Shown here piece after piece: positions 1 through 64,000 of a stretch of 64,000 bases of DNA. The stretch lies in contig QHVT01000012.1 in NCBI GenBank assembly GCA_003223645.1, positions 62,001 through 126,000 of the forward strand. The letters are read 5' to 3'. Positions within the stretch are counted from its first letter, which is position 1, and every line of letters starts with the position of its first letter. The DNA is from Acidobacteriota bacterium (GTDB lineage Bacteria > Acidobacteriota > Thermoanaerobaculia > Gp7-AA8). The notes under the pieces were generated by a model. The model was not told the origin of the DNA. It was given only the letters and a program-made list of their open reading frames with translations, and did no database searches. Position numbers and translations under genes: made by a program.

Positions 1-1
1 T

Positions 2-1063
2 GGTGACTTATTGATTGTGGAGGGGAATGGGAGCAAAGATCAGATCGGGCGAGTCGCTGTTTGGGATGGCTCGATCGATCCATGCGTGCATCAGAATCAT
101 CTGATCAAGGTTCGTCTCATCGAGCCGTCGATGTCGAACTGGGTTTCGCGCTGGCTGCAATCGCCGCTAGGACGTCATCAGGTGGAGCGCGTCGCGAGTT
201 CCACGTCGGGGCTGTACACATTGAGCGTTAAGAAAGTTGGGAATCTTCCTGTTCCCCTCCCACCCCTCGCCGAACAACAACGCATTGTCGCCGAGGTCGA
301 ACGCCGCCTCAGCGTGATCGAGGAGATGGAGAAAATTGTCGACGCGAATCTTCAGCGTGCCTCCCGACTTCGCCAGTCGATTCTGGAGCGTGCCTTCTCC
401 GGTCGCTTCATCAAGAGCAGCGTCATAGACAAATCAGTCTCCAAAATCAAAGAAACATCACCTGCGAGCCGGCGTCACTTTCTTCGGGCTCTCCTTTCAG
501 CGGAGATCGTTCATCAACTGCACGCCGAGCCGACATTCGGACAGATCAAGCACCAGAAGATCTTTCACCTGTGCGAGCACATCGCGGAGATCACGGATCT
601 CGACGTCCGTTATCATCGCGACGCCGCCGGTCCCTATGACAATCGTCTGATCTATGCAAACGAAGCTGAGCTGAAGCGGCAGAAATGGTATGAATCGTAT
701 TCACGGAAGAAAGTTGGGCATGGCTATCGCGCTCTGGCGAAGGCAGGCGGCCACGAGAAGTATCTCGAGCGTTATTGGCCGGAGAAGCTCGAGACGATCC
801 GGCGTCTGATCCGTCTCATGCGACATTGGGACACCGAACGCTGTGAGATTTTCGCCACAGCGTATGCAGCCTGGAATGATCTGCTTCTGTGGGAAAAGGA
901 GGTATCCGACGACGCAATCCTGCAAGAGGTTCTTTACAGGTGGCACGACAGTAAGCAACGAATCCCCGAAGCGCGATGGCGCAAGGCGTTGGAGTGGATG
1001 AGGAAGGAAGGCTTCGTGCCCACGGGATTTGGAAAGCCCACGGCGGCAGCCTCACGCCCATGA
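2..1063 (+). CDS. hsdS: Type I restriction-modification specificity subunit HsdS (5' truncated) with extra C-terminal domain
   Basis: Target-recognition subunit of a type I restriction-modification enzyme; it selects the DNA site and docks HsdM and HsdR. The window begins inside the gene and the frame is open from base 2. The first residues, GDLLIVEGNGS, are typical of the end of a target-recognition domain. The conserved segment PLPPLAEQQRIVAEVER follows, then the long spacer helix to about residue 135. About 200 further residues come after the helix, which is unusual; they carry a KIFHLCEH ... AGPYDNRLI pattern resembling Panacea/SocA-type domains (motif inference only). The TGA overlaps the hsdM start (ATGA), so translation is probably coupled. 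hsdR is not in the window and may lie upstream. Confidence 0.85.
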   Translation, partial: GDLLIVEGNGSKDQIGRVAVWDGSIDPCVHQNHLIKVRLIEPSMSNWVSRWLQSPLGRHQVERVASSTSGLYTLSVKKVGNLPVPLPPLAEQQRIVAEVERRLSVIEEMEKIVDANLQRASRLRQSILERAFSGRFIKSSVIDKSVSKIKETSPASRRHFLRALLSAEIVHQLHAEPTFGQIKHQKIFHLCEHIAEITDLDVRYHRDAAGPYDNRLIYANEAELKRQKWYESYSRKKVGHGYRALAKAGGHEKYLERYWPEKLETIRRLIRLMRHWDTERCEIFATAYAAWNDLLLWEKEVSDDAILQEVLYRWHDSKQRIPEARWRKALEWMRKEGFVPTGFGKPTAAASRP

Positions 1064-2523
1064 TGGCTCACGCTCTCGTCGCGAAGCTTTGGAACTACTG
1101 CAACATCCTGCGGGATGACGGACTGTCGTACGGCGACTACGTGGAGCAGCTTACGTTCCTCCTATTCCTCAAGATGGCGGACGAACAACGTCATCCGCCG
1201 TTCAATAAGCCATCGGCGATTCCCAGGGGCTATGACTGGGCAGAGCTGCGGAAGCGCGATGGCGACGATCTGGAGATCCAGTACCGGCACACTCTCGAAG
1301 AGCTGGGGAAACGTCCCGGACTTCTCGGAATCATCTTCCGGAAGGCGCAGAACAAGATTCAGGATCCGGCCAAGCTGCGGCGGCTGATCGTCGATCTGAT
1401 CGACAAGGAGCAGTGGTCGTCGCTCGACGTTGACGTCAAAGGCGACGCCTACGAAGGGCTGCTGCAGAAGAACGCCGAGGATGTGAAGGGCGGGGCAGGG
1501 CAGTACTTCACGCCGCGCGCGCTCATCGCCGCGATGGTCGAAGTCATGGCGCCGCGTCCGAACGAGACGATCTGCGATCCGGCCTGCGGTACCGGCGGTT
1601 TTCTTCTCGGCGCGTACAACTATCTCGCCGATCCGAAGCACTACAAGCTCGATAAGGCGCAGAAGAAGCGCCTCAAGCACGGCACGTTCTACGGCATCGA
1701 ACTGGTCGACGGTGTCACGCGGCTCTGCGCCATGAACCTCCTGCTGCATGGCATCGGCGGCGACTCCGACGACGAACTTCCCGTAGTGACGAAAGATGCG
1801 CTGGCGGAGAAGCACGGAGAGTACGACCTCGTCCTCGCCAATCCGCCGTTCGGCAAGAAGAGCAGCGTCACGATCGTGAATGAGGCCGGCGAGACGTCGA
1901 AGGAGTCGCTGGTCATCAATCGCAATGACTTCGTCGCGTCGACCAGCAACAAGCAGCTCAACTTCGTTCAGCACATTTTCACGATCCTGAAGCAGCATGG
2001 CCGCGCCGCAGTCGTGGTGCCGGACAACGTGCTATTCGAGGGAGGCGCCGGCGAGACAGTCCGCCGCGACCTGCTCAAGCGTGCCGACGTCCACACGCTC
2101 CTTCGGCTCCCCACCGGCATCTTCTATGCGCAGGGGGTGAAGGCGAACGTTCTCTTCTTCGATCGCAAGCCCGCCGAGGACAGGACGGCATGGACGGAGA
2201 AGCTGTGGATCTACGACCTCCGCACGAACCTGCATTTCACGCTGAAAGAGAATCCCCTGAAGCGCAGCGATCTGGATGACTTCGTCCGCTGCTACAACCC
2301 GAAGAACCGCCACCAGCGGCAGGAGAGCGAGCGCTTTCGCTTTTTCACGTACGACGAGTTGATCAAGCGCGACAAGGTCAATCTCGACATTTTCTGGCTC
2401 AAGGACGACAGCCTGGAAGAGAGCTCGAACCTCCCGGCTCCGGAGATCATCGCTCAGGAAATCGCCGACGATCTACAGGCCGCGCTCGAACAGTTCGCGG
2501 CGATTGCAGAAGATCTCCGGTAG
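1060..2523 (+). CDS. hsdM: Type I restriction-modification DNA methyltransferase subunit HsdM
   Basis: N6-adenine methyltransferase subunit that modifies the site chosen by HsdS, using S-adenosylmethionine. An N-terminal HsdM helical bundle (about residues 5-130) precedes the N6_Mtase domain. The SAM-binding motif DPACGTGGF is near residue 173 and the catalytic NPPF near residue 261; the KQLNFVQHI stretch is also typical. The start at 1060 overlaps the hsdS stop (ATGA) and begins exactly where family similarity begins; a longer in-frame start at 976 would lie inside hsdS. Length is about 487 residues, normal for the family. The gene order S then M is less common than M then S. Confidence 0.93.
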   Translation: MMAHALVAKLWNYCNILRDDGLSYGDYVEQLTFLLFLKMADEQRHPPFNKPSAIPRGYDWAELRKRDGDDLEIQYRHTLEELGKRPGLLGIIFRKAQNKIQDPAKLRRLIVDLIDKEQWSSLDVDVKGDAYEGLLQKNAEDVKGGAGQYFTPRALIAAMVEVMAPRPNETICDPACGTGGFLLGAYNYLADPKHYKLDKAQKKRLKHGTFYGIELVDGVTRLCAMNLLLHGIGGDSDDELPVVTKDALAEKHGEYDLVLANPPFGKKSSVTIVNEAGETSKESLVINRNDFVASTSNKQLNFVQHIFTILKQHGRAAVVVPDNVLFEGGAGETVRRDLLKRADVHTLLRLPTGIFYAQGVKANVLFFDRKPAEDRTAWTEKLWIYDLRTNLHFTLKENPLKRSDLDDFVRCYNPKNRHQRQESERFRFFTYDELIKRDKVNLDIFWLKDDSLEESSNLPAPEIIAQEIADDLQAALEQFAAIAEDLR

Positions 2524-2586
2524 CCTACATTCGCATTCGTGCATCGGCCGTTACGATCGTCACGAAGTATCTCGTTTGAGAATGTC

Positions 2587-2769
2587 ATGCGCGGTTTCGT
2601 CGCCAACTCCGACTACGACTGGTTCACGCATTTGCGCGCGATCGAGCCGCCGATCGATGAGGTGGGTTTTTGGAAGCCCGGCTCGGGGACGAACTTTGCC
2701 GCGCCGCGCGAACCGCTTTTCTTCAAGTTGAAGGCGCCATACAACGCGCTTGCAGGGTTCGGGCGATGA
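2587..2769 (+). pseudogene. N-terminal remnant of an HNH-endonuclease-type protein
   Basis: A 60-residue reading frame resembles the start of PUA-like/HNH restriction endonucleases: MRGFVANSDYDWF, then DEVGFWKPG and EPLFFKLKAPYNALAGFG. Complete family members are, from memory, several hundred residues long. Here the frame stops right after the AGFG position, and a palindromic repeat begins two bases later at 2771. The catalytic HNH region is absent. It is most likely debris of a restriction gene that followed hsdM, truncated together with arrival of the repeat. Family identity rests on motif memory and is moderately certain. Confidence 0.55.
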
Positions 2770-2770
2770 C

Positions 2771-2865
2771 TTTGTGGGTGCCGCTGCCCTCAGCGGCACC
2801 GCCGGCTTTGCCGGCCCGGCGGCGCTTCGCGCCGCGCGACCGCTGGGGGCAGCGGTCGCCACAAA
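2771..2865. repeat. Palindromic intergenic repeat, family TTTGTGG
   Basis: An inverted repeat bounded by TTTGTGG and CCACAAA, with internal GCCGCTGCCCTCAGCGGC and GACCGCTGGGGGCAGCGGTC stems. A shorter copy with the same ends lies at 34000-34059. Confidence 0.85.
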
Positions 2866-2874
2866 AGAGAGGTC

Positions 2875-3558
2875 CTACAACGCGATCGCGCTCCCGGCCT
2901 CCAGCTCCATCGGCTCCGCTCCGCGTTGGAAGAGCCGCGCGGATTGGAGGCCGAGGAGGGTGGTGGTGTGGTTCTCGACGGCGATCATCGTGCCTTCGCG
3001 CAGGCCGATGACCGGTGTGGCGTTGTCTTCGAGAAATTGGAGGATGCGTTCTTCGCGCGTTTCGCCTTTGTGCGTGGAGTCGGCGTCGACGTCGAGGTAG
3101 TGGGGGTTGATCTGGAAGCGGACGAGGCCTAACGCGGCGAAGGACGGCGGGTAGACGATCGGCATGTCGTTCGTCGTCATGATCGTGGGGCAGGCGACGT
3201 TGGTGCCGGCGCTGGAGCCGATGTACGGGACTCCTTCGTCGCAGACGCGGCGTTGAATCGGGGCGATGAGCGAGCGGTCGTACATCGCCTTGAGCAATCG
3301 AAACGTGTTGCCGCCGCCGATGAAGATCGCCTGCGCATTTTCGATGTCGTTCGCGTCGCGCACCTGCGTCACCTCGACGTCCATGCGCGCGAAGCGTTCG
3401 CGCACGATCAGCGTGTAGGCGTCGTGATCGTGCTGCGCGAAGGGGACGAAGGCGATCGATCTCCGTCCGCCGAGGACGCGGAGGATCTCCGGCTCGGCAT
3501 GATCGAGAAAGCCGTAGCCGTAGACGTTCGAGCTCGAGATCAGAAGAAGACGCATCAT
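2875..3558 (-). CDS. pepE: Peptidase E (alpha-aspartyl dipeptidase, family S51)
   Basis: Cytoplasmic dipeptidase that hydrolyses N-terminal aspartyl dipeptides. Counting from the ATG at 3555, the catalytic triad of Salmonella PepE is recognisable: Ser115 in GSSAG, Asp130 in TTNDMPI and His152 in QINPHYLD. The start MRLLLISSSN matches the first strand of the family. Length is about 226 residues, as expected. ATG codons occur at 3558 and 3555; the first overlaps the stop of the upstream peptide-binding protein (ATGA), so the two genes are probably cotranslated, which suits peptide uptake followed by dipeptide hydrolysis. Confidence 0.9.
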   Translation of the reverse strand: MMRLLLISSSNVYGYGFLDHAEPEILRVLGGRRSIAFVPFAQHDHDAYTLIVRERFARMDVEVTQVRDANDIENAQAIFIGGGNTFRLLKAMYDRSLIAPIQRRVCDEGVPYIGSSAGTNVACPTIMTTNDMPIVYPPSFAALGLVRFQINPHYLDVDADSTHKGETREERILQFLEDNATPVIGLREGTMIAVENHTTTLLGLQSARLFQRGAEPMELEAGSAIAL

Positions 3559-5153
3559 TGTTTGAGCCACCAGGCCATCGGTCCTGGATACCACAAAAAG
3601 AGGCCGAGGCCACGCGCGGCCTGGACGTTTTGCACGCGTTGATTGACGACCCACTTCGATGCCGGCTGCACGGTCCAGAGATACGGCTGATCGCGCGCCA
3701 GCACTTCGTGCAATTGGTGATAAAGGTCAGCGCGCCGTGTCTGATCGAACTCCGTACGTCCCTGTTCGATCAACTCGTCCGCCTCGGCGCTTTTGTAGCC
3801 GCCGACGTTCAATCCGTTCGGTGCCAGCTGCGACGAATGAAAGAGCGAGTAGAGATCGCGATCGGGATCGGGCTCGAGCACCCACCCGAAAAATGCCGCC
3901 TGGAAATTGCGCTGCATCACGCGCTCGAAAAACGCCGCGCCGTCCAGCGTCGCGATATCCATCTGCACGCCGATGTTCTTGAGCGCGCTCTGAAACACCT
4001 GCGTCTGATCGCGCGCGGCTTTGCCGGTCGGGATCAGCATCGTGAAGGCGAACTTTTTCCCGTCGCGTTCGAGGACTTTGTCGCCATCCAGGTCGTGCCA
4101 TCCCGCGGACGCAAGCAGCGCCGCAGCCGCCTGCAGATTGAACTCGATCGGCGGAACGTCTTCGTTGTTTGCCCACGAGTCGGGGAGGAACGGACCGGTC
4201 ACCGGCCGCGCCTGTCCGTAAAAAAGCTGCTCGATGATCGAGCGGCGGTCGTACGCCATCGCCATCGCGCGGCGCACGCGCGCGTCGGCGAACAGGGGAT
4301 CGTCGACGTTCCAGGCGTACGCGTTGTACATGAGCAGCCAGACGCTGAAGAACGCGACCTTCTGCTGCACGGCCGGCTTGTCTTTCTCGCGATGCCAGAT
4401 GTCGTTGTCGATGCGGCCGGCATCGAGCTCGCCGCGCATGTAGAGGTTCCACGCGACCTGCTCGTCGTTGACGACGCGAAAGTAGATCGACTGAATGTGC
4501 GGCTTCTCGCGCCAGTAGTCAGCGCGCCGCTCGATCAACACGCCGCGTCCCGCGTCGCGGCGCTTGAACACGTACGGTCCGTTGCCGACGACTTCCCTGA
4601 TCTTCGCGAGCTCGCCTTTCGCGTAGACGTGCTCCGGCATCACGCTGATGTTGAACGACAGCAGCCGCGAGACGCGCGGCTCCGCGAAGACGACGCGCGC
4701 GGTGTGATCGTCGAGCGCCTTCGTCTGCGCGCGGTCCAATCCTTCGAACCAGCTCGCGAACTGCGGCGCCTGGGCATCCACGATTTTGTTGATCGTGAAC
4801 ACGACGTCGCTCGCTTTCACCGCTGTTTTGTCGCTGAACGTCGCGCGCGGATCGAGATACAGCGTGTAACTCCGTCCGCCGTCGCCGACCTCCCACTTCG
4901 CGGCAAGGCATGGAATCGGCGAGAGGTTCTGATCGAAGGCGATGAGCGGCTCGTAAATGAAGGCCAGCACCTGCCGTTCGTCTTCCGAATCGTGAAGGAT
5001 GTAGTTGAGCGTCTTGACGTCGTACTCGAGCCGGCGCGTGAGCCGGCCGCCGTCGCGCGGCGCGTTCGTTGGCGGCGCGGGCGGGGGAGGCTGCGGCGTC
5101 TCGCGCTGACAGGCGATTGCCAGGAAAAGGAGCGCGAGAGCGAAGCGGCGCAT
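3555..5153 (-). CDS. Peptide ABC transporter substrate-binding lipoprotein (SBP family 5)
   Basis: Extracytoplasmic solute-binding protein of the oligopeptide/nickel type. The N-terminus MRRFALALLFLAIAC is a lipoprotein signal peptide with the lipobox cysteine at residue 15, followed by a proline-rich linker. Residues of about 60-450 carry the SBP_bac_5 pattern: IYEPLIAFD, AKWEVGDGG, FTINKI, GNGPYVFKRR and RRAMAMAYDR. Length is 532 residues. No permease or ATPase gene lies alongside, so it either works with a transporter encoded elsewhere or is an orphan receptor. It is the promoter-proximal gene of a pair with pepE. Confidence 0.88.
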   Translation of the reverse strand: MRRFALALLFLAIACQRETPQPPPPAPPTNAPRDGGRLTRRLEYDVKTLNYILHDSEDERQVLAFIYEPLIAFDQNLSPIPCLAAKWEVGDGGRSYTLYLDPRATFSDKTAVKASDVVFTINKIVDAQAPQFASWFEGLDRAQTKALDDHTARVVFAEPRVSRLLSFNISVMPEHVYAKGELAKIREVVGNGPYVFKRRDAGRGVLIERRADYWREKPHIQSIYFRVVNDEQVAWNLYMRGELDAGRIDNDIWHREKDKPAVQQKVAFFSVWLLMYNAYAWNVDDPLFADARVRRAMAMAYDRRSIIEQLFYGQARPVTGPFLPDSWANNEDVPPIEFNLQAAAALLASAGWHDLDGDKVLERDGKKFAFTMLIPTGKAARDQTQVFQSALKNIGVQMDIATLDGAAFFERVMQRNFQAAFFGWVLEPDPDRDLYSLFHSSQLAPNGLNVGGYKSAEADELIEQGRTEFDQTRRADLYHQLHEVLARDQPYLWTVQPASKWVVNQRVQNVQAARGLGLFLWYPGPMAWWLKQ

Positions 5154-5167
5154 GTGCGCTGATTCTA

Positions 5168-5365
5168 GCCGCCACGGGCGGCTGCGTGGATTGCTCCGCC
5201 TTGCGGCCCGTTTGCCGCCACGTCACGAATGCGGCTTCGAGCGGCGCAACGCGCCTGAGATCGTCGTTTCTGCCGCTCCAACTCCTGGCCGCCACGGGCG
5301 GCTGCGTGGATTGCTCCGCCTTGCGGCCTGTTTGCCGCCACGTCACGACTGCGGCTTCGAGCGGG
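5168..5365. repeat. Two direct copies of a ~107-bp dispersed repeat, period 120 bp
   Basis: GCCGCCACGGGCGGCTGCGT begins at 5168 and again at 5288. The copies run through GATTGCTCCGCCTTGCGGC and CGTCACGA; the first continues to about 5274. A third copy lies in reverse orientation at 33886-33992. No gene is visible between 5154 and 5447. Confidence 0.9.
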
Positions 5366-5442
5366 CATCTTGCCCGCCCCCGGTCGGTCTTCTCACGCGG
5401 CGGCGTAACATGCGGCCGGGGCGGGCGAGACGCCCGCTCTCC
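5360..5442. repeat. GC-rich palindromic repeat, family GAGCGGGC
   Basis: Left arm GAGCGGGCATCTTGCCCGCC and right arm GGCGGGCGAGACGCCCGCTC, ending just before the Nramp start. A related element lies at 28651-28703. Confidence 0.75.
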
Positions 5443-5447
5443 TCAGA

Positions 5448-6662
5448 ATGAAAAACGTTCTGAAAGTTGCGCTCGGGGTTCTGACCGGCATCGGCGGATT
5501 CCTCGACGTCGGCGCAATCGCGACGAGCGCGGAAGCGGGCGCGGTGTTCGGTCCGCGGCTGTTGTGGGTCGTCGCATTCGGAACGCTCTGCATCATTTTT
5601 CTCGTCGAGATGGCGGGCCGTCTCGCGGCGGTGTCGAAGCACACGCTCGCCGACGCGCTGCGCGAGCGTTTCGGCTGGAAGTACTTTGTCATCCCGTTCA
5701 GCTGCGAGGTCGTCGTCGATCTGCTGGTCCTCGCCGCGGAGATCGGCGGCGTCTGTCTCGCGCTGCAGTTCGTCACCGGCATCTCGTATCGTTGGTTCGC
5801 GATTCCGGTCGCGCTGCTCCTCTGGCTGTTGATCTGGCTCGGCTCCTTCGCGTTCGTCGAAGACGCCACCTCGATCCTCGGCCTGGTCACGCTGGCCTTC
5901 GTCGTCGGCGCGATCAAGATGAGGCCGGACTGGCACAGCGTCGCCGCCGGGTTCGTGCCGTCCGCGCCGGCGCACGACGGCCCGCACTACTGGTACATCG
6001 CGCTGAGCATCATCGGCGCGATCATCAGTCCGTATCTCATCTACTTCTATTCGTCGGGCGCGGTCGAAGACGGATGGTCGGTCAAGGAGCTGCGCGTGAA
6101 TCGCGTCGTGGCGACGATCGGGATGGGCTTCGGCAGCGTCGTGGCGATGGGCGTGATGATCTGCGCGGCGACGACGCTCCTGCCGGCCGGCATTGGGATG
6201 GATGACTACGCGCAGGCGCCCCTGATGCTCTCCCGCGCCCTCGGCATGTGGGGTTTCTATCTCTTCGCCGCGGCGCTCGGCGTCGCCTGCTTCGGCGCCT
6301 GCATCGAAATCACGCTGGAGCTCGCGTATCTCAACGCGCAGACGTTCGGCTGGAACTGGGGCGAGAACGTCGCGCCGAAAAAGAACGCGCGCTTCGCGGC
6401 GATCTACACCGGCGCGGTCCTCGTCGCCGCCTGCATCACGATCGTCGCCGGCGATCCGCTGAAGTTGACACTGTTCACCATGGCGCTCACCGTGACCGTT
6501 CTTCCGCTGCTGCTTCTGCCGATGATCATGCTGATGAACGACCGGAAGTTTTTGGGAAAACATCGCAACGGATGGATCAGCAACACGATGGGAGTCGTGA
6601 TCGTCGTGACCGTGATCGTGCTCGCCATCTTCGCGATCCCGCTGCAAATTCTCGGGGGCTGA
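5448..6662 (+). CDS. Divergent Nramp-family metal ion transporter
   Basis: Integral membrane protein of 404 residues with about 11 hydrophobic helices and the Nramp fold pattern. In canonical Nramp proteins helix 1 carries DPGN and helix 6 carries MPH, which bind Mn2+/Fe2+. Here the corresponding stretches read LDVGAIATSAEAG (near residue 20) and ISPYLIYFYSSG (near residue 192), so the Asn and the Met/His ligands are replaced. Such changes occur in Nramp-related clades with altered substrates (for example Mg2+ or Al3+), so substrate is left open. Two PRC-barrel-like genes follow within a few bases. Confidence 0.85.
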   Translation: MKNVLKVALGVLTGIGGFLDVGAIATSAEAGAVFGPRLLWVVAFGTLCIIFLVEMAGRLAAVSKHTLADALRERFGWKYFVIPFSCEVVVDLLVLAAEIGGVCLALQFVTGISYRWFAIPVALLLWLLIWLGSFAFVEDATSILGLVTLAFVVGAIKMRPDWHSVAAGFVPSAPAHDGPHYWYIALSIIGAIISPYLIYFYSSGAVEDGWSVKELRVNRVVATIGMGFGSVVAMGVMICAATTLLPAGIGMDDYAQAPLMLSRALGMWGFYLFAAALGVACFGACIEITLELAYLNAQTFGWNWGENVAPKKNARFAAIYTGAVLVAACITIVAGDPLKLTLFTMALTVTVLPLLLLPMIMLMNDRKFLGKHRNGWISNTMGVVIVVTVIVLAIFAIPLQILGG

Positions 6663-6667
6663 CAGAC

Positions 6668-7048
6668 ATGGACCTCTTGCTCGACGTTCTCGACCAGCAG
6701 CTCATCGACAAACACGGCCGCAAGTCCGGCAAAGTCGACGGCATCGCCATCGAGCTGCGCGAAGGGAAGCCGCCGCGCGTCGCGTATCTCGACATGGGCA
6801 CCGACGTCCTCGCGCGCCGCCTCTCGCCGCGCCTCGAGCGCTGGCTGCAGCGATGGCGCGCGCGCATCGGCCGCGAGGTCGTGCCGTTTCAGGTGCCGTG
6901 GTCGAAAGTGAAGAAGGTGCATCTCACGGTCGACGCCGACATCGACGCGGTGAAGGAGCCGGGCTATCACATCGAGCGCTGGCTGGCCGAGCACGTGATC
7001 GGCCCGATCCCCGGCTCGCAGATCAGCCACGAGGACAAACAGAGATGA
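6668..7048 (+). CDS. PRC-barrel-like protein, Nramp operon
   Basis: Soluble 126-residue protein starting 5 bases after the transporter stop. LLDVLDQQLIDKHGRKSGKV followed by VDGIAIEL has the beta-rich shape of a PRC-barrel, a small domain found in ribosome maturation and photosynthetic proteins and often beside metal transporters. The rest is helical and basic, with paired arginine clusters, then VPFQVPWSKVKKVHLTV, a second beta unit. It probably acts as a cytoplasmic accessory or regulator of the transporter; this is inferred from context only. Its TGA overlaps the next start (ATGA). Confidence 0.65.
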   Translation: MDLLLDVLDQQLIDKHGRKSGKVDGIAIELREGKPPRVAYLDMGTDVLARRLSPRLERWLQRWRARIGREVVPFQVPWSKVKKVHLTVDADIDAVKEPGYHIERWLAEHVIGPIPGSQISHEDKQR

Positions 7049-7323
7049 TCGTGCACCTCGAGCTGATCGTCGGCAAAGAGCTGCGCGACGAGCGCGGCGA
7101 GCGCGCCGGCCGCATCGCCGAGGTGCACGGCGACGACAAGGGACGCGACTTCGTCATCACGCACTACATCGTCGTCGTCGGCTGGCTCGGCTACCTGATG
7201 CACGAGCTCGGATTCCGCAAACGCTGCCGTCGCCGCCACGTGCCGTGGGACAAGATCGACCTGCGCGATCCGCTGCATCCGAAGTTGTTGTGCAGCGCGA
7301 GTGAGTTGAAAGAGCCGCGTTGA
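7045..7323 (+). CDS. Second PRC-barrel-like protein, Nramp operon
   Basis: A 92-residue protein beginning at the ATG that overlaps the preceding stop (7045-7048). LIVGKELRDERGERAGRI and HVPWDKIDLRDP repeat the layout of the upstream gene (beta hairpin, then a PW-K-I/V closing strand), so the two look like diverged duplicates. Its C-terminus runs to the edge of the 21-bp tandem array. A role with the Nramp transporter is inferred from the three-gene operon. Confidence 0.65.
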   Translation: MIVHLELIVGKELRDERGERAGRIAEVHGDDKGRDFVITHYIVVVGWLGYLMHELGFRKRCRRRHVPWDKIDLRDPLHPKLLCSASELKEPR

Positions 7324-7656
7324 CCGCGCTGCACTGCACCGCCGCTGCGCTGCAATGCGCCACGCCCGCGCTGCAATGCACCACTCCCGCGCTGCAATGC
7401 GCCACTCCCGCGCTGCAATGCGCCACTCCTGCGCTGCACTGCACCACTCCCGCGCTGCACTGCACCGCCGCCGCGCTGCACTGCACCGCTGTCGCACTGC
7501 ACTGCAACGCGGTCGCGCTGCATTGCACCGCCGCCGCGCTGCACTGCAACGCTGTCGCGCTGCATTGCGCCACCTCCACGCTGCATTGCACCGCCGCCGC
7601 GCTACGCTGCAACGTCATCGCGCTGCACTGCGCCACCTCCGCGCTGCACTGCCGCG
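7324..7656. repeat. 21-bp tandem array A, about 15.5 units
   Basis: Degenerate units of 21 bp with consensus GCGCTGCAMTGCACCRCCGCC. Each contains the quasi-palindrome TGCAMTGCA, giving one site every two helical turns. Because 21 is divisible by three, long reading frames run through on both strands (a Cys every seven residues); I treat these as by-products. The array ends six bases before a strong promoter. Array B at 51019-51480 has the same period. Confidence 0.9.
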
Positions 7657-7662
7657 TCGATC

Positions 7663-7691
7663 TTGACAAGCGGGCCCGACGGCCCTATATC
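7663..7691 (+). promoter_or_regulatory. Sigma-70-type promoter
   Basis: TTGACA at 7663-7668, a 17-base spacer and TATATC at 7686-7691. It is the best consensus promoter I found in the window, directly after array A and about 270 bases before the start at 7961. Confidence 0.7.
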
Positions 7692-7960
7692 TTTGCCACG
7701 AAGTCGAAGGTCGTGAGATCTCCGGCTTCGGCGGCTGTCGGCGGTACGGACGTGCTGGATAGCACATCAGTTCCGTACCGGTGCGGGAGTTGAGCTTGCT
7801 CCTCCTGCCGCGGGCACTCGGGGTGTGTACACGCCTCGGGCAATCATCAACCGGAAGAATCGGCCCTGGCCGGGACTTCCAGCCGGTGGCCGCCTCGCAC
7901 TTGTCGACGAGTCGTGACGTTCCCCTCCGGCCTGACAGCTCGCAGAAGGAGAACCATGTC
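7692..7960 (+). other. Long, structured 5' leader
   Basis: About 260 bases between the promoter and the start codon without a convincing gene. A nested hairpin at 7743-7779 pairs GGTACGGA with TCCGTACC around an inner GTGCT/AGCAC stem. Further self-complementary stretches follow, such as GGTGTGTACACGCC. This may be a regulatory leader or a separate small RNA. Confidence 0.4.
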
Positions 7961-8485
7961 ATGACCGAGACCATCAACCCCACCGTTTCACCGAGCGCCG
8001 AACCGCCCAGGCTGACTCCCGAAGGGGTCATCGCCCAGCTGCGTACCGTGCGGTCGCAGATCGAAGACGTCGTGCCGTTGTCGCAGGACCAGCGCAAGCT
8101 CGTCCAACAGCGCCTGCGGAACCACGCGATGCCCGTCGTCGAGGCATCGATCAACGTCATCGGCGTGCTCGACAACGTATCGCAGGCGATCGGACAGCCG
8201 CTCGACGACGTCCGCCAGTTGCAGGACGACGTGCTCCGCTGGGAGGCCGCGGCCGAAGAGGCCCGCGCATTCCTCAAAGGCATCGAGGGAGCAAACCTCA
8301 TCCGCCGGGAGCGCCTCACGCTCCTCGCCATGCAGGCGTACGCGATCGGGACCCAGCTGGCAAAGGACCCGGCGAATGCGGTGCTCCTGCCGCACATCGA
8401 GGAAGTCAAACGGCTGAAAGGCGTCTCGCGCCGCAAAAAGGCGGCGCAGGCACCTCAACCGCCGGCCCCACCTGCGAAAACGTAG
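7961..8485 (+). CDS. Uncharacterised helical protein with basic C-terminal tail (paralogue 1)
   Basis: A 174-residue protein of unknown family. The start is set by AAGGAGAA about ten bases upstream. Residues 1-18 are Thr/Pro-rich and disordered-looking; about 20-140 are almost entirely helical and charged; then comes LLPHIEEVKR, a basic VSRRKKAAQA segment and a proline-rich end. A second copy of this plan is at 50178-50717, with matching RPHVADMKR and SRRKKATAT. Both genes have a 21-bp tandem array upstream. The basic tail suggests nucleic-acid contact, possibly with the array itself; this is inference only. No signal peptide or membrane segment is present. Confidence 0.8.
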   Translation: MTETINPTVSPSAEPPRLTPEGVIAQLRTVRSQIEDVVPLSQDQRKLVQQRLRNHAMPVVEASINVIGVLDNVSQAIGQPLDDVRQLQDDVLRWEAAAEEARAFLKGIEGANLIRRERLTLLAMQAYAIGTQLAKDPANAVLLPHIEEVKRLKGVSRRKKAAQAPQPPAPPAKT

Positions 8486-8491
8486 AGTCGG

Positions 8492-8521
8492 GGAGCGGCG
8501 CCCGCCCTCGGGCGCCGCTCC
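8492..8521 (+). terminator. Hairpin terminator
   Basis: A perfect 13-bp stem, GGAGCGGCGCCCG with its complement, and a 4-base loop seven bases after the stop at 8485. There is no strong T-run. Confidence 0.6.
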
Positions 8522-8555
8522 ACTCTCACAGCCACAACGGTAGAATCCCCGCATC

Positions 8556-9359
8556 GTGAGCCAATACGCATCCGAGCGCACCACCCGCATCGCGCGGCAG
8601 TACGACCTCTTTCAAGCCTCGCTCGAAACGACCGAGAAGCAGCGCAAGTATCTGAATTACGGATACACCATCACCGGCGACGAGTCCTACGAGCAGCGGC
8701 AGGAACAACTCTGCATGGAGGTGTTCCGCGCGGCGGAGCTGACGCGCGATCACGTGGTGGTCGACGTCGGGTTCGGCAGCGGCGAGCAGGATTTCCTGCT
8801 CGTGCGGACGTGCGAGTTCGCGCGGCTCATCGGATACAACATCGCGGAGACGCAGGTTCGCTACGCGAGTGCGCGTGCCGCGCACGAAGGGCTCGCCGGG
8901 AAACTCGAGTTCCGCGCCGGCGAAGCGGAGGCGCTGCCGGGTCTCGCGCCGGCCTCGGTCGATCGCGTGATGGCGATCGAGTGCGCGTTCTACTTCGACC
9001 GGCCGCGCTTCTACGAGCGCGCGGCGGAAGTGCTGAAGCCGGGCGGCCGGCTCGTGCTCGCGGACATCTGCTTCTCCGACGCGTGCACCTGGCTGGCGCG
9101 CCCGCGCGTCGGAACGGCGTCGGGAAATCGTCGCGAGTGGGAAAAGTTTTTCCACACGCGCAGCATTCGTCCCATTCATCAGCACACGCGTCCCGGCGCG
9201 CAGATGACGGTCACGCAGATCTTCAAGACGATGCCGCGCGCGACGCTGACGTTCGCGCAGCGCGTCGAGTGGCTGAAGATGGCGATCGCCTCGCAGATCG
9301 TCGCCCTCGGATTGCGCACGCGCCTGCTGCACTACGACCTGATCGTGCTGGAACGCTAG
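8556..9359 (+). CDS. SAM-dependent methyltransferase (class I)
   Basis: A 267-residue Rossmann-fold methyltransferase starting at GTG 8556. The SAM-binding motif VVDVGFGSGEQDF lies near residue 68; LKPGGRLVLADICFSD is the post-motif region of small-molecule methylases of the UbiE/Erg6 type. The N-terminal KYLNYGYTITGDESYEQ resembles the YYD-type start of sterol/tocopherol methyltransferases. The substrate cannot be told from the sequence. It is flanked by a terminator before and a palindromic element after, so it appears monocistronic. Confidence 0.8.
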   Translation: MSQYASERTTRIARQYDLFQASLETTEKQRKYLNYGYTITGDESYEQRQEQLCMEVFRAAELTRDHVVVDVGFGSGEQDFLLVRTCEFARLIGYNIAETQVRYASARAAHEGLAGKLEFRAGEAEALPGLAPASVDRVMAIECAFYFDRPRFYERAAEVLKPGGRLVLADICFSDACTWLARPRVGTASGNRREWEKFFHTRSIRPIHQHTRPGAQMTVTQIFKTMPRATLTFAQRVEWLKMAIASQIVALGLRTRLLHYDLIVLER

Positions 9360-9366
9360 TGAAAAA

Positions 9367-9512
9367 CATCGCAAGAGCAGTTAGCGATGAAGGATGAAGG
9401 ATGAAGGATGAAGGATGAAGGATGAAGGATGATCGATGAGTATTCCAATGATCGCTCATCTTCATCGATCATCCTTCATCGATCATCCTTCATCATTAGC
9501 GCTCTGGCGATG
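9367..9512. repeat. Tandem-word hairpin element, word GATGAAG
   Basis: The ends CATCGCAAGAGC and GCTCTGGCGATG are inverted. Inside, the 7-bp word GATGAAG is repeated about seven times on the left arm and its complement, CTTCATC, recurs on the right. The copy at 22129-22250 has a matching left end (CATCGCGAGAGC). It lies between the convergent methyltransferase and helicase genes. Confidence 0.8.
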
Positions 9513-9535
9513 ACTCTGATATCCGAGATCCTTCG

Positions 9536-11644
9536 CTATTCGCTTCCGATCACCCATTTCTCGTACGCGTCGCCCGGCAGCTCGCGGACGAAGCGCGACG
9601 GCTCCATGAGAATGTCCATGCCGCCGCGGTCGCGCGACATCACCGGGAAGACGAGATACAGCTCCTGCATCGCGCGCGTGACGGCGACGTAGAACAAGCG
9701 CCGTTCTTCTTCCTCGCCCGGAATCACGAGCTCGCGCGTGCCCGCTTCGTCGATCACCGGCGCGTCGTCGATCGCTCCTTCCAGTAGCGGCAGCGCTTCA
9801 TGCACGCGACTCGGCTCGACGCGGATGATGCCGCCCGGCACGCGCAGCGCGCGCTGCGACGGAAAGCGTCCGTCGGCGAGCCAGATCACGAACACGACGC
9901 GCCACTCCAGTCCCTTCGCCTGATGCACCGACGTCAGCACGATCTTCTCGTCCTCAGGGCCGACGGTGGCGACGTCCTCGCCGGCGATCGGATTCGCGAG
10001 CGCGACTTCGTCGAGAAACTGATTCACGTCTTCGTAGCGCAGCGCGTACTGCGAGAGCTGTTCGAGATCGTCGAGCCGCGCCTGCGCGTTCGCGAATTTC
10101 GAGCGCGCGTAGTCGCCGTAGCCGCGTTCGACGACGATGCGGATCGACTCCGACGGATTGTGCTTCATCCCTTCGCCGTCGAGGAGCCGCAGCACTTCTC
10201 CCAGACTCTTGAGACTCCCCGCCACGCCTCGTCCGCTCACGTCGAGTCCGCGCAAAAACTTTTCGAGCGGATTCACCGCTTCGCTGATCCGCCCCCAAAC
10301 CTCGGCCGCCGTTTTCTCGCCGATCTTCGGATACAGCTTCAGCGTCCGCTTCCACGACAGCTCGTCGCGCGCGTTCGTGACGATCTTCAAGTAGGCGAGA
10401 ACGTCTTTGATGTGCGCCTGCTCGAAGAAGCGGACGCCGGAGCGGATCTCGTACGGAATCAATCGCCGCGACAGCTCCATCTGCAATTCGAGCGACTGGT
10501 AATGCGAGCGATAGAGCACCGCGATGTCGCCGAGGTGCTCGCCTTCGTCGCGCAGCTCGAGGATGCGCTGCGCGATGAAGTTGGCCTGCTCGTACACGTC
10601 GTCGACGCCGACGACCGCGGGATCGGGGCCGTCGCCGCGCACGGCCTGCAGCTCTTTACGAAACTGAAAGCGGTTCTGCGCAATTGACGCGTTTGCGAGA
10701 TTCAGGATCTGCCGCGTCGAGCGGTAGTTCGTCTCCAGCTTGTAAATCGTCGCGTTGGGAAATCGCAGCGGAAAGGTGAGGATGTTCTCGAACGACGCGC
10801 CGCGGAACGAATAGATCGACTGCGCATCATCGCCGACGACCATCACGTTCTTCTTCTCCGACGCCATCGCGTCGATGATGCCGGCCTGCAGTTTGTTCGT
10901 GTCCTGATACTCGTCGACGAGGATCGCGCGGTAGCGGCGTTTGAGCGCCGCGGAGATGTCCTCGTGATCGTCGAGCAGCACTTTCCAGAAGACGAGCAGG
11001 TCGTCGAAGTCCATCGCGTTCGCGCCGCGCTTGCGTTCTTTGTAGGCGCGAAAGACCTTCACGATCTCATCCGTGTAGATCATGAAATGCGGGTAGTTCT
11101 GCTCGAGATGCAGCTCCAGCGGCGTGCGCGTGTTGATGAGAAACGAGTAGATGTCGAGCAGCACGTCGCCCTTCGGGAAGCGCTTCTCCAGCGTCTTGAT
11201 GCCGAGGGAAGAGATGGCGGACTCCATCATCTCCTTGGAGTCTTCGGCGTCGAGGATGGTGAAGCCGGAGCGATAGCCGAGCGGCTCGGCGTAGCGGCGC
11301 AGGAGGCGATTGCCGATCGAGTGAAACGTGCCGCCCCAGATGCGCCGCGTGTCGATCGTCACGAGCTGCTCGACGCGGCTCAGCATCTCGCGCGCGGCCT
11401 TGTTCGTGAACGTCACGAGCAGAATGTCCGACGGATCGACTCCGTCTTCGATGAGCCGCGACACGCGATACGTGAGCGTGCGCGTCTTCCCGCTCCCCGC
11501 GCCGGCGATGACGAGCATCGGCCCGTCGCCCGCCATCACGACTTCGAGCTGCTCGTGATTCAGCTCGTCTTCATAACGAACGCGATACTGCTTCTGCGGC
11601 CGCGGCGCGGGCTTGAGCGTGTATTTGCGGACCTTGGTCGACAT
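9536..11644 (-). CDS. UvrD/PcrA-family ATP-dependent DNA helicase
   Basis: Superfamily 1A 3'-5' helicase of about 702 residues. Motifs in order: the N-terminal Q-motif LNHEQLEVV, Walker A GAGSGKT, motif II VDEYQDTN, motif III VVGDDAQSIYSFRGA, motif IV YRSTRQIL, motif V LTSVHQAKGLEW and motif VI VAVTRAMQELYLVFP. It acts in repair and in clearing proteins from DNA. The ATG at 11644 is chosen because the longer frame runs into the palindromic repeat upstream. It is somewhat shorter than typical PcrA (about 720-750 residues) and has a short C-terminus after motif VI. Confidence 0.92.
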   Translation of the reverse strand: MSTKVRKYTLKPAPRPQKQYRVRYEDELNHEQLEVVMAGDGPMLVIAGAGSGKTRTLTYRVSRLIEDGVDPSDILLVTFTNKAAREMLSRVEQLVTIDTRRIWGGTFHSIGNRLLRRYAEPLGYRSGFTILDAEDSKEMMESAISSLGIKTLEKRFPKGDVLLDIYSFLINTRTPLELHLEQNYPHFMIYTDEIVKVFRAYKERKRGANAMDFDDLLVFWKVLLDDHEDISAALKRRYRAILVDEYQDTNKLQAGIIDAMASEKKNVMVVGDDAQSIYSFRGASFENILTFPLRFPNATIYKLETNYRSTRQILNLANASIAQNRFQFRKELQAVRGDGPDPAVVGVDDVYEQANFIAQRILELRDEGEHLGDIAVLYRSHYQSLELQMELSRRLIPYEIRSGVRFFEQAHIKDVLAYLKIVTNARDELSWKRTLKLYPKIGEKTAAEVWGRISEAVNPLEKFLRGLDVSGRGVAGSLKSLGEVLRLLDGEGMKHNPSESIRIVVERGYGDYARSKFANAQARLDDLEQLSQYALRYEDVNQFLDEVALANPIAGEDVATVGPEDEKIVLTSVHQAKGLEWRVVFVIWLADGRFPSQRALRVPGGIIRVEPSRVHEALPLLEGAIDDAPVIDEAGTRELVIPGEEEERRLFYVAVTRAMQELYLVFPVMSRDRGGMDILMEPSRFVRELPGDAYEKWVIGSE

Positions 11645-12316
11645 GCGCGGAGGGAAGCGTAGCCTCCGAGCCTCCTGGCCTCCAAGCGATCTGGTGGAGC
11701 GGCGGCCGCTTCGGCCGCCGACCTCTCGCGAGAATCCGGCGGCCGAGGGCGGCCGCCGCTCCACAGATTCGACGTTGAGCCCGGAGAGGTGTCACCGCAC
11801 GCGCTTCCGTCCGCGCCGCACCAGCCATCGCGCTCCGCGCGTGAGGGCAGGCCCGATGAGCGGATCTGGTGGAGCGGCGGCCGCTTCGGCCGCCGACCTC
11901 TCGCGAGAATCCGGCGGCCGAGGGCGGCCGCCGCTCCACAGATTCGTCGTTGAGCCCGGAGAGGTGTTAGCGCACCCGCTTTCTCTCGCGCCGCACGAGT
12001 CATCTTGCTCCGCGCGTGAGCGCGGGGCCGATGAGCGGATCTGGTGGAGCGGCGGCCGCTCTCGGCCGCCGACCTCTCGCGAGAATCCGGCGGCCGAGGG
12101 CGGCCGCCGCTCCACAGATTCGTCCTTGAGCCCGGGAGGTGTTAGCGCACCCGCTTCCGTCCGCGCCGCACGAGCCATCGCGCTCCGCGCGTGAGGGCGG
12201 GGCCGATGAGCGGATCTGGTGGAGCGGCGGCCGCTCTCGGCCGCCGACCTCTCGCGAGAATCCGGCGGCCGAGAGCGGCCGCCGCTCCACAGATCGTCGT
12301 TGAGGCCAGGAGGCTA
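11645..12316. repeat. Four ~175-bp tandem units, each holding a palindrome and a copy of a gene 3' end
   Basis: Units start near 11777, 11952, 12128 and 12302 (periods 175, 176, 174). Each contains the palindrome GGTGGAGCGGCGGCCGC...GCTCCAC (11693-11764, 11868-11939, 12043-12115, 12218-12290) plus about 80 bp equal to the last codons and stop of the neighbouring glycosyltransferase gene. No independent gene is seen in the 672 bp. Confidence 0.9.
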
Positions 12317-13432
12317 TCACCGCACGCGTTTCCGTCCGCGGCGCACGAGCCATCGTGCGCCGCGCGTCAGGGCGGGGCCGATGAGCGGCGCGTCGAGGAG
12401 GCGATGCGTTGCCTGCACGACGAGGTTCAGCTTCGCTTCGTCGCCGCCGCGCGGCATGCCGCGCAGGAATGCGGCGGCGGCGCGGCCTTCGGCTTCGAGG
12501 TCGCGCGTGAATCCTTGCGCGATGACGGTTTCGTAGAGCGCGACGAGTTGTGCGTGCAATGCATCCGCGGAGGCGGTGGCGCGGATCGTCGACGCGACGC
12601 GCGTCGCGTCATCCGGGTCGTACGCGCGGAGCTCGCGCTGCACGGACTCGACCGTCCACGGCTCGCTCAGCGAGCGCACGCCGAAGTTGATGCGGCGCAA
12701 TCTTGCGACGTCTTCGCTGCGGACCATTCCGCCGAGGCCGGCGACGTCGCAGAGAATGACAGCGGCGCCGCTGGCCATCGCTTCGAGCGCGCATTTCGCT
12801 TTCGCGAAGACGAGATCGTAGCCGCGCAGGATCGCCTCCGGCTCGTCGACCGCGGTTCCCGCCGACTCGCCGATGACGTCGAGCGCGATTCCGGCCTGTT
12901 GGCAGGCGTCGCGAATCACGCCGAGGTGCGTGGCGGCGTGGGCGGTGTTGCCGAAGACCAGCGCGCGGTGCGGCGTCGCCGGCAGCGGCGTCTCGCGCGC
13001 CGCGAAGCGCGTGAGATCGACCGCGTTGAGAAGCACGGTCGACGCGATTCCTTCTTCGTAGAGCAGGCGATCGGCGCAGGTGTCGTCGACGGCGACGTAG
13101 CGCAGGATGCGCGGAAATTTCGGCGGCTTCGCGAGCGCGCCGCGCCAGGCGTGGCAGACGAAGATCGCCGGCGCGTTTGGAAAATGCAGCAGCGCGGTCA
13201 TCGTCTCGACGGCGCTGTTGCCGTGAATGATGTCGGGCGGCGCGCCGATCGTGTCGAGATCGTCCGTCACGGGAACCGTTCGCTTGCGGAGTTGCATCGC
13301 CGTGTCGCCGAGGTTCGGGCCGTAGACGATGGGGGAGTGGCCGCGATCGAGGAGCCACGACGCGAGATCGCGGACGTAGGCCTGCGTGCCGGCGACGTGT
13401 CCGAGGGAACCGTTCGTGATCAGGACGCGCAT
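12317..13432 (-). CDS. Glycosyltransferase, GT4-like
   Basis: A 371-residue protein with the two-domain layout of GT-B enzymes. The N-terminal half starts MRVLITNGSLGHVAGTQ followed by YVRDLASWLLDRGH (nucleotide-sugar enzyme type). The C-terminal half has VFGNTAHAATH and a donor-site-like region around KCALEAMASGAAVILCD (the E of the usual EALA/EAMA signature). The sugar and acceptor are unknown. It overlaps the stop of the upstream PIG-L-like gene by 13 bases, so both are probably translated together. Its last about 20 codons were copied into the tandem array downstream. Confidence 0.75.
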   Translation of the reverse strand: MRVLITNGSLGHVAGTQAYVRDLASWLLDRGHSPIVYGPNLGDTAMQLRKRTVPVTDDLDTIGAPPDIIHGNSAVETMTALLHFPNAPAIFVCHAWRGALAKPPKFPRILRYVAVDDTCADRLLYEEGIASTVLLNAVDLTRFAARETPLPATPHRALVFGNTAHAATHLGVIRDACQQAGIALDVIGESAGTAVDEPEAILRGYDLVFAKAKCALEAMASGAAVILCDVAGLGGMVRSEDVARLRRINFGVRSLSEPWTVESVQRELRAYDPDDATRVASTIRATASADALHAQLVALYETVIAQGFTRDLEAEGRAAAAFLRGMPRGGDEAKLNLVVQATHRLLDAPLIGPALTRGARWLVRRGRKRVR

Positions 13433-14178
13433 GTGGTCTCGCGGACGTGCCCGCCTAAGTGACGGAGCAGCGGACGCACGTGCTCGTCGTAGCGAATCAC
13501 GCGATCGAAGCGGCCGCGCGCGACGCGCTCCTCGCCGATGCGCTCGTACATCGGCCGCTCGTGGGCGCCCCACGGCGTCGCGGTCCAATCGGTGACGCGG
13601 CGGAACGACTCGCGGCGGAACGCGTCCTCGCCGAAGCGCGAGAACATCTCGCGGACGTCCGCGAGCTTCGGTTCGAGCTTGCGCGCCCAGGCGATCTTCC
13701 GCGCGAATGCGGCGTCATCGAGGTCGGTGACGAATTCGTTGAAAGCGTGCGGTCCGTCATGCAGCGGAAACTCGTAATGCGGAATCGATCCGGCGCGCAC
13801 GCACGCGGCGCCGGCGATCATCCTGCTGAGATCGTGGACCGGATGCAGCCCTTCCATCGCATCGGCCACGACGAGCTCGATGCGCTGCGATGCGATTTCT
13901 TCCGCGACTTCGTTCACGAGCGCATCGATCACATCGGCTCGGCGATCGAACAGCCACGTGTACGACTCGAGGTCGGTGAAGCGTCCGAAGATGCGTCCCG
14001 GTGTCGCGCCGGCGTCGCGAAGCAACCTTTCGGTGAACTCGATGCGCGGCTGTCCATCAGCGCCCGCACCGTTGGTGAGCACGCAAACGCGCGGCTTTAC
14101 GCGACTGAGCCAGCCGTGGATCAGCAGCTCGTGACCGGGATGCGCTACGAAGAGGAGAGAATTTGACGAGTCGAACAT
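13420..14178 (-). CDS. PIG-L/LmbE-like protein with HPGHE motif
   Basis: A 252-residue protein resembling the N-acetylglucosaminyl deacetylase fold. In typical PIG-L enzymes the N-terminal motif is HPDDE; here it is AHPGHELLIHG, and the second metal-site region reads EGLHPVHDL. VLTNGAGADGQPRIEFT matches the family's TxGxxG ... R pattern. Variants with HPGHE occur beside glycosyltransferases. Loss of the second Asp makes ordinary zinc-dependent deacetylation uncertain. It starts at ATG 14178 and leads into the glycosyltransferase gene, suggesting a step in glycan or natural-product sugar metabolism. Confidence 0.7.
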   Translation of the reverse strand: MFDSSNSLLFVAHPGHELLIHGWLSRVKPRVCVLTNGAGADGQPRIEFTERLLRDAGATPGRIFGRFTDLESYTWLFDRRADVIDALVNEVAEEIASQRIELVVADAMEGLHPVHDLSRMIAGAACVRAGSIPHYEFPLHDGPHAFNEFVTDLDDAAFARKIAWARKLEPKLADVREMFSRFGEDAFRRESFRRVTDWTATPWGAHERPMYERIGEERVARGRFDRVIRYDEHVRPLLRHLGGHVRETTCAS

Positions 14179-14223
14179 CTTTGTGGAGCGGCGGGCTTCA
14201 GCCGCCGAGATTATAGTTTCCGC

Positions 14224-15123
14224 ATGCCGCCGCGCGTCGCCGCATCGATCGCCGTCATTTTCTGGGGCGTGTCGTTCGTCGCGACCAAAGCGGTGCTGCG
14301 CGACGTCGCGCCCGTCACGCTGATCTTCACGCGGTTTTTCATCGGCGCCATCGTTCTGCTCGCCATCGTGCGCGAGCTGCCGCCGCGGAGCGCGTGGCCG
14401 TCGCTCGCGCTGATGGGTTTCATCGGCGTGTTCGTGCATCAGATGCTGCAGTCGTTCGCGCTGACGATGACGACGGCGACGAACTGCGGCTGGCTGATCG
14501 GACTCACGCCGCTCTGGTCGGCCGTGCTCGCCGCGATCGTGCTGCGCGAGCGCTTCGGTTTCTGGAAGATCGCCGGACTCCTCGGCGGATTCGCGGGCGC
14601 GCTCCTCGTCGTCACGCGCGGCGACTTCAGCTCGCGCGTGTTCGCGCGTCCGTCGACGCTCGGCGACGCGCTGATCTTCATCAGCACGATCAACTGGGCG
14701 ATCTACACGGTGATCGGACACAAAACGATTCGCCGCATCGGTCCGCGCCGCGCGACGTCGGGCGCGATGCTGTTCGGCGTGGCGATGCTCGCCCCGTTCT
14801 TCGTCGCGCGTGCGGGATGGCGCGATCTGCCGCATCTCACGCCGGCGGGCTGGGGCGCGCTGCTGTTTCTCGCTGTCGGCTGTTCCGCACTCGGCTATTT
14901 GTTCTGGTACGGCGCGCTCAAGCACATCGAAGCGTCGCGCGTTGCCGCATTGCTCTACGCCGAGCCCCTCGTCACCTTCGCCGCCGCCGTGCTTCTCCTC
15001 GGCGAGCGCGTCAGTGCGATTACGATCGCCGGCGGCATTCTCGTTCTCATCAGTGTCGTGCTCACGCAATACGCGCCGGGCACAGCGTCTGCTGCACAGC
15101 AGAATCCGGAGGAAGTTGCATGA
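14224..15123 (+). CDS. EamA/DMT-superfamily membrane transporter
   Basis: A 299-residue integral membrane protein with ten predicted helices arranged as two EamA repeats. The first begins VIFWGVSFVATKAVLRDVAP; the second includes GDALIFISTINWAIYTVIG, and GALKHIEASRVAALLYAEPL is the typical last-helix region. Such proteins export metabolites or amino acids; the substrate is unknown. Its stop overlaps the next start (ATGA), and an AGGA-type site precedes that start, so it leads a three-gene operon. Confidence 0.87.
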   Translation: MPPRVAASIAVIFWGVSFVATKAVLRDVAPVTLIFTRFFIGAIVLLAIVRELPPRSAWPSLALMGFIGVFVHQMLQSFALTMTTATNCGWLIGLTPLWSAVLAAIVLRERFGFWKIAGLLGGFAGALLVVTRGDFSSRVFARPSTLGDALIFISTINWAIYTVIGHKTIRRIGPRRATSGAMLFGVAMLAPFFVARAGWRDLPHLTPAGWGALLFLAVGCSALGYLFWYGALKHIEASRVAALLYAEPLVTFAAAVLLLGERVSAITIAGGILVLISVVLTQYAPGTASAAQQNPEEVA

Positions 15124-16175
15124 CTCGCCGTCTCACGATTTTTCTTTCCCTCGCGCTTGCCGCCTGTGCGACCGCGCCTCGCAATCCCGATATGACGAGC
15201 GCCGCGCCCGCGCCCGTCGCGCGCTATTCCGCGGAAGCCGGCTCGGAGCCGGTCGGCGTGATTCCCGACGCGACGCTGCGCGACACGCAGCGCGGACGCG
15301 ACGTCACGATGACGATCGACTATCCGATCGGCAGCGGCTCGCATCCATTGATCCTCTTCTCGCACGGATACGGTGCGAACGGCCACGCGTACGTCGGTCT
15401 CTCCGCGCATTGGGCGAGTTACGGCTACGTCGTGATCAAGCCGACGCACGCGTCCGATCAGAACGTGAAGCTCGCCGACATCACGCCGGCGTCGTTCCGC
15501 GACCGCGTCGCCGACATCAAGTTCGTGCTCGACAATCTCGACGCGCTGCAGAAGCGCTATCCCGAGTTGCAGGGAAAAATCGACACCGCCAAGATCGGCG
15601 TCGCCGGCCACTCCCTCGGCGCATTGACGGCCATGCTCGTCGGCGGCGTGCGCACGTTCCCCGGTCCGGTGAGCTACGCCGATCCGCGCGTGAAGGCGGT
15701 GATCGCGATGTCGCCGCAGGGACCGCGCGAGAGTTGGGGACTCACGAAGGACTCGTGGAGCGAAGTGAAGTTGCCGATGATGTACATGACCGGCGATCGC
15801 GATGAGGGCATCGATAAGAGTGAAACGCCGGAGTGGCGCCGCCAGGCATTCGAGCTTTCAGCCGCGGGCGACAAGTGGCTGGTCTTCATCGCCGGCGCGG
15901 GACACCTCGCATTCACGGGCCGCCTCGGCGTGATGCCGGAACCGGCTCCGCGGCCAACGATGATCGATCCGAACGATCCGTTCGCCACACGGGATACATT
16001 GGACCAACAGCGCCGGCGCACACAAACGCTTGGCGATCCGATCCGCGTCGTTTCCGGCACGATCAAAGCGGTCTCGCTCGCGTTCTGGGACGCGTATCTG
16101 AACGCCGACACGAAGGGCCGCGAGTTTTTGGACAAGGCCGGGGAGCGCGGCGGAGTCGAGGTGAAGAAGAAATGA
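15120..16175 (+). CDS. Alpha/beta-hydrolase lipoprotein (PAF-acetylhydrolase/dienelactone-hydrolase type)
   Basis: The signal MTRRLTIFLSLALAAC has a lipobox cysteine at residue 16, so the enzyme is membrane-anchored outside the cytoplasm. About 350 residues. The hydrolase core has the oxyanion strand LILFSHGYGANG, nucleophile elbow GVAGHSLGAL (Ser), acid region YMTGDRDEGID and a late GAGHLAF with the catalytic His. The arrangement resembles chlorophyllase/platelet-activating-factor acetylhydrolase-like enzymes. The substrate is probably an ester or lipid. Both ends overlap their neighbours by ATGA. Confidence 0.83.
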   Translation: MTRRLTIFLSLALAACATAPRNPDMTSAAPAPVARYSAEAGSEPVGVIPDATLRDTQRGRDVTMTIDYPIGSGSHPLILFSHGYGANGHAYVGLSAHWASYGYVVIKPTHASDQNVKLADITPASFRDRVADIKFVLDNLDALQKRYPELQGKIDTAKIGVAGHSLGALTAMLVGGVRTFPGPVSYADPRVKAVIAMSPQGPRESWGLTKDSWSEVKLPMMYMTGDRDEGIDKSETPEWRRQAFELSAAGDKWLVFIAGAGHLAFTGRLGVMPEPAPRPTMIDPNDPFATRDTLDQQRRRTQTLGDPIRVVSGTIKAVSLAFWDAYLNADTKGREFLDKAGERGGVEVKKK

Positions 16176-16876
16176 ACGTCAGTACCGCGAAAGCGCTCGT
16201 CACCGGCGGCAGCTCCGGCATCGGATTGGAGACCGCGCGTCACCTGCGCGCGAAGGGCGCGCAGGTCGCGATCTGCGGACGCGATGAAGCGCGATTGCAA
16301 CGCGCGGCCGCGGACATCGACGCGCTTCCGATCACGGGCGACGTCAGCCTGGAAAACGATGTTGTTCGCATCGTGCGCACCGTCGTCGAGAAGTTCGGCG
16401 ACTACGACGTGTTGATCAACAACGCCGGCTTCGGCCTCTTCGCGCCGCTCGTCGAGACGTCGCTCGCGGACATGCAGCGCGTTTACGCGACGAACGTCTT
16501 CGGCGCGATGCTCGTGGCGCGCGAGTCGGCGAGGCATTTCGTCGAGAAGAACCGCGGCAACATCGTGAATGTCGCGTCGACGGCAGGACAGCGCGGCTAC
16601 GCCGGCGGAACGACCTACTCATCGAGCAAGTTCGCGCTCAGCGGCCTCACCGAATGCTGGCGCGCGGAGCTGCGCAAATTCAACATCCGTGTGATGCAGA
16701 TCAACCCGAGCGAAGTGCAAACCGACTTCGTCGCCGCCTCCGGCCGCCCGCTGCGCCCGTTCAGCGAGCGAAAACTGATCCCGGCCGACATCGCGCAGGC
16801 GATCGTCTCGATGCTGGAGATGGAGGATCGCGGCTTCGTGCCGGAGCTGTCGGTGTGGGCAACGAATCCGGATTGA
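16172..16876 (+). CDS. Short-chain dehydrogenase/reductase (SDR)
   Basis: A 234-residue classical SDR. The NAD(P) motif TGGSSGIG is near residue 11, NNAG at about 90, and the active site has NVASTAGQRG with Ser and YSSSK for Tyr/Lys. The closest known types are 3-oxoacyl reductases and sepiapterin-reductase-like SDRs. The gene begins in the stop codon of the lipoprotein hydrolase, as the third member of the operon. Cofactor and substrate cannot be assigned. Confidence 0.88.
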   Translation: MNVSTAKALVTGGSSGIGLETARHLRAKGAQVAICGRDEARLQRAAADIDALPITGDVSLENDVVRIVRTVVEKFGDYDVLINNAGFGLFAPLVETSLADMQRVYATNVFGAMLVARESARHFVEKNRGNIVNVASTAGQRGYAGGTTYSSSKFALSGLTECWRAELRKFNIRVMQINPSEVQTDFVAASGRPLRPFSERKLIPADIAQAIVSMLEMEDRGFVPELSVWATNPD

Positions 16877-16945
16877 GAGAGAACTCACCGACAACTTACC
16901 TTCCGCTCATGGAAAAACCGGCCTCGCGCGCCGCATCCTGCGCGT

Positions 16946-18415
16946 ATGTCGATCCTTCTTCTCCTCGCTTCGCTCGTTGCCGGTCCGCAGCCGGACACGT
17001 TCACCATCGAGTCGAAAGTTCTCGGGCAGGCGCGGCGCGTGTTCGTGCATCTGCCGCAGTCGTACGCGAAGAGTGCGCAGTCGCGGCGCTATCCGACGAT
17101 CGTCGTGTTCGACGGCCGGTACGTGATGGAGCCGGTCGTGACGATGAGCGACATTCTCAGCCGCAACGGACAGATGCCGGAGTCGGTGATCGTCGCGATC
17201 GAGAACACGGACGACTATGAAGGCCGCGTGCACGATCTCACGCCGCCCGGTCTCTCGGTCAGCGGCAGCGGACTCGAGGAGGGGGGCGATCGGTTTCTCG
17301 ATTTCATCGAGAAGGAACTGCTGCCCGCGCTCGACGAGAAGTTCCGCACGGCTGCTCCGCGTGCACTCGTCGGTCTCTCCTCCGGTGGAATCCTCGTTAC
17401 GTACGCGGCCGCGATGCGCGATGCGTTCCGATTGAATCTCGCGCTCGACACGCCAACGTACCTCGGAGACGGATTTCTCGGCGCCAAGCTTTTGCAGCGC
17501 GCGAAAACGCGTCCGTCGCCGCCGGTCCGCTACGTCTCGATCAACGCGCGCTTCGGATGGAAGGACGAGGTCTGGAAGAGCATCATCGCCGCGGCTCCGC
17601 AATCGTGGCTGCTGTACAACGACAAGCTCGCGCAGGAGTCGCACAATTCGATGCGCTTCCTCGGCGCATATCTCGGCCTGCGCGAGCTGTATCGCGACTA
17701 CTCGATGTTCGTCGCGCCCGAGATCACGACGAGCATCTTGCCGGCGTATGAAAAACTCACCGCGGCTTACGGCGCGCCGCTCATTCCGCCGGAGCCGCTG
17801 CTGCGCAACGTCGCCGGCGATTTGCTGATGGAGGGACGCGGCGCGGATGCGCATCGCGCGTTCGATCTGCTGACGTCCGCGTACGGCGAGCAAGCGGAGG
17901 CGGCGAAAACGCGTGCGGAGATCGCGGAGGTGGAGCGGCGTCCGCCGCCGACGGAAACGGTGGAGGGATTGCTGGCGACTCGGTTTCCGTCGGTCGAAGA
18001 AGCGCGCGACTACCTCGGTGAGTGGGAAGGGGAGCAGTGGATCAATCCCGCTTCGAAGAATCGGATCGCGCTGCGACTGAAAGCCGAAGGGGGGAAGGTG
18101 ACGGGAGTGCTGATCTCGTGGCCGGAGCCGGACGTCGAGCTGCCGATGCAGTTGCAGTATCTGAAGGTCACGCCGGACGGATTGTCGTTCGGCTTCATGA
18201 ACGGCATGCGCCCGCGCGGCATGCTGATTCACGACGCGAAACGCGACGGCGACGTGCTGCGCGGCGAGGTGCGCTTCGGCGGCATCAACTTCACGCCGCC
18301 CGGGAACCACAAGCACGAGTTCGAGCTGCGCAGAGTCAAAGCTTCGCCCGCCAGGGGAGCTTCGCGCGGCGCATCGGAAGTCCCGCCGAAGGACCTTCGA
18401 TCCGGTATCGGATGA
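16946..18415 (+). CDS. Secreted esterase (esterase D/enterochelin-esterase-like)
   Basis: A 489-residue protein with a short signal peptide ending SLVAGPQP. Residues 20-270 form a putative-esterase domain: FVHLPQSYAKSAQSRRYPT, the nucleophile in LVGLSSGGILV, and an acid/His region with KLAQESHNS. The C-terminal third, from about residue 330, contains a predicted beta-rich domain (DYLGEWEGEQWINPASKN) seen in secreted hydrolases. The last about 25 codons overlap the opposite-strand regulator gene by 80 bp and look low-complexity. Substrate unknown. Confidence 0.8.
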   Translation: MSILLLLASLVAGPQPDTFTIESKVLGQARRVFVHLPQSYAKSAQSRRYPTIVVFDGRYVMEPVVTMSDILSRNGQMPESVIVAIENTDDYEGRVHDLTPPGLSVSGSGLEEGGDRFLDFIEKELLPALDEKFRTAAPRALVGLSSGGILVTYAAAMRDAFRLNLALDTPTYLGDGFLGAKLLQRAKTRPSPPVRYVSINARFGWKDEVWKSIIAAAPQSWLLYNDKLAQESHNSMRFLGAYLGLRELYRDYSMFVAPEITTSILPAYEKLTAAYGAPLIPPEPLLRNVAGDLLMEGRGADAHRAFDLLTSAYGEQAEAAKTRAEIAEVERRPPPTETVEGLLATRFPSVEEARDYLGEWEGEQWINPASKNRIALRLKAEGGKVTGVLISWPEPDVELPMQLQYLKVTPDGLSFGFMNGMRPRGMLIHDAKRDGDVLRGEVRFGGINFTPPGNHKHEFELRRVKASPARGASRGASEVPPKDLRSGIG

Positions 18416-19166
18416 TCTCCGTCATCCGCTCCGCCATCTCGCTCTGCGCGTCGACCCAGTCGCCGGGACGTCCCGCAAAAATGTCGGACCAGCGCACCGA
18501 TCCGTCGCGCGTATCGCGCAGCAGCATCGTCACGCGGTACTGCGCGTTGCTGCGATCGACGCGCCCTTCGACGCGCCACCGCGTGTCCGCATTCGGATTC
18601 GCGACGAGATCGATGACCGGCGTGCGCGATGCCGTCACGAGATGACTGACGATCTGCGCGCGCAGTGCATTGGTCCACTGCTGTTCGTTCGCGGGTGCGG
18701 TCAACGGCGCGATGCCGATGGCGGATGGCGTGCGATTGCTGACGAGCAAAGCGACCGCGATCACGAGGAGCGCGGCAATGACGATGGCTACAGTGGAGCG
18801 GCGGCCGCTTCGGCCGCCGGGCTCTCGCGAGAAATCGGCGGCCGAGGGCGGCCGCCGCTCCACCAAAAGCCGATACCCGCGCCCTCGTAAGGTCTCTAAC
18901 AGCCCCGCCGAGTCGCCTAACGCGATGCGAATCTGGCTGATCGAGTAATTGAGGCCGCGATCGAAGTCGACGAACGTGTCGTCGCCCCACAAAGTCTTCT
19001 GCAGCGTCTCGCGCGTCACGAGGTCTCCGGCGTGCTCGATCAGCACCGCCAACAGGCGCGCGGGCTGCTGTTGCAGCCTTACCGGCACACCCCCGCGCCG
19101 CAGTTCGAGCGTATGTGAATCGAGCTCGAACTCGGCAAAGTGAATCGTGCGATCATCGGAACGCAT
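18336..19166 (-). CDS. CadC/ToxR-like winged-helix transmembrane regulator
   Basis: About 276 residues. The N-terminal 100 residues are an OmpR-type winged helix: FAEFELDSHTLELRRGG, LLAVLIEHAGDLVTRE, LWGDDTFVDFDRGLNYSI and LRGRGYRLL. One membrane helix (about 125-142) follows, then a periplasmic part with the VEGRVDRSNAQYRVTM pattern found in such regulators of Acidobacteria-like genomes. The stretch between DNA-binding domain and membrane helix (about 101-124, ERRPPSAADFSREPGG) is encoded by a palindromic repeat. It starts at ATG 19166, divergent from the GGDEF-EAL gene with 49 bp between them. Confidence 0.82.
   Translation of the reverse strand: MRSDDRTIHFAEFELDSHTLELRRGGVPVRLQQQPARLLAVLIEHAGDLVTRETLQKTLWGDDTFVDFDRGLNYSISQIRIALGDSAGLLETLRGRGYRLLVERRPPSAADFSREPGGRSGRRSTVAIVIAALLVIAVALLVSNRTPSAIGIAPLTAPANEQQWTNALRAQIVSHLVTASRTPVIDLVANPNADTRWRVEGRVDRSNAQYRVTMLLRDTRDGSVRWSDIFAGRPGDWVDAQSEMAERMTEIIRYRIEGPSAGLPMRRAKLPWRAKL
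18793..18863. repeat. Palindromic repeat inside a coding region (family GGAGCGGCGGCCGC)
   Basis: Same element as in the 11.7-12.3 kb array and at 46246 and 53625, here in frame within the CadC-like regulator. Arms GTGGAGCGGCGGCCGC and GCGGCCGCCGCTCCAC. Confidence 0.9.
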
Positions 19167-19215
19167 CGGATCGCCGATGATGCCATACCGTTCCGAAGTA
19201 TCATTCCTTAAGTAA

Positions 19216-21021
19216 ATGCCCGACGGTCCTGTCGAAACAACAACGTCACTGCATACCGCGTGGACGACCGACATCGGCGTTCCTGAGCTGGAGCGCCGTC
19301 TCGCCGAACAGCGATTGCAGAGCGAGCAGCTGCGCCTCCTCGGCACCGCGGTGCACGTCGCCGAGGAAGGCATTGCGATCCTGACGCCCGCGGTCGAAGC
19401 CGTCGGACCGCGCGTCGCGTTCGTCAACGACGGCTTCTGCGGGATGTACGGCTATAAGCGCGAAGACGTGATCGGACAGACGCCGGAGATCTTCGGCATC
19501 GTCGAGCGGCAGCAGTCGATCGCCGACGCGCTTCTGCATCACGTTTTCGAGACGCGACCGTTCGCGGCCGAGGTGACGGCGCAACGCACGGATGGCTCGG
19601 AGATGGAGATCGACCTGCAGCTGGTGCCGGTCGAAGACGCGGGGCAGCTCACGCATTGGGTCGCATTCGTCCACGATGTCACGATGGCGAAGACGCAGGT
19701 CGTCTCGCTGCGCCATCAGGCCACGCATGACGGACTCACCGGACTGCCGAATCGCACGCTGCTCTTCGACGCGCTCGAAGCGGCCATTACCGACGCGCGC
19801 GAGAAGAACGCGATGGTCGCGCTGCTGCTCATGGATCTCGATCGCTTCAAGGAAGTGAACGACACGTTCGGACATCATTTCGGCGACGTGCTCCTGCGGC
19901 AGGTCGCGTTCCGCCTGCAGAACCAGATGCGCGGCAGCGACATGGTCGCGCGCCTCGGCGGCGATGAATTCGCGATGATTGTTTCCGACGCCGCCGACGC
20001 GCAGGCCGCGGCGCTCGCCGCGCGGCGCGTCCTCAACGCGCTCGAGCTGCCGTTCGTCGTCGAAGGGCAGGTCCTCGACGTCGGCGCGAGCATCGGCATC
20101 GCGCTCTATCCGACGCACGGTGCCGACGTGCGCTCGCTGCTGCGCGGCGCGGACGTGGCGATGTACACGGCGAAGGAAAATCAAAGCGGCTACAGCTTTC
20201 ATTCGCGCGAGACGGGCACGCGCTCGCCCGATCAACTCGCGCTGGTCGCCGAGCTGCGCGTCGCCATCGAGCGCGGACAACTCGAGCTGCACTATCAGCC
20301 GAAACTGCATCTGCGCAGCGGTCTCATGACGCGCGCGGAAGTGCTGATCCGCTGGAATCATCCGTCGCGCGGCTTCCTCGCGCCGACGGAGTTCATTCCG
20401 CTGGCCGAGCGGACGGGACTCATCCGCCCGCTGACCGACTGGCTCCTCGATCGAGCGCTCGAGCAATGCCGCGCGTGGCAAGACGCCGGCGCGCCGGTGC
20501 ACGTCGCCGTCAACATCTCCGCGAAGAGCCTGCTCGATCAGGACCTGCCGCAGAAAGTGCACGCGGCACTCGCGCGCTGGAACGTCGATCCGCGCTTTCT
20601 GAAGATCGAGATCACCGAGAGCAGCATCATGGCCGACCCCGCGCACGCGCTGGCGATCCTGGCGATGCTGCAGTCGATGGGCGTGCGGTTGTCGGTCGAC
20701 GACTTCGGCACCGGCTACTCGTCGCTCACGCACCTGCGCGAGCTGCCGATCGACGAGATCAAGATCGACAAATCGTTCGTCGGACAGATGACGGTCAGCG
20801 ACGCCGACGCCGCGATCGTCCGCACCGTCATCCACCTCGCGCACGACCTCGGCAAACAGGTCTGTGCCGAAGGCGTCGAAGACGAGGCGACATGGAAAAT
20901 GCTCTGCGACCTCGGATGCGATCTCGCGCAGGGCTACTGGATCGCCAAGCCGATGCCGGCGGGCGAGCTGATGCAGTGGCTCGATCAAAATTCGTGGGGG
21001 CTGCACAGAAAATCGAGTTGA
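19216..21021 (+). CDS. PAS-GGDEF-EAL cyclic-di-GMP signalling protein
   Basis: A cytoplasmic 601-residue protein for c-di-GMP turnover. A PAS domain (about 35-155, VAFVNDGFCGMYGYKREDVIG) precedes a GGDEF domain with an intact LGGDEF at residues 247-252 and an upstream RGSD inhibitory site five residues before it. The EAL domain begins YQPKLHLRSGL and has EVL at about 375, then VNISAKSLL, EITESSIM, DDFGTGYSSL and KIDKSFV, so its catalytic residues look complete. The protein may switch between synthesis and breakdown. There is no membrane segment; it is divergent from the CadC-like regulator. Confidence 0.93.
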   Translation: MPDGPVETTTSLHTAWTTDIGVPELERRLAEQRLQSEQLRLLGTAVHVAEEGIAILTPAVEAVGPRVAFVNDGFCGMYGYKREDVIGQTPEIFGIVERQQSIADALLHHVFETRPFAAEVTAQRTDGSEMEIDLQLVPVEDAGQLTHWVAFVHDVTMAKTQVVSLRHQATHDGLTGLPNRTLLFDALEAAITDAREKNAMVALLLMDLDRFKEVNDTFGHHFGDVLLRQVAFRLQNQMRGSDMVARLGGDEFAMIVSDAADAQAAALAARRVLNALELPFVVEGQVLDVGASIGIALYPTHGADVRSLLRGADVAMYTAKENQSGYSFHSRETGTRSPDQLALVAELRVAIERGQLELHYQPKLHLRSGLMTRAEVLIRWNHPSRGFLAPTEFIPLAERTGLIRPLTDWLLDRALEQCRAWQDAGAPVHVAVNISAKSLLDQDLPQKVHAALARWNVDPRFLKIEITESSIMADPAHALAILAMLQSMGVRLSVDDFGTGYSSLTHLRELPIDEIKIDKSFVGQMTVSDADAAIVRTVIHLAHDLGKQVCAEGVEDEATWKMLCDLGCDLAQGYWIAKPMPAGELMQWLDQNSWGLHRKSS

Positions 21022-21061
21022 CGCCACAGCCTCGCCACAATCGGGAGCGACGCTTCTTTTC

Positions 21062-22102
21062 ATGCTGGCCGCCGTTGCGTTCTCCTCGCTGATCGCGCTC
21101 CGATCGATCAAAGTCGAAGAATTCGAAACCGATGTGCCGGTCGCCGCGCGCATCTGGCTCGCCGATGCGAAACACACCTTCCGCGATCTCGCCGCGGAGA
21201 TGCTCGATGAGCCGCCGGAATGCATCAAGGAGCGGCTCCTCGCCGAGCTCGCCGCGGAGGGAATTCCCCTGGACTGCGACGAATGTGTGTACGGCGACCT
21301 CTCGCTCAACGTCACCGCACCGCCGGGCCACGGCGATCTCGTCGCCGTCGAGGTGCTGCTCACGATTCCGTACGGCAGCGACTCGGCGCTCTATCTCTTT
21401 CGCGGCGGACATCTGATCTTCTCGCGGGAAACGAATGACTACGAATCCATCGCCGAAGCGCTCGGAGCGTTCGCGTGGAAAATCTCGCCGCCCGATGACG
21501 ACGGCGCGTTTCTCGTCCTCACGACCGGGCTGTCGACGGCGCCCGCGGGGAACTGGCAGTGGCTGACGTATACCGTCGACCGCATCGTGCCGTGGTCCGA
21601 CGAGGCGGTCGTGATCGATCACGGAGGGTCGCAGATCTTCGACGGATGGGACTATCTCGATCTGCATGTCACGCCGAACGGCTACGGACTGCGTTTCGAC
21701 ACCGGTGGTCTGGAGGGCGGATTCACACGCAAGCAGCTGCTCGAGTATGAAGTGGATGGCGATCGCCCCGTGCGCATCGATCCCATCGCCGAGAAGCCGG
21801 AAGACTTCGTTCAGGAATGGCTGTCGATGCCGGAGGAAGAAGCGTGGCGCTGGAGCGACGTCGCGCAGGTGCAGGTGAGCGAGGACGCATACAAGTCGTG
21901 GGGCCCGGTCCGGCAATGCGTCGACGGTTGGTGGCAAGTGCGCATGGACATCTCGGACGATCCGGCGTCGGACGAATACGAGCCGCTCTACTTCATCGTC
22001 GAAAATTTTCGAGTGCGCGAGATTCGCGACCAGCCGCGGCCGGGATGTCCGGACGAGTTTCCGCCGCTGCCGGCTGACGACGCTACTGCGCCGTCACCCT
22101 GA
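21062..22102 (+). CDS. Hypothetical protein, Asp/Trp-rich
   Basis: A 346-residue protein that I do not recognise. The N-terminus is mildly hydrophobic (MLAAVAFSSLIALRS) but lacks a clear positive start and cleavage site, so export is uncertain. The body is acidic, rich in Asp, Glu and Trp, with many beta-type stretches (VEVLLTIPYGSDSALYLF, WQWLTYTVDRIVPW), and the end is proline-rich. Two Cys-containing stretches (LDCDECVYGD near residue 76) are present. It starts 40 bases after the GGDEF-EAL stop on the same strand. Confidence 0.6.
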   Translation: MLAAVAFSSLIALRSIKVEEFETDVPVAARIWLADAKHTFRDLAAEMLDEPPECIKERLLAELAAEGIPLDCDECVYGDLSLNVTAPPGHGDLVAVEVLLTIPYGSDSALYLFRGGHLIFSRETNDYESIAEALGAFAWKISPPDDDGAFLVLTTGLSTAPAGNWQWLTYTVDRIVPWSDEAVVIDHGGSQIFDGWDYLDLHVTPNGYGLRFDTGGLEGGFTRKQLLEYEVDGDRPVRIDPIAEKPEDFVQEWLSMPEEEAWRWSDVAQVQVSEDAYKSWGPVRQCVDGWWQVRMDISDDPASDEYEPLYFIVENFRVREIRDQPRPGCPDEFPPLPADDATAPSP

Positions 22103-22128
22103 TGCGCGGAGATGCGCGTATTCAAACG

Positions 22129-22250
22129 CATCGCGAGAGCTGTTAAGGATGAACGATGAAGGATGAAGGATGAAGGATGAAGGATGAAGGATGAACGGTC
22201 CAGACGCCGTTCATCCTTCATCCTTCATCCTTCATCCTTCATCGTTGAAC
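22129..22250. repeat. Tandem-word hairpin element, word GATGAAG (second copy)
   Basis: CATCGCGAGAGC at the left end matches the copy at 9367. GATGAAG words on the left arm and CTTCATC words on the right are separated by CGGTCCAGACGCCG. It lies between two genes that converge. Confidence 0.8.
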
Positions 22251-22284
22251 GCACTCGCGTAGATCTTCGGATCTTGGCCCGCCG

Positions 22285-22680
22285 CTACTGCGTCGTCACC
22301 CTGATCTTCGCCTTCTTCTTCGTCACCTTGTCGATGCGCGCGCGCTCTTTGTTGAGGTCGCGGCGCGCGTAGAAGGTGCGCGGGGTGGTGGCGTACGGCG
22401 TGCCGGTGAGCGCAAACGCGTCGGGCCATTCCTTCGAGGTGGTCGGGCGCGTGCCGGGCAACGGCAGCATGGCCGGCATGAAGCGCCAGCGCGTGCCGAG
22501 GGCATTGAAGGTGATGGTGTTGTCTTCGATGCGGATCGCGCGGCGCTCGGCGCGATCTTTCTCGACCGCGATGCGCAGCAGCGTGGGCCGCGAGTAATCG
22601 GGCTTCGGGTCCGCCTCCTGCGCGAACAGCGCGGGGGCGGCGAGGAGAAAGAGAGCTAACGCCGCGTTCGCTTTCATCAT
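22285..22680 (-). CDS. Hypothetical secreted protein
   Basis: About 131 residues with a clear signal peptide, MMKANAALALFLLAAPALFA, cut before QEADPKP. The mature part is basic (ARRDLNKERARIDKVTKKK near the end) and has one beta-like segment, IRIEDNTITFNALGTRWRF. AGAGG lies just upstream of two consecutive ATG codons (22680, 22677); the second has the better spacing. No family recognised. Confidence 0.6.
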   Translation of the reverse strand: MMKANAALALFLLAAPALFAQEADPKPDYSRPTLLRIAVEKDRAERRAIRIEDNTITFNALGTRWRFMPAMLPLPGTRPTTSKEWPDAFALTGTPYATTPRTFYARRDLNKERARIDKVTKKKAKIRVTTQ

Positions 22681-22699
22681 CACCTCTGACGAACGAACA

Positions 22700-22782
22700 T
22701 TACTTCAGGTAACGGGCCAGAAACGGTTGCTGCGCGCTCAGCGTGCCTGCGATGAGAAGAGCGAGAGCGAACGTGGGATTTT
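22700..22782 (-). pseudogene. Remnant of a secreted-protein gene (signal-peptide fragment)
   Basis: The minus strand reads TFALALLIAGTLSAQQPFLA and then YLK and a stop: a good signal peptide plus nine mature residues. No start codon remains between the upstream stop and this stretch, and the repeat block from 22784 begins where the start should be. Probably a decayed gene. Confidence 0.3.
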
Positions 22783-22783
22783 A

Positions 22784-23070
22784 GGCGCACAGGCTCATAG
22801 GCGCATAGGCTCATAGGCGCATAGGCTCACAGCCCTGAGATAGGTTGCGCGGTTCCTCCGCCCGACGCCGCGTAACCGCGCGACCGACATCTCAGCGCCT
22901 CTCCTCTGAGCCCATGAGCCTCTGAGCCCATGAGCCTGTGAGCCCATGAGCCTCTGAGCCTATGAGCCTGTACGCCCATGAGCCTGTGAGCCCATGAGCC
23001 TCTGAGCCCATGAGCCTCTGAGCCCATGAGCCTGTGAGGCCCATGAGCCTGTGAAGCCCATGAGCCCATG
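22784..23070. repeat. Tandem-word hairpin element, word GAGCCCAT/GGCTCATA
   Basis: Left part: repeats of CATAGGCTCATAGGCG. Right part: many GAGCCCATGAGCCTCT words, roughly the complement. The middle contains an inverted pair, GGTTGCGCGGTT and AACCGCGCGACC. It fills the whole 22.78-23.07 kb gap up to the pfk stop codon. Confidence 0.8.
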
Positions 23071-23072
23071 AG

Positions 23073-24233
23073 CTAGTGCAGGAACATCGGCATCCCCATC
23101 ACCTGCGCGACCTTCGGCCGGTACTCGCTCGCGTCATAGAAGCGCGTGACGTCGACGCGTTTCTTCGCGGTGCCGGTGACGCTCAACGGGACGGCGGTGT
23201 AGCGGCCGTCGGTGACGGCGACCATGCTTCCGGGTTGTCCACGGCGCACCATGTCCGCCGCCAACGCTCCGAAGTTTTTTGCGACGATGAGGTCGAGCGA
23301 GTCGGGCGCGCCGGAGCGCATCAGATATGCGAGGCGCTGGTAGATCACTTTGTCGCGGCCGCGCTTCTCCAGAAAATCGGCGAGCATGCCGCCGACGCCG
23401 CCGAGCTTGCGCTGTCCCGAGGCGTCGGGCTCACCTGACTCGATCATCACGCCCGTCGTCGTCCGCGCACCCTCGGAGATCGCGACGACCGCGTAGTTGC
23501 TCGGATTCTCCAGCTTGTCCTTGCACAACATCTGGTACAGCTCTTCCGCGTCGAACGGCACCTCGGCGATGATGGCGCGATCGCAGCCCGCGAGATATGC
23601 GGCGAGCAGACACGTCTCGCCGGAGTTGCGTCCGAACAGCTCGACGACGAGAAAGCGCTCGTGCGATCCCGCGCTCGTGCGGAGGTCGTTGATGAGCATG
23701 ACCGAGCGCGTGACCGCGGTCGAAAAGCCGAGGCAGTAGTCGGTGCCGTAGACGTCGTTGTCCATCGTCTTCGGGATGGCGATCATCGGCACACGCTCTT
23801 CGTGCAGCCGGCGCGCAAAGGTCAGCGTGCCGTCGCCGCCGAGGGCGACGAGATAGTCGATGTCGAGGAAGTCGATGACGCGCAGCGCGGCGTGCGTAAG
23901 GTCATAGCGTCCGCGCTCATCGGGCTCGCCCTTTTCCGTTTCGAGATGCGGCGGGATGTGCTCGGCCTTGCTGATCTCGGGATTGATGCGCGACGTATGC
24001 AGGATCGTGCCGCCGGTGCGATCGATCGCGCGCGTGTTCGCGCGCGTCAGCGGCATGATCCAGCTCGAGTTGTCGGCGCTCTCGTCGGGAATGATGTTCG
24101 TCAGCGACGCCCAGCCGCGGCGTAGACCGAGAATCTCACAGTCTTCGTCGAGCATGCGCCAGACGAACGACTTGATCGCCGCGTTCAGGCCCGGCACGTC
24201 GCCACCGCCGGTGAGGATTCCGATCCGTTTCAT
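23073..24233 (-). CDS. pfkA: ATP-dependent 6-phosphofructokinase
   Basis: Glycolytic enzyme making fructose 1,6-bisphosphate. A 386-residue PfkA-family protein: ILTGGGDVPGLNAAI at the start, nucleotide motif GGDGT at 132-136, catalytic PKTMDND at 154-160 and GRNSGE further on. Gly after GGD (not the Asp of GGDD) favours ATP over pyrophosphate as donor. It is longer than E. coli PfkA (320) because of an insert around 80-115, as in the group-III enzymes. It lies 13 bases downstream of the tdh-like gene and is probably cotranscribed with it. Confidence 0.9.
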   Translation of the reverse strand: MKRIGILTGGGDVPGLNAAIKSFVWRMLDEDCEILGLRRGWASLTNIIPDESADNSSWIMPLTRANTRAIDRTGGTILHTSRINPEISKAEHIPPHLETEKGEPDERGRYDLTHAALRVIDFLDIDYLVALGGDGTLTFARRLHEERVPMIAIPKTMDNDVYGTDYCLGFSTAVTRSVMLINDLRTSAGSHERFLVVELFGRNSGETCLLAAYLAGCDRAIIAEVPFDAEELYQMLCKDKLENPSNYAVVAISEGARTTTGVMIESGEPDASGQRKLGGVGGMLADFLEKRGRDKVIYQRLAYLMRSGAPDSLDLIVAKNFGALAADMVRRGQPGSMVAVTDGRYTAVPLSVTGTAKKRVDVTRFYDASEYRPKVAQVMGMPMFLH

Positions 24234-24246
24234 GTCAGGCCCCGCT

Positions 24247-25383
24247 TCAGGGACCGGCAGGCGAAAAGCCCGCCCGCCGCAGAGCGTTCTGCTCGCCCTC
24301 CGGAAAGAAAACCACTTTCAGCGCTTCATGGCGATCGAATCGCGCAATGCCTTCGTGAAATTCATGCAACGAATCGAAGGTGGCCTGTACGACCCACTCG
24401 ACATCGAGTCCCGATCGCAACAGCGCGAGCATGCGCTGCCACGTCGAGTACATGCGCCGGCCGATGATGCCGTGCATGGTGACGCCTTTGAAAATGACGT
24501 TGCGCGTGTAGTCTTCGATGGTGACGGAGTGGCCGGCGGGGAGGCCGAGGAGCGAGAGCGTGCCGCCCATGCGGACGATCTCGAGACCGAAGTTGATCGC
24601 GGCCGACGATCCCGACATTTCGCAGACGACGTCGACTCCGACTCCATTCGTGATCGTCTCGATCGCTTTCTTCACCTCGGCTGCGGGCGTCGTGCGCACG
24701 TTGAACGCGTGGAAGTTTTCGAAGCCGCGCGTCGCGGCCCAGCGACGCGCGGTCTCGAGCGCGTGATCGCTGACGTCGGTGACGATGACGACCGACGCGC
24801 CGCTGTGCTCCGCGATCGCCGCCGACATTGCGCCGATCGGACCGAAGCCGGTGACGGCGACGCTCTTTCCGGCGAGATCGACGACCTGCGTCGTGTGCAC
24901 GGCGTTGCCGAGGGCGTCGAGGAAGGCGCCGACGCGCAGCGGCACGTAGCGCGGAAGTTTGACGATGTTCGAGGCCGGAACTCTCACGAATTCAGCGAAC
25001 GCGCCGTCTTCGTGCAGGCCGTAGATGCGCGTGCGGACGCAAATGTGTCCGTTGCCGGAGCGGCACTGCGCGCACTCGCCGCAGATCACGTGCATCTCAG
25101 CGGAGACGTAGTCGCCGATCTGCAGCGCGCCTTCGAACGCGCGCTCCGCGCCTGCGCCGATTTTCTCGACGAATCCGCAGAACTCGTGTCCGTAGATACG
25201 CGGCGGCTGGACGGAGTCCTGGATCGACGGATCCCAGTGATAGATGTGCTTGTCCGTGCCGCAAATCGCGGTCGCGGCGACGCGCACGAGCACTTCGCCG
25301 GGGCCGGGATCAGGGACGGGACAATCGCGGATTTCGGTTCCGGCGAGACCATCGGCAGGAGCGGACTTGACGACGGCGATCAT
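24247..25383 (-). CDS. tdh: L-threonine 3-dehydrogenase-like zinc alcohol dehydrogenase
   Basis: Zinc-dependent medium-chain dehydrogenase of 378 residues. The catalytic zinc site has Cys41 in CGTDKHIYHWD and His66-Glu67 in GHEF; structural-zinc cysteines are 101, 104, 107 and 115. VTGFGPIGAMSAAI is the NAD motif. The CGTDxHIYxWD stretch and HGIIGRRMYSTWQRM are features of threonine 3-dehydrogenase, which oxidises threonine to 2-amino-3-oxobutyrate. A related polyol dehydrogenase is possible. It is promoter-proximal to pfk. Confidence 0.85.
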   Translation of the reverse strand: MIAVVKSAPADGLAGTEIRDCPVPDPGPGEVLVRVAATAICGTDKHIYHWDPSIQDSVQPPRIYGHEFCGFVEKIGAGAERAFEGALQIGDYVSAEMHVICGECAQCRSGNGHICVRTRIYGLHEDGAFAEFVRVPASNIVKLPRYVPLRVGAFLDALGNAVHTTQVVDLAGKSVAVTGFGPIGAMSAAIAEHSGASVVIVTDVSDHALETARRWAATRGFENFHAFNVRTTPAAEVKKAIETITNGVGVDVVCEMSGSSAAINFGLEIVRMGGTLSLLGLPAGHSVTIEDYTRNVIFKGVTMHGIIGRRMYSTWQRMLALLRSGLDVEWVVQATFDSLHEFHEGIARFDRHEALKVVFFPEGEQNALRRAGFSPAGP

Positions 25384-25384
25384 G

Positions 25385-25500
25385 GCTGGATGGCAGATGA
25401 CAGGATGGCAGATGGCGGATGGCAGATGGCGGCCGGGGGAAGCGGGTGTTCAGGGCTTGCGGCTTCTGCTATCCGCCATCTGCCATCTGCCATCTGCATC
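25385..25500. repeat. Tandem-word hairpin element, word GGATGGCA
   Basis: GGATGGCAGATGGC words on the left and GCCATCTGCCATCT on the right. The same words form the element at 63208-63298. From 25501 to 25600 I see no gene. Confidence 0.75.
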
Positions 25501-25600
25501 GCGCGCGGATGCTATCAGGGTTTGGTTCAGCAGAAATCATTCCGACAAGCAATCACGCCGCAACAAGGGCAGGCCAACCAGCGCTGCCGGCCGTGCCGGC

Positions 25601-26554
25601 TCACGCGTGTTTTCGGATCAACTTGCGCATCGTTTTCAACGCCGAGTTCGTCCATTCTTCGACGTGCGGCGTCTCTTCCACCGACTGCGTGCGCGTCGTG
25701 TGCGGAAGGTCGGCGATGAATTGCGAGATCGCCCACGTCATCGCATCGGGATCGGCGACGAACAGATTCTTGTGCAGTCCGCCTTCGAGCGTGTAGATGC
25801 GTTTCGCGGACGGACACGCCTCATAAATCTTGTGCGCCATCGAGCAGGGACAGGTCTCGTCTTCCGTTCCGTGGAGGATGAGCAGCGGCACCTGCAGCTT
25901 GCGGATGATGTCGATCGTGTTGAAGACGTCCGTGCCCGCGAAGACATGCATCGGGAAGCGTTTCCAGAACACCCTGGTGAGATCGGGGAGATTGGTGAAC
26001 GTCGACTGCAGGATCATCGCGTCGTACGGGTGGCGGCGGATGACCTGCGCGGCGACGGCGCCGCCTAACGAAAAGCCGTAGAGAATGTTCGGCACGCGCT
26101 TGGGCCGGATCTTGTCGTGAAATTTCGATGCTGTTAGGCCGTCGGCGACGACGCCGGAGAACGACGCGTGTCCGCTGCTCCTGCCGAATCCGCGATAGTC
26201 GAAAAACAGCGTGCTGAAGCCGGCATTGAGCAGGTGCGGGATCACGTCGGCGCTCGTCGTGAGATTGCCGGTGTTGCCGTGGCAGAAGACACTGCTCGCG
26301 ATCGGATGCTTCGCGCGGCAGTACCACGCGTGCAGCGTCTCGCCGTCGGGCGTCTCGATCCAATGCTCTTCGACCGCGCCGTCAGGGATGCCGTAGTCGG
26401 AGGGATCCCACGACTTCAGCGGATGGGGAGACGGGCAGAAAAGCTGGGCGCGACGAAAGAGGCGGCGGCCGATCTCCGCGCTGAGCAACGCGCCGCCGAC
26501 GAGCAGCGGCACGCCGAGTAGCTCCGATGGAGTGTGTCGATTGCGTCTGCGCAT
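25601..26554 (-). CDS. Membrane-anchored alpha/beta hydrolase (BEM46/ABHD13-like)
   Basis: A 317-residue hydrolase. The N-terminus has one hydrophobic segment (LLGVPLLVGGALLSAEI) that probably anchors it. Core motifs: FCHGNTGN (oxyanion), FFDYRGFGRSSG, nucleophile YGFSLGGAV, ILHGTEDETCP (acid) and GGLHKNLF (His). The order and spacing fit the Bem46/ABHD13 group of serine hydrolases, whose substrates are mostly unknown. The ATG at 26554 is preferred over a TTG two codons upstream. Confidence 0.82.
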   Translation of the reverse strand: MRRRNRHTPSELLGVPLLVGGALLSAEIGRRLFRRAQLFCPSPHPLKSWDPSDYGIPDGAVEEHWIETPDGETLHAWYCRAKHPIASSVFCHGNTGNLTTSADVIPHLLNAGFSTLFFDYRGFGRSSGHASFSGVVADGLTASKFHDKIRPKRVPNILYGFSLGGAVAAQVIRRHPYDAMILQSTFTNLPDLTRVFWKRFPMHVFAGTDVFNTIDIIRKLQVPLLILHGTEDETCPCSMAHKIYEACPSAKRIYTLEGGLHKNLFVADPDAMTWAISQFIADLPHTTRTQSVEETPHVEEWTNSALKTMRKLIRKHA

Positions 26555-26597
26555 GACCAACTATAACGCCGTCAGCAAAGATTCTGCCTTAAGTCGT

Positions 26598-26698
26598 GTC
26601 ATTCCGAGCCGCGTAGACGGCGAGGAACCCCCGGCGCAAGAACGCGAGTCGCTCCGTCGGCGGGAGATCCTTCGCCGTCTCACGCGGCTCAGGATGAC
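26598..26698. repeat. Palindromic repeat, family GTCATTCCGAGC
   Basis: Left arm GTCATTCCGAGCCGCG and right arm CGCGGCTCAGGATGAC, about 100 bp in all. Relatives lie at 42163-42246 and inside tilS. Elements with these ends are widespread in environmental bacteria. Confidence 0.8.
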
Positions 26699-26720
26699 AC
26701 CTGGAGTAGATTGCAGCGCG

Positions 26721-27155
26721 ATGAAGTACATCGAGTCACGAACGCGTGTGCGCTACAAAGAAACCGATCAGATGGGGATCGCCCATCATTCGAATTACAT
26801 CGTCTGGTTCGAGATCGGGCGGACGGATCTCTGCCGCGCGACCGGCATTCCGTACGCGGAGATCGAGCGGCGCGGCTACATCCTCGTCGTGACGGAGATC
26901 GGCTGCCGCTATCGCACGCCGTTTCGCTACGACGACGAGGTGCTGATCCGCACGTCGGTCGGCGAGATGGGCAGCCGGCTGATGAAGTTCACATACGAGC
27001 TGTTCGACGCCGAGGGCCGCGAGAAGCGCGCGAACGGCTTCAGCGCGCACGTCTGGCTCGATCTGCAGTCGCGCAAACCGGTACGCGCCGACGCGGAGGT
27101 CGTGCGCGCGTTCGAAGCATTCCTTGCCGAGACTCAGAGGCGCCCAGGCGCATAG
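26721..27155 (+). CDS. Acyl-CoA thioesterase, YbgC/FadM type (hotdog fold)
   Basis: A 144-residue 4HBT-family thioesterase that cleaves acyl-CoA. The active-site helix start RYKETDQMGIAHHSNYIVWF has the catalytic Asp of the YbgC motif. The core ends FSAHVWLDLQSRKPVR. The last residues, AETQRRPGA, are encoded by the tandem-word repeat that follows, and the TAG stop lies inside a GCATAGGCTC word, so the natural C-terminus has been replaced or extended by the repeat. Confidence 0.85.
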   Translation: MKYIESRTRVRYKETDQMGIAHHSNYIVWFEIGRTDLCRATGIPYAEIERRGYILVVTEIGCRYRTPFRYDDEVLIRTSVGEMGSRLMKFTYELFDAEGREKRANGFSAHVWLDLQSRKPVRADAEVVRAFEAFLAETQRRPGA

Positions 27156-27263
27156 GCTCAGAGGCTCAGAGGGTCAGAGGCTCAGAGGGATCCGCTATGA
27201 GCCCATGAGCCTATGCGCCCATGAGCCCATGAGCCTCTGCGCCCATGAGCCTCTGAGCCCCTG
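27131..27263. repeat. Tandem-word hairpin element, words GGCTCAGA/GAGCCCAT
   Basis: CTCAGAGG words on the left, CCATGAGCCTATGCG words on the right; close to the block at 22784-23070. It provides the stop codon of the upstream thioesterase. Confidence 0.75.
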
Positions 27264-27268
27264 ATCGA

Positions 27269-27685
27269 CTACAGCTTCGTGAATCCGCCCTTGAGAATGC
27301 CGTCCGGATTCGCGGCGAAGGTGCGTTTATTCGCCTCGTTGGTGAAGTAATAAACCTTCCCCTTGTACTCGAACGTCGGCGTCACGGCGCGAATGGAGAT
27401 CTTGCTGCCGTCGATCGGATCCATCGCGATGGCCGGTGAGAACGGGAGCTGCGCGCGCAGCTTCTCATCCTCGGGAGTCAGGACCACGGGATTCTCGGCC
27501 ACGGTCTTTGGCTTCAGCGGCGGCGCCTCATCGTTCAGCACTGGAGGAGGATCGAGTTGCGCGGGACGCGGAGGAGCGGAGTCGATCGTGCGCAGCTCGG
27601 CGCGCTGTGCGGACGTCTGGGAAGGGGGCGCGGAGTCGCAGGCTGCGAAGAGGAGAACGAGTCCCAGTGCTAACGCGTGGCGCAT
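27269..27685 (-). CDS. YHS-domain lipoprotein
   Basis: A 138-residue lipoprotein: MRHALALGLVLLFAAC gives the lipobox cysteine at residue 16. A proline-rich spacer is followed by a C-terminal YHS-like domain (about 90-137): MDPIDGSKISIR, then YKGKVYYFTNEANKRTF and NPDGILKG. YHS domains often bind metal and occur with copper/heavy-metal proteins, but the usual DPVCGM cysteine is replaced here (DPIDGS), so metal binding is doubtful. The ATG at 27685 is preferred to TTG 27688. Confidence 0.7.
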   Translation of the reverse strand: MRHALALGLVLLFAACDSAPPSQTSAQRAELRTIDSAPPRPAQLDPPPVLNDEAPPLKPKTVAENPVVLTPEDEKLRAQLPFSPAIAMDPIDGSKISIRAVTPTFEYKGKVYYFTNEANKRTFAANPDGILKGGFTKL

Positions 27686-27718
27686 CAAGTGGATAGAGTA
27701 CTGCGAGTGGCGCGCCAG

Positions 27719-27815
27719 CCGTAATTGTGAATTGTGAATTGTGGATTGTGAGCCGAGAAGGATGAGGACGCCGCTCGCGACCCCTTCACAATTCTCAATT
27801 CACCATTCTCAATCT
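27719..27815. repeat. Tandem-word hairpin element, word AATTGTG
   Basis: AATTGTGAATTGTG words on the left; TTCACAATTCTCAATTCACC words on the right. AT-rich compared with the surroundings. It lies directly downstream of the tRNA-Leu 3' end on the minus strand. Confidence 0.75.
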
Positions 27816-27822
27816 GGTTCGT

Positions 27823-27909
27823 TGGTGCCCGGGACTGGAATCGAACCAGCACCCGCTAATGCGGACAGGCTTCTGAGACCTGCGCGTCTACCAATTCCGC
27901 CACCCGGGC
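27823..27909 (-). tRNA. tRNA-Leu (anticodon CAG)
   Basis: 87 bases including an encoded CCA. The acceptor GCCCGGG pairs with CCCGGGC. D-arm GGTGGCGGAATTGGTAGAC, anticodon loop CTCAGAA flanked by CAGGT/GCCTG, a long variable arm and T-loop GGTTCGATTCC are all present. The long variable arm fits class II tRNA-Leu. Confidence 0.95.
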
Positions 27910-28016
27910 AATAGGTTGTGGGATTCTAGTGGCGCAGGGAGGAATGTCAATTGCCTGAGTGAAATTCCAGAGCGATGCTTCCCACCTCGGACCGAAACGA
28001 CTATCCTGACTCATCG

Positions 28017-28649
28017 ATGTCCACCCCTTCGTCTCCGGCTGCACCGACGCTGATCGATCGGCCTGAGCGGGTTCCACGGGACTTATCGAATGAGATCTGG
28101 AACCTGCCGAACGCGCTGACGCTGTTCCGCATTTTTCTCGTCCCGTTTCTGGTCGTCGTGCTGTTGACGAAGTTCATCGGCCGCGAGTACGTCGGACTCG
28201 GCATTTTCCTCCTCGCCGCGCTCACCGATTTCCTCGACGGCTACTTCGCGCGCAAGAGCGGCAAGATCACGCGCCTCGGCACGCTCCTCGATCCGATCGC
28301 CGACAAACTTCTGACCTCGGCCGCGTTTATCTCGCTCGTTGAAATGGATCCGGCGCATGTGCCGGCGTGGATGGTGGTGATCATCATCGGCCGCGAGTTC
28401 GCGGTGTCGGGCCTCCGCTCGATTGCCGCGCAGCAGGGCGTCGACATCCCGGCGTCGCCGCTCGGCAAAGGAAAACTGATCTCGCAGGTGGTCGCCATCT
28501 CGCTGCTCATCCTCGGCTATGAGCTCGGCGAGCTGCAGCTGACCGGCACGATCGCGCTTTGGGCGGTGATGCTCTTCGCGCTCGCTTCGGCGATCGACTA
28601 CTTCATCAAGTTCACGAGGGTCTACATCCTCGATCGGCCGGCGAAATAG
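28017..28649 (+). CDS. pgsA: CDP-diacylglycerol-glycerol-3-phosphate 3-phosphatidyltransferase
   Basis: Membrane enzyme making phosphatidylglycerol phosphate. The CDP-alcohol phosphatidyltransferase signature D-G-x2-A-R-x8-G-x3-D-x3-D is complete, from DGYFARKSGK through TRLGTLLDPIAD. Several membrane helices and NLPNALTLFRIFLVPFL at the start of the conserved region support the PgsA type. The protein has a 30-residue polar N-terminal extension; ATG 28017 is used, while ATG 27975 is also in frame and possible. It is followed at once by a strong palindrome that may end the transcript. Confidence 0.9.
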   Translation: MSTPSSPAAPTLIDRPERVPRDLSNEIWNLPNALTLFRIFLVPFLVVVLLTKFIGREYVGLGIFLLAALTDFLDGYFARKSGKITRLGTLLDPIADKLLTSAAFISLVEMDPAHVPAWMVVIIIGREFAVSGLRSIAAQQGVDIPASPLGKGKLISQVVAISLLILGYELGELQLTGTIALWAVMLFALASAIDYFIKFTRVYILDRPAK

Positions 28650-28650
28650 A

Positions 28651-28703
28651 GGAGAGCGGGCGTCCCGCCCGCCCCCGGGAGGCGGCCGGGACGGCCGCTC
28701 TCC
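28651..28703. repeat. GC-rich palindromic repeat, family GAGCGGGC
   Basis: GGAGAGCGGGCGTCCCGCCC on the left, GGCCGGGACGGCCGCTCTCC on the right. It sits between the convergent stops of pgsA and rsmI and may act as a two-way terminator. Confidence 0.8.
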
Positions 28704-28705
28704 GA

Positions 28706-29530
28706 TCAGCCGGCCAGCAAGCGATAGACGTCGTTCTTGCGCATCCCGAATTTCTCGGCGACCGCTTTCACCGCATCGTTGCGCCGCATCCCGCTCTCGC
28801 GCAGCCGCTCGAATTCTTCGCGCAGGGTTTCCGTCGACACTGCTTCCGCTTCGCGCGCGGGTGCCGCGAAGACGAGCGTGATCTCGCCGTGCACGCGATC
28901 GCGCTCGCGCAGTTGCGCGAGCACCTCGGAGATTTTTCCGCTGATGATTTCCTCGTGCATCTTCGTCATCTCGCGCGCGACCGCGACTTCGCTGTCGCCG
29001 AAGACTTCGAGCGCGTCTTCGAGTGACGCGACGACGCGCTCGGGCGACTCGTAGATGACGACCGTGTGCGCGAGCTCCGCGGCGTTGCGATAGAAGTCGA
29101 GCCGCTCGCCCTGGCGATGCGGCGTGAAGCCGAGGAACGTGAAGGGGAGTGGAGGGAGGCCGCTGGCGGCGAGCGCGAGGACGCCCGCGAACGGACCGGG
29201 AATCGGCTCGACGCGCAAGCCGCGCTCGCGCGCGATACGAACGATGCGATAACCGGGATCGGAGATCACCGGCATGCCCGCGTCGCTGACCAGTGCCAGC
29301 GTCTCGCCGCGCTCGACGCGATCGACGAGGCCCGCCGCTTTTTCATCTTCGTTGTGCTCGTGATAGCTGTCGGTCGGACGATCGATGCCGAAGTGCGTGA
29401 GCAGCTTCCGCGTGTGCCGCGTGTCCTCGCACAAAATCAGATCGGCCGACTTCAGCGCATCGATCGCGCGCGGCGGCATGTCCGACAGATTGCCGAGCGG
29501 AGTGCCGACGATGAGGAGCGTGCCTGGCAT
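28706..29530 (-). CDS. rsmI: 16S rRNA (cytidine1402-2'-O)-methyltransferase
   Basis: Ribosomal RNA methylase of the tetrapyrrole-methylase fold, 274 residues. Family motifs: LLIVGTPLGNLSDMPPRA at the start, LCEDTRHTRKLL, SYHEHNE, LVSDAGMPVISDPG, VEPIPGPFAGVLALAASGLP and YESPERVVASL. The C-terminal tail, VKAVAEKFGMRKNDVYRLL, is the helix-turn-helix-like end seen in RsmI. ATG 29530 fits the conserved N-terminus; a longer frame would run into a palindromic repeat. Confidence 0.95.
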   Translation of the reverse strand: MPGTLLIVGTPLGNLSDMPPRAIDALKSADLILCEDTRHTRKLLTHFGIDRPTDSYHEHNEDEKAAGLVDRVERGETLALVSDAGMPVISDPGYRIVRIARERGLRVEPIPGPFAGVLALAASGLPPLPFTFLGFTPHRQGERLDFYRNAAELAHTVVIYESPERVVASLEDALEVFGDSEVAVAREMTKMHEEIISGKISEVLAQLRERDRVHGEITLVFAAPAREAEAVSTETLREEFERLRESGMRRNDAVKAVAEKFGMRKNDVYRLLAG

Positions 29531-29546
29531 CCAGCGGAGTATGTCG

Positions 29547-29608
29547 GTGTAGGGCAGGTTTTCCAACCTGCCCCCCCGGGGACGCAGGCTGGAAAGCCTG
29601 CGCTACAC
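29547..29608. repeat. Palindromic repeat, family GTGTAGGGCAGG
   Basis: Ends GTGTAGGGCAGG and CCTGCGCTACAC, with inner hairpins AGGTTTTCCAACCT and AGGCTGGAAAGCCT. Between rsmI and the IPT-protein gene, same-strand neighbours. Confidence 0.85.
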
Positions 29609-29615
29609 GATGCGA

Positions 29616-30698
29616 TCAGCGCGGCGTCAACACGGTCACGTGCTGCGTGACGTTGTTCGTCACGGACACGAGCGCATAAAACGGCGCGTTGCTGTCGTCG
29701 ACCGGCTCGATCACGACCTGCACGGAATCTGCGCCGGCGGACGGGAGCAACAGCTCGGCGACCGGCACTGAATACGGGTAGCCTTCGAGCAGCGCCGCCG
29801 TCGTCGCCTGCAACTGGGTGATCACGCTCGAAGCGGATGGCGGCGGTTGGCGATAAGGGCTGGCGGTCACCTCGGGCTGCGTGCGCAGCGTGACGTGAAA
29901 CGCGCGCGGCTTGTCGTCCGGTGAATAAATCCGCAGCGTTGCGCGGAACGGATCGGCAGTCGGCACGTCCGCGATCGTCGTGCGCGCGTGTAGGAACTCG
30001 CTCTCGCGCACCGACGACACGCGCGTTCCGAAGTTCGTCTCCGCGCGCGATGCGTCGAAGGCGCGTGTCTGGAAGAACACGTGGTCCGCGATCGCGCGAG
30101 GAATCCGCACGACGACCGGTCCCGTGAGAGCGAGGTCGAGACGTGACGTCGACCGTGGCTCGAGATCGACGAATTGCGGCAGCGCCGGTGAGACCAGCAA
30201 GCGGGGATCGCCCCACGGAACATTGATGGAGAAGGCACTGTCGGTGTCATTCACCACGATCGTCGAAGTCTTCCACTGCGAGCCGAATGCGCCCGGAGCG
30301 GAAGTGCGCGTGGTGCCAACCAGCGGCAGCAACACATTTTCATAGGCATCGTCGTCGACGAAGAGAATCGCCCCCGGAGCGACCGCGGGAGAACCGTAGG
30401 GGTGGTGCAGCTCGAACGTTGCGGGTCCCGCCACGGATTGCGGCGGGACGTTGACTCTGAGCTCCAGACCGTAAAAGTAGATGGCCGAGCGCGGGAGCTG
30501 GACACCTCGAATGACGACGTCGAGATTGCACGACGAGCCGCATTCCGAGGAGGCCCAGCCGCTGGTCGTGACGGTGATGGTTCCGCCGTGAACGCTCAGC
30601 ACGTTCGGCCGGATCGAAACGATGGTGGGAGTGAGCGCGAATGCGGCGGCGGGGAGGAGGAGAAACGCCAGCAACGTAGCGAGGCGTGATCGGGTCAT
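29616..30698 (-). CDS. Secreted IPT/TIG-domain-like protein
   Basis: A 360-residue exported protein: the signal RLATLLAFLLLPAAAFA is cleaved before LTPT. The first domain (about 20-110), TPTIVSIRPNVLSVHGGTI, resembles an IPT/TIG immunoglobulin-like fold. The remainder is beta-rich (VVVRIPRAIADHVFF, VTLRTQPEVT) without recognised catalytic motifs. It lies 10 bases downstream of the TrmH methylase on the same strand. Function unknown; a surface or periplasmic role is likely. Confidence 0.65.
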   Translation of the reverse strand: MTRSRLATLLAFLLLPAAAFALTPTIVSIRPNVLSVHGGTITVTTSGWASSECGSSCNLDVVIRGVQLPRSAIYFYGLELRVNVPPQSVAGPATFELHHPYGSPAVAPGAILFVDDDAYENVLLPLVGTTRTSAPGAFGSQWKTSTIVVNDTDSAFSINVPWGDPRLLVSPALPQFVDLEPRSTSRLDLALTGPVVVRIPRAIADHVFFQTRAFDASRAETNFGTRVSSVRESEFLHARTTIADVPTADPFRATLRIYSPDDKPRAFHVTLRTQPEVTASPYRQPPPSASSVITQLQATTAALLEGYPYSVPVAELLLPSAGADSVQVVIEPVDDSNAPFYALVSVTNNVTQHVTVLTPR

Positions 30699-30708
30699 GA
30701 AAGTTATC

Positions 30709-31443
30709 TTAACGACTTGCGAAGCTGCGTGACAACAAAATTGCGGCGCTCGATGCGACGTTGAGCGACTCGACGCGCTTCGACATCGGAATCGCAATCG
30801 CTTTCGCCGCGCGGCGAATGTCGTCCGACACGCCCGCGCCTTCGTTTCCGAACACGAGCACGGCATCGCGCCCGGGCGGGTCGGCGGCTTCGCCTTGCAT
30901 GTCGGCGACGATCAGCTTCGCGTCGCGCAAATCGTGTGCGGTGATGTTTGCGACCGGCACGTTGAGGATCGTGCCGGCCGAGGCGCGGATCGCTTTCGGT
31001 CCGTACGCGTCAGCGCAGCCGGGCAGGAGCAGCACGCCCGCGGCGTCGAACGCGGCGGCGAGCCGCACGATCGTGCCGACATTGCCGGGATCCTGCACCG
31101 CGTCGAGTGCAACGGCGACGGTGTCGCGCCGCGCGAGAATTTCATTCGCGTCGTGATGCGGACGTTCGAAAAGAGCGAGCACGGTTTGCGGAGAGCGCGT
31201 GTCGCTCAGTTGGTCGAACAATTCATTCGTGAAGTGGACGACAGGCAATCCTGCCTGTCGATCGGGGAGAGGCAGGATTGCCTGTTCTCCACGCTCTGCG
31301 ACTACGATCGGCTTCCATCCCGCTGCGATCGCGTCCGCGACCTGCTTCGGTCCTTCGATCACGATCTCGCCGTCGTGCTCGCGGATCGCGTCGCGAACCC
31401 GCTTGAAGATCGGATTCTGCCGGCTGCTGATCGCGTTCTTCAT
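30709..31443 (-). CDS. TrmH/SpoU-family RNA 2'-O-methyltransferase
   Basis: A 244-residue RNA ribose methylase. The three SpoU motifs are present: LDAVQDPGNVGTIVRLA, VFGNEGAGVS and IPMSKRVESLNVASSAAI, which together form the trefoil-knot SAM site. The N-terminal substrate-binding domain (about 10-90) includes IVIEGPKQVADAI. Residues of about 51-69 (ERGEQAILPLPDRQAGLPV) are encoded by a palindromic repeat inserted in frame. The tRNA or rRNA target cannot be assigned. Confidence 0.9.
   Translation of the reverse strand: MKNAISSRQNPIFKRVRDAIREHDGEIVIEGPKQVADAIAAGWKPIVVAERGEQAILPLPDRQAGLPVVHFTNELFDQLSDTRSPQTVLALFERPHHDANEILARRDTVAVALDAVQDPGNVGTIVRLAAAFDAAGVLLLPGCADAYGPKAIRASAGTILNVPVANITAHDLRDAKLIVADMQGEAADPPGRDAVLVFGNEGAGVSDDIRRAAKAIAIPMSKRVESLNVASSAAILLSRSFASR
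31236..31290. repeat. Palindromic repeat inside the TrmH gene (family ACAGGCAATC)
   Basis: GACAGGCAATCCTGCCTGTC, a short spacer and GAGAGGCAGGATTGCCTGTT. A fuller copy lies at 39146-39210. The length keeps the reading frame open. Confidence 0.9.
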
Positions 31444-31458
31444 TAGAATGCGCCGCCG

Positions 31459-32658
31459 ATGATACTGAAGCTCATCAAGATGGCGGCCGGCAGCGCGGCG
31501 AAAGTCTCGCCGTGGACCGCGTTCTGGACGTTTCCGAGCATTCTCGCCTCCGCATTCGTGATCGCGTGGGGCGCCGAGGCCGCACAGTTTCTGATCTCGC
31601 AGGGACTCGCGCTGGCGATTCTCGCGTGGATGCAGACGCTGCCCGAGTTCGCGGTGGAGGCGGTGATCGCGTGGAACGCGGGGAAAGATCCGTCGCAGAC
31701 GCATCTCGCGATCGCGAACTTCACCGGCTCGCTGCGGCTCCTCGTCGGACTCGGATGGCCGATGATCTACTTTGTCGCGGCGGCGTTCAGCCGGAAACGA
31801 GACCGCGGGTTCGTGAAGCTCGAGCTCGACCGCGAGCACTCGGTCGAAGTGTTCGGCCTCTTTCTTCCAATCGCGTACTTTACGTTCATCTGGTGGAAGG
31901 GGACGCTCACGCTGTGGGACGCGTTTCCGCTCACCTTGTTCTATGCCCTCTATCTCTGGATTCTCTGGGGAATCCCTCCTCAGGAGGAAACCGACGAGAC
32001 GATGGAGGACCTCGGCACGGTGCCGAGGAAAATCCTGGAGCTGAAGCCGCGCATGCGCAATGCGGCGATCTGGGCGCTGTTCATCGCCGGTGGCCTCATC
32101 CTCTATCTCTCCGCGCATCCGTTTTTGAATTCGATGCTCGCGATCGCGAGCTCGATGGGCGTCTCGACGTTCGTCTTCGTGCAATGGGTCGCGCCGTTCC
32201 TCTCCGAGTTCCCCGAGAAACTGAGCGCGTTCTACTGGGCGCGCAAAGTCTCGACGGCGAGCGTCGCGCTGATGAACATGGTGTCGTCGAACATCAACCA
32301 GTGGAGCATTCTCTCGGCGATGATCCCGGTGCTCTTCGTCATCAGCGCGGGCGAGATCAAGCCGCTGCAGTTCGATCAGTTCCAGCGCCACGAGATCATC
32401 CTCACGATCCTGCAGAGCTTTCTCGGATTTTTGCTGCTGTTGAATCTCGAGCTGGTGATGTGGGAGGCGCTGATCCTCTTCGTGTTCTGGGCGGTGCAGT
32501 TCTTCGTGCCGTCGATCCGCGAGCAGATGATCTGGGTCTACGTCACGTGGTGCGCGTTCGAGATCCTGAAGCTGCTCTTCGCGCGCAAGGCGCCCGCGGC
32601 GTGGATCGGATTTCGCCACACGCTGAGAATCCGTTTCGCGCCGAAAGGCGAGGGATGA
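31459..32658 (+). CDS. CaCA-type cation exchanger (sodium/calcium exchanger-like)
   Basis: A 399-residue membrane protein with about ten helices in two halves. Each half has an alpha-repeat pattern: LAILAWMQTLPEFAVEAVI with IANFTGSLRLLVG, and VAPFLSEFPEKLSAFYWAR with LMNMVSSNINQWSIL. The acidic residues after LP/LS match the ion-binding Glu of Na+/Ca2+ exchangers; the paired N-G-S / S-S-N-I elements fit too. The ion actually moved is unknown. It diverges from the TrmH gene by 15 bp and its stop overlaps the aminotransferase start. Confidence 0.8.
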   Translation: MILKLIKMAAGSAAKVSPWTAFWTFPSILASAFVIAWGAEAAQFLISQGLALAILAWMQTLPEFAVEAVIAWNAGKDPSQTHLAIANFTGSLRLLVGLGWPMIYFVAAAFSRKRDRGFVKLELDREHSVEVFGLFLPIAYFTFIWWKGTLTLWDAFPLTLFYALYLWILWGIPPQEETDETMEDLGTVPRKILELKPRMRNAAIWALFIAGGLILYLSAHPFLNSMLAIASSMGVSTFVFVQWVAPFLSEFPEKLSAFYWARKVSTASVALMNMVSSNINQWSILSAMIPVLFVISAGEIKPLQFDQFQRHEIILTILQSFLGFLLLLNLELVMWEALILFVFWAVQFFVPSIREQMIWVYVTWCAFEILKLLFARKAPAAWIGFRHTLRIRFAPKGEG

Positions 32659-33875
32659 TACAAAGTGCCATGCCCACCGTCGCCGTCCGCCCGACGATCC
32701 GCCTGACCAACCGCGTTTCCGCGATGCAGGAGTCTCCGACGCTCGCGGTGCTCAATCGCGCGACGGCGCTGATCGCACAGGGCGTGGACGTCGTCGACTT
32801 CGGACCGGGCGAGCCCGATTTCGCGACGCCGCACAGCGTCGCCGAAGCGGGCAAGCGCGCCATCGATCGCGGCTTCACGAAATATACGAACGCGAGCGGC
32901 ATCAAGTCGCTGCGCGAGGCGGTTGCCGCGCGCTACAACAAACGCTACGGAACGTCGCTCGCGGTGGAGCACGTGATCACCGGCTGCGGCGGCAAGCAGG
33001 AGCTGTTCAACCTCGCGCTCGCGCTCGTGCACGAAGACGACGAAGTGATCATCCCGGCGCCGTACTGGGTCAGCTTTCCCGATCAGGTGGCGTTCGCGGG
33101 CGGACGTCCCGTGTTCGCGCAGACGCGCGCGGAAGAACAGTTCCGGCCGACGCTCGCATCGATCGAGGCCGTGGCGACGGAGCGCACGCGCGGCGTGATC
33201 CTCAACTCGCCGTGCAATCCGACCGGCGCGGTGATCCGCGAGAGCGAGCTCGCGCGCATCGTCGAATGGTGCGTATCGCGCGACGCGTTTCTCATCTTCG
33301 ACGAAACCTACGAGCTGTTCGTCTACGACGGCAACGAGCACGCGTCCGCGGCGCGCTGGATCGAGCAATATCCCGAGACCGTGATCCTCGTGAACTCGAT
33401 GTCCAAAACGTTCGCGATGACCGGCTGGCGTCTCGGATACGCGATCGCGCATCCCGACATCATCAGCGCGCTCGGAAAAATCCAGAGCCACTCGACGTCG
33501 AACCCCAGCACGATCGCGCAGCAGGCCGCGCTCGAAGCGCTGACCGGCGGCAACGAGGACGCGCAGCGGATGCACGACGCGTATTGCGAGCGCCGCGGGT
33601 GGCTCGTGCCGGCGCTGAACGATATCCCCGGTTTCTGCTGCGCCGACCCCGACGGCGCGTTCTACGTCTTCCCCGAGGTCCGCGCTTTCTTCGGAAAAGC
33701 CGGCATCACCGACTCCCAATCCTTCGCGTCTTACCTCCTCGACGAAGCGCGCGTCGCTGTCGTGCCCGGAGGCGCCTTCGGCGCCGACGACTTCGTGCGC
33801 ATCAGCTACGCGACGTCGATGGAGCGGATTCGCGAGGGGGTGGCGCGGATGCGCGCGGCGTTGGGAAAGCTCTAG
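32655..33875 (+). CDS. Pyridoxal-phosphate aminotransferase, class I (aspartate aminotransferase-like)
   Basis: A 406-residue fold-type I aminotransferase. Motifs: VVDFGPGEPDFATP, YTNASGIKSLREAVA, NSPCNPTGAV, DETYELFVYDG and the PLP-lysine site NSMSKTFAMTGWRLGY; the C-terminal Arg region reads FVRISYATSMERI. The profile fits subgroup I-gamma AspB-type enzymes, which act on aspartate, alanine or aromatic substrates. ATG 32655 overlaps the exchanger stop (ATGA); ATG 32670 is an alternative. Confidence 0.9.
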   Translation: MIQSAMPTVAVRPTIRLTNRVSAMQESPTLAVLNRATALIAQGVDVVDFGPGEPDFATPHSVAEAGKRAIDRGFTKYTNASGIKSLREAVAARYNKRYGTSLAVEHVITGCGGKQELFNLALALVHEDDEVIIPAPYWVSFPDQVAFAGGRPVFAQTRAEEQFRPTLASIEAVATERTRGVILNSPCNPTGAVIRESELARIVEWCVSRDAFLIFDETYELFVYDGNEHASAARWIEQYPETVILVNSMSKTFAMTGWRLGYAIAHPDIISALGKIQSHSTSNPSTIAQQAALEALTGGNEDAQRMHDAYCERRGWLVPALNDIPGFCCADPDGAFYVFPEVRAFFGKAGITDSQSFASYLLDEARVAVVPGGAFGADDFVRISYATSMERIREGVARMRAALGKL

Positions 33876-33885
33876 GAGCCTGCGC

Positions 33886-33992
33886 GGCAGAAACGACGAT
33901 CTCAGGCGGTTGCGCCGCTCGAAGCCGCAGGTCGTGACGTGGCGACAAGCATGCCGCAAGGCGGAGCAATCCACGCAGCCGCCCGTGGCGGC
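33886..33992. repeat. Dispersed ~107-bp repeat, reverse copy of 5168-5274
   Basis: Reads GGCAGAAACGACGATCTCAG through GCAGCCGCCCGTGGCGGC, the reverse complement of the copies at 5168 and 5288. Confidence 0.9.
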
Positions 33993-33999
33993 TAGTGCC

Positions 34000-34059
34000 T
34001 TTGTGGCGACCGCTGCCCTCAGCGGTCGCGGTGCCGCTGAGGGCAGCGGCACCCACAAA
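34000..34059. repeat. Palindromic repeat, family TTTGTGG (second copy)
   Basis: TTTGTGGCGACCGCTGCCC with inner CAGCGGTCGC, then GCCGCTGAGGGCAGCGGC and CCACAAA. It directly follows the repeat at 33886. The remaining leader to 34128 holds only the ribosome site AAGGAG at 34117-34122. Confidence 0.85.
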
Positions 34060-34128
34060 CACCACGAAATTTTAGGAGGACGTGGGCCCGTTCCGACACG
34101 CGGTCAACCTAACAGCAAGGAGATTTTT

Positions 34129-35097
34129 GTGAAAAAGACACTCTCGATCATGTTTGCGCTCGCGCTCTGCGCGACGCCGGGATTTGCGCAGGACAAGCCT
34201 GCCGCGAAGCCGGCGCCTGCTGCCGCGACCGCCGCGCAGCCTGCCGCCGACCCGATCGTCATCGCCGCCGGCGAGCTGACGATCCGCCAGTCGGAATTCG
34301 AAGCCGCGCTGAAGACGCTCCCCGCGGAATACCAGCAGTACGCGACGGGCGCCGGCAAGCGCCAGTTCGCCGATGACTACCTGCGCATGAAGATGCTCGC
34401 GGCGGAAGGCATGAAGGGCGGACTCGACAAGGATCCTGAAGTCGTGCGCCAGCTCGCGCTGATGCGCGAGAACCTCGTCGCCAACGCGCAGCTGCAGAAG
34501 ATCGAGAAGGGCGTCACCGTCACCGACGAAGACCTGCAGAAGCTGTACGAGGCGAAAAAGAACGAGTACGAGCAGGTCACGGCGAAGCACATCCTGATCG
34601 CGTTCAAAGGCAGCCCCGCGGCGCAGTCCGGCAAGCCGGAGCTGACCGAAGAGCAGGCGAAGGCGAAGGCGACCGAGCTGCGCAAGCAGATCCTCGCCGG
34701 CGCGTCGTTCGAAGAGCTGGCCAAGAAGGAATCGGATGACACCGGCTCGGGCGCCAACGGCGGAGAGCTCGGCGACTTCAATCACGGCCAGATGGTTCCG
34801 GAGTTCGAGCAGGCCGCGTTCGCCGCGAAAGCCGGCGACATCACGGAGCCGGTGCGGACGCAGTACGGCTATCACATCATCAAGGTCGAGAAGCACGGCA
34901 CGACGCCGTTCGAGCAGGTGAAGGCGTTCCTCGAGCGCAACGAGCGCCAGGCCAAACTGCAGGCGCAGCTCGACGCGATGAAGTCGGCCGCGAAGGTGAC
35001 GTACAACGATACGTACTTCGTGCCGCCGCCAGCCGCGGCTGCGCCCGCCGCCACTCCGGCGACGACCCCGAAGCCGGAAGCGTCGAAGCAGCAGTAA
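34129..35097 (+). CDS. Periplasmic peptidyl-prolyl isomerase (parvulin/PrsA-SurA type)
   Basis: A 322-residue folding factor of the cell envelope. GTG 34129 is set by AAGGAG six bases upstream. The signal KKTLSIMFALALCATPGFAQ is followed by an Ala/Pro linker, a SurA_N-like helical domain (about 40-150) and a parvulin domain (about 160-270): AKHILIAFKG, EELAKKESDDTGSGANGG, LGDFNHGQMVPEFEQAAF and EPVRTQYGYHIIKVE. It ends in an Ala/Pro-rich tail. A terminator hairpin follows. Confidence 0.92.
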   Translation: MKKTLSIMFALALCATPGFAQDKPAAKPAPAAATAAQPAADPIVIAAGELTIRQSEFEAALKTLPAEYQQYATGAGKRQFADDYLRMKMLAAEGMKGGLDKDPEVVRQLALMRENLVANAQLQKIEKGVTVTDEDLQKLYEAKKNEYEQVTAKHILIAFKGSPAAQSGKPELTEEQAKAKATELRKQILAGASFEELAKKESDDTGSGANGGELGDFNHGQMVPEFEQAAFAAKAGDITEPVRTQYGYHIIKVEKHGTTPFEQVKAFLERNERQAKLQAQLDAMKSAAKVTYNDTYFVPPPAAAAPAATPATTPKPEASKQQ

Positions 35098-35107
35098 CTT
35101 CCTTTTC

Positions 35108-35134
35108 GGAGGGCGGAGCGCCGCTCCGCCCTCC
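35108..35134 (+). terminator. Hairpin terminator
   Basis: GGAGGGCGGAGC and GCTCCGCCCTCC form a perfect 12-bp stem with a 3-base loop, eleven bases after the PPIase stop. Confidence 0.65.
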
Positions 35135-35159
35135 GCATCTCCGTGCTATCGTTCGCCGC

Positions 35160-35375
35160 ATGGAGATTCCGTCGAAAGTCTCGGTCTTCAACCGCACGTT
35201 GGAGATCAAAGGGAAAGCCGGCACGCTGGTCGCGATCAACGACTTCGGCTTCTACGAGGTCGTCCTCGAAGTCCAGCAGCGCAACCACACCGTGCTGTTC
35301 CCCATCAACGAGACCGTCGTGATCTTCAACGAAGCGGTGGCCGCCATTCCGTCCGATTTTGAGGTGGAGCGGTAG
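35160..35375 (+). CDS. Small conserved-looking hypothetical protein
   Basis: A 71-residue, probably all-beta protein: KVSVFNRTLEIKGKAGTLVA, then GFYEVVLEVQQRNHTVLFPI and ETVVIFNEAVA. There is no signal peptide. It ends two bases before the DUF433 gene and may be cotranscribed with it, but no relation is evident. Coding status is supported by the codon pattern and a good protein-like composition. Confidence 0.55.
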   Translation: MEIPSKVSVFNRTLEIKGKAGTLVAINDFGFYEVVLEVQQRNHTVLFPINETVVIFNEAVAAIPSDFEVER

Positions 35376-35377
35376 GG

Positions 35378-35593
35378 ATGGATCTCAGCCAGATCGTCCA
35401 CTCGGATCCGGAGATCGTCAGCGGAACGCCTGTTTTCGTAGGTACGCGTGTACCCGTGCAGGCGTTACTCGACTATCTCGAAGGCGATGAGACGATCGAA
35501 GAGTTCCTCGACGATTTCCCGAGCGTCTCGCGAGCACAGGCAATCGCCTTTCTCGAGGAGGCGGGACGGGCGCTGCTCGCTCGCATCGCGTGA
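35378..35593 (+). CDS. DUF433-family antitoxin-like protein
   Basis: A 71-residue helix-turn-helix protein with the DUF433 signature: IVHSDPEIVSGTPVFVGTRV, then VQALLDYLEGDETIEEFLDD and FPSVSRAQAIAFLE. In many bacteria DUF433 proteins pair with DUF5615/PIN-like toxins encoded directly downstream. Here the overlapping downstream frame is only a fragment, so this is probably an orphan antitoxin. Confidence 0.85.
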   Translation: MDLSQIVHSDPEIVSGTPVFVGTRVPVQALLDYLEGDETIEEFLDDFPSVSRAQAIAFLEEAGRALLARIA

Positions 35594-35664
35594 GGCGCGT
35601 TCTTCTCGACGAGAATCTGCCGCGCAAACTTCGGCAACAGCTACGTCAGATCGCAATTCAGTAA
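35590..35664 (+). pseudogene. Truncated DUF5615 (PIN-like) toxin start
   Basis: GTG 35590 overlaps the DUF433 stop (GTGA). The translation VRRVLLDENLPRKLRQQLRQ followed by IAIQ and a stop matches the first strand and acidic active-site residue (LLDENLP) of DUF5615 proteins, which are normally about 110-120 residues. Everything after residue 24 is missing. Confidence 0.7.
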
Positions 35665-35718
35665 CCGCTGGTAGGGATTCACTCCCCGTGAGTCACTCCT
35701 AATCAGGGAGGGACTCCA

Positions 35719-36297
35719 ATGGCAACGCAACCTACACCCGCGAAGCGAAAGCGCTCGACTGGCGAGACCACGAAACCCGCACCCGAACGCATCGCCGAGC
35801 CGCAGAACGCACCCGCGCCGGTATCCGCGGACGCGATGCTGTCCGCGAAGGCGGCAGCCGCCGCGGAGCCTCCGAAGGATCGCGATCCCGCCAAGCTTGC
35901 GGCCGCGTTTCGCACGAAGCTCGATGCCGTGCTCGCGAAGCTCGCCGCGGAGAAGACGCCGTTCAAGTTCGACGAGGGGTTCCGCACGGTGGAGCGGCAG
36001 CAGTGGCTGTACGGCTCCGGCCGTCCGGCCGTAAAGCCCTACGGGCGTTCGGGGCCGATCGTGACGCACAAGGACGGCGTGAAGGAATTGTCGAATCATC
36101 AGGGCAATGGCAAGGCGGGCAGCGGGCGCGCTGCGGATTGCTACCCCGCGAAAGCGAACGGCAAAATCATCTGGCCGCCGCCGCCGGGAAACGACCCGCG
36201 ATGGAAACGCTTTGCGGACGTCGCGCGCGAGCAGGGACTCGATGCGGGTTACTACTGGACGGATCTCAAGGACCTGCCGCACATCGAGTTGAAGTGA
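35719..36297 (+). CDS. M15-family peptidase (VanY/endolysin-like)
   Basis: A 192-residue zinc peptidase. The C-terminal 120 residues carry the M15 pattern: GFRTVERQQWLYGSGR, LSNHQGNGKAGSGRAADCYP with the first His and Asp ligands, and LPHIELK with the second His. These enzymes cut peptidoglycan peptides; members of this shape are common in phage endolysins and cell-wall turnover. The first 60 residues are a Lys/Pro/Ala-rich tail with no signal peptide, so the route to the wall is unclear. Convergent with tatC. Confidence 0.82.
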   Translation: MATQPTPAKRKRSTGETTKPAPERIAEPQNAPAPVSADAMLSAKAAAAAEPPKDRDPAKLAAAFRTKLDAVLAKLAAEKTPFKFDEGFRTVERQQWLYGSGRPAVKPYGRSGPIVTHKDGVKELSNHQGNGKAGSGRAADCYPAKANGKIIWPPPPGNDPRWKRFADVAREQGLDAGYYWTDLKDLPHIELK

Positions 36298-36303
36298 TGA
36301 ACG

Positions 36304-37065
36304 CTACGCGTCGACCTTTTTCCCGAACGCCCACGCCACCCCCACCCCGATCAGGTACAGCAGGATCATCGGAATGGCGAGCGCGGATTGCGTGACCATG
36401 TCCGGGGTCGGCGTCACGACCGCGGCGATGACGAATGCGAGCACGACCGCGTACTTGAACTTCTGCATCAGGAACGCGGGGGTGACGATGCCGAGGCGGG
36501 CGAGGAAGAAGATCAGGATCGGCGTTTCGAAGACGAGGCCGGTCGCGAGGATGATCGTGCTGGAGAACGAGAAGTAGTCGTCCACCGTGATGACCTGCTT
36601 GAACTGACGGCCGGTCTCCATGAAGAAGTTGCACGTCGCCGGAAGCAGGAAGCGATAGCCGAAGTAGCCGCCGGCGATGAAGAAGAGCGATCCGAAGATG
36701 ATGAACGGCGCGGCCATGGTTCGTTCTTTTTTGTACAAACCGGGCGCGACGAAGAGCCAGAGTTGCAGCAGGATGACCGGCGCCGCGACGAAGAGGCCGG
36801 CGAAGAACGCGACCTTCATGTACAGGAAGAACGGCGCGGTGAGTCGCGTGTACGCGAGCTTGTCGCCGGGCGCGAGGTAATGGGTCAGCGGCGCCTGCAG
36901 CAGTCCGTAGATCTTTTCGGCGAACGCCCAGCAGACGAAAAAACCGCCGGCCGCGGCGGCGAGCGAGATCAGCAATCGTTTGCGCAGTTCCTCGAGGTGA
37001 TCGAGGAAGGACATCTTATGCAGATCGTCGTCGGCGGGAGGAATCGGCGTCGGGTCGGCGGCCAT
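36304..37065 (-). CDS. tatC: Sec-independent protein translocase TatC
   Basis: Six-helix core of the twin-arginine translocase, 253 residues. Conserved elements: MSFLDHLEELRKRLL with the signal-binding Glu, YTRLTAPFFLYMKVAFF, APVILLQLWLFVAPGLYKKE, TVDDYFSF and FETPILIFFLARLGIVTP. The end is VVTPTPDMVTQSALAIPMIL. It starts three bases after the tatA stop, forming a two-gene operon. Confidence 0.97.
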   Translation of the reverse strand: MAADPTPIPPADDDLHKMSFLDHLEELRKRLLISLAAAAGGFFVCWAFAEKIYGLLQAPLTHYLAPGDKLAYTRLTAPFFLYMKVAFFAGLFVAAPVILLQLWLFVAPGLYKKERTMAAPFIIFGSLFFIAGGYFGYRFLLPATCNFFMETGRQFKQVITVDDYFSFSSTIILATGLVFETPILIFFLARLGIVTPAFLMQKFKYAVVLAFVIAAVVTPTPDMVTQSALAIPMILLYLIGVGVAWAFGKKVDA

Positions 37066-37068
37066 GCG

Positions 37069-37374
37069 TCAAGTCGTCGAGTCGGGAGCAGGCGGGGGCG
37101 TGGACTCCGGCATCGTCGCGGGCTCCGGCACGACCTCTGGCTCACTCCTTGATACGACCTCGAACGGAGCCATGACCTGCGGCGCGATCTGCTTCAACTC
37201 CTCGAGGCGCACTTCGCGCTCGATCGTGCCTTTCAGGTCGTCGGTCGCCTTGCGGAACTCGGCGAGTGCCTTGCCGAGGGTGCGGCCGATCTCGGGGATG
37301 CGCCGCGGACCGAAAATGATCAGCACGACGACGAAGATGAGCAGGAGCTCCTGGATTCCAAGTGAGCCAAACAT
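37069..37374 (-). CDS. tatA: Twin-arginine translocase pore subunit TatA/TatB
   Basis: A 101-residue protein: one N-terminal membrane helix (LGIQELLLIFVVVLIIFGPRR), then the amphipathic helix IPEIGRTLGKALAEFRKAT and a Pro/Glu-rich tail. The FGP at the hinge is the TatA/B hallmark; with only one such gene next to tatC, it may serve both A and B roles. Confidence 0.93.
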   Translation of the reverse strand: MFGSLGIQELLLIFVVVLIIFGPRRIPEIGRTLGKALAEFRKATDDLKGTIEREVRLEELKQIAPQVMAPFEVVSRSEPEVVPEPATMPESTPPPAPDSTT

Positions 37375-37422
37375 GTTGTGTCAGCGGCGTGAACAGGCAG
37401 CGGCGGGTGAATAGTCCGACCC

Positions 37423-37428
37423 TATAAT
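37423..37428 (+). promoter_or_regulatory. Candidate -10 element for ctpA
   Basis: A perfect TATAAT 42 bases upstream of the ctpA start. No good -35 hexamer is seen at the usual distance. Confidence 0.3.
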
Positions 37429-37469
37429 CATGTTACCCGAACGATAAACGAACAAGGCGTGAAAACGAC

Positions 37470-39140
37470 ATGGCAAAGCTGAACCAAACAAGAAAGTGGT
37501 CGTTCTCGCTGACGCTGCTCGTCGCCATTTGCGGCGCGACGCTCCTCGGCGGCCTCTACGGCAGCTATCTCTCCGGCGCGCCGATGCAGAACGGTGATCT
37601 GCAGAAGCGGATGAAGGAGTACACCGATCTCCTCAACGCCGTCTCCACGTGGTCGGCCGAAGATGTCGGCTCCGACAAATTCGTGTACGCGTCGATCGAC
37701 GGCATGCTGCGCACGCTCGATCCGCACACGTCGTTCCTCGAGCCGAAAGAATATTCGGACATGCAGGATCGCCAGAAAGGCACGTTCTACGGCCTCGGCA
37801 TCCTCGTCACCAAGCGCAACGATCAGGTCACCGTCATCACGCCGCTCGAAGGCACGCCCGCGGCGCGCCTCGGCGTTCGCGCGGGCGACGTGATCTCGGA
37901 GGTCGAAGGTCAAGCGACCGACGAGCTGTCGCTCGACGAAGTCGTCAAGCGGCTGAAGGGACCGAAGGGAACGACGGTCCACATCAAGATCCAGCGCGTC
38001 GGCATCAAGGAACCGATTCCTCTGACGATCGTGCGCGCGGCGATTCCGACGAACTCGATCTCCAACACGCTGATGATCCGCCCGGGCGTCGGCTACATCC
38101 GCATCAAGGACTTCACGGCGACGACCGTCCGCGAGCTCGACGATGCGATCGACAAACTGCACGAGCAGGGGATGCAGAAGCTCGTGCTCGACCTGCGCGG
38201 GAATCCGGGCGGTCTCCTCGACGCGGCGGTCGGCGTGGCCGATCACTTCCTCGACAAGGGACAGATGATCGTCTACACGAAGGGCCGCACGAGCGACTCG
38301 GCGCAGGAGTACACCGCGCCCGGCAAGCACGAGAAGTTCGATCTGCCGCTCGTCGTCCTCGTCAATCGGGGAAGTGCGTCGGCGTCGGAGATCGTCGCCG
38401 GTGCGATTCAGGATCACGACCGCGGCATGGTCGTCGGCGAGACGAGCTGGGGCAAGGGACTCGTGCAGAGCGTCTACACGCTGCAGTACGGCGCCGGCCT
38501 CGCGCTCACGACGTCGAAGTACTACACGCCGTCGGGCCGCAACATCCAGCGCGACTACTCGTCGGTCTACGACTACTACATGGCCGATGAATCGGAGAAC
38601 GGCACCGAGGTGCCGCTCGAGAACCGCGCGAAGTTCAAGACCGATACGGGACGCGTGGTCTACGGCGGCGGCGGCATCACGCCTGACGTGATCGTCAAGC
38701 AGCCGCAGCTCTCGCGGGCGTCGCAGCTCCTCGAAGTGCGCAGCGCGATCTTCAACTACGCCGTCGAATACGCGGCGGCGCATCAGGACGTGACGAAGGA
38801 AGTGCAGGTCACGCCGGCGCTGATCGAAGAGTTCGTGCGCTACGCGGTCGACAAGGAAGTCGCGCCGGAAGCGGACATTCGCGAGGCGCTGCAGAAGCCG
38901 GAAGACCGCCGCTTCATCGAGCGCGCGCTGAAGGCGGAGATCATCGCGGCGAAGTTCGGCTTCGACGCGTCGTATCCGTATCGCATGCAGGGCGACGCGC
39001 AGGTGGAGAGAGCGATCGAGCTGTTCCCCGAAGCGCAGAAGCTCGCCACACTCGCCGCGCAGGTGCGCGGCAACGAAGGCGACAAGCGCCCCGGCGACGC
39101 CGGCACGCGCGCGGCGCAGGCGAATCCGAAGACCGAATAG
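37470..39140 (+). CDS. C-terminal processing peptidase (S41 family, CtpA-like)
   Basis: A membrane-anchored serine protease of 556 residues facing the periplasm. The N-terminal anchor is FSLTLLVAICGATLLGGLYG. The substrate-entry region is followed by a PDZ domain (about 95-180: GLGILVTKRNDQVTVI, GVRAGDVISEVEG) and the S41 core: VLDLRGNPGGLL, the catalytic Ser in NRGSASASEIVAGA and Lys in GETSWGKGLVQ. The C-terminal 120 residues are a helical extension ending in a polar tail. It degrades tagged or misfolded envelope proteins. Confidence 0.93.
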   Translation: MAKLNQTRKWSFSLTLLVAICGATLLGGLYGSYLSGAPMQNGDLQKRMKEYTDLLNAVSTWSAEDVGSDKFVYASIDGMLRTLDPHTSFLEPKEYSDMQDRQKGTFYGLGILVTKRNDQVTVITPLEGTPAARLGVRAGDVISEVEGQATDELSLDEVVKRLKGPKGTTVHIKIQRVGIKEPIPLTIVRAAIPTNSISNTLMIRPGVGYIRIKDFTATTVRELDDAIDKLHEQGMQKLVLDLRGNPGGLLDAAVGVADHFLDKGQMIVYTKGRTSDSAQEYTAPGKHEKFDLPLVVLVNRGSASASEIVAGAIQDHDRGMVVGETSWGKGLVQSVYTLQYGAGLALTTSKYYTPSGRNIQRDYSSVYDYYMADESENGTEVPLENRAKFKTDTGRVVYGGGGITPDVIVKQPQLSRASQLLEVRSAIFNYAVEYAAAHQDVTKEVQVTPALIEEFVRYAVDKEVAPEADIREALQKPEDRRFIERALKAEIIAAKFGFDASYPYRMQGDAQVERAIELFPEAQKLATLAAQVRGNEGDKRPGDAGTRAAQANPKTE

Positions 39141-39145
39141 TGGAA

Positions 39146-39210
39146 GTGGAGGACAGGCAATCTTGCCTGTCCCGCAAACATGAGGACAGGCAGGATTGCC
39201 TGTCCTCCAC
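39146..39210. repeat. Palindromic repeat, family ACAGGCAATC
   Basis: GTGGAGGACAGGCAATCTTG on the left, CAGGATTGCCTGTCCTCCAC on the right. A second copy is inside the TrmH gene at 31236. Confidence 0.9.
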
Positions 39211-39223
39211 TTGTTTTTATGCT
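39196..39223 (+). promoter_or_regulatory. Candidate promoter for the FYDLN/LemA/TPM operon
   Basis: TTGCCT (39196-39201), a 16-base spacer and TATGCT (39218-39223). The -35 hexamer lies inside the palindromic repeat. Position and T-rich spacer are reasonable, but the match is only partial. Confidence 0.35.
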
Positions 39224-39261
39224 AACGTGTCGCCGCTTTTTTGAGGGGGATCCGTACACAG

Positions 39262-39561
39262 ATGGCTGATCTCGGTAGGAAGTACACCTGTTATAGCTGC
39301 CACACGAAGTTTTACGATCTGAACAAGCCCGTTCCGACTTGTCCGAAGTGCGGCGCGGACCAACGCGATGCGGAAGAAGCGCCGGCTTACACGCCGAGCC
39401 GCGGACGCGCACGCGTGGTGGTCGAAGAGCCGCCTGAGGAGGAGGAATTCACGCCCGCGGCGGAGCCGGCGGAAGCCGCTGGCGACGAAGAAGAAGAAGT
39501 CGTCCCCGCGCGCGACGAAGAGCCGGCAGAAGACGACGAGGACGAGGAAGAAGAGTACTGA
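39262..39561 (+). CDS. FYDLN-acid domain protein
   Basis: A 99-residue protein. The N-terminus has a zinc-ribbon-like pattern [12 protein letters not shown] ... CPKCG, which gives the family its name; the rest is almost entirely Glu/Asp with Pro and Ala ([19 protein letters not shown]). Function unknown, but the family is conserved in several proteobacterial and related groups. It leads a tight four-gene run: LemA follows after two bases. Confidence 0.88.
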
Positions 39562-39563
39562 TC

Positions 39564-40190
39564 ATGCGAAACGTCGGACTGCTCGGGTGTGTCGGTGCCC
39601 TCATTCTCCTCGTCGTCATCGGCGGCGTGTTTTACGTCGGCACGCGCAACTCCATCGTCACGGTCGATGAACAGGTCAACAACAAGTGGGCCGACGTCGA
39701 GAGCCAGTATCAGCGGCGCTACGACTTGATCCCGAACCTCGTTCGTACCGTGCAGGGCGCCGCGAACTTCGAGAAGTCGACGCTCGAGGCGGTCGTGAAT
39801 GCGCGCGCGCGCGTCGGACAGGTCGCAGCTCCCGCCGGACCTCCGGGAACGGCGGCGGATGCGACGAACAACCAGGCGACGATGGACCAGTTCGCGGCCG
39901 CGCAGCAGGGGCTGTCGAGCGCGTTGTCCCGGCTGCTCGTCGTCGTCGAGCGCTATCCCGACCTGAAGTCGAACGCGAACTTTCTCGCGCTGCAGTCGGA
40001 GCTCGAAGGAACGGAGAACCGGATCAACGTCGCGCGCAACCGCTACAACGAAGCCGAGCGCGACTACAACACGAAGATCCGCAAGTTCCCGGCGAGCCTC
40101 GTCGCGAGCATGAGCGGCTTCAAGCCGAAGGCGTACTTCAAAGGCGTGGCAGGAAGCAGTCAGGCGCCGAACGTTCAGTTCAACTTCTAA
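39564..40190 (+). CDS. LemA family protein
   Basis: A 208-residue membrane protein with one N-terminal helix (VGLLGCVGALILLVVIGGVF) and a coiled four-helix cytoplasmic-type domain: VDEQVNNKWADVESQYQRR, YDLIPNLVRTVQG, LVVVERYPDLKSN and TENRINVARNRYNEA. Biochemical function unknown; LemA genes usually sit beside TPM (YgcG) genes, as here. Confidence 0.95.
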   Translation: MRNVGLLGCVGALILLVVIGGVFYVGTRNSIVTVDEQVNNKWADVESQYQRRYDLIPNLVRTVQGAANFEKSTLEAVVNARARVGQVAAPAGPPGTAADATNNQATMDQFAAAQQGLSSALSRLLVVVERYPDLKSNANFLALQSELEGTENRINVARNRYNEAERDYNTKIRKFPASLVASMSGFKPKAYFKGVAGSSQAPNVQFNF

Positions 40191-41011
40191 TGAGAGAGCG
40201 AATGGCAGAGGGGAGAGCGCATAAAAACGCTCTCGTCCTCTGCGCTTTCCTCTCTGCGCTCTGCGCTCTCAAAGCATTCGCGCTCGACGTCCCTCCCGCG
40301 CCCGATCACTGGTTCACCGATCGCGCGAACCTCGTCACGTCCGATCAGGCGACGCAGCTCGATCAGAAACTGAAGGCGTTCGAGCAGAAGTCGGGCGCGC
40401 AGTTCATCATCTACATCTTTCCTTCGCTCGGGGATGAGCCGCTCGAAGACTTCACGATTCGCTGCGCGGAGAAGTGGAAGACCGGACAGAAAAAGTACGA
40501 CAACGGTCTGATCCTGTTCGTCTTCGCGCAGGAGCGGAAGCTGCGCTTCGAAACCGGCTACGGACTCGAGGGCTCCGTCACCGACGCGTTCTCGTCGATC
40601 GTCATTCGCGACGTCATCGCCCCGCACTTCCGCACGAACGATTACTACGGCGGACTGAACGCCGCGATCGATGCCGTCGACGCGAAGATCACGAAAGGCG
40701 AAGAGCCGGTGGCGCCGATGCAGCGCGGCAGCGGCGCACGCACCGGGCAGCGCAGCGACATCAATCCGATCTTCGTGCTGCTGATCTTGTTCGCCGTCTT
40801 CTTCGTGATCCTGCCGATGCTCTCGCGTCGCAGAAGCAGAAGCGGATGCGGCGGATGCTGGCCTCTGTTCTTCTTCCCCGGCGGAGGCAGCGGCATCACG
40901 TTCGGCGGAGGCGGTGGCGGATTCTCCGGCGGCGGTTGGGGAGGCGGCGGGGGAGGGTTCTCGGGCGGCGGCGGGAGCTTCGGAGGCGGCGGCGCTTCAG
41001 GAGGGTGGTGA
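40190..41011 (+). CDS. TPM-domain protein with Gly-rich tail (YgcG-like)
   Basis: A 273-residue secreted/membrane protein. The signal peptide (ALVLCAFLSALCALKAFA) is followed by a TPM domain (about 40-170): FTDRANLVTSDQATQLDQKL, GLILFVFAQERKLRFETGYG and the Asp/Asn-rich pocket. One membrane helix (PIFVLLILFAVFFVILPML) precedes a GGGGFSGGGWGGG tail. The first ATG (40190) overlaps the LemA stop; ATG 40202 is an alternative. The signal peptide is encoded by CTCTGCGCT-type repeat words. Confidence 0.9.
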   Translation: MRERMAEGRAHKNALVLCAFLSALCALKAFALDVPPAPDHWFTDRANLVTSDQATQLDQKLKAFEQKSGAQFIIYIFPSLGDEPLEDFTIRCAEKWKTGQKKYDNGLILFVFAQERKLRFETGYGLEGSVTDAFSSIVIRDVIAPHFRTNDYYGGLNAAIDAVDAKITKGEEPVAPMQRGSGARTGQRSDINPIFVLLILFAVFFVILPMLSRRRSRSGCGGCWPLFFFPGGGSGITFGGGGGGFSGGGWGGGGGGFSGGGGSFGGGGASGGW

Positions 41012-41448
41012 TGACGCAGAAGGAATTCGTCGCGAAGCTCGATCAGCCGCGCATCGTCGCCGCGATCAGCGCGGCCGAGGGGCGAACGTCCGGCGAGATC
41101 CGCGTGCACATCCAGCCGAAGTCCGGCGGCGACATCCGCAAGGTCGCTGAGCGCACGTTCGAGCGCCTCGGCATGACCAAGACCGCGCTCCGCAACGGCG
41201 TCCTCCTCTTCATCGCCTGCGAAGAACAGAAGTTCACGATCCTTGGCGATCAGGGCATCGATGAAAAAGTTCCCGCCGGCTTCTGGGACGACATCGCCGC
41301 GAAGCTGACGATCCGTTTTCAGAACGGCGAGTTCACCGACGGCATCGTCGAAGCGATCGCCGGCGCGGGCGAGCATCTCGCGACGTACTTTCCGCGCGCG
41401 GCGGATGACGTCGACGAGCTCGCGAACGAGATCAACATCGAGCCGTAG
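41011..41448 (+). CDS. TPM-domain protein (DUF477 type)
   Basis: A 145-residue protein starting in the stop codon of the preceding TPM gene. EGRTSGEIRVHIQPKSGGDI, LRNGVLLFIACEEQKFTILGD and FWDDIAAKLTIRFQNGEFTD match the TPM fold. It has no signal peptide and no membrane helix, unlike its neighbour, so it probably works on the cytoplasmic side or with the neighbour's tail. Last gene of the operon. Confidence 0.88.
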   Translation: MTQKEFVAKLDQPRIVAAISAAEGRTSGEIRVHIQPKSGGDIRKVAERTFERLGMTKTALRNGVLLFIACEEQKFTILGDQGIDEKVPAGFWDDIAAKLTIRFQNGEFTDGIVEAIAGAGEHLATYFPRAADDVDELANEINIEP

Positions 41449-41451
41449 CGG

Positions 41452-41618
41452 GAAATTGAGGATTGAGAATTGAGGATTGAGGAAATGTCGAATCGAATGC
41501 TCTGCCTCAATCCTCAATCCTCAATCCTCAATCCGGCCGACAGGCCGCGATGTGAGGAAATGTCGAATCGAATGCTCTTCCTCAATCCTCAATCCTCAAT
41601 CCTCAATCCGGCCGGCAG
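41452..41618. repeat. Tandem-word hairpin element, word ATTGAGG, with 75-bp duplication
   Basis: ATTGAGG words on the left arm and CCTCAAT words on the right. A 75-bp block starting GAGGAAATGTCGAATCGAAT (41479) is repeated at 41554. It extends to seven bases before the folK start codon. Confidence 0.85.
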
Positions 41619-41624
41619 GCCGCG

Positions 41625-42035
41625 ATGACCTCCGTCCTCATCGCCCTCGGCACGAACCTCGGCGATCGCCGCTACCACATCGCTCGCGCGATTCACGCGC
41701 TGCGCAACTTCGTGCGCGTCGTGCGCGTCAGCACGATTCGCGAAACCGCGCCGGTCGACGCTCCGCCAGGCTCGCCTCCGTTTCTCAACGCGGTCGTTGC
41801 CGGATACACGAGGCTCTCCCCGGAGTCGATGCTCGCGCAGTTGCTGAACATCGAAAAGCGCCTCGGCCGCGTGCGGCGCGGCCTGCCGAATGAGCCGCGG
41901 GTGATCGATCTCGATTTGATCTTCCACGGCGCGCATCGCCGGCACACACGCACGCTGACGCTTCCGCATCCGCGCTATCGCGAGCGGGAGTTCGTGATGA
42001 CGCCGATGCGCGAGCTGCGGCTCGACTGGCGTTAA
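41625..42035 (+). CDS. folK: 2-amino-4-hydroxy-6-hydroxymethyldihydropteridine pyrophosphokinase
   Basis: Folate-pathway enzyme that transfers pyrophosphate from ATP to the pterin. A 136-residue HPPK: LIALGTNLGDR, PPFLNAVVAGYT, NIEKRLGRVR, the metal-site PRVIDLDLIFHG and LPHPRYREREFVMTP. It is a little shorter than E. coli FolK (159) but has all the active-site segments. No ribosome site is evident because a repeat runs up to the start. Confidence 0.92.
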   Translation: MTSVLIALGTNLGDRRYHIARAIHALRNFVRVVRVSTIRETAPVDAPPGSPPFLNAVVAGYTRLSPESMLAQLLNIEKRLGRVRRGLPNEPRVIDLDLIFHGAHRRHTRTLTLPHPRYREREFVMTPMRELRLDWR

Positions 42036-42110
42036 CGGTTGCGCAGTTGCTCGGTCATGCGGTGAGGTCCTGCCGAGCAACCGCGTGACTGCGCGACCGC
42101 GCAACCATCT
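42036..42110. repeat. Imperfect palindromic element
   Basis: GGTTGCGCAGTTGCTCGG and its near-complement CCGAGCAACCGC ... GACCGCGCAACC. Similar words occur in the middle of 22784-23070. Confidence 0.6.
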
Positions 42111-42162
42111 AATTAGCGCATTTCTCACAGCATCTGAAAAAGGCGTGGAGCAAGTGTCAAAC

Positions 42163-42246
42163 GTCATCCTGAGCCGGCGAAGCGCGGCGAAGGATCTCAA
42201 GTTACGTAAATTGAGATCTTTCGCCGTCTACGCGGCTCAAGATGAC
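42163..42246. repeat. Palindromic repeat, family GTCATCCTGAGC
   Basis: GTCATCCTGAGCCGGCGAAG on the left and CGCGGCTCAAGATGAC on the right, with a GATCT/AGATC inner stem. Related to 26598-26698. Confidence 0.85.
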
Positions 42247-42268
42247 GGCAAGGTGTGAGAAATGCCGG

Positions 42269-43036
42269 CTAACGCGTGCCGAGCGCGCCGGCCGATTCCG
42301 TCGCGACGCGCGCGCGGGCAACGCTCACGGCCTTCGTCAGAATCGGGTAGGGGTTCACCATCTCGTCGTTCTCGTTGACGGCGAAGTGAAGGTGCGAGGG
42401 CGTGTACCTGGCGTTGCCGGTATTGCCAACGAATCCGAGGAGATCGCCGCTGTGGACTTCCATCCCTTCGTAGAGACCGGCGGCCCAGCGATCGAGGTGC
42501 GCGTAGTAAAACGACTTGCCGCTCTCGGTGGTCAGCCACAAACAGTGACCGCCTTTCGGCTGATCGCCGATGTAGCTCACGATTCCGTCGGCGACGGCGA
42601 CGATCGACGTGCCCTTCGGCGCGAAGATGTCGATGCCGCGATGCTTGCGCTTGCCGCCGTCGCGGGAGTTGCCCCAGCTGTCTTCGAGATCGTACGTGTG
42701 CACGCCGACGACCGGGATGAGCAGCGCGTTGCCGAGGAGCGGTGCAAAAAGTGCCTTCGCGCGTGCTGCGAATTCCGTTTCGCGCGCTTTCGGCGTCGCG
42801 GCGGTCGGCGTGAGCACCGGCGCGCGCGCGACTTCGCGGCTCGTGTTGCGGCTGAGATCGGCGCGCAGCTGCGCGATCATCTCGCTGAAATCGTCATCAT
42901 CCGACGGCAGAACCGCAGGCGTTGCGACGACGGTGGCGGTGGTGGTACAGGCGGTAAGCAGGCTGAGAAGGACAAAAAGACCCAGCAGTGCCACCCCTCT
43001 ACGGACCCACCCATAACGAGCACACAAGACGTTCAA
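42269..43036 (-). CDS. M23-family metallopeptidase lipoprotein
   Basis: A 255-residue envelope protein. LLGLFVLLSLLTAC gives the lipobox cysteine. The C-terminal LytM domain (about 110-230) has GKRKHRGIDIFAPKGT with the first His/Asp zinc ligands, YAHLDRWAAGL and PSHLHFAV with the closing His. It probably cuts or regulates cutting of peptidoglycan cross-bridges. The start is TTG 43036, preceded by GGGAGAG; a GTG at about residue 15 is possible but would shorten the signal. Confidence 0.87.
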   Translation of the reverse strand: MNVLCARYGWVRRGVALLGLFVLLSLLTACTTTATVVATPAVLPSDDDDFSEMIAQLRADLSRNTSREVARAPVLTPTAATPKARETEFAARAKALFAPLLGNALLIPVVGVHTYDLEDSWGNSRDGGKRKHRGIDIFAPKGTSIVAVADGIVSYIGDQPKGGHCLWLTTESGKSFYYAHLDRWAAGLYEGMEVHSGDLLGFVGNTGNARYTPSHLHFAVNENDEMVNPYPILTKAVSVARARVATESAGALGTR

Positions 43037-43145
43037 TGGCTCTCCCGGGAACGAACTTTGCCCGAGTTTACGGACCGCGGACGAGCTTGTAAAGGGGGAG
43101 ACGACGACGGCGTGCGGACGAACGTCGGTGTGTTACGCGGGATCG

Positions 43146-43262
43146 ATGCTCTCGACGGCGATGCGTCCGCTGCTCGCGGCGTCGATGCAGGATGCGAATC
43201 AGCGGATCGAAAAACTGCGCGCGCTCCTGCAAGAGCAGCGCAGCGACGTTCTCTACGCGTGA
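43146..43262 (+). CDS. Possible small protein
   Basis: A 38-residue frame: MLSTAMRPLLAASMQDANQR, then IEKLRALLQEQRSDVLYA. It looks like an amphipathic helix with normal composition and lies in the 260-bp gap between the M23 peptidase and radA. It could be extended to GTG 43128. No ribosome site or homologue is known to me; low certainty. Confidence 0.22.
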   Translation: MLSTAMRPLLAASMQDANQRIEKLRALLQEQRSDVLYA

Positions 43263-43297
43263 CGGCGACATCCAGCTGAGCGCCGCCGATTCGCTGT

Positions 43298-44677
43298 TCA
43301 CACTCGCTTCGCTGGTCGCGATTGCGATTCGTCGAAGAGCAGCGCGGCGATGTCTTCGATTCGCCGCACCGGCATGACCTCGATGTCGGCGCGAATCTCG
43401 ATCGCGTTCGAATGCGGAACGATGATGCGACGGAACCCGAGGGCCGCCGCTTCGCGTGCGCGGAGGTCGGGCTGCGAGACGCTGCGGATCTCGCCCAACA
43501 GTCCGACTTCGCCGAAGAGCACGACGTCATGGGCAACCGGTTGGTTGCGCTGCGACGACAGTACGGCGGCGACCACGCCGAGGTCGAGCGCGGGCTCGTC
43601 GATCGTGAGACCGCCGGCGAGATTCACGTAGATGTCGTTTTGTGCGAAGGTCGCTCCGCCGGCTTTTCGCTCGAGCACCGCGAGGAGGAGCGTGACGCGA
43701 TTCGCGTCGATGCCCATCGCCATGCGGCGCGGAGAAGGGAAGTGTGTCGGCGAGACGAGCGCCTGCACTTCGATGAGAAGCGGTCTTGTTCCTTCGACGG
43801 CGGCGAGGATCGCCGAGCCGGCCGACTGGCTGCGCTGCGAGATCAGCGCGGCCGAGGGATTCGGCACTTCTTCGAGTCCCGTGTCGTGCATCTCGAAAAT
43901 CGCCACCTCGTTCGCCGGACCAAAGCGGTTCTTGTATGCGCGCACGACGCGGTAGTTCTGAAACTTCTCGCCTTCGAAGTAGAGCACGGTGTCGACGATG
44001 TGCTCGAGCGTCTTCGGTCCGGCGATCGTTCCCTCTTTCGTGATGTGGCCGATGAGAAAGACCGGCAACGACAGTCGCTTCGCGGCCGTCATCAGCACGC
44101 CCGCGGAGTCGCGCACCTGCGCAATGGATCCGGGCATCGAGGCGTTCGCGCTCGTGTGCACGGTTTGAATCGAATCGACGATCAGCGCGGCCGGTCTCAG
44201 TTTCTCGACCTCCGCGAGGATGCGATCGATCGACGTCTCGGTGAAGAGGCAGAGGTTCTCGTGCAGCGTTCCGAGTCGTCGTGCGCGCAACGCGATCTGG
44301 GTCGGCGACTCTTCGCCGGAAACGTAGAGCACGAGGCCGTTGCGCGCGAGGCGATCCGCGACTTGCAGGAGCAGCGTCGACTTGCCGATGCCCGGCTCGC
44401 CGCCGACGAGCGTGACCGCGCCGGGGACCAGGCCCCCGCCGAGCACGCGATCGAGACTCTCGATGTTCGTCGAAACGCGCGGCGAGCGATCCGCGCCGAT
44501 CTCGGAGATCGGCATCGGCGCCGCGTTCGCGCTCAATGCCTGCGGATGCGCAACCGGCGCGGGCGCGTCTTCCTGCGCGTACGAGTTCCACGCATTGCAG
44601 TCGGGACAGCGCCCCAGCCACTTCGTGGCCTGCGCGCCGCATTCGGTGCAGGAGTAGACGATCGCTTTCTTCGCCAA
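43298..44677 (-). CDS. radA: DNA repair protein RadA
   Basis: A 459-residue RecA-like ATPase that drives branch migration in recombination. In order: zinc finger CTECGAQATKWLGRCPDC, Walker A GGEPGIGKSTLL, Walker B region ALIVDSIQTV, the RadA motif KNRFG near residue 253 and a Lon-protease-like C-terminal domain (DIYVNLAGGLTIDEPALDL, FGEVGLLGEIRSV). The start codon appears to be TTG 44677, one base after the stop of the upstream gene. Confidence 0.96.
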   Translation of the reverse strand: MAKKAIVYSCTECGAQATKWLGRCPDCNAWNSYAQEDAPAPVAHPQALSANAAPMPISEIGADRSPRVSTNIESLDRVLGGGLVPGAVTLVGGEPGIGKSTLLLQVADRLARNGLVLYVSGEESPTQIALRARRLGTLHENLCLFTETSIDRILAEVEKLRPAALIVDSIQTVHTSANASMPGSIAQVRDSAGVLMTAAKRLSLPVFLIGHITKEGTIAGPKTLEHIVDTVLYFEGEKFQNYRVVRAYKNRFGPANEVAIFEMHDTGLEEVPNPSAALISQRSQSAGSAILAAVEGTRPLLIEVQALVSPTHFPSPRRMAMGIDANRVTLLLAVLERKAGGATFAQNDIYVNLAGGLTIDEPALDLGVVAAVLSSQRNQPVAHDVVLFGEVGLLGEIRSVSQPDLRAREAAALGFRRIIVPHSNAIEIRADIEVMPVRRIEDIAALLFDESQSRPAKRV

Positions 44678-44678
44678 G

Positions 44679-45185
44679 CTACGAGTATTTTGCCGCGATT
44701 TTGCGCACGGTGTTGATATTGCGGATCGTGACCGGCTGTCCGAGGGCCTTTTCTATCTGTGTGCCGGTGACCGTGGCATCGCTGTACGACTGCGCGCGAC
44801 ACAACCAGTAGAGTTCCGTTCCGTCCGCGTACACCTCGTCGACTGGCGTGCTGAGCGCCTTCACCTTGCGCTTCGCGTCCGCATCCGCGCTCTTTGCGAA
44901 GAAGCCGACGTACAGCGTGCAGTCGCTGTCGTCGGTCTCTCCGATGCGCGCGAGCTCCTCCGGCGTGCGAAGAAACGTGCGCACTTCGTATCCGAGCGCC
45001 TTCGCCAGCGCGGCCTCGATCTTCGCGCTCGTTGCGCTCTTCGCTTCGAAGATCACGTTGCCGCTGGCGATGAACGTCGCGACGTTCTTGAAGCCCATGT
45101 CTTCGAACAGCTTCTTGATCTCCGGCATCTTCACGACGTGTTTGCCGCCGACGTTGAGCGAACGGAGAAATGCAACGTATTTCAT
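44679..45185 (-). CDS. DUF1697 family protein
   Basis: A 168-residue cytoplasmic protein with the family pattern: YVAFLRSLNVGGKHVVKM, LFEDMGFKNVATFIASGNVI, the C-terminal VDEVYADGTELYWLCRA and RNINTVRKIA. Function unknown. The ATG at 45185 fits the conserved start. It lies between ansA and radA on the same strand with short gaps (19 and 1 bases). Confidence 0.92.
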   Translation of the reverse strand: MKYVAFLRSLNVGGKHVVKMPEIKKLFEDMGFKNVATFIASGNVIFEAKSATSAKIEAALAKALGYEVRTFLRTPEELARIGETDDSDCTLYVGFFAKSADADAKRKVKALSTPVDEVYADGTELYWLCRAQSYSDATVTGTQIEKALGQPVTIRNINTVRKIAAKYS

Positions 45186-45204
45186 GGTGTTCCCTGGAGT
45201 CGTT

Positions 45205-46221
45205 TCATGCACGCACCGTCATCTCTCCGCGCAGGTCGCGCTGCATTTCTTTTTTTACGCGCTCGGGCGCGAATCCGCGACTGAAGAGATAGTACAGCTT
45301 CGCCAGCGCCGCCTCGGCGGTCATGTCGTATCCGCTGATCACGCCCGCCTGCGCGAGTGCGGAGCCGGCGGCGTATTCGGCGAGATCGACGGTGCCCTCG
45401 AGGCATTGCGTGCAGTCGACGATCACGACGCCGCGCTGCGTTGCGTCGGCGAGGGCGGCGATGAAGTCCGCGTTTTGATCGGGACCGTTGCCGACGCCGT
45501 ACGCTTCGAGCACGAGGCCCTGCAGCGGCGGACGGAGCACGTTGCGCACGAGCTCGGGCGAGATGCCGGGGAAGAGTCGCAGCGCGCTGACGACGGGCGA
45601 GTTCAATTCCTGCACCCCGAGTTTCCCGCCGCGCGATTTGCGGACGAGATCCCAATGGACTTCGATGTCGATTCCGACGTTGCCGAGGGGAGGGAAGTTG
45701 GGGGAGTCAAACGCGGCGAACCCGTCGGCGGAGACTTTCGTCGCGCGGCATCCGCGCAGGAGCTTTCCGCCGAAGTACAAACAGACTTCGGGGATCGCGT
45801 AGCTGGAGGCGAGCATCAGCGACGTGATGAGATTCTCGCGCGCGTCGTTGCGGATCTCGCACAGCGGAATCTGCGAGCCGGTGATGATGACGGGCTTGCG
45901 CAGTCCGCTGAGGAGGAACGGCAGCGCGGACGCGGTGTATGCCATCGTATCGGTGCCGTGCAGCACGACGAAGCCGTCGTAGCGATCGTAATTCGCCTCG
46001 ACGTCGCGCGCGATCTTCACCCACTCCCGCGGCGTCATGTTCGAGGAGTCGAGCAGCGGCGTGTACTCGTGGATCGTGTACGCCGGCATCGAGTCGTGAC
46101 GCAGCTCCGGCATCTCCGCCATCTGCGCCTGCAGCGATCCGGGCGCGGGCTGATAGACGTCGCGCGTCCGCTGCATGCCGATCGTGCCGCCGGTGTAGGC
46201 GATGTAGACGCGCTTGCGCAT
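45205..46221 (-). CDS. ansA: Type I L-asparaginase
   Basis: Cytoplasmic enzyme that hydrolyses asparagine to aspartate and ammonia, 338 residues. The catalytic-Thr motif AYTGGTIGMQ is near residue 10 and the second motif VVLHGTDTMAYTASAL near 88; PVIITGSQIPLCEIRNDA is typical of the type I group. The absence of a signal peptide favours the cytoplasmic form. It is first in a line with DUF1697 and radA. Confidence 0.94.
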   Translation of the reverse strand: MRKRVYIAYTGGTIGMQRTRDVYQPAPGSLQAQMAEMPELRHDSMPAYTIHEYTPLLDSSNMTPREWVKIARDVEANYDRYDGFVVLHGTDTMAYTASALPFLLSGLRKPVIITGSQIPLCEIRNDARENLITSLMLASSYAIPEVCLYFGGKLLRGCRATKVSADGFAAFDSPNFPPLGNVGIDIEVHWDLVRKSRGGKLGVQELNSPVVSALRLFPGISPELVRNVLRPPLQGLVLEAYGVGNGPDQNADFIAALADATQRGVVIVDCTQCLEGTVDLAEYAAGSALAQAGVISGYDMTAEAALAKLYYLFSRGFAPERVKKEMQRDLRGEMTVRA

Positions 46222-46245
46222 CGCGGGCGGATGATACGCGAGAGT

Positions 46246-46318
46246 GGTGGAGCGGCGGCCGCTCTCGGCCGCCGACCTCTCGCGAGAATCCGGCGGCCGA
46301 GGGCGGCCGCCGCTCCAC
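46246..46318. repeat. Palindromic repeat (family GGAGCGGCGGCCGC)
   Basis: Same element as in the 11.7-12.3 kb array; it ends exactly where the SRPBCC gene stop begins (46319). Confidence 0.9.
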
Positions 46319-46966
46319 TCACTTCGTCAACAACTTCGCCAGCGCGTCGAGCTTCTCGCTCCAGAACTGTTTCTTCCGATCGGCGTCCGCCTTCGACGGC
46401 AGCTTCACGTGCGCGACGGCGACGTAGCTCTTCGCTTCGCCTTTTGGAAAGAAGCCGATGTCGACGGACGTCTGGTCGTCCCACGTGATGTGCATCGCCT
46501 TCGGCTTCGTCGCGCTGCGCACCTTCAGCTTCACGTCGCCGAGCCAGCGCTTGCGCGTGCGCGCGTTTGCGAACGCGTCGAACAATTTGTCGACCGGCAC
46601 CGCGATGGTCTTGCTCTTGGTCGTCTCCCACGAGCCGCCGCGGCGCTGGCCGATCGCGCGGAGTCCGCGGATGCGCTCGTAGCCGACAGTGACGGTTTGC
46701 GCCCACCAGTCGGGGACGCCGATCGAGTGCACGTGCTCGGCGACGTCGCGATGCGGTTTGTCTTTCGCGCCGAACGCGTCGAGCGTCCGCGTCCATTCGC
46801 TCCAATCGCGCCCTGTTTTTGCTTTGACCTTCTCGTCCGCCATACCGGCGAGCGCGGCGTAGTCGATTTTCTTGTTGAGGACCTGGCGGCGGGCGGCGGT
46901 GTACGACTCACCCGTTTTGTCCATGCGCGTGCGAACGACGCGCTTGAGATCTTTTTGAGCCGGCAT
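46319..46966 (-). CDS. SRPBCC (AHSA1-like) domain protein
   Basis: A 215-residue protein. Residues of about 5-25 (LKRVVRTRMDKTGESYTAAR) form a helix; about 55-110 contain WSEWTRTLDAF and GVPDWWAQTVTVGYERIRGL, a helical segment often found before SRPBCC domains; the last 100 residues (TIAVPVDKLFDAFANARTRK, WDDQTSVDIGFFPKGEAKSY, QFWSEKLDALAKLL) are an AHSA1-type ligand-binding domain. Ligand unknown. AAGGAGA supports ATG 46966. Confidence 0.8.
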   Translation of the reverse strand: MPAQKDLKRVVRTRMDKTGESYTAARRQVLNKKIDYAALAGMADEKVKAKTGRDWSEWTRTLDAFGAKDKPHRDVAEHVHSIGVPDWWAQTVTVGYERIRGLRAIGQRRGGSWETTKSKTIAVPVDKLFDAFANARTRKRWLGDVKLKVRSATKPKAMHITWDDQTSVDIGFFPKGEAKSYVAVAHVKLPSKADADRKKQFWSEKLDALAKLLTK

Positions 46967-47149
46967 CACGAGTCTCCTTCAATGCATGCCGCGTCAGCGA
47001 AGCTCCCCAGCAGCAACGCCGCACGGCGTTGAAGGTCCATGATCCCGACCCGGGAGTATGCCCCCCTTTGCCCCGGCCGGGGGTCTTCGCTGGGGGAAGA
47101 CCGGCGGGGTGAGGCGTGAGTCGCGCCGCAGAAAAGCTACCATAAGGCG

Positions 47150-47512
47150 ATGCCGAAGAAAACATTGGAGTCGCTCGAGCTCGAGCTGCGCAACCACGCG
47201 ATGTCGTACCCCGAGGCGACCGAAGACTTCCCGTGGGGCCACCGCGCCATCAAGGTCAAGAAAAAAGCCTTCGTGTTCCTCGGCGGCGAATCGAGTCCCG
47301 GCGAATTGAGCATGTCGGTGAAGCTCCCGCAATCGCGTGACATGGCCGCCGATCTTCCATTCGCAGAGCCCACCGGCTACGGCCTCGGCAAAAGCGGCTG
47401 GGTGACGGCGCGCTTCAAGAAAGCCGCGGACGTGCCGATGGATCTACTGCGCGCGTGGATCGATGAAAGCTATCGCGCGATTGCGCCGAAGAAGTTGGTG
47501 AAGGGGCTGTAG
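47150..47512 (+). CDS. MmcQ/YjbR family protein
   Basis: A 120-residue CyaY-like-fold protein with the YjbR pattern: ATEDFPWGHRAIKVKKKAFV, SVKLPQSRDMA, GYGLGKSGWVTARF and WIDESYRAIAPKKL. Members are described as DNA-binding-like, but the function is unproven. It is divergent from the SRPBCC gene; the 180-bp gap holds only a GC-rich inverted stretch near 47060-47100. Confidence 0.9.
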   Translation: MPKKTLESLELELRNHAMSYPEATEDFPWGHRAIKVKKKAFVFLGGESSPGELSMSVKLPQSRDMAADLPFAEPTGYGLGKSGWVTARFKKAADVPMDLLRAWIDESYRAIAPKKLVKGL

Positions 47513-47595
47513 GAACTTACAGGCGTCATTACGGCAAGTTGCCATTATCGATGGTAAGATTTCCGGCGGACAGGACACTCCTTAATGGAGACGTT

Positions 47596-48243
47596 ATGCG
47601 ACGCCTGACGTTCACGGTTCCTTTCCTTCTGTTCGCCGTCTCGGTTGCAGGACAGCAGCCGGCGAAGCAGCCGTGGGAGTGGACGCTCGACGAGCGGCTC
47701 GCTGTGCGGCTGGATCCGGCGAGTATCGCGAAACGCGAGCAGCGGCAGCAAGGAATGCGGCAACAAACAGCCGGCGAGCCACTGTCGAAGAAAGAGCGCC
47801 AGAGTCCACAAAAACACTCGATCGACGGCAGCGAGAACCCGGAACTTCTCTTACCGCACGAGCTCTTCGACGGATTGATCACCGGTTTTGTTCCCGACGA
47901 CTTTCGACGGCGCCATCAGCGCGAGAATTTCCGGCGAGGAATTATCGCGACTGGCTTCGAGGAGGAGGAGTTCTGGTCAACGCTTCGTTCAGCCTCAGCG
48001 ACGTATATCGACAACTATGCGTACCCCGTACCGGGCACGAAGCCACCGCCGATCCCCGGCGTTCGCTGGACGATGTGCCGGGAGGCGTTCCTCGCGCTGA
48101 ACAGAGCACGCCAGGCGTTCGGTAAAGAAAAGTTCGACCGTTTTCTGTACGAGTTCGTCGCTCCGACGACGCAGGTCGGTTACGGGACGAATGCCGCGGA
48201 CCCAGCGGCCGACTTGCGATTCGTTGAAGAAGGCTGCAACTGA
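47596..48243 (+). CDS. Hypothetical secreted protein
   Basis: A 215-residue exported protein: signal RRLTFTVPFLLFAVSVAGQQ. The mature part is charged, with Pro/Gln-rich early segments, FVPDDFRRRHQRENFRRGI and a C-terminal ALNRARQAFGKEKFDRFLYE. No family recognised. Its TGA overlaps an ATG (48243) of the next coding stretch. Confidence 0.65.
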   Translation: MRRLTFTVPFLLFAVSVAGQQPAKQPWEWTLDERLAVRLDPASIAKREQRQQGMRQQTAGEPLSKKERQSPQKHSIDGSENPELLLPHELFDGLITGFVPDDFRRRHQRENFRRGIIATGFEEEEFWSTLRSASATYIDNYAYPVPGTKPPPIPGVRWTMCREAFLALNRARQAFGKEKFDRFLYEFVAPTTQVGYGTNAADPAADLRFVEEGCN

Positions 48244-49386
48244 TGGATGGCAGGATCGCGCTGTTTCTTGTGGGGGGTTGCTTCTCGTCAGCCCTCTTCA
48301 TGGAGAGACATTCCAGCTTGGGGCATCCATCGTCATCGAAGATCAAGAAGTAGCGTCGACAGCGAGGGGCGAATACACATCAAATCCCTTGTGCCTCGAG
48401 TGTCCGTGGCACGGTACTCATCGAATCAACGGAGCATCGGCGAGTGCCTCCTGGGCTTCCCAGGAGCCAACGGCATCTATCAGGGACGGGTGACCGATTG
48501 GGTGAGTGATGGTCACTGTTACAAAGGCTTTATCGAAGGGTGGGGCGCAGAAGGTGGTCATGGCGAATACGAGTCGGACCAAAAATGCGCACCCTGCTTC
48601 CTCTTCACGGAGACCTACGGAGAGGGATCGATCAGCGGCGCGCCGATCGGAAAGTCGACACACAACTGCGGTGCCGGCATTTCATTGACTGCGCAGCCCT
48701 CGAGCGGATGGCACTTCACGAATTGGGGCGGCAGCATCTCGTCGCAGTCTCCGTCGCTGGCGTTCACGCTCGATGCTTCCAAGAGCCTCACCGCTTTTTT
48801 CGACCAGCTTCCGCCGACTCCTCCTCCGCAGTACACCACCTGCGTCCAAAGCAATAACGAATGCCAGGATCCGCTCATCCTCGATCTGAACGGCGACGGC
48901 ATCCACACGACTGGCGTGAACGAACCCGTGTGGTTCGACATGGATGGGGACGGCCTCCTCGAGCAAACGGCATGGACGAACGCGGCCACGGGCGAGGGGT
49001 TCCTTTATCTCGATCTCGATCACAAAGGCCGCGTCACGAACGGGGGTGAGCTGTTCGGCGTCGGGACGGTGATGCCCGATGGTTCGCGCGGACGTGATGG
49101 ATTCGCGGCGTTGGCTGTGTATGACGGCAACGGCGACGGCGTTGTCGATGCGAACGATGACGTGTGGAATCGGTTGAGAATCTGGGTGGATGCGAATCAC
49201 GACGGGATCTGTGATCCAGGCGAGACGGGTCCGATCCACAAGTACGGCGTTCGCGAGATTCAGATTGCGGCCGTCACGTCGAACGTCGTCGACGAAGCGG
49301 GGAATCTGCACAAGCTATCGTCGGTGTTTCACCGGAAGAATCGCGAGGACGCGATTCAGGCGATCGGCTTTCAGCGTGTGCGATGA
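48243..49386 (+). CDS. Secreted calcium-binding-type protein, 5' end probably frameshifted
   Basis: The C-terminal 310 residues in one frame are convincing: an InlB-like beta repeat (GISLTAQPSSGWHFTNWGG with SLTAFF), then a series of Asp-rich EF-hand-like loops (LILDLNGDGIHTTG, WFDMDGDGLLEQT, YDGNGDGVVDANDD, WVDANHDGICDPGE). The upstream part looks split over three frames: a signal peptide from ATG 48243 (MDGRIALFLVGGCFSSALF), a middle piece (GETFQLGASIVIEDQEVAS ... CPWHGTHRI) and the long frame from about 48460. If taken as one frame, the longest starts at 48247. Confidence 0.6.
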
Positions 49387-49395
49387 TCGCTCCTT

Positions 49396-49797
49396 GTGAG
49401 CGATCCGATTCAATCCAACCCCTTCAACCGCCACCTCGGGTTCCAATTGATCGAGCGTAGCGCCGAGCGCGTGACGATGTCGCTCGCGCCGCAGGAGTGG
49501 TTCCTTCAGGAAGGCGGCGTGATTCACGGCGGGATCATTACGAGCCTCGCCGACACCGCCGCCGTCTATTTGATCTTTCCCGACCTGCCGGCGGATCGAT
49601 CGATGACGGGGATCGAGCTCAAGGTCAATTTTCTTCGCGCTGCACGGATCGCGAACGGCGAGCTGACCGCGACCGCGCACGCGGTGAAAGTCGGGCGGCA
49701 GATCGCGGTGTGCAGCGTGGACGTGCACCAGCGCGAGGAGTTGATCGCGACGGGACTGTTCACGTATTTCGTCGGGCTGCAGCGCGTGCCGGCGTAG
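49396..49797 (+). CDS. PaaI-type hotdog thioesterase
   Basis: A 133-residue acyl-CoA thioesterase of the PaaI/DUF4442 group. QEGGVIHGGIITSLADTAAV is the active-site region (HGG followed by the acidic residue); the second half, TGIELKVNFLRAARI, and the strand VKVGRQIAVCSVDV complete the hotdog fold. Start GTG 49396. The substrate is unknown. Confidence 0.88.
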   Translation: MSDPIQSNPFNRHLGFQLIERSAERVTMSLAPQEWFLQEGGVIHGGIITSLADTAAVYLIFPDLPADRSMTGIELKVNFLRAARIANGELTATAHAVKVGRQIAVCSVDVHQREELIATGLFTYFVGLQRVPA

Positions 49798-49947
49798 TGC
49801 TCCATTCCCTGAGTTCGACGACTCCCCTCGTTGCCTGAGGTGCGGCCGGGACGCCGCTTTCCTCCGTGACGGAGACATTCTCAACGTCCGGCATGGGTAG
49901 GGCGATTCAATTCGATTGGATCGGTGCATGACACCGTTTGCAAGCAC

Positions 49948-50058
49948 GGCACAGGAACGCAGAACGCAAAACGCAGAAGTAAGAAGCACACCCGAAGACG
50001 CCGTACGCGCGCACACGCCGGCGGGCTTCTCAATTCTGCGTTCTGCGTTCCCGTATCG
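49948..50058. repeat. Tandem-word hairpin element, word CGCAGAA
   Basis: GAACGCAGAACGCAAAACGC on the left and TTCTGCGTTCTGCGTTC on the right. The rest of 49798-50177 shows no gene; a terminator-like hairpin follows at 50068. Confidence 0.7.
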
Positions 50059-50067
50059 GCGTAAAAT

Positions 50068-50093
50068 GGGCCGCGACCTTTCGGCCGCGGCCC
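50068..50093 (-). terminator. Hairpin, possible terminator
   Basis: GGGCCGCG pairs with CGCGGCCC around a 10-base loop, 85 bases downstream of the minus-strand gene ending at 50178. Confidence 0.4.
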
Positions 50094-50177
50094 GGGACTC
50101 CTGGGTTGTGGCCGGAAGCGCATGCGGGGAGCCGGGGAGGTGATTGTCCAGATCAGACCCTCCTCCGGCCCCTCGGC

Positions 50178-50717
50178 TTACTTCTTCTCCACGGTTGTCG
50201 GCTCCGGCTCCGGCGTCGCCGTGGCCTTCTTGCGGCGCGAACGCGTGAATGTCCGCTTCATGTCGGCCACATGCGGGCGTACCGGCTCGCCGACGTCGAG
50301 CGTCACATAGCCCTTCGCCATCCGGTACAGGCCGCGCGCGGACTTCACCGCCTTCAGCTTGCGGCGCAGAATGGCCAGGTCGATGTGGCGGGCGAGGGCC
50401 CGCGCCTCATCGCGCACGCCGCCGTATGCCAGCTCAAAGGCGATCGCGTCGCGCAGCTCCACGCTGGTGGTGACGGACGCGCCGACGCCCGGGGCGGCTT
50501 CGGCGAAAACCGCCGTCTTCTCCAGCGCGGCCGGAGTGGTCTGCCGGGCGAGGCGAATCTCGGCCGGTGTCAGCGGCCTCGGATCTGCCTCGTCGGGAAA
50601 CTCGGCGGCCATGGCGCGAAGTCGTGCCATCCGCGCCTGGGCATCGGGGGTAAAACCGTTGGGGATCGGCTCAGGCGTCGGAGTGACGCCGTTGCCCGTT
50701 TCGGTTACGGTAGTCAT
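50178..50717 (-). CDS. Uncharacterised helical protein with basic C-terminal tail (paralogue 2)
   Basis: A 179-residue protein matching the plan of the gene at 7961-8485: a Thr/Pro-rich start (TTVTETGNGVTPTPEPIPNG), a helical core (LTPAEIRLARQTTPAALEK, ELRDAIAFEL), then VRPHVADMKR, a basic SRRKKATAT segment and a polar, proline-containing tail. Compare LLPHIEEVKR and SRRKKAAQA in the other copy. GAGAGGAA fixes ATG 50717 rather than the longer frame. Like its paralogue it has a leader of about 300 bases and a 21-bp tandem array upstream. No known family. Confidence 0.78.
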   Translation of the reverse strand: MTTVTETGNGVTPTPEPIPNGFTPDAQARMARLRAMAAEFPDEADPRPLTPAEIRLARQTTPAALEKTAVFAEAAPGVGASVTTSVELRDAIAFELAYGGVRDEARALARHIDLAILRRKLKAVKSARGLYRMAKGYVTLDVGEPVRPHVADMKRTFTRSRRKKATATPEPEPTTVEKK

Positions 50718-51018
50718 GGGATTCCTCTCGATCTTTCTTGTTTGTTGGTTGATGTTCGTTGGCTTCGTCACGTCAAGCGGACTTGGAGATCGCCGTAATT
50801 AATTCGGAGTCATATACTTACCTGCCTTTCTCTCGACATTCCTCTGAGCACGATGTTGCGAGAGCCCCAATGTGCGCCGGACTGTCATGGCAGTCAATGG
50901 ACGAGTTTCCAAAGAAATAGTACGCCCATTATTTCTTTCTGTTACCAAACGGTGAACTCTGCTAAACGCTCGGTCTGTAAGACCAGGAAGGCTCCAAATG
51001 AGAGGAAGAAGATCGCCT
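50718..51018 (-). other. Leader region of paralogue 2, with hairpins
   Basis: There is no convincing gene here. AAAGAAATA and TATTTCTTT form a perfect 9-bp stem at 50911-50938, and GACTG/CAGTC pairs at 50880-50895. AT content is higher than in the flanks, as expected for a promoter region, but I see no clear -35/-10 pair. Confidence 0.35.
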
Positions 51019-51480
51019 GGCGAACGAAGGCACCACGCTTGCATACGAGGCAAATTCGCTGACCAACGAAGCAAACTCACTGCGAAGTGAAGCAAACTCA
51101 CTGAAGATCTAAGCGAGCTCGCTGAGATCTGTCAGCAAACTCGTTGACCAACGAAGCAAGCTCGCTTCGATCGGAAGCAAACTCGTTGAAGATCCAAGCA
51201 AGCTCGCTCAGATCTGTCAGCGAGCTCGTTGACGAACGAAGCAAGCTCGCTTCGACCGGAAGCAAACTCACTTCAGGACGAAGCAGATTTGCTTCGCTTG
51301 TCAGAGAGTTTGTTTGGCGTGGAAGCGGGCTCGCTTCGCTTGCCAACGAGTTTGCGCCGGCGGGAAGCGGGCGCGCTTCGCCAGCCAGCCTTCGTGAATC
51401 CATGGTCTCAATGGTCGCCAGGCAACGACGTTGCGTCGCGAGGCAATGGTCATTGCACGCGAGGCAAGGTTGAATGCACT
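51019..51480. repeat. 21-bp tandem array B, about 20 units
   Basis: Units of 21 (rarely 22) bp with consensus CGAAGCAAGCTCGCT; several contain the perfect inverted repeat CGAAGC-N6-GCTTCG. The last three units (51411-51477) are a different subtype, GCGAGGCAATGGTCATTGC, also palindromic. Translated frames read heptads such as EASSLRS but no gene is convincing. Same period as array A at 7324-7656. Confidence 0.88.
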
Positions 51481-51536
51481 TTAACGTGACGAATCCTCGC
51501 TTGCCGCCAATGGCTTTCAGTCGCAGGATCATGAAA

Positions 51537-51566
51537 CACGAACGCCGCCTTGCGGCGGCGTTCGTG
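51537..51566 (-). terminator. Rho-independent-type terminator of ftsH
   Basis: A perfect 13-bp stem, CACGAACGCCGCC with its complement and a 4-base loop, two bases after the ftsH stop; on the minus strand it is followed by TTT. Confidence 0.75.
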
Positions 51567-51568
51567 GA

Positions 51569-53518
<1,950 letters not shown>

Positions 53519-53624
53519 CGATTTGCCTCCAAACGAGTCTCCGGAACGCGAATGCTCCCGGCGTGCCAGTGACTTCCGGTTGCGCTAACGATGTCGCCGC
53601 AAGTGATATTGCAGCGCCTGACTT

Positions 53625-53693
53625 GTGGAGCGGCGGCCGCCTCGGCCGCCGGCCCTCGCGAGAATCCGGCGGCCGAAGCGGCCGCCGCTCCAC
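53625..53693. repeat. Palindromic repeat (family GGAGCGGCGGCCGC)
   Basis: Lies between hpt and ftsH, its last base shared with the hpt stop codon. The remaining gap to ftsH shows no gene. Confidence 0.9.
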
Positions 53694-54211
53694 TAAACAA
53701 TACGTCCAATGTAGGGAAGGTTTCCGTGTCGCCGCTCATGTTCAAGACCGAAGCCGACCCACGTGCCGTCGTCACCGATGGTGAAGGCGCTGAAATCGGC
53801 GGGAAAGTCGACGGTGCGCGCGTCGGGGCGGTCGAGCAGCGCGACGAGACGCAGGACTTTCGGATCGTGTGCGCGCAGCTGCGTGAGCAGGTAGTTCTCG
53901 ATGACGCCGGACGAGACGACGTCCTTGAGGACGTAGACGCGCCGGTCGCGGATGTCGGTGTAGCTGAGGAAGTCGATCTCCAGCGCGTCGGCGGTCTGCT
54001 GATCGGCGACGTCGCGCACGACGTCGATCACGCCGTAGCTGACGTCGCCTTCGATCGAGCGCATCAGGTCCGCGAGAAAACAGGACGTGCCTTTGAGGAT
54101 GGCGAGGAGGAAGACTTCCGCGGAACCCGCATCGGCGCGGATGTCACGCCCCAGCTCGCCGATCCGCCGCGCGATGTCTTCCGCGCTGAAGACCGGAGTG
54201 ATCTCTTTCAC
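53693..54211 (-). CDS. hpt: Hypoxanthine phosphoribosyltransferase-like protein
   Basis: A 172-residue PRTase in the tilS-hpt-ftsH position. Fold elements are clear: VFLLAILKGTSCFLADLMR, then VYVLKDVVSSGVIENYL and WVGFGLEHE. However, the PRPP loop, normally E-D-I-I-D-T-G, reads KDVVSSG: the first acidic residue is Lys and the catalytic-base Asp is Ser. Purine salvage activity is therefore uncertain. GTG 54211 overlaps the tilS stop (GTGA), giving translational coupling. Confidence 0.8.
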   Translation of the reverse strand: MKEITPVFSAEDIARRIGELGRDIRADAGSAEVFLLAILKGTSCFLADLMRSIEGDVSYGVIDVVRDVADQQTADALEIDFLSYTDIRDRRVYVLKDVVSSGVIENYLLTQLRAHDPKVLRLVALLDRPDARTVDFPADFSAFTIGDDGTWVGFGLEHERRHGNLPYIGRIV

Positions 54212-55740
54212 GAGTACGAGCCCTCCAGCCACACTTCATAACGGTCGCCGGGCGCGTCGCTGACTTTGAACCGCTCCGAGACCTCGACGCCGGCGACCCA
54301 GACGATCTCGTCGTTCCACACGAGGAGAGGGATGCGGTCGCGCAACTCCGCGGCGATTTTACGATCAATCAGGAAATCCTTCAGCTTTTTGGGAGCGGGG
54401 GAGCCGAGGGGGTGGAAGCGGTCGCCGCGGCGGCGGTTGCGGATGGTGAAGGAAGGCGACGCACCGCGTTGCAGCTGAACGAGCTGTGTCAGCCCGAGCG
54501 TGAGCGAGGGAGCTGGGGCTCGGGTGGTGGTGCGAGGCTCATGCAACGCGCCGCGTTGCAGTTGAACGAGCTGTGTCATCCCGAGCGTGAGCGAGGGAGC
54601 TGGGGCTCGGGTGGCGGTGCGAGGCTCATGCAACGCGCCCCGCCCACCCAGGTCCCTCGCTACGCTCGGGATGACATGCATCGTGATGCCGAGTTGCGGG
54701 ATGTCTATCGGTGAATCCAGCGCGACACTCACTTCAAACTCCGGCATCGCGGAGGGCACGCGGCGCAGCACGAGCGCCTCGTTGCGGCGGATCAGCTCGA
54801 GGTCTTTCGTCACGCTGACGCGTTTGATGGCATCGACTTCATTTGCAAGGCGTGCGAGATCGTTTGCCGAAACGTCGCGCGCCGAAGCATCGAGGCGATG
54901 GATGTGGCGATGGAGGAGCGCCTGGCGCAGCCAGGGATCGTCGGGCCAGTGGCGAAAGCGCGTCTCGTTTTCCTCGACGTCGACGCCGTGAGATTCCGCG
55001 TCGTCGACCGCGCGCTCGAGGATCGGCCACTGCTGCCGCGCCTGCGCGGCGATCGCGGCGAGGTTGTCGACCGCGCCGAGCTCCCGCACGAGAACGCGTA
55101 TGCGATTGCGCAGGAAGCGCGGATCGTCGTTCGAGCGATCGTGGCGCGGCGTGACGTTGCGCGCGCGCAGAAACGTCTCGATCTCCTCGCGCGTGACGTC
55201 GAGTAGCGGCCGCACCACGCCGTCGCCGCGCACCGCGTGAATCCCGCGCAGCCCGCCGATGCCGCTGCCGGTCAGGAGTCGCATGAGCACCGTCTCGGCC
55301 TGATCGTTTTTCTGATGGGCGGTGGCGATGAAGGCAATGGTGGAGTGGTGCGCGCCTCCGGCGCGCCTTTCGGAAAGCGCGCCGGAGGCGCGCACCACTC
55401 GATCTCGAATCTCGAAGAGCTTCGCGTAGCGAACCTCGCGCGCTGCCGCTTCGATTCCGCGATGCTTTACGCGCTCCTCGTCGAGGGTGCCGTCCGCGAC
55501 ACGCAGCTCGACTTCGACCGATGCGCACAGCTCGCGCACGAACTGTTCGTCGTCATCCGACTCTGCTCCACGTAGATGATGATTCACGTGCGCGGCGATG
55601 ATCGTGAATCCGTCATCGCGCAGTTCCGCGAGCGCCAGCAGCAGCGCCGTCGAGTCCGCGCCTCCCGACACCGCCGCCAACACTGCACAAGGTTCGATGC
55701 AGTGCTTTTCGAAGAAGCGGCGGACGGAATCGGGGAGCAT
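54208..55740 (-). CDS. tilS: tRNA(Ile)-lysidine synthase, with two repeat-derived inserts
   Basis: Modifies C34 of tRNA-Ile(CAU) to lysidine. The PP-loop ATPase motif AVSGGADSTALL is near residue 24; AAHVNHHLRG, TAHQKNDQAETVLMR and RPLLDVTREEIE follow, then the TilS C-terminal domain (RNRRRGDRFHPLGSPAPKK). At 510 residues it is longer than usual (about 430-450) because two palindromic repeats are translated in frame: about residues 114-133 (RASGALSERRAGGAHH) and about 350-425 (PSVARDLGG with two 29-residue units). The PP-loop motif itself is intact. Confidence 0.93.
   Translation of the reverse strand: MLPDSVRRFFEKHCIEPCAVLAAVSGGADSTALLLALAELRDDGFTIIAAHVNHHLRGAESDDDEQFVRELCASVEVELRVADGTLDEERVKHRGIEAAAREVRYAKLFEIRDRVVRASGALSERRAGGAHHSTIAFIATAHQKNDQAETVLMRLLTGSGIGGLRGIHAVRGDGVVRPLLDVTREEIETFLRARNVTPRHDRSNDDPRFLRNRIRVLVRELGAVDNLAAIAAQARQQWPILERAVDDAESHGVDVEENETRFRHWPDDPWLRQALLHRHIHRLDASARDVSANDLARLANEVDAIKRVSVTKDLELIRRNEALVLRRVPSAMPEFEVSVALDSPIDIPQLGITMHVIPSVARDLGGRGALHEPRTATRAPAPSLTLGMTQLVQLQRGALHEPRTTTRAPAPSLTLGLTQLVQLQRGASPSFTIRNRRRGDRFHPLGSPAPKKLKDFLIDRKIAAELRDRIPLLVWNDEIVWVAGVEVSERFKVSDAPGDRYEVWLEGSYS
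54466..54690. repeat. In-frame repeat insert in tilS: 87-bp direct units plus GTCATCCCGAGC-type palindrome
   Basis: Two 87-bp units start at 54466 and 54553 (GCGTTGCAGCTGAACGAGC, with one- or two-base differences); a partial third runs to TCGGGATGAC. 87 bp is 29 codons, so the frame is kept. Confidence 0.88.
55343..55400. repeat. In-frame palindrome in tilS (perfect 24-bp arms)
   Basis: GAGTGGTGCGCGCCTCCGGC opens the left arm; the right arm is its exact complement, with loop CTTTCGGAAA. It lies just before the TAHQKND motif. Confidence 0.92.
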
Positions 55741-55786
55741 GTTCTACACCGGATGGTACGCGAGTCGGCGTGTTACGCTAGGACAT

Positions 55787-57709
55787 ATGAATGGAAAAGT
55801 GCAATCAGGCGGAAGCGACAACAACATCCAATCCCTCGGCCGCGTCAGCGTGGAGTTGAGACAGGCGGCCAACGGCGTGACGATCGTCGGTCCGATCCTG
55901 CTCACGGACACCGACGGTTCGTTCGCCTTCGACGAGCCGGCGCCGTCGTCCGGCGTCTACTTCGTCGTGGCGAAAGAGGGGACGCCGACTCCGATGATGG
56001 CGCTCCTCGGTCCCGAGCTGCCGGACACCATCGTCATCAACGAGCTGACGACGGTTGCCGCCGTCTACTGCCTCGCGCAATTCTTCACGAAGTCGGCCGT
56101 TCAGGGCCCGTCGTTCGGCGTGCGCGTCGCGGCGGCAATGAGCACGAACATCGTCGACGTCACGACGGGAGCGTTTTCGAACATCCTCATCAACTCGCCG
56201 AACGCCGGCCAGACGAACGGGCTTGGTTTGACCGCGTCCCTGGCAAACCTCCTCGCCTGGTGCGTTCGCGATCCGGAAAACTGTGAAGTGCTGTTCGACC
56301 TGACGACGCTGCCGAACGGCGATCGGCCGAGGAACATGTTCGAGGCGCTGTACAACATCGCGCGCTATCCGGCGAACAACGTCGCCGCGCTGTATCAGCA
56401 ATCGCTGCAGGTGTCGCAGGTCTACAGCCCCACGCTCACGTCGCAGCCCGACGCTTGGACGCTCGCCGTCAAGGTGAACGACTCCGGCGACAACGACCAC
56501 ATGTTCGGCGGCCCGGGCAATCTCGCGTTCGACAGCAAGGGCCGCGTGTGGATCACGAACAACGTGAATCAGGGGAGCGGAGACTCCTCGCAGTATTGCA
56601 TCGTCCTCGGCATGGACGCTCGTCCGGCAATGGAGAACGGCGTCAGGATTTCTCCGTTCACCGGCGGCGGTCTTCTCGGCACTGGTTACGGAGTCGCGCT
56701 CGACAGTCAGGAGAACGTCTGGTTCGGCAACTTCGGATGGGGAAAGGTTGATCCGAGGCCGATGGGAAGCGCTTCGCAGTTCACGTCCGGAGCGGTTGCG
56801 ATCTCGCCGGACGGGACTTCCTCGACGGAGACAGGCGGATATCAGAAGGGGATTTATCGCGTGCAGGGGACGGTCGTCGACAGCCAGGACAACGTCTGGC
56901 TCGCCGGCTGGAAGAGCCACACCGTCGCGGTCTACACGAACGTCACGTCCGGCACGAGCGGCATTGACAATCCCATTGTCTACGACCCGAAAGACCTGAA
57001 CTTCATGCCGTTCGGCCTCGCCATCGCATCGGAGAACAAAGCCTGGGTCGTCGACGCGAACAAGGACCAAAGCTATCTGCTGCTGCTCCAGCTCGACACC
57101 AGCACGCGGGATTTCACCGTGCTGACGAAGCAGCCGTGCGGCAAGACGGCGAAGGGAATCGCGCTCGACTCGAAGGGCAACGTGTGGGTCGCGTCCGGCG
57201 GCGACGGCTACGTCTACGCGTTTCAGTCCGACGGCACTCCGATCGGTCAATACGACCAGGGACAGATTAGTGGTCCGTGGGGTGTATTCGCCGACGGCAA
57301 CGACAACGTCTGGGTCGCGAACTTCGGTCTCTTGAAATTCGGCGACGAATTCACGGGCCGAGTCACACACCTCGCGGGAGCCAACGAGAACATGCGCCCG
57401 AAAGGAACGAACACAGGCGACGTACTGTCGCCGCCGAACACCGGCTACACGGTGCCGAACCAGGGAGACCCAATTCTGCTCGCCGACCTCACACCGCTCT
57501 ACGGCGATCAAGGCCCGACCATCTACATTCCGTTCATGCGCGTGACCGCGGTCAACGTCGACGCAGCGGGCAACGTCTGGTGCTGCAACAACTGGAAACC
57601 GATCTTCACGCTCGACGCCGTCGGCGACCCATTGGAAGGCGAAGCCGCAAATCCCGGCGGCGACGGAATGGTGATCTTCGTCGGGTTGGCGAAACCGCGG
57701 GCAACGTGA
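55787..57709 (+). CDS. Beta-propeller (NHL/SMP-30-like) protein
   Basis: A 640-residue protein. The first 70 residues look like a carboxypeptidase-regulatory/SdrD-type beta-sandwich (ILLTDTDGSFAFDEPAPSSG). From about residue 230 on, repeated blades contain DSKGRVWITNN, DSQENVWFGNFG, DSQDNVWLAGW, DSKGNVWVASGGDG, DGNDNVWVANFG and DAAGNVWCCNN: six or more copies of the D-x2-G/D-N-V-W pattern of six-bladed propellers related to streptogramin lyase (Vgb) and NHL proteins. No signal peptide is visible from this ATG; ATG 55739 upstream does not add one. Confidence 0.75.
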   Translation: MNGKVQSGGSDNNIQSLGRVSVELRQAANGVTIVGPILLTDTDGSFAFDEPAPSSGVYFVVAKEGTPTPMMALLGPELPDTIVINELTTVAAVYCLAQFFTKSAVQGPSFGVRVAAAMSTNIVDVTTGAFSNILINSPNAGQTNGLGLTASLANLLAWCVRDPENCEVLFDLTTLPNGDRPRNMFEALYNIARYPANNVAALYQQSLQVSQVYSPTLTSQPDAWTLAVKVNDSGDNDHMFGGPGNLAFDSKGRVWITNNVNQGSGDSSQYCIVLGMDARPAMENGVRISPFTGGGLLGTGYGVALDSQENVWFGNFGWGKVDPRPMGSASQFTSGAVAISPDGTSSTETGGYQKGIYRVQGTVVDSQDNVWLAGWKSHTVAVYTNVTSGTSGIDNPIVYDPKDLNFMPFGLAIASENKAWVVDANKDQSYLLLLQLDTSTRDFTVLTKQPCGKTAKGIALDSKGNVWVASGGDGYVYAFQSDGTPIGQYDQGQISGPWGVFADGNDNVWVANFGLLKFGDEFTGRVTHLAGANENMRPKGTNTGDVLSPPNTGYTVPNQGDPILLADLTPLYGDQGPTIYIPFMRVTAVNVDAAGNVWCCNNWKPIFTLDAVGDPLEGEAANPGGDGMVIFVGLAKPRAT

Positions 57710-57742
57710 CCGCTAGCCGTGCGGAGCTCAGTGCGGTTTACA

Positions 57743-57856
57743 TCAAAGCCTGTTCATCAACGCGACCAGCTTCGCGATCAGGGCGGAATCGCGGCCCGGT
57801 CCTGCGGCATGTGGAACCTGTTCTCTTTCGGCGTCGCCCGCGGCCGCGACAAACAC
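57743..57856 (-). CDS. Possible small protein after the sigma factor gene
   Basis: A 37-residue frame from GTG 57856: VFVAAAGDAEREQVPHAAGP, then GRDSALIAKLVALMNRL. The composition is protein-like. A second start, an ATG overlapping the sigma-factor stop (57899), opens a different frame that reads poorly, so the original gene may have been joined by a frameshift. It could be a small partner of the sigma factor; very uncertain. Confidence 0.22.
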   Translation of the reverse strand: MFVAAAGDAEREQVPHAAGPGRDSALIAKLVALMNRL

Positions 57857-57895
57857 CGCGATCTACTCCAGAGAGGGGGTAGCGGCTCGAGTTGG

Positions 57896-59554
57896 TCATG
57901 ACGAAGTGTCCTCCTGCCGGTCCGCCCCCTCGATCTCATTTTCTTCGGACGGACGCGCAGTCCGATTTTTCAATCGAAAGTCGAGAAGAGTCGAGTCGGA
58001 ACCGATCAGGTCTTCGACCGCGCGCGCATCGACGCCGACTTTGGTCAGCTCCGCGCGCAGAGCATCAAGATGCTTGTAGAAGAGGCGGTAGAGCACCTGC
58101 TGGTCACGATGCAACGAACGCGAAATCTGGGCAACCGTCATGTCGCAGTCGTAGCGCAGCCGGAAAATCAGCTGTTCGTCACCGGGCAGGCTGTCGATGA
58201 AGGCACAGACCACGGCCGAGATCCGTGCAGCCATATCCGTGCGCACGACGCGGTCGGCGTCGCCGGTGCTTTCGAGCGATTCAGCTTCTTCGATCGGCAC
58301 GAACTTCTGCCTGACCTTCGCCGGCAACAATCGCGCGATGCGCTCGATCTCGTCGATGGTGACTTCGGGATGCTTCTCCCGGAGGAGCGTCAGCGTCTCC
58401 TGAAGCGTCCGGCCATCGCGGACCAGTGCGCGCTCGACATCGATACCGAGGCGGCCCAGTCGCTGTGCTTCGGCGGAGTCGTGCCACTTGCCGCGTTGAT
58501 GCCGGCGATAGTTGATGAGCATGCGCCGGATGACCGCGGCGATGTAGGTGCTGAATAAAGCGCGACCCTGATATGCGCGGAGGAGTGCGTAATCGTTTTT
58601 CACGAGCCGTAGCCGCACCTCTGCAGTGAATTCCTCGATCTCGTCGGCGTCCATTCCTTGGCGGCGGCTAATCATGTGGGTGAGGCGTTCAATGAACGGC
58701 AACTCGCGCACGAGGAGATCGCTGAATTCCAACAACGCCAGCGGGCCCGAGTACGCAGGAACCGTTCCCAGCGAGCCCGAGTGAGCGGGAAGCGTTCCCG
58801 GCTTACGCGCGTCGCGTCTCGATGGTGGACGGCTGGCCAATTGACGATGGTGCGGGAGCGCTGGAATGGCATCCTGAACGATTGACGCAGTCCATGATGC
58901 GACGATGCGGCGAAGATCACCCGCAGTCTGATGCTCGGCGATTGTCGAGTCCAACGGAATCTCGATCGGATGCGATTGGCGCACTGCATCCGCAAACTTC
59001 AGACACAGTCCAGAATGCACAGCAAAGGCGAATATCTCGGCTACATCGAGCCCCGAAAGGATCTCACTTGGGAGGGCATTCCACGCGTCGTGGACACGTG
59101 CGATCGCCGGTTGATCGTGCTCTAACCGATCGAAGAACTCTCGCGCGACACCGCTCGAGACGGCACGAGCTCGTCGGATGGATGCTGTTGACGGCAGTGG
59201 CTTGGATGAGAAAACTCTTCGGAGAAACTCGATCGCCATGGGTGTGCGGGTGACGATCTGGTCGAGATCATCGGCTGCCAACTCGCGTGTTTCGTGCCGG
59301 GTTTCTGGGTCGAGGCAAATCAGTGCGAGGGACAAGGCATGTTCCTGATCGACGGCTGCAGTAAGCGCAGCGCGGACATCCTCGTGGGACTGCACGTCCA
59401 AGAATTGCAGGTCCTGACAAACACCGAAGACGTAGGACCATTCGTGTGGCCCCGACGCCCATAGATCTTCCGGACGATCGGCGTCGATACGATGCCACGT
59501 ATCGCCATCGACAATCAGCGCCGCTGCGGCTCGTCCGGAGAGGATGGCTTTCAT
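57896..59554 (-). CDS. Sigma-70-family (ECF-like) factor with large unknown N-terminal domain
   Basis: A 552-residue protein. The C-terminal half is sigma-like: region 2 at about 305-355 (FTAEVRLRLVKNDYALLRAY, FSTYIAAVIRRMLINYRR) and region 4 at about 452-500 (FIDSLPGDEQLIFRLRYDCD, MTVAQISRSLHRDQQVLYRL), separated by about 90 residues. The N-terminal 240 residues match nothing I know and may sense a signal or bind a partner. A 30-bp tandem repeat (58741-58800) in the linker encodes GTLPAHSGSL and GTVPAYSGPL. Its start overlaps the zinc-ribbon gene stop (ATGA), so the two are coupled. Confidence 0.7.
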   Translation of the reverse strand: MKAILSGRAAAALIVDGDTWHRIDADRPEDLWASGPHEWSYVFGVCQDLQFLDVQSHEDVRAALTAAVDQEHALSLALICLDPETRHETRELAADDLDQIVTRTPMAIEFLRRVFSSKPLPSTASIRRARAVSSGVAREFFDRLEHDQPAIARVHDAWNALPSEILSGLDVAEIFAFAVHSGLCLKFADAVRQSHPIEIPLDSTIAEHQTAGDLRRIVASWTASIVQDAIPALPHHRQLASRPPSRRDARKPGTLPAHSGSLGTVPAYSGPLALLEFSDLLVRELPFIERLTHMISRRQGMDADEIEEFTAEVRLRLVKNDYALLRAYQGRALFSTYIAAVIRRMLINYRRHQRGKWHDSAEAQRLGRLGIDVERALVRDGRTLQETLTLLREKHPEVTIDEIERIARLLPAKVRQKFVPIEEAESLESTGDADRVVRTDMAARISAVVCAFIDSLPGDEQLIFRLRYDCDMTVAQISRSLHRDQQVLYRLFYKHLDALRAELTKVGVDARAVEDLIGSDSTLLDFRLKNRTARPSEENEIEGADRQEDTSS

Positions 59555-60438
59555 GTGCTTTCGTTGAGAAGGAGGTCGTGGCGCCGGAGGCGATCTCGCA
59601 AGTCAGCGAGAATTCCTCGATGGCCTACGGCGGTCGGTGCATTTTGGTCGATCGCTATACCCTTCAGCGTCCGCAAAGACATCGGTCCACAGATGTGGAC
59701 TTCGACGTATTCATCATCCGCCGTCGTAGCTCCGCGTTCCATGAGAATCGCCGCGAACTCCGCTTCAGTTGCGTCTGGCGCAAGCCTGGCGGCAAGTTTA
59801 GCCGTGCATAGCTTGCTCCTGTCCAGCCATGTACTGCGGAAGCCTTGCGATAGATCGACGGAGCCGTCCTTGAACGGGATAGCGCCTCGTTTGACGAAGA
59901 ATCGGCAACTGTTTGTCTCGAACGTCGATGAGCGGTGCTCGATCATGGACGTATCGCAGACCAGCGTGCATGGGCCGTAGGACGTCAACCCCTCGAACGT
60001 GATCGCCAGCGCGGCAAATCGGATGTGCCTCTTAACCGGATCCGTGAATAGCACACCATCGACGAGTTCGCGGATGGCGTCCCAATCGGCACCAGTCGGT
60101 GGTTTTGCGCGGGGAAAACGCGTATCGGAAGTGGCGTAGTAGGTAGCCTTCAGCTCGGTTTCGCCGAACACCAGGCGATGCGCTTCATTCGCTTTTACAC
60201 AAATAACCGCATAAGAGCTATCGATGGCTTTTTCGAAACGCTGAGTCGCGGACCCTGTACCCGCGGAGTGGGCTCTTTCGAGTGCATCCTCGTAGCGCTT
60301 GTTCAATGCCTCGGCTTCGAGGCTCGCCTGAATGACATTCGGATACCGGCCGGGCGAGCCGCAGTGAGGGCACTGCATCGCCGAGATCGCAATCTCGATG
60401 GTGCAACGTTCACACGTGGTGGACACTGCTTCTCCCAT
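59551..60438 (-). CDS. Zinc-ribbon protein coupled to the sigma factor
   Basis: A 295-residue protein of unknown family. From ATG 60438, cysteines 9, 12, 23 and 26 (CERCTIEI ... CPHCG) form a zinc ribbon, followed by a charged helix with AEALNKRYEDALERA. The rest (about 60-295) is a mixed alpha/beta domain with a sequence of conserved-looking blocks: GETELKATYYATSDTRFP, ALAITFEGLTSYGPCTLV, MIEHRSSTFETNSCRFF and EYVEVHICGPMSLRTLKGI. The last is faintly reminiscent of ADP-ribosyltransferase E-x-H/E-x-E strands, a weak guess only. TTG 60468 is an alternative start. The sigma factor gene begins in its stop codon. Confidence 0.65.
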   Translation of the reverse strand: MGEAVSTTCERCTIEIAISAMQCPHCGSPGRYPNVIQASLEAEALNKRYEDALERAHSAGTGSATQRFEKAIDSSYAVICVKANEAHRLVFGETELKATYYATSDTRFPRAKPPTGADWDAIRELVDGVLFTDPVKRHIRFAALAITFEGLTSYGPCTLVCDTSMIEHRSSTFETNSCRFFVKRGAIPFKDGSVDLSQGFRSTWLDRSKLCTAKLAARLAPDATEAEFAAILMERGATTADDEYVEVHICGPMSLRTLKGIAIDQNAPTAVGHRGILADLRDRLRRHDLLLNEST

Positions 60439-60520
60439 GTCCCTTTGAGATATGACTAGCTTCGACAAAGCTTACCTGAGCCTTCGAGCGGAACGAGTGT
60501 CAATCTGAAGGTTGTTTGTT

Positions 60521-60541
60521 GGCGATGACCGGGATCGAACT
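60521..60541 (-). other. Fragment resembling a tRNA 3' end (possible att site)
   Basis: The minus strand reads GTTCGATCCCGGTCATCGCC, the usual T-loop to acceptor end of a tRNA, but no matching 5' half lies within range. Such fragments are often left by integration at tRNA genes. Between 60439 and 60772 I see no gene. Confidence 0.35.
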
Positions 60542-60772
60542 CATGCGATACGACGATGGCTGCGCCGCGCGTTTCGCTCGCGCCGATGCAACTGACGCTG
60601 GCGCGCAGCTGATCGCCGCGCCAAGCCTCCTACCCGCCGTCGATGAGCTGCGCGTGGCGTCAGCTCCATCGCGGCGAGCAACCGCCGGCGGCGAAGCCGT
60701 CCGCGAGTTGCGCTAGATGAGACGAGTCGAGAAAGCGCGCAAAAGACGAGAAACGCGCAGGTTGCGGGAGGG

Positions 60773-60849
60773 TGGTGGCGGTGACTGGAGTCGAACCAGT
60801 GACCTAGCGCTTATGAGACGCCCGCTCTGACCATCTGAGCTACACCGCC
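60773..60849 (-). tRNA. tRNA with anticodon CAU (Met or Ile2)
   Basis: 77 bases with encoded CCA. The acceptor GGCGGTG pairs with CACCGCC; D-arm TAGCTCAGATGGTCAGAGC, anticodon loop CTCATAA and T-arm CTGGTTCGACTCCAG are complete. The anticodon CAU and a TAGGTC-type variable loop fit either elongator Met or the lysidine-modified Ile2; the presence of tilS nearby does not decide it. Confidence 0.93.
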
Positions 60850-60903
60850 GGCTGCGGGGCCGAGAGATTACACTAAACATCGCATCGGCCGGGATATTTC
60901 GGA

Positions 60904-61119
60904 ATGGCAGAGAGTTACGAGCGGAATTGCGTGCGCTGCGGGGAGTCGGAAGAACACCTGCTTCTCGAGCCTTGTTCAGTGTGCGGACGCTTTTTCTGCG
61001 CGGACTGTGCGCACCGCGCGGGGTTCGGACGGAAGTTTTGTTCGCCGGAGTGCGGACACGCGTACTATTTCAGCGGAGACCCCGATGACGACGAAGATCT
61101 CGAGTTCGACGATCACTGA
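60904..61119 (+). CDS. Small zinc-finger-like protein
   Basis: A 71-residue cysteine-rich protein: [20 protein letters not shown], then [20 protein letters not shown] and CGHAYYF. Eight or nine Cys and a His in CxxC/CxxxC pairs suggest two zinc sites. The tail is acidic ([13 protein letters not shown]). Its last 35 bases overlap the hemB start in another frame, suggesting cotranslation. Confidence 0.75.
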
Positions 61120-62110
61120 CACCGCGGCTGCCCCTCTCACGCGCCGGCCGCGAAGGCTGCGGCGCAGCGAGAGCATCCGCACAATGGTGCGCGAGACGGT
61201 CGTGCGGCCGGAAGACCTCATCTATCCGCTCTTCGTCGTGCCGCCTTCGCGCGCGCGCGTCGAGATCGGATCGATGCCTGGCGTGTTTCAGCTGCGCGTG
61301 CGCGAGGCGGTCGAGACCGCGCAACGCGCGTTCGAAGCGGGTGTGCGGGCGGTGTTGCTGTTCGGACTTCCGGAGACGAAAGACGGCATCGGCTCGTCGT
61401 CGTGGGATCCCACTGGTCCCGTGCAGTCGGCGATCGAGGGGATCAAGCGGCACGTTCCGGCGATGACGGTGATCGCGGATGTCTGTCTCTGCGAGTACAC
61501 CGATCACGGGCACTGCGGCGTGATCGTCGATCACGACGGCGTGAAAGACGTCGACAACGATCAGACGCTGCCGCTGCTGATGAAACAGGCCGTGTCGTTC
61601 GCGGCCGCGGGTGCGGATTTCGTGGCACCGTCGGACATGATGGACGGGCGCATCGGCGCGATCCGCCGCGCGCTCGACGGGCGCGGCATGACCGACGTCG
61701 GGATCATGGCCTACTCCGCGAAATTCGCGTCGGGGTTTTACGGTCCGTTCCGCGAAGCCGCGGAGTCCGCGCCGCAGTTCGGCGACCGGCGCACGTATCA
61801 GATGGATCCGGCGAACGGGCGCGAGGCGCTACACGAGATCGACATCGACGTCGAAGAAGGCGCGGACATCGTCATGGTCAAGCCGGCGCTCGCGTATCTC
61901 GACATCATCCGGCAGGCGCGCGATTCATTTCCGCTGCCGATCGCCGCGTACAACGTGAGCGGCGAGTACTCGATGGTGAAGGCGGCGGCGGAGCGCGGAT
62001 GGATCGACGGACCGCGCGTGATGAACGAAATCCTGACGTCGATCAAGCGCGCGGGCGCGGATCTGATCATCACGTATCACGCGTTGGAGTTCGCTGAGGC
62101 TTTCCGCTAG
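61085..62110 (+). CDS. hemB: Delta-aminolevulinic acid dehydratase (porphobilinogen synthase)
   Basis: Condenses two 5-aminolevulinate molecules in haem synthesis, 341 residues. [18 protein letters not shown], the zinc-site cysteines in [14 protein letters not shown], the Schiff-base lysines in [14 protein letters not shown] and [12 protein letters not shown], and the allosteric region DVDNDQTL are all present. The ATG at 61085 lies within the zinc-finger gene end with GGAG five bases upstream. The stop overlaps the opposite HesB gene by 4 bases. Confidence 0.97.
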
Positions 62111-62394
62111 CCACACCACGCCGACGTCACCGCGTCCGGATGATCGAGCAGATAGCCATCCTCCTCGGCGTCATACGCGATCACTGCGCCGTCGAGTCGT
62201 GATGCGGCCATCGTGTCGAGTGCGACGCGGACTCCGTCGAATTGGATCACTTCATCGCCGTCGGCTGGATCCGATGCATAGCTGAGGCGATAGCCGGAGC
62301 CGCCGCAGCCGGTCGTGAATGCGATCCGGAGGTAGCGGCCATCGAGGTCGTTGTCGAGGTGCGAGGCGGCTTCGGGAGAGAGCGAGATGTTCAT
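62107..62394 (-). CDS. HesB/IscA-like protein
   Basis: A 95-residue A-type Fe-S carrier relative: [44 protein letters not shown] and the C-terminal TSAWCG. IscA proteins usually have three conserved cysteines, the last two as C-G-C-G; here there is one in GCGG and one in WCG, so the canonical end is incomplete. ATG 62394 overlaps the upstream stop (ATGA). Convergent with hemB; both stops share CTAG. Confidence 0.75.
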
Positions 62395-62900
62395 GCAGGA
62401 GGCGCGCCGTGGACGATGCGCCACTCGGCGTCTTCGCGCTTCCACCAGTCGGAGTCGGCCTTGATGAGGTCGAGCTCGCGCTCCAGCTCGACGGTGTGCG
62501 CGCGTTTCACGGTTTCGAGATAGATGAGGAGATTGCGATCAGCTGCGTTCGCGGTCGTGATGATCTCGCGCAGCTTGCGTTGCATCGTCCGCTCGCGCGC
62601 GATCATGAACTCCGCGGCCTCGCGGTACGACAGCTCCCCTTCGAGGATGTTGTCGAAGATCATGTCGGCGGCGAGCGTGACGCGCACGCGTCCGCGTCCG
62701 GCGGCGGCGATCTTCATCTCCACGAGGTCGCGGTTCTCGCGCTCGTCGACGGCGAACTGTTTGAACACGTGCGCCGTCATCGGGTTCGGCAGATTCTCGG
62801 CCAGCTTCTCGAACGTTTTGTAGGCCTCGACCGTGTACTGGAAGAGCAGCGCGAGCTGCTGATCGGCGAGGGCGGTGGTGGTGGCTTCTGCGACAGTCAT
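62391..62900 (-). CDS. Ferritin-like four-helix protein
   Basis: A 169-residue helical protein. LLFQYTVEAYKTFEKLAENL, VFKQFAVDERENRDLVEM, EGELSYREAAEFMIARERTM and IYLETVKRAHTVELEREL give four amphipathic helices with Glu and His at ferritin/rubrerythrin-like positions. Whether a di-iron site is complete is unclear (DERENRD rather than ExxH). Operon with the HesB-like gene and the ferredoxin suggests iron or redox handling. ATG 62900 is used. Confidence 0.75.
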   Translation of the reverse strand: MTVAEATTTALADQQLALLFQYTVEAYKTFEKLAENLPNPMTAHVFKQFAVDERENRDLVEMKIAAAGRGRVRVTLAADMIFDNILEGELSYREAAEFMIARERTMQRKLREIITTANAADRNLLIYLETVKRAHTVELERELDLIKADSDWWKREDAEWRIVHGAPPA

Positions 62901-62912
62901 TTCAATCAACCT

Positions 62913-63191
62913 CTATTCAATCTTCGCGACCTTCACGAGCACGTCGCCGTTCAGTCTGGCCTGGCAGCTCAGCCGGTGCGGCGATTCGATCTCCTTGTAG
63001 GTCTCATCGGGCGTGGGCGGCGTGAGGTGGTCCATGCCGCTCACGACTTCCACTCTGCAAGTCCCGCACGCGCCGTCGCCGCCGCAGACGTGGCTGATGA
63101 CCACGCCGAGCTCCAGCGCCGCCGACAACAGCGTTCTGCCCGCGGGAAATTCGCCGGTCTTCACCTGGTCTTCGAACGTCACGCGGGGCAT
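62913..63191 (-). CDS. [2Fe-2S] ferredoxin (plant/YfaE type)
   Basis: A 92-residue electron carrier. The cluster ligands are CGGDGACGTCRV (three Cys) and LSCQA (fourth). FPAGRTLLSAALELGVVISH precedes the loop as in the family. The gene starts at ATG 63191 and leads the ferritin-like and HesB-like genes, a small iron-sulfur operon. Confidence 0.95.
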   Translation of the reverse strand: MPRVTFEDQVKTGEFPAGRTLLSAALELGVVISHVCGGDGACGTCRVEVVSGMDHLTPPTPDETYKEIESPHRLSCQARLNGDVLVKVAKIE

Positions 63192-63207
63192 GGACGGAGG
63201 CGATTCT

Positions 63208-63298
63208 AATGGATGGCGGATGGCAGATGGCGGATGGCAGAAGAGTTATTTCCACGCTATCCGCCATCTGCCATCCGCCATCTACCATCTGCCATCTA
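63208..63298. repeat. Tandem-word hairpin element, word GGATGGCA
   Basis: GGATGGCGGATGGCAGATGG words on the left; CCATCTGCCATCCGCC words on the right. Matches 25385-25500. The lipA stop codon lies inside the final CCATCTA word. Confidence 0.8.
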
Positions 63299-64000
63299 TT
63301 TCGCCACTGCCCGGTGAGCCATGTACGAGCTGCGCACGAGCGGAGCGCTTTCGACGTGGTGAAAGCCGAGTGCGCGCGCGGCATCGCCTAACGCGGTGAA
63401 TTCGTCGGGTGTGTAGTAGCGGCGGACGGGATGGTGGCGCTCGGTCGGCGCGAGGTACTGCCCCATCGTGAAGATATCGACGCCGGCTTCGCGCAGGTCG
63501 CGCGCGACGTCGAGCACTTCGTTTTCCGTTTCGCCGAGGCCGAGCATGAGGCTCGACTTTGTCAGCATGCCGTCATTGCGCTCTTCGTGGGCCCAGCGCA
63601 GCAATTCGATGGAGCGGTCGTATTTCGCGACGGGACGCACGGCCGAATAGAGACGCGGAACCGTTTCGACGTTGTGCGCGAGCACTTCGGGACGTGATGC
63701 GATGACGACGCGCAACGCGTCACGATTTCCTTCGAGGTCGGAGATCAATACTTCGACAGCCGCGCCGCTGCGATCGCGAACCGCGTGCACCGTCTCGGCC
63801 ACGTGCGCGGCGCCGCCATCCGGCATGTCGTCGCGATTGACCATCGTGATGACGGCGTGACGCACTCCCATTTTCTCGACGGCTTCCGCGACGCGGCGTG
63901 GTTCGTCCGCGTCAGCGACGAGCGGCGTACCGCGTCCGACCGCGCAGAACGTGCAGCGGCGCGTGCAGATCTCGCCGAGGACCATGAACGTGGCGGTGCC
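63296..64000 (-). CDS. lipA: Lipoyl synthase (5' truncated by the window edge)
   Basis: Radical-SAM enzyme inserting two sulfurs into octanoyl groups. The frame is open to base 64000 with GTATFMVLGE before the cluster motif CTRRCTFCAV (CxxxCxxC). SDLEGNRDALRVVI, LAHNVETVPRL, KSSLMLGLGETENEV, FTMGQYLAPTERH and SAPLVRSSYMA are characteristic. The N-terminal auxiliary-cluster cysteines lie outside the window. The C-terminal residue before the stop borders a repeat. Confidence 0.95.
   Translation of the reverse strand, partial: GTATFMVLGEICTRRCTFCAVGRGTPLVADADEPRRVAEAVEKMGVRHAVITMVNRDDMPDGGAAHVAETVHAVRDRSGAAVEVLISDLEGNRDALRVVIASRPEVLAHNVETVPRLYSAVRPVAKYDRSIELLRWAHEERNDGMLTKSSLMLGLGETENEVLDVARDLREAGVDIFTMGQYLAPTERHHPVRRYYTPDEFTALGDAARALGFHHVESAPLVRSSYMAHRAVAK

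Follow-up and report, generated by a model that had tools for sequence, protein, structure and literature searches.

The window analysed here is a 64,000-nucleotide stretch of the genome of a soil-dwelling Acidobacteriota bacterium (contig QHVT01000012.1), and the element under study, first noted at 22784-23070, lies in an intergenic gap directly behind a phosphofructokinase gene whose nearest named relatives belong to Acidobacteria MAGs of gp7 and Thermoanaerobaculia. The features of the locus are as follows.

22782-22829, no strand assigned: left arm, six 8-mers TAGGCGCA/TAGGCTCA
22843-22861 with 22867-22885, no strand assigned: nested inner stem in the loop, GGTTGCGC type
22903-23073, no strand assigned: right arm, about 20 8-mers, TGAGCCCA/TGAGCCTC
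23073-24233, minus strand: phosphofructokinase gene (PF00365), its stop codon abutting the element

The arms of this element (22782-23073) are strongly unequal, at about 6 against about 20 words. The left arm amounts to 3.0 units of 16 nt, TAGGCGCATAGGCTCA, and in the right arm, which ends at the phosphofructokinase stop codon, the best unit found by TRF was a 16-mer, CCTCTGAGCCCATGAG, with a score of 254 versus 169 for the 8-mer. Minus-strand RNA of 22775-23075 has a predicted folding energy of -199.5 kcal/mol (z = -14.7 against shuffles). The exact word class of the nested stem, CGCGGTTG, is that of 11 elements in our sample of the genome, and nesting of this kind, with a hairpin of another word inside the loop of a tandem-word hairpin and the symmetry kept, was seen at L060 19041-19216, L074 13444-13594 and L025 2086-2226 as well as at 22843-22885 of the window. 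The phosphofructokinase gaps of relatives (L181, L183 and L185) contain other long palindromes, for example TCATCCTGAGCGAAGCGAAGGATC in genome G003, a related one in G015 and one of GTAGGGCCGGCTCTCCAGCCGGCCC type in G010.

The first-pass annotation had proposed that this and eight further gaps of the window each hold a short tandem word facing its complement. A 7-8 nt word in this arrangement was recovered in all nine gaps, each time by one or both of two detectors, and the other eight elements are given below.

9386-9497 (arms 9386-9439 and 9462-9497), no strand assigned: GATGAAG tandem-word hairpin
22145-22246 (arms 22145-22195 and 22210-22246), no strand assigned: GATGAAG tandem-word hairpin; fold z -12.95
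25404-25497 (arms 25404-25430 and 25465-25497), no strand assigned: GATGGCR tandem-word hairpin; detectors and fold
27154-27235 (arms 27154-27188 and 27197-27235), no strand assigned: hairpin of the 8-mer AGGCTCAG / GGGCTCAT; strict detector only
27723-27808 (arms 27723-27750 and 27785-27808), no strand assigned: AATTGTG hairpin adjoining tRNA-Leu; sensitive detector only
41455-41609 (arms 41455-41483 and 41505-41534), no strand assigned: ATTGAGG hairpin, right part duplicated at 41579-41609
49955-50050 (arms 49955-49986 and 50034-50050), no strand assigned: GAACGCA hairpin; detectors and fold
63211-63297 (arms 63211-63241 and 63255-63297), no strand assigned: GATGGCR hairpin; detectors and fold

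The predicted RNA folds of these eight gave z values from -4.1 to -13.0. In Markov-shuffled windows the strict detector found no hairpin in 20 of 20 runs and the sensitive detector found one hairpin over 20 runs, against 9 and 8 pairs, respectively, in the real window. The duplication in the 41.5 kb element concerns its right half and forms a 75-nt repeat at 41478-41627; the gene at 63296-64000 takes its stop codon from the first word of the hairpin at 63211-63297. The annotation was mistaken in two details: the word listed as 'GGATGGCA' is really the 7-mer GATGGC[A/G], and the words are not all different among the nine sites, with GATGAAG, GATGGCR and a GGCTCA-type 8-mer each present at two. 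Rfam, searched over the window at the gathering score, returned two tRNA matches and nothing else. Longer tandem repeats at 7323-7652 (21/63 nt) and 51045-51381 (21/42 nt) are unrelated to the hairpins.

A search of 1.22 Mb of the same genome (the window and 60 further stretches) for self-complementary tandem repeats, as the first-pass annotation had advised, yielded 135 such hairpins with the sensitive detector, compared with 24 same-direction pairs, 9 complement-only pairs and 4 reversed pairs as controls in the same DNA. Seven of the 60 stretches had been placed near GATGAAG matches; these contribute to the statistics on the 135 elements and are excluded from the position statistics. An in-house script supplied the gene calls. 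In the 1.08 Mb that had not been picked near words, the strict detector found 76 hairpins, or 70 per Mb (controls 12, 7 and 2). The median element is 89 nt long, with arms of 4.4 and 4.6 words and a loop of 18 nt, and the word period is 7 in 87 elements, 8 in 30, 6 nt in nine, 9 nt in six and 10 nt in three. Strict densities in other genomes of the family, taken from small samples of which some were placed at word matches, were 18.6 per Mb in G001, 33 in G011, 56 in G005, 71 in G014, 125 in G009 and 150 in G012. Beyond the family, the strict detector gave no call in 60 kb from a different family within the order and a single call in 277 kb from further members of the class. In 75 loci outside the family (1.17 Mb, mostly from other phyla) there were 11 hairpins against controls of 9, 4 and 3, figures that are no proof, and the architecture may occur elsewhere, for example in Chloroflexi.

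Within the genome a small set of words turns up again at many unlinked places, with 569 exact matches to GATGGCR, 173 to GCAGAAG, 146 to GTGCTGR and 60 to GAACGCA. Read towards the apex, the word had a single polarity in each of the 17 exact word classes that number three or more elements in this genome; exceptions to the rule are a TAGGAC-type element (L033 17385) and three of the 15 readable AATGTT arm pairs of G012, which are reversed. Most arrays are paired with a complementary one (paired/lone: GAANGCA 31/4, GATGGCR 25/10, GGTGCTG 14/5, GATGAAG 6/5, GGTTGCGC 5/2), and in 26 of 29 GAANGCA elements the variable base N was equal on both arms (mean 8.9 and maximum 18 in 10,000 shuffles). Loops inside one word family are mostly unalike. 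The 5′ arm is not universally G-rich or purine-rich; of 21 word clusters, 14 had G>C, 5 had C>G and 2 were ties (p = 0.064), which is a trend only.

The words themselves differ between species. Among the 18 genomes of the family that we compared, all of them incomplete assemblies, GATGGCR has 569 matches here, 3 in G009, 1 in G013 and none in either the same-genus G001 or the remaining 14. AATGTTS, conversely, is absent from this genome and from eight others, has one match each in G005 and G011, and is found 206 times in G012, 201 in G017, 69 in G014, 56 in G003, 19 each in G015 and G009, and 15 in G008; G005, with its single match, belongs to the same genus as G014 and G017. GCAGAAG was present in 8 of 60 genomes, the present one included, and all 8 are within the family. 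Identical words at all sites in related genomes, which would have pointed to ordinary dispersed copies, were looked for and not found. The view that only the architecture is shared thus holds between species, where the words differ, but not within the genome, where a few words recur at unlinked sites.

Orthologous gaps were compared in operons that we take, from protein sequences and motifs, to be pyrR/pyrB/pyrC, sdhC/sdhA/sdhB and that of murD; the three gene sets were picked because the present genome (G000) has an element there, and words in the pyr, sdh and murD-ftsW slots that had escaped the detector (in G001, in G010 and at some murD-ftsW gaps) were identified by eye. The pyrB-pyrC gap holds a two-armed hairpin in 12 of 18 genomes, built from nine different words.

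GAAGGCA: G000
GAACGCA: G001
GTGCTGA: G002
GGGGAGT: G005
GAATGCA: G008
AATGTT-type: G009, G012, G015 and G017
AAATGGA: G010
GGGAGTC: G014
GGTCGG-type: G016

One arm is present in G003 and none in G004, G006, G007, G011 and G013; a one-armed array was also found at sdhA-sdhB of G007. Two-armed hairpins occupy pyrR-pyrB in 7 of 18 genomes, sdhC-sdhA in G000 and G001 only of 15, and murD-ftsW (by eye) in G000, G007, G008, G011, G014 and G016 of 16. In the congeneric pair G000 and G001, GAAGGCA and GAACGCA, respectively, make up both arms at both sdhC-sdhA and pyrB-pyrC, and the loops have no homology visible by eye. Within the single genus of G005, G014 and G017 the pyrR-pyrB words are alike and the pyrB-pyrC words differ, and the number of words in the pyrR-pyrB hairpin varies, by eye, among same-genus relatives. 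The units are 8-mers in 6 of the 7 occupied pyrR-pyrB gaps and 7-mers in all 12 at pyrB-pyrC, and each of these slots seems to have its own unit length; the occupied murD-ftsW gaps mix 7- and 8-mers.

An automated comparison of 82 gaps of the present genome found a hairpin in the relative in 19 of 97 comparisons at gaps that are occupied here, versus 4 of 117 at gaps without an element (Fisher p = 0.0002), although these comparisons are not independent and five gaps, picked for the genome's own element, dominate the 97. Per gap, a hairpin was present in one or more relatives for 5 of 18 gaps with an element here and for 3 of 64 others. In the 19 joint cases the words are one mismatch apart once, two mismatches apart once, and otherwise at least three apart or of different length. 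In 78 comparisons the detector finds the hairpin here only. The relative's gap then measures 1-50 nt in 38 cases and zero or less, the genes touching or overlapping, in 23 cases, a total of 61 with at most 50 nt. Nine strict elements were called in coding sequence, of which the one in murD was checked against relatives. It is an in-frame GATGGCA hairpin, lacking in all 14 aligned relatives, which have a shorter stretch there (G007, with no frame containing both motifs, G015, with a two-piece match, and G013, with no close match, were left out), and the peptide that it encodes matches about 20 further places in the genome. Flanking direct repeats of at least 4 nt, as a target-site duplication would leave, were found at 1 of 135 elements against 0.8 expected, with element boundaries set by maximal pairing, which may hide palindromic duplications.

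The elements lie preferentially behind genes. Both neighbours were called for 99 intergenic elements, and 51 of these are within 10 nt of a stop codon, compared with 33.7 (sd 2.9) under random placement in the same gaps. Barring the 25 nt ahead of gene starts raises the expectation to 43.0 (sd 2.2, maximum 50 of 1000), and about half of the excess is therefore accounted for by the sparing of the next gene's start; in the 29 codirectional gaps with ample room, the element lies closer to the stop 22 times (p = 0.008). Some elements provide the stop codon of the neighbouring gene. A hairpin directly behind a stop codon would suit a rho-independent terminator that is repetitive by chance, but a four-T run lies 3′ of the element on either strand in only 6 of 135 cases versus 3.4 (sd 1.7) at random sites, strict elements occupy 8 of 124 convergent and 47 of 518 codirectional gaps, which is no enrichment in the convergent class, and hairpins occur inside operons, between pyrR, pyrB and pyrC, between sdhC, sdhA and sdhB, and behind murD. 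Because they are operon-internal and have no T-tract, the hairpins are not ordinary terminators, and we rejected this reading as extremely improbable. Selection for an intercistronic RNA hairpin acting as an mRNA stabilizer, attenuator or translational insulator, the sequence of which drifts, would explain the stop-codon proximity, the extreme predicted stability of the fold and the presence at pyrB-pyrC, in 12 of 18 genomes, of hairpins whose words differ. We nevertheless consider it improbable, given that 5 of 18 genomes have no hairpin at pyrB-pyrC, 11 of 18 none at pyrR-pyrB and 13 of 15 none at sdhC-sdhA, and that elements also lie in coding sequence (murD) and in divergent gaps (21 of the 99).

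The features described above are best explained, in our view with a probability of about 0.6, by a library of dispersed palindromes similar to REP and Rickettsia palindromic elements (RPEs), copied whole, amplified in a lineage-specific manner and then altered by slippage and loss. Dispersal is favoured because the same words stand at unlinked sites with mostly fixed polarity and because a whole hairpin stands in murD where the aligned relatives have none. Several families of short palindromes (median 89 nt), with stems that usually hold 3-8 tandem 7-, 8- or 9-mers, would each be copied as complete hairpins into new sites by a putative trans-acting activity. Insertions would survive mostly in the space from a stop codon to the ribosome-binding site of the next gene, within operons included, and occasionally in frame inside a gene. 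After insertion the arms would gain or lose words, presumably by replication slippage, and copies would erode to one-armed arrays or vanish. With different families amplified in different lineages, a permissive orthologous gap would be refilled repeatedly with different words, and any effect on the mRNA of a very stable hairpin behind a cistron would probably be a by-product rather than the reason for its existence. Some observations sit less well with whole-hairpin dispersal: no target-site duplication was detected and no mobilizing gene was identified among the Y1_Tnp matches (see below), polarity is not absolute, and loops mostly differ within a family, where recent copy-and-paste should have left them similar unless loop sequence changes quickly.

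The occupancy of pyrB-pyrC in 11 of 17 relatives, above that of the other gaps examined, means that slots may instead be preserved and their words changed in situ, old and fixed hairpin slots being overwritten through gene conversion or hairpin-templated copying (concerted evolution). The nine words in that one gap, the GAAGGCA/GAACGCA pair on both arms at two orthologous gaps, the agreement of N between arms, the excess of relatives' hairpins at gaps with an element here (the five chosen gaps weighing heavily in this figure) and the near-constancy of unit length in the two pyr slots are all in keeping with such replacement; the clean empty sites, the absence of the murD hairpin from every aligned relative, the dissimilar loops of the congeneric pair and the mixed unit lengths at murD-ftsW are not. 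We regard it as unlikely, with some credence retained because orthologous slots are reused so often, and slightly less likely still is its genome-wide form, in which homogenization overwrites both arms with the word spreading in the lineage while architecture, place and perhaps unit length, but not sequence, are inherited. The first-pass annotation had argued for a process, repeat growth across a hairpin seeded by local sequence at each site, rather than for one mobile element. It rightly sensed that this is not a single element, that the architecture outlasts the words and that sites are reused and their words replaced. Independent growth at each site, however, is disfavoured, and we think it slightly less probable than a selected RNA hairpin, as the same words occur at many unlinked sites of one genome with mostly fixed polarity. 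Growth on both arms at once finds some weak agreement in the arm copy numbers (rho 0.32 over 135 elements, 79 of them within one word versus 60.8, sd 4.6, in shuffles), the one-armed arrays of G003 and G007 could represent intermediates, and word number varies at pyrR-pyrB; yet rho is -0.03 in the 50 codirectional strict elements, and the A/G variants of GATGGCR are mirrored at equal apex distance in 22 of 56 cases (0.39), below the 0.48 (sd 0.07) of shuffles.

For the preferred reading, dispersal of whole hairpins, a mobilizer was sought among Y1_Tnp genes. The tags of REP sequences are not enriched near the outer ends of the elements: GTAG is there in 14 of 135 and CGTC in 16 of 135, and random sites give 10.0 (sd 3.1) and 54.3 (sd 5.7), respectively. 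The sole Y1_Tnp (RAYT-type) gene of the genome is flanked by the GC-rich palindrome GTGGAGCGGC, which is another hairpin family. Across the family there are 101 Y1_Tnp matches, and 30 of these loci (88.7 kb) contain one tandem-word hairpin; the same-genus G001 has no Y1_Tnp match and still carries tandem-word hairpins. These results do not support Y1/RAYT as the mobilizer of the class. The GTGGAGCGGC palindrome, present in the window as four 175-nt repeats (11688-12388) and on either side of the Y1_Tnp gene at L209 1314-1384 and 1878-2195, is likely to form a true REP-RAYT-like pair with that gene.

Cyanobacterial STRR sequences are direct arrays of heptamers. Heptamer arrays are also described for Beggiatoaceae (TAACTGA; 169 direct sets and one indirect; PMC4679880) and Geobacter metallireducens (four GGACCGG repeats at 49 sites; PMC2700814). 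With all of these the present elements share lineage-specific 7-nt tandem words at many sites per genome, but most arrays here face a complementary array, as with the 31 paired and 4 lone arrays of GAANGCA. REP sequences (GTAG and CGTC superfamilies) and REPINs, with their RAYT transposases, are described in PMC3733652 as species-specific, high-copy palindromes with stems of 5-13 bp. Many species-specific palindromes, mainly downstream of genes and some intragenic, in families that differ by strain, are common to both; the tandem 7-9-mer stems found here are several times longer. Unlike REP and REPINs, too, our elements have neither GTAG or CGTC enrichment nor a cognate RAYT flanked by tandem-word hairpins. 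RPEs, as described in PMC10969869, are about 150 bp long and occur with a conserved peptide in frame in unrelated genes and between genes; in-frame insertion into a conserved gene (murD) alongside intergenic sites is the shared feature, the arms here being tandem words, unlike those described there, and one in-frame case having been compared with relatives. The P6b stem of the Nostoc trnL intron (PMC4476775) always consists of 7-nt repeats of two word classes, gains repeats on one or both sides and has seen one class replace the other repeatedly at the same site, which recalls the heptanucleotide stems and swapped words seen here; P6b, however, is a single site in one intron, whereas here many gaps and many words are involved. 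MITEs differ in that no target-site duplication was detected here. The dispersal is thus like that of REP, RPE and MITE elements and the stem like that of Nostoc, yet the class fails the REP tests (tag and cognate transposase) and the MITE test (duplication). In the portions of the full-text PMC literature that were searchable, tandem-word stems dispersed in Acidobacteriota were not recognized, which is no proof of their absence in print, and neither was the combination of such stems with dispersal throughout a genome and with words that differ at orthologous gaps.

The families of hairpins resemble, on a bacterial scale, the library model of eukaryotic satellite DNA. REP-like repeats are usually known by a conserved sequence, and here the class is recognizable by architecture alone, with word counts specific to the lineage and words at a given operon junction that vary among related species. 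This suggests DNA that is old, changes fast and probably spreads itself, not a fixed genetic switch, and a comparison of strains would distinguish insertion from in-situ rewriting directly. Such hairpins should not be taken for terminators, nor the peptides they encode for protein domains. About half of the 20 GAACGCA matches in G011 lie within approximately 200 nt of a contig start, and that assembly seems to break at GAACGCA repeats.

Follow-up and report, generated by a model that had tools for sequence, protein, structure and literature searches.

Phased 21-bp repeat arrays accompany a lineage-restricted family of predicted helical proteins in soil Acidobacteriota

Analysis of a 64,000-nucleotide stretch of Acidobacteriota (Thermoanaerobaculia) DNA (hereafter the window; C10:62001-126000 of G000, a genome of 6.4 Mb in 51 contigs that is 97% complete) identified two members of a protein family, each encoded downstream of its own array of 21-bp repeats. 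The family is lineage-restricted and is contained in none of the annotation libraries that were searched, and its arrays turn over faster than the proteins. Taken together, our findings suggest that numerous protein-DNA pairs of an apparently new type exist in parallel. The features of the two window loci are as follows.

7324..7652, plus strand: 21-bp array, unit CCGCGCTGCAYTGCACCGCCG, approximately 16 copies
7663..7691, plus strand: sigma70-like promoter TTGACA-N17-TATATC, directly after the array
7692..7960, plus strand: leader, conserved, with covarying RNA structure in the 7961 subfamily
7961..8485, plus strand: second paralog gene, 174 aa
8491..8521, plus strand: terminator-like hairpin 3' of the stop codon
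50068..50093, minus strand: terminator-like GC-rich hairpin 3' of the stop codon, with which cassettes of the family usually end (from sequence and fold)
50178..50717, minus strand: paralog gene, 179 aa, ATG start with Shine-Dalgarno sequence
50718..51020, minus strand: leader, from the array to the start codon
51021..51385, minus strand: 21-bp array, approximately 17 unit positions, spacing 21/42/43 bp, core GAAGYRARYYYGCTTC
51417..51479, no strand assigned: two more 21-bp repeats of different sequence, CGCGAGGCAAGGGTCAATGCA, at the outer edge of the array

It can be seen that the gene at 50178 has a tandem array upstream on its own strand, just as the preliminary description of this DNA had it. 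The array begins some 300 bp upstream of the ATG (Tandem Repeats Finder rows), and the leader holds a single weak sigma70-like match, TTCACC-N17-AATAAT, at 50956-50928. About 20 units containing CGAAGC-N6-GCTTCG had been proposed. This motif occurs three times exactly and five times with at most one mismatch, but the usual unit has a looser, GAAGYRARYYYGCTTC-like core, and the count is therefore closer to 17 than to 20. Leucine-rich heptads appear in open frames on both strands of the array; a protein-coding repeat is nevertheless excluded by the periods of 22, 41 and 43 bp found elsewhere.

At the 7961 locus, the position of the promoter after the array is retained in the relative G009_C237 (TTGAAA-N17-TATGTT). 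A universal sigma70 promoter following the array was not significant over all loci, good matches being confined to a small subset. The leader of the 7961 subfamily is conserved across genera, with changes on both sides in 17 of 76 predicted pairs and a consensus energy 7.6 sd below that of column shuffles; since one alignment served both for structure prediction and for the pair-change count, the count is supportive rather than conclusive. No Rfam family matched this leader. Matches of the arrays themselves to Rfam were to miRNA-precursor models; they lay far below the gathering scores, an outcome that long hairpins would be expected to give, and were rejected.

The two window proteins had been proposed to be paralogs with their parts in the same order, and this is borne out. 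The 50178 product consists of a Pro/Thr-rich start, a helical core, PHVADMKR, SRRKKA and a polar tail, and it aligns with the 7961-8485 product over the full length at 27% identity (BLASTP, E 0.005 as a single pair). Profile-profile comparison of the two, a negative outcome of which had been named as grounds for refutation, was significant (probability 97.8%, E 8.8e-13), and a whole-genome search with the 50178 protein as sole query matched the 7961 locus at E 1.5e-6.

A whole-genome search with one window protein found 22 places in G000. A family profile built from 16 members gave 33 matches in this genome, 65 in G007, 55 in G008, nine in G009 and two in G017; the 13 remaining genomes of this GTDB family gave none. 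Across a phylum-wide sample of 396 genomes, in which up to eight candidates were scored per genome, matches at E 1e-8 were confined to the three large holders. The family was detected in two genera only, and an initial search of genome contigs with another subfamily as the query gave no match. The named related loci come from Acidobacteriota MAGs, partly labelled Thermoanaerobaculia, and G007-G009 are MAGs. Contig breaks are frequent inside or just upstream of family genes (G000 C46 start, C22 end and C15 end; the ends of G007 C11, C85, C81 and C54), as expected from near-identical arrays, and the copy numbers may therefore be underestimated.

Family proteins are approximately 170-220 aa long and predicted to be helical, with a basic Lys/Arg-rich C-terminal region; some tails are Lys/Ala-rich and resemble histone H1. 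There was no family match above chance level in Pfam, NCBIfam, PADLOC or PHROGs, with weak matches in PADLOC and PHROGs only, and no match in the PDB, plasmid records or viral contigs. Profiles from Pfam, NCBIfam and the PDB revealed no known DNA-binding domain, and those from Pfam and NCBIfam no nuclease or transposase domain. Structure prediction with AlphaFold, based on one sequence and on eight, gave pLDDT values of 49 and 48 and no confident fold. Assignment to a known anti-phage defence or phage family was also considered and rejected, the PADLOC and PHROGs matches being at chance level and none being found in viral contigs. In a quick tree, proteins from different genomes interleave and recent lineage-specific duplicates are present. 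The dN/dS values of approximately 0.17-0.56 indicate purifying selection on the proteins.

We examined 115 family loci for repeats beside the gene. An upstream tandem array with a period of 20-23, 40-44 or 61-67 bp was present at 92 of the 107 loci that have at least 1.5 kb of upstream sequence, and several of the array-less loci reach a contig end or have degenerate arrays. Within 850 bp of the gene, an array was found upstream at 48 of 81 loci and downstream at one of 81. The arrays comprise about 3-30 units. When steps of up to two bases either side of a freely found period were allowed, consecutive units were spaced by 21 bp in 696 of 810 cases, by 22 in 95 and by 20 in 17. Since three does not divide periods of 22, 41 or 43, coding repeats are excluded as the basis of the arrays; a period of 21-22 bp fits two turns of B-DNA.

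Over the loci as a whole no sequence is common to the units (examples are TAGATCGCGATCTA, CAGTTCNNGAACTG and TGAGTACCGACTCA). Unit palindromy exceeds that of column shuffles (mean z 1.98, with 47% above 2), and the conserved positions are contiguous, typically forming a dyad core of 13-17 bp, with a variable spacer of 4-8 bp, as expected for dimer sites with spacers. The preliminary description had held both the period and the array-gene distance to be constant while the sequence changes. An array of the 21-bp class at nearly every paralog agrees with the former, but not the latter, since the distance from array end to start codon ranges from approximately 45 to 1500 bp across the family, with many loci near 830 bp.

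The leaders of approximately 830 bp contain a second ORF that is conserved, encodes about 200 aa with a basic N-terminal part and lies about -770 to -20 from the gene (L077, L112-L117, L124 and G000 C21a/C51/C8a/C40); it has no known domain in Pfam or NCBIfam. The order of the cassette is thus phased 21-bp array, leader (sometimes with this second ORF), gene and terminator hairpin, a strong GC-rich hairpin being found 3' of the stop codon at nearly every locus looked at. Recent duplicates are homologous from the outer array edge, which is sharp, to approximately 90-110 bp past the stop codon (-465 to +772 for G008_C1/C37, -728 to +647 for G007_C100/C3), and array, leader, gene and terminator are therefore copied together. 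At one locus, L122 (G008:C147), the gene is closest to the G007_C75 type and the leader is of the 7961/G009_C237 type, and leader and gene thus seem to recombine.

Arrays of the 21-bp class are not confined to the cassettes. We found 14 in 800 kb of G000 and 18 in 400 kb of G007, which by a very rough extrapolation from the sampled sequence corresponds to 110 and 290 arrays per genome, respectively. Most had no family gene nearby and were positioned in intergenic gaps. A small control on relatives without the family, drawn from the surroundings of ABC transporter genes, yielded 0 against 1 array per 103 kb. The gene-less units of G000 had a mean score of 36 against gene-linked units of the same genome and 13-20 against those of other genomes; for G007, where about half of the gene-linked arrays entered the comparison, the values were 29 and 12-23. 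A score of at least 22 (95% of shuffled units score 21 or less) was reached against the own genome by 83% of G000 and 71% of G007 arrays, and against other genomes by 6-47%. Both window units have partner arrays elsewhere, at C32:1735-1913 and C5:22992-23318, the latter with 76% over 325 bp.

Gene-less arrays lay in 15 convergent, 10 tandem and 2 divergent gaps, compared with 26, 77 and 47 among background gaps of at least 250 bp, all based on simple gene calls made for this analysis. Convergent gaps are therefore favoured and divergent gaps avoided (p 7e-5 and 0.01). Two G007 arrays, C1:226959 and C1:230450, are absent from the collinear G008 sites, and the first is also absent in G009; neither of these two empty sites displayed a target duplication or a terminal motif.

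The proposal that each protein recognises its own repeat is favoured by the match between gene-less arrays and gene-linked units of the same genome, and disfavoured by the loss of pairing below approximately 80% protein identity. Protein pairs more than 80% identical mostly share units, whereas at 60-80% identity only about 5% do; G008_C132/G008_C194 (91% protein identity, unrelated arrays) was left out of this comparison because the second gene looks 5'-truncated. Such a loss is hard to reconcile with strict recognition, unless few residues set the specificity, and because pairing decays so quickly with protein divergence, we can do no more than infer own-repeat recognition. A protein that reads the 21-bp phasing, and not the letters, would also fit the fast loss of pairing. 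Conservation of the arrays between relatives, likewise anticipated, holds in part: the unit is kept in some cross-species pairs (G009_C51/G017_C10 and G007_C42/G008_C107) and other pairs are unrelated, as between the 7961 locus and a G009 relative, where gene and leader share 82% DNA identity between genera and the array is unrelated.

Several other repeat types were observed. Pairs of tandem arrays with a 7-bp unit, in inverted orientation (e.g. GATGAAG ... CTTCATC), would form long hairpins; their heptamer varies by locus, and they lie at the following window positions.

9386-9494: 7-bp array pair
22145-22243: 7-bp array pair
25382-25497: 7-bp array pair
27723-27813: 7-bp array pair
41455-41534: 7-bp array pair
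63212-63298: 7-bp array pair

These pairs, found also in members of the GTDB family without the 21-bp protein family, therefore have the appearance of a repeat class that is independent and extends across the clade. Arrays of 8/16 bp with units of the GAGCCTA/TGAGCCCA type occur on both strands at window 22782-23073 and 27129-27264, with similar arrays at G000 C21:373516 and C21:110779. An 87-bp repeat at window 54459-54639 contains CCCGAGCGTGAGCGAGGGA...GGCTCGGGTGGCGG, words that form a 97-bp repeat beside a gene-less array of the 21-bp class at G000 C21:184165. A 175-bp unit with many GGCGGCCGCCGCTCCAC inverted repeats occurs four times at window 11688-12388 and resembles a hairpin 3' of another family gene, G000_C47, and a 75-bp duplication is present at 41478-41627.

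We favour a model in which each protein is both an autoregulator, through binding to its phased array, and active at dispersed cognate arrays, and place the chances of this model at about even. In its favour are the constancy of the period under changing sequence, the contiguous palindromic cores, the match of gene-less arrays (partners of both window units among them) to gene-linked units of the own genome, the copying of whole cassettes and the purifying selection on the proteins. According to this model the protein, probably as a dimer, would bind the palindromic core of its own unit, and, with two helical turns between neighbouring sites, dimers could stack on one face of the DNA, with cooperative binding or bridging as possible consequences. 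Occupancy of the upstream array would control the gene's own promoter; the promoter directly after the array in the 7961 subfamily is consistent with such autoregulation. Binding to the dispersed cognate arrays would give one set of nucleoprotein sites per paralog, such that dozens of parallel protein-array pairs might mark the chromosome. Homogenisation and replacement of the arrays would outpace change in the protein, with new pairs following cassette duplication. The main doubt about the model comes from the fast loss of pairing with protein divergence; in addition, no known DNA-binding domain and no confident fold emerged, good promoter matches follow the array at only a few loci, and the matching gene-less arrays could be mere array copies to which no protein is bound. 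An extension, in which the orthogonal pairs form a chromosome addressing system, is put forward tentatively, and we consider it rather doubtful: each paralog would draw its dispersed arrays together in a nucleoprotein cluster of its own, and cassette duplication and then rapid array replacement would supply new addresses.

An alternative that overlaps in part with the binding model, and that we regard as a serious if somewhat improbable candidate, is a selfish population like that of REPIN/RAYT, with the gene-linked array as the master copy and a protein that aids maintenance or movement and has no host role. The two G007 arrays missing from collinear G008 sites (one also from G009), the sharp outer edge with which cassettes duplicate, the distance of gene-less arrays from promoters (15 convergent, 10 tandem and 2 divergent gaps) and the very uneven copy number (65, 55, 33, 9 and 2, with none in 13 other family members) all point in this direction. 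Movement is harder to square with a protein that has no nuclease or transposase domain and with two empty sites without target duplication or terminal motif, and a need for mobility does not account for the strict two-turn period.

The same period bears on the two remaining explanations. If the arrays acted as RNA, with transcribed hairpin arrays binding the basic protein or controlling transcript ends, then palindromic units, array positions at the 3' ends of converging genes and the structured RNA of the gene-adjacent leader in one subfamily would all be accommodated. We nevertheless find this unlikely, as the fixed 21-22 bp spacing, with drift hardly above one base, points to DNA helical phase, and the hairpins formed by many units are weak, with a mean MFE z of only -1.3. 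Passive satellite growth by slippage beside a duplicating gene family, without function and with stray copies as the matching arrays, could produce arrays that are homogenised within a locus and unrelated between loci, in genomes where other simple repeats (7-8 bp) are common. Slippage, though, has no reason to yield 21n bp of any sequence, nearly always 5' of the gene, nor palindromic cores that are contiguous beside variable spacers, and we judge this explanation very improbable.

If the proteins do read the arrays, they would offer a natural set of more than 100 diversified protein-DNA pairs in a new helical family, from which recognition rules and helical-phase cooperativity could be derived comparatively; the system would also provide a bacterial example of satellite-like arrays served by dedicated proteins. 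Selfish arrays would instead represent a second kind of repeat population with its own gene, and no recognisable transposase. Either way, the system shapes the intergenic DNA of these soil Acidobacteriota and is contained in none of the searched annotation libraries. We found no paper on 21-bp arrays, bacterial satellites or Thermoanaerobaculia repeats in a literature search that covered few subscription papers and preprints, and an earlier description is possible.

Among known systems, iteron-Rep plasmids have direct repeats of approximately 20-22 bp that recur every two turns upstream of the Rep gene, and Rep protein and iterons are mutually specific. Phased direct repeats about two helical turns apart are likewise found upstream of the gene here. 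In contrast, no Rep winged-helix domain was found (Pfam, NCBIfam, PDB) and no plasmid record matched, and there are dozens of chromosomal copies together with matching gene-less intergenic arrays. In ParB-parS and ParR-parC a small autoregulating protein binds clustered sites and a nucleoprotein cluster forms. Clustered sites and a small protein are shared, with binding and autoregulation being putative here; no ParB, RHH or ParA-type domain was found in the family (Pfam, NCBIfam), and many unit types replace the one site set per replicon. BIME/REP repeats are palindromic and intergenic, preferably at gene 3' ends, and the arrays are also palindromic, intergenic and biased to gene 3' ends, but they lack a fixed consensus; what is conserved is the period of 21 bp, and the unit types are linked to a protein gene.

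In REPIN/RAYT, several gene-repeat pairs coexist per genome, each repeat type lying beside its gene and dispersed extragenically; the RAYTs are IS200-like tyrosine transposases, with one copy per type, and the repeats are REP doublets (PMC3116915). The present family falls outside this class in that a Y1 (IS200-like) tyrosine transposase domain was not found (Pfam, NCBIfam), in that the single gene copy is replaced by 33, 65 and 55 paralogs, some of them near-identical recent duplicates, and in having phased 21-bp arrays of about 3-30 units rather than doublets. What is shared is that one genome carries cognate repeats both beside the gene and scattered through its extragenic DNA. In logic, REPIN/RAYT is the nearest known system, and the evolution of the arrays seems to resemble that of its repeat populations.
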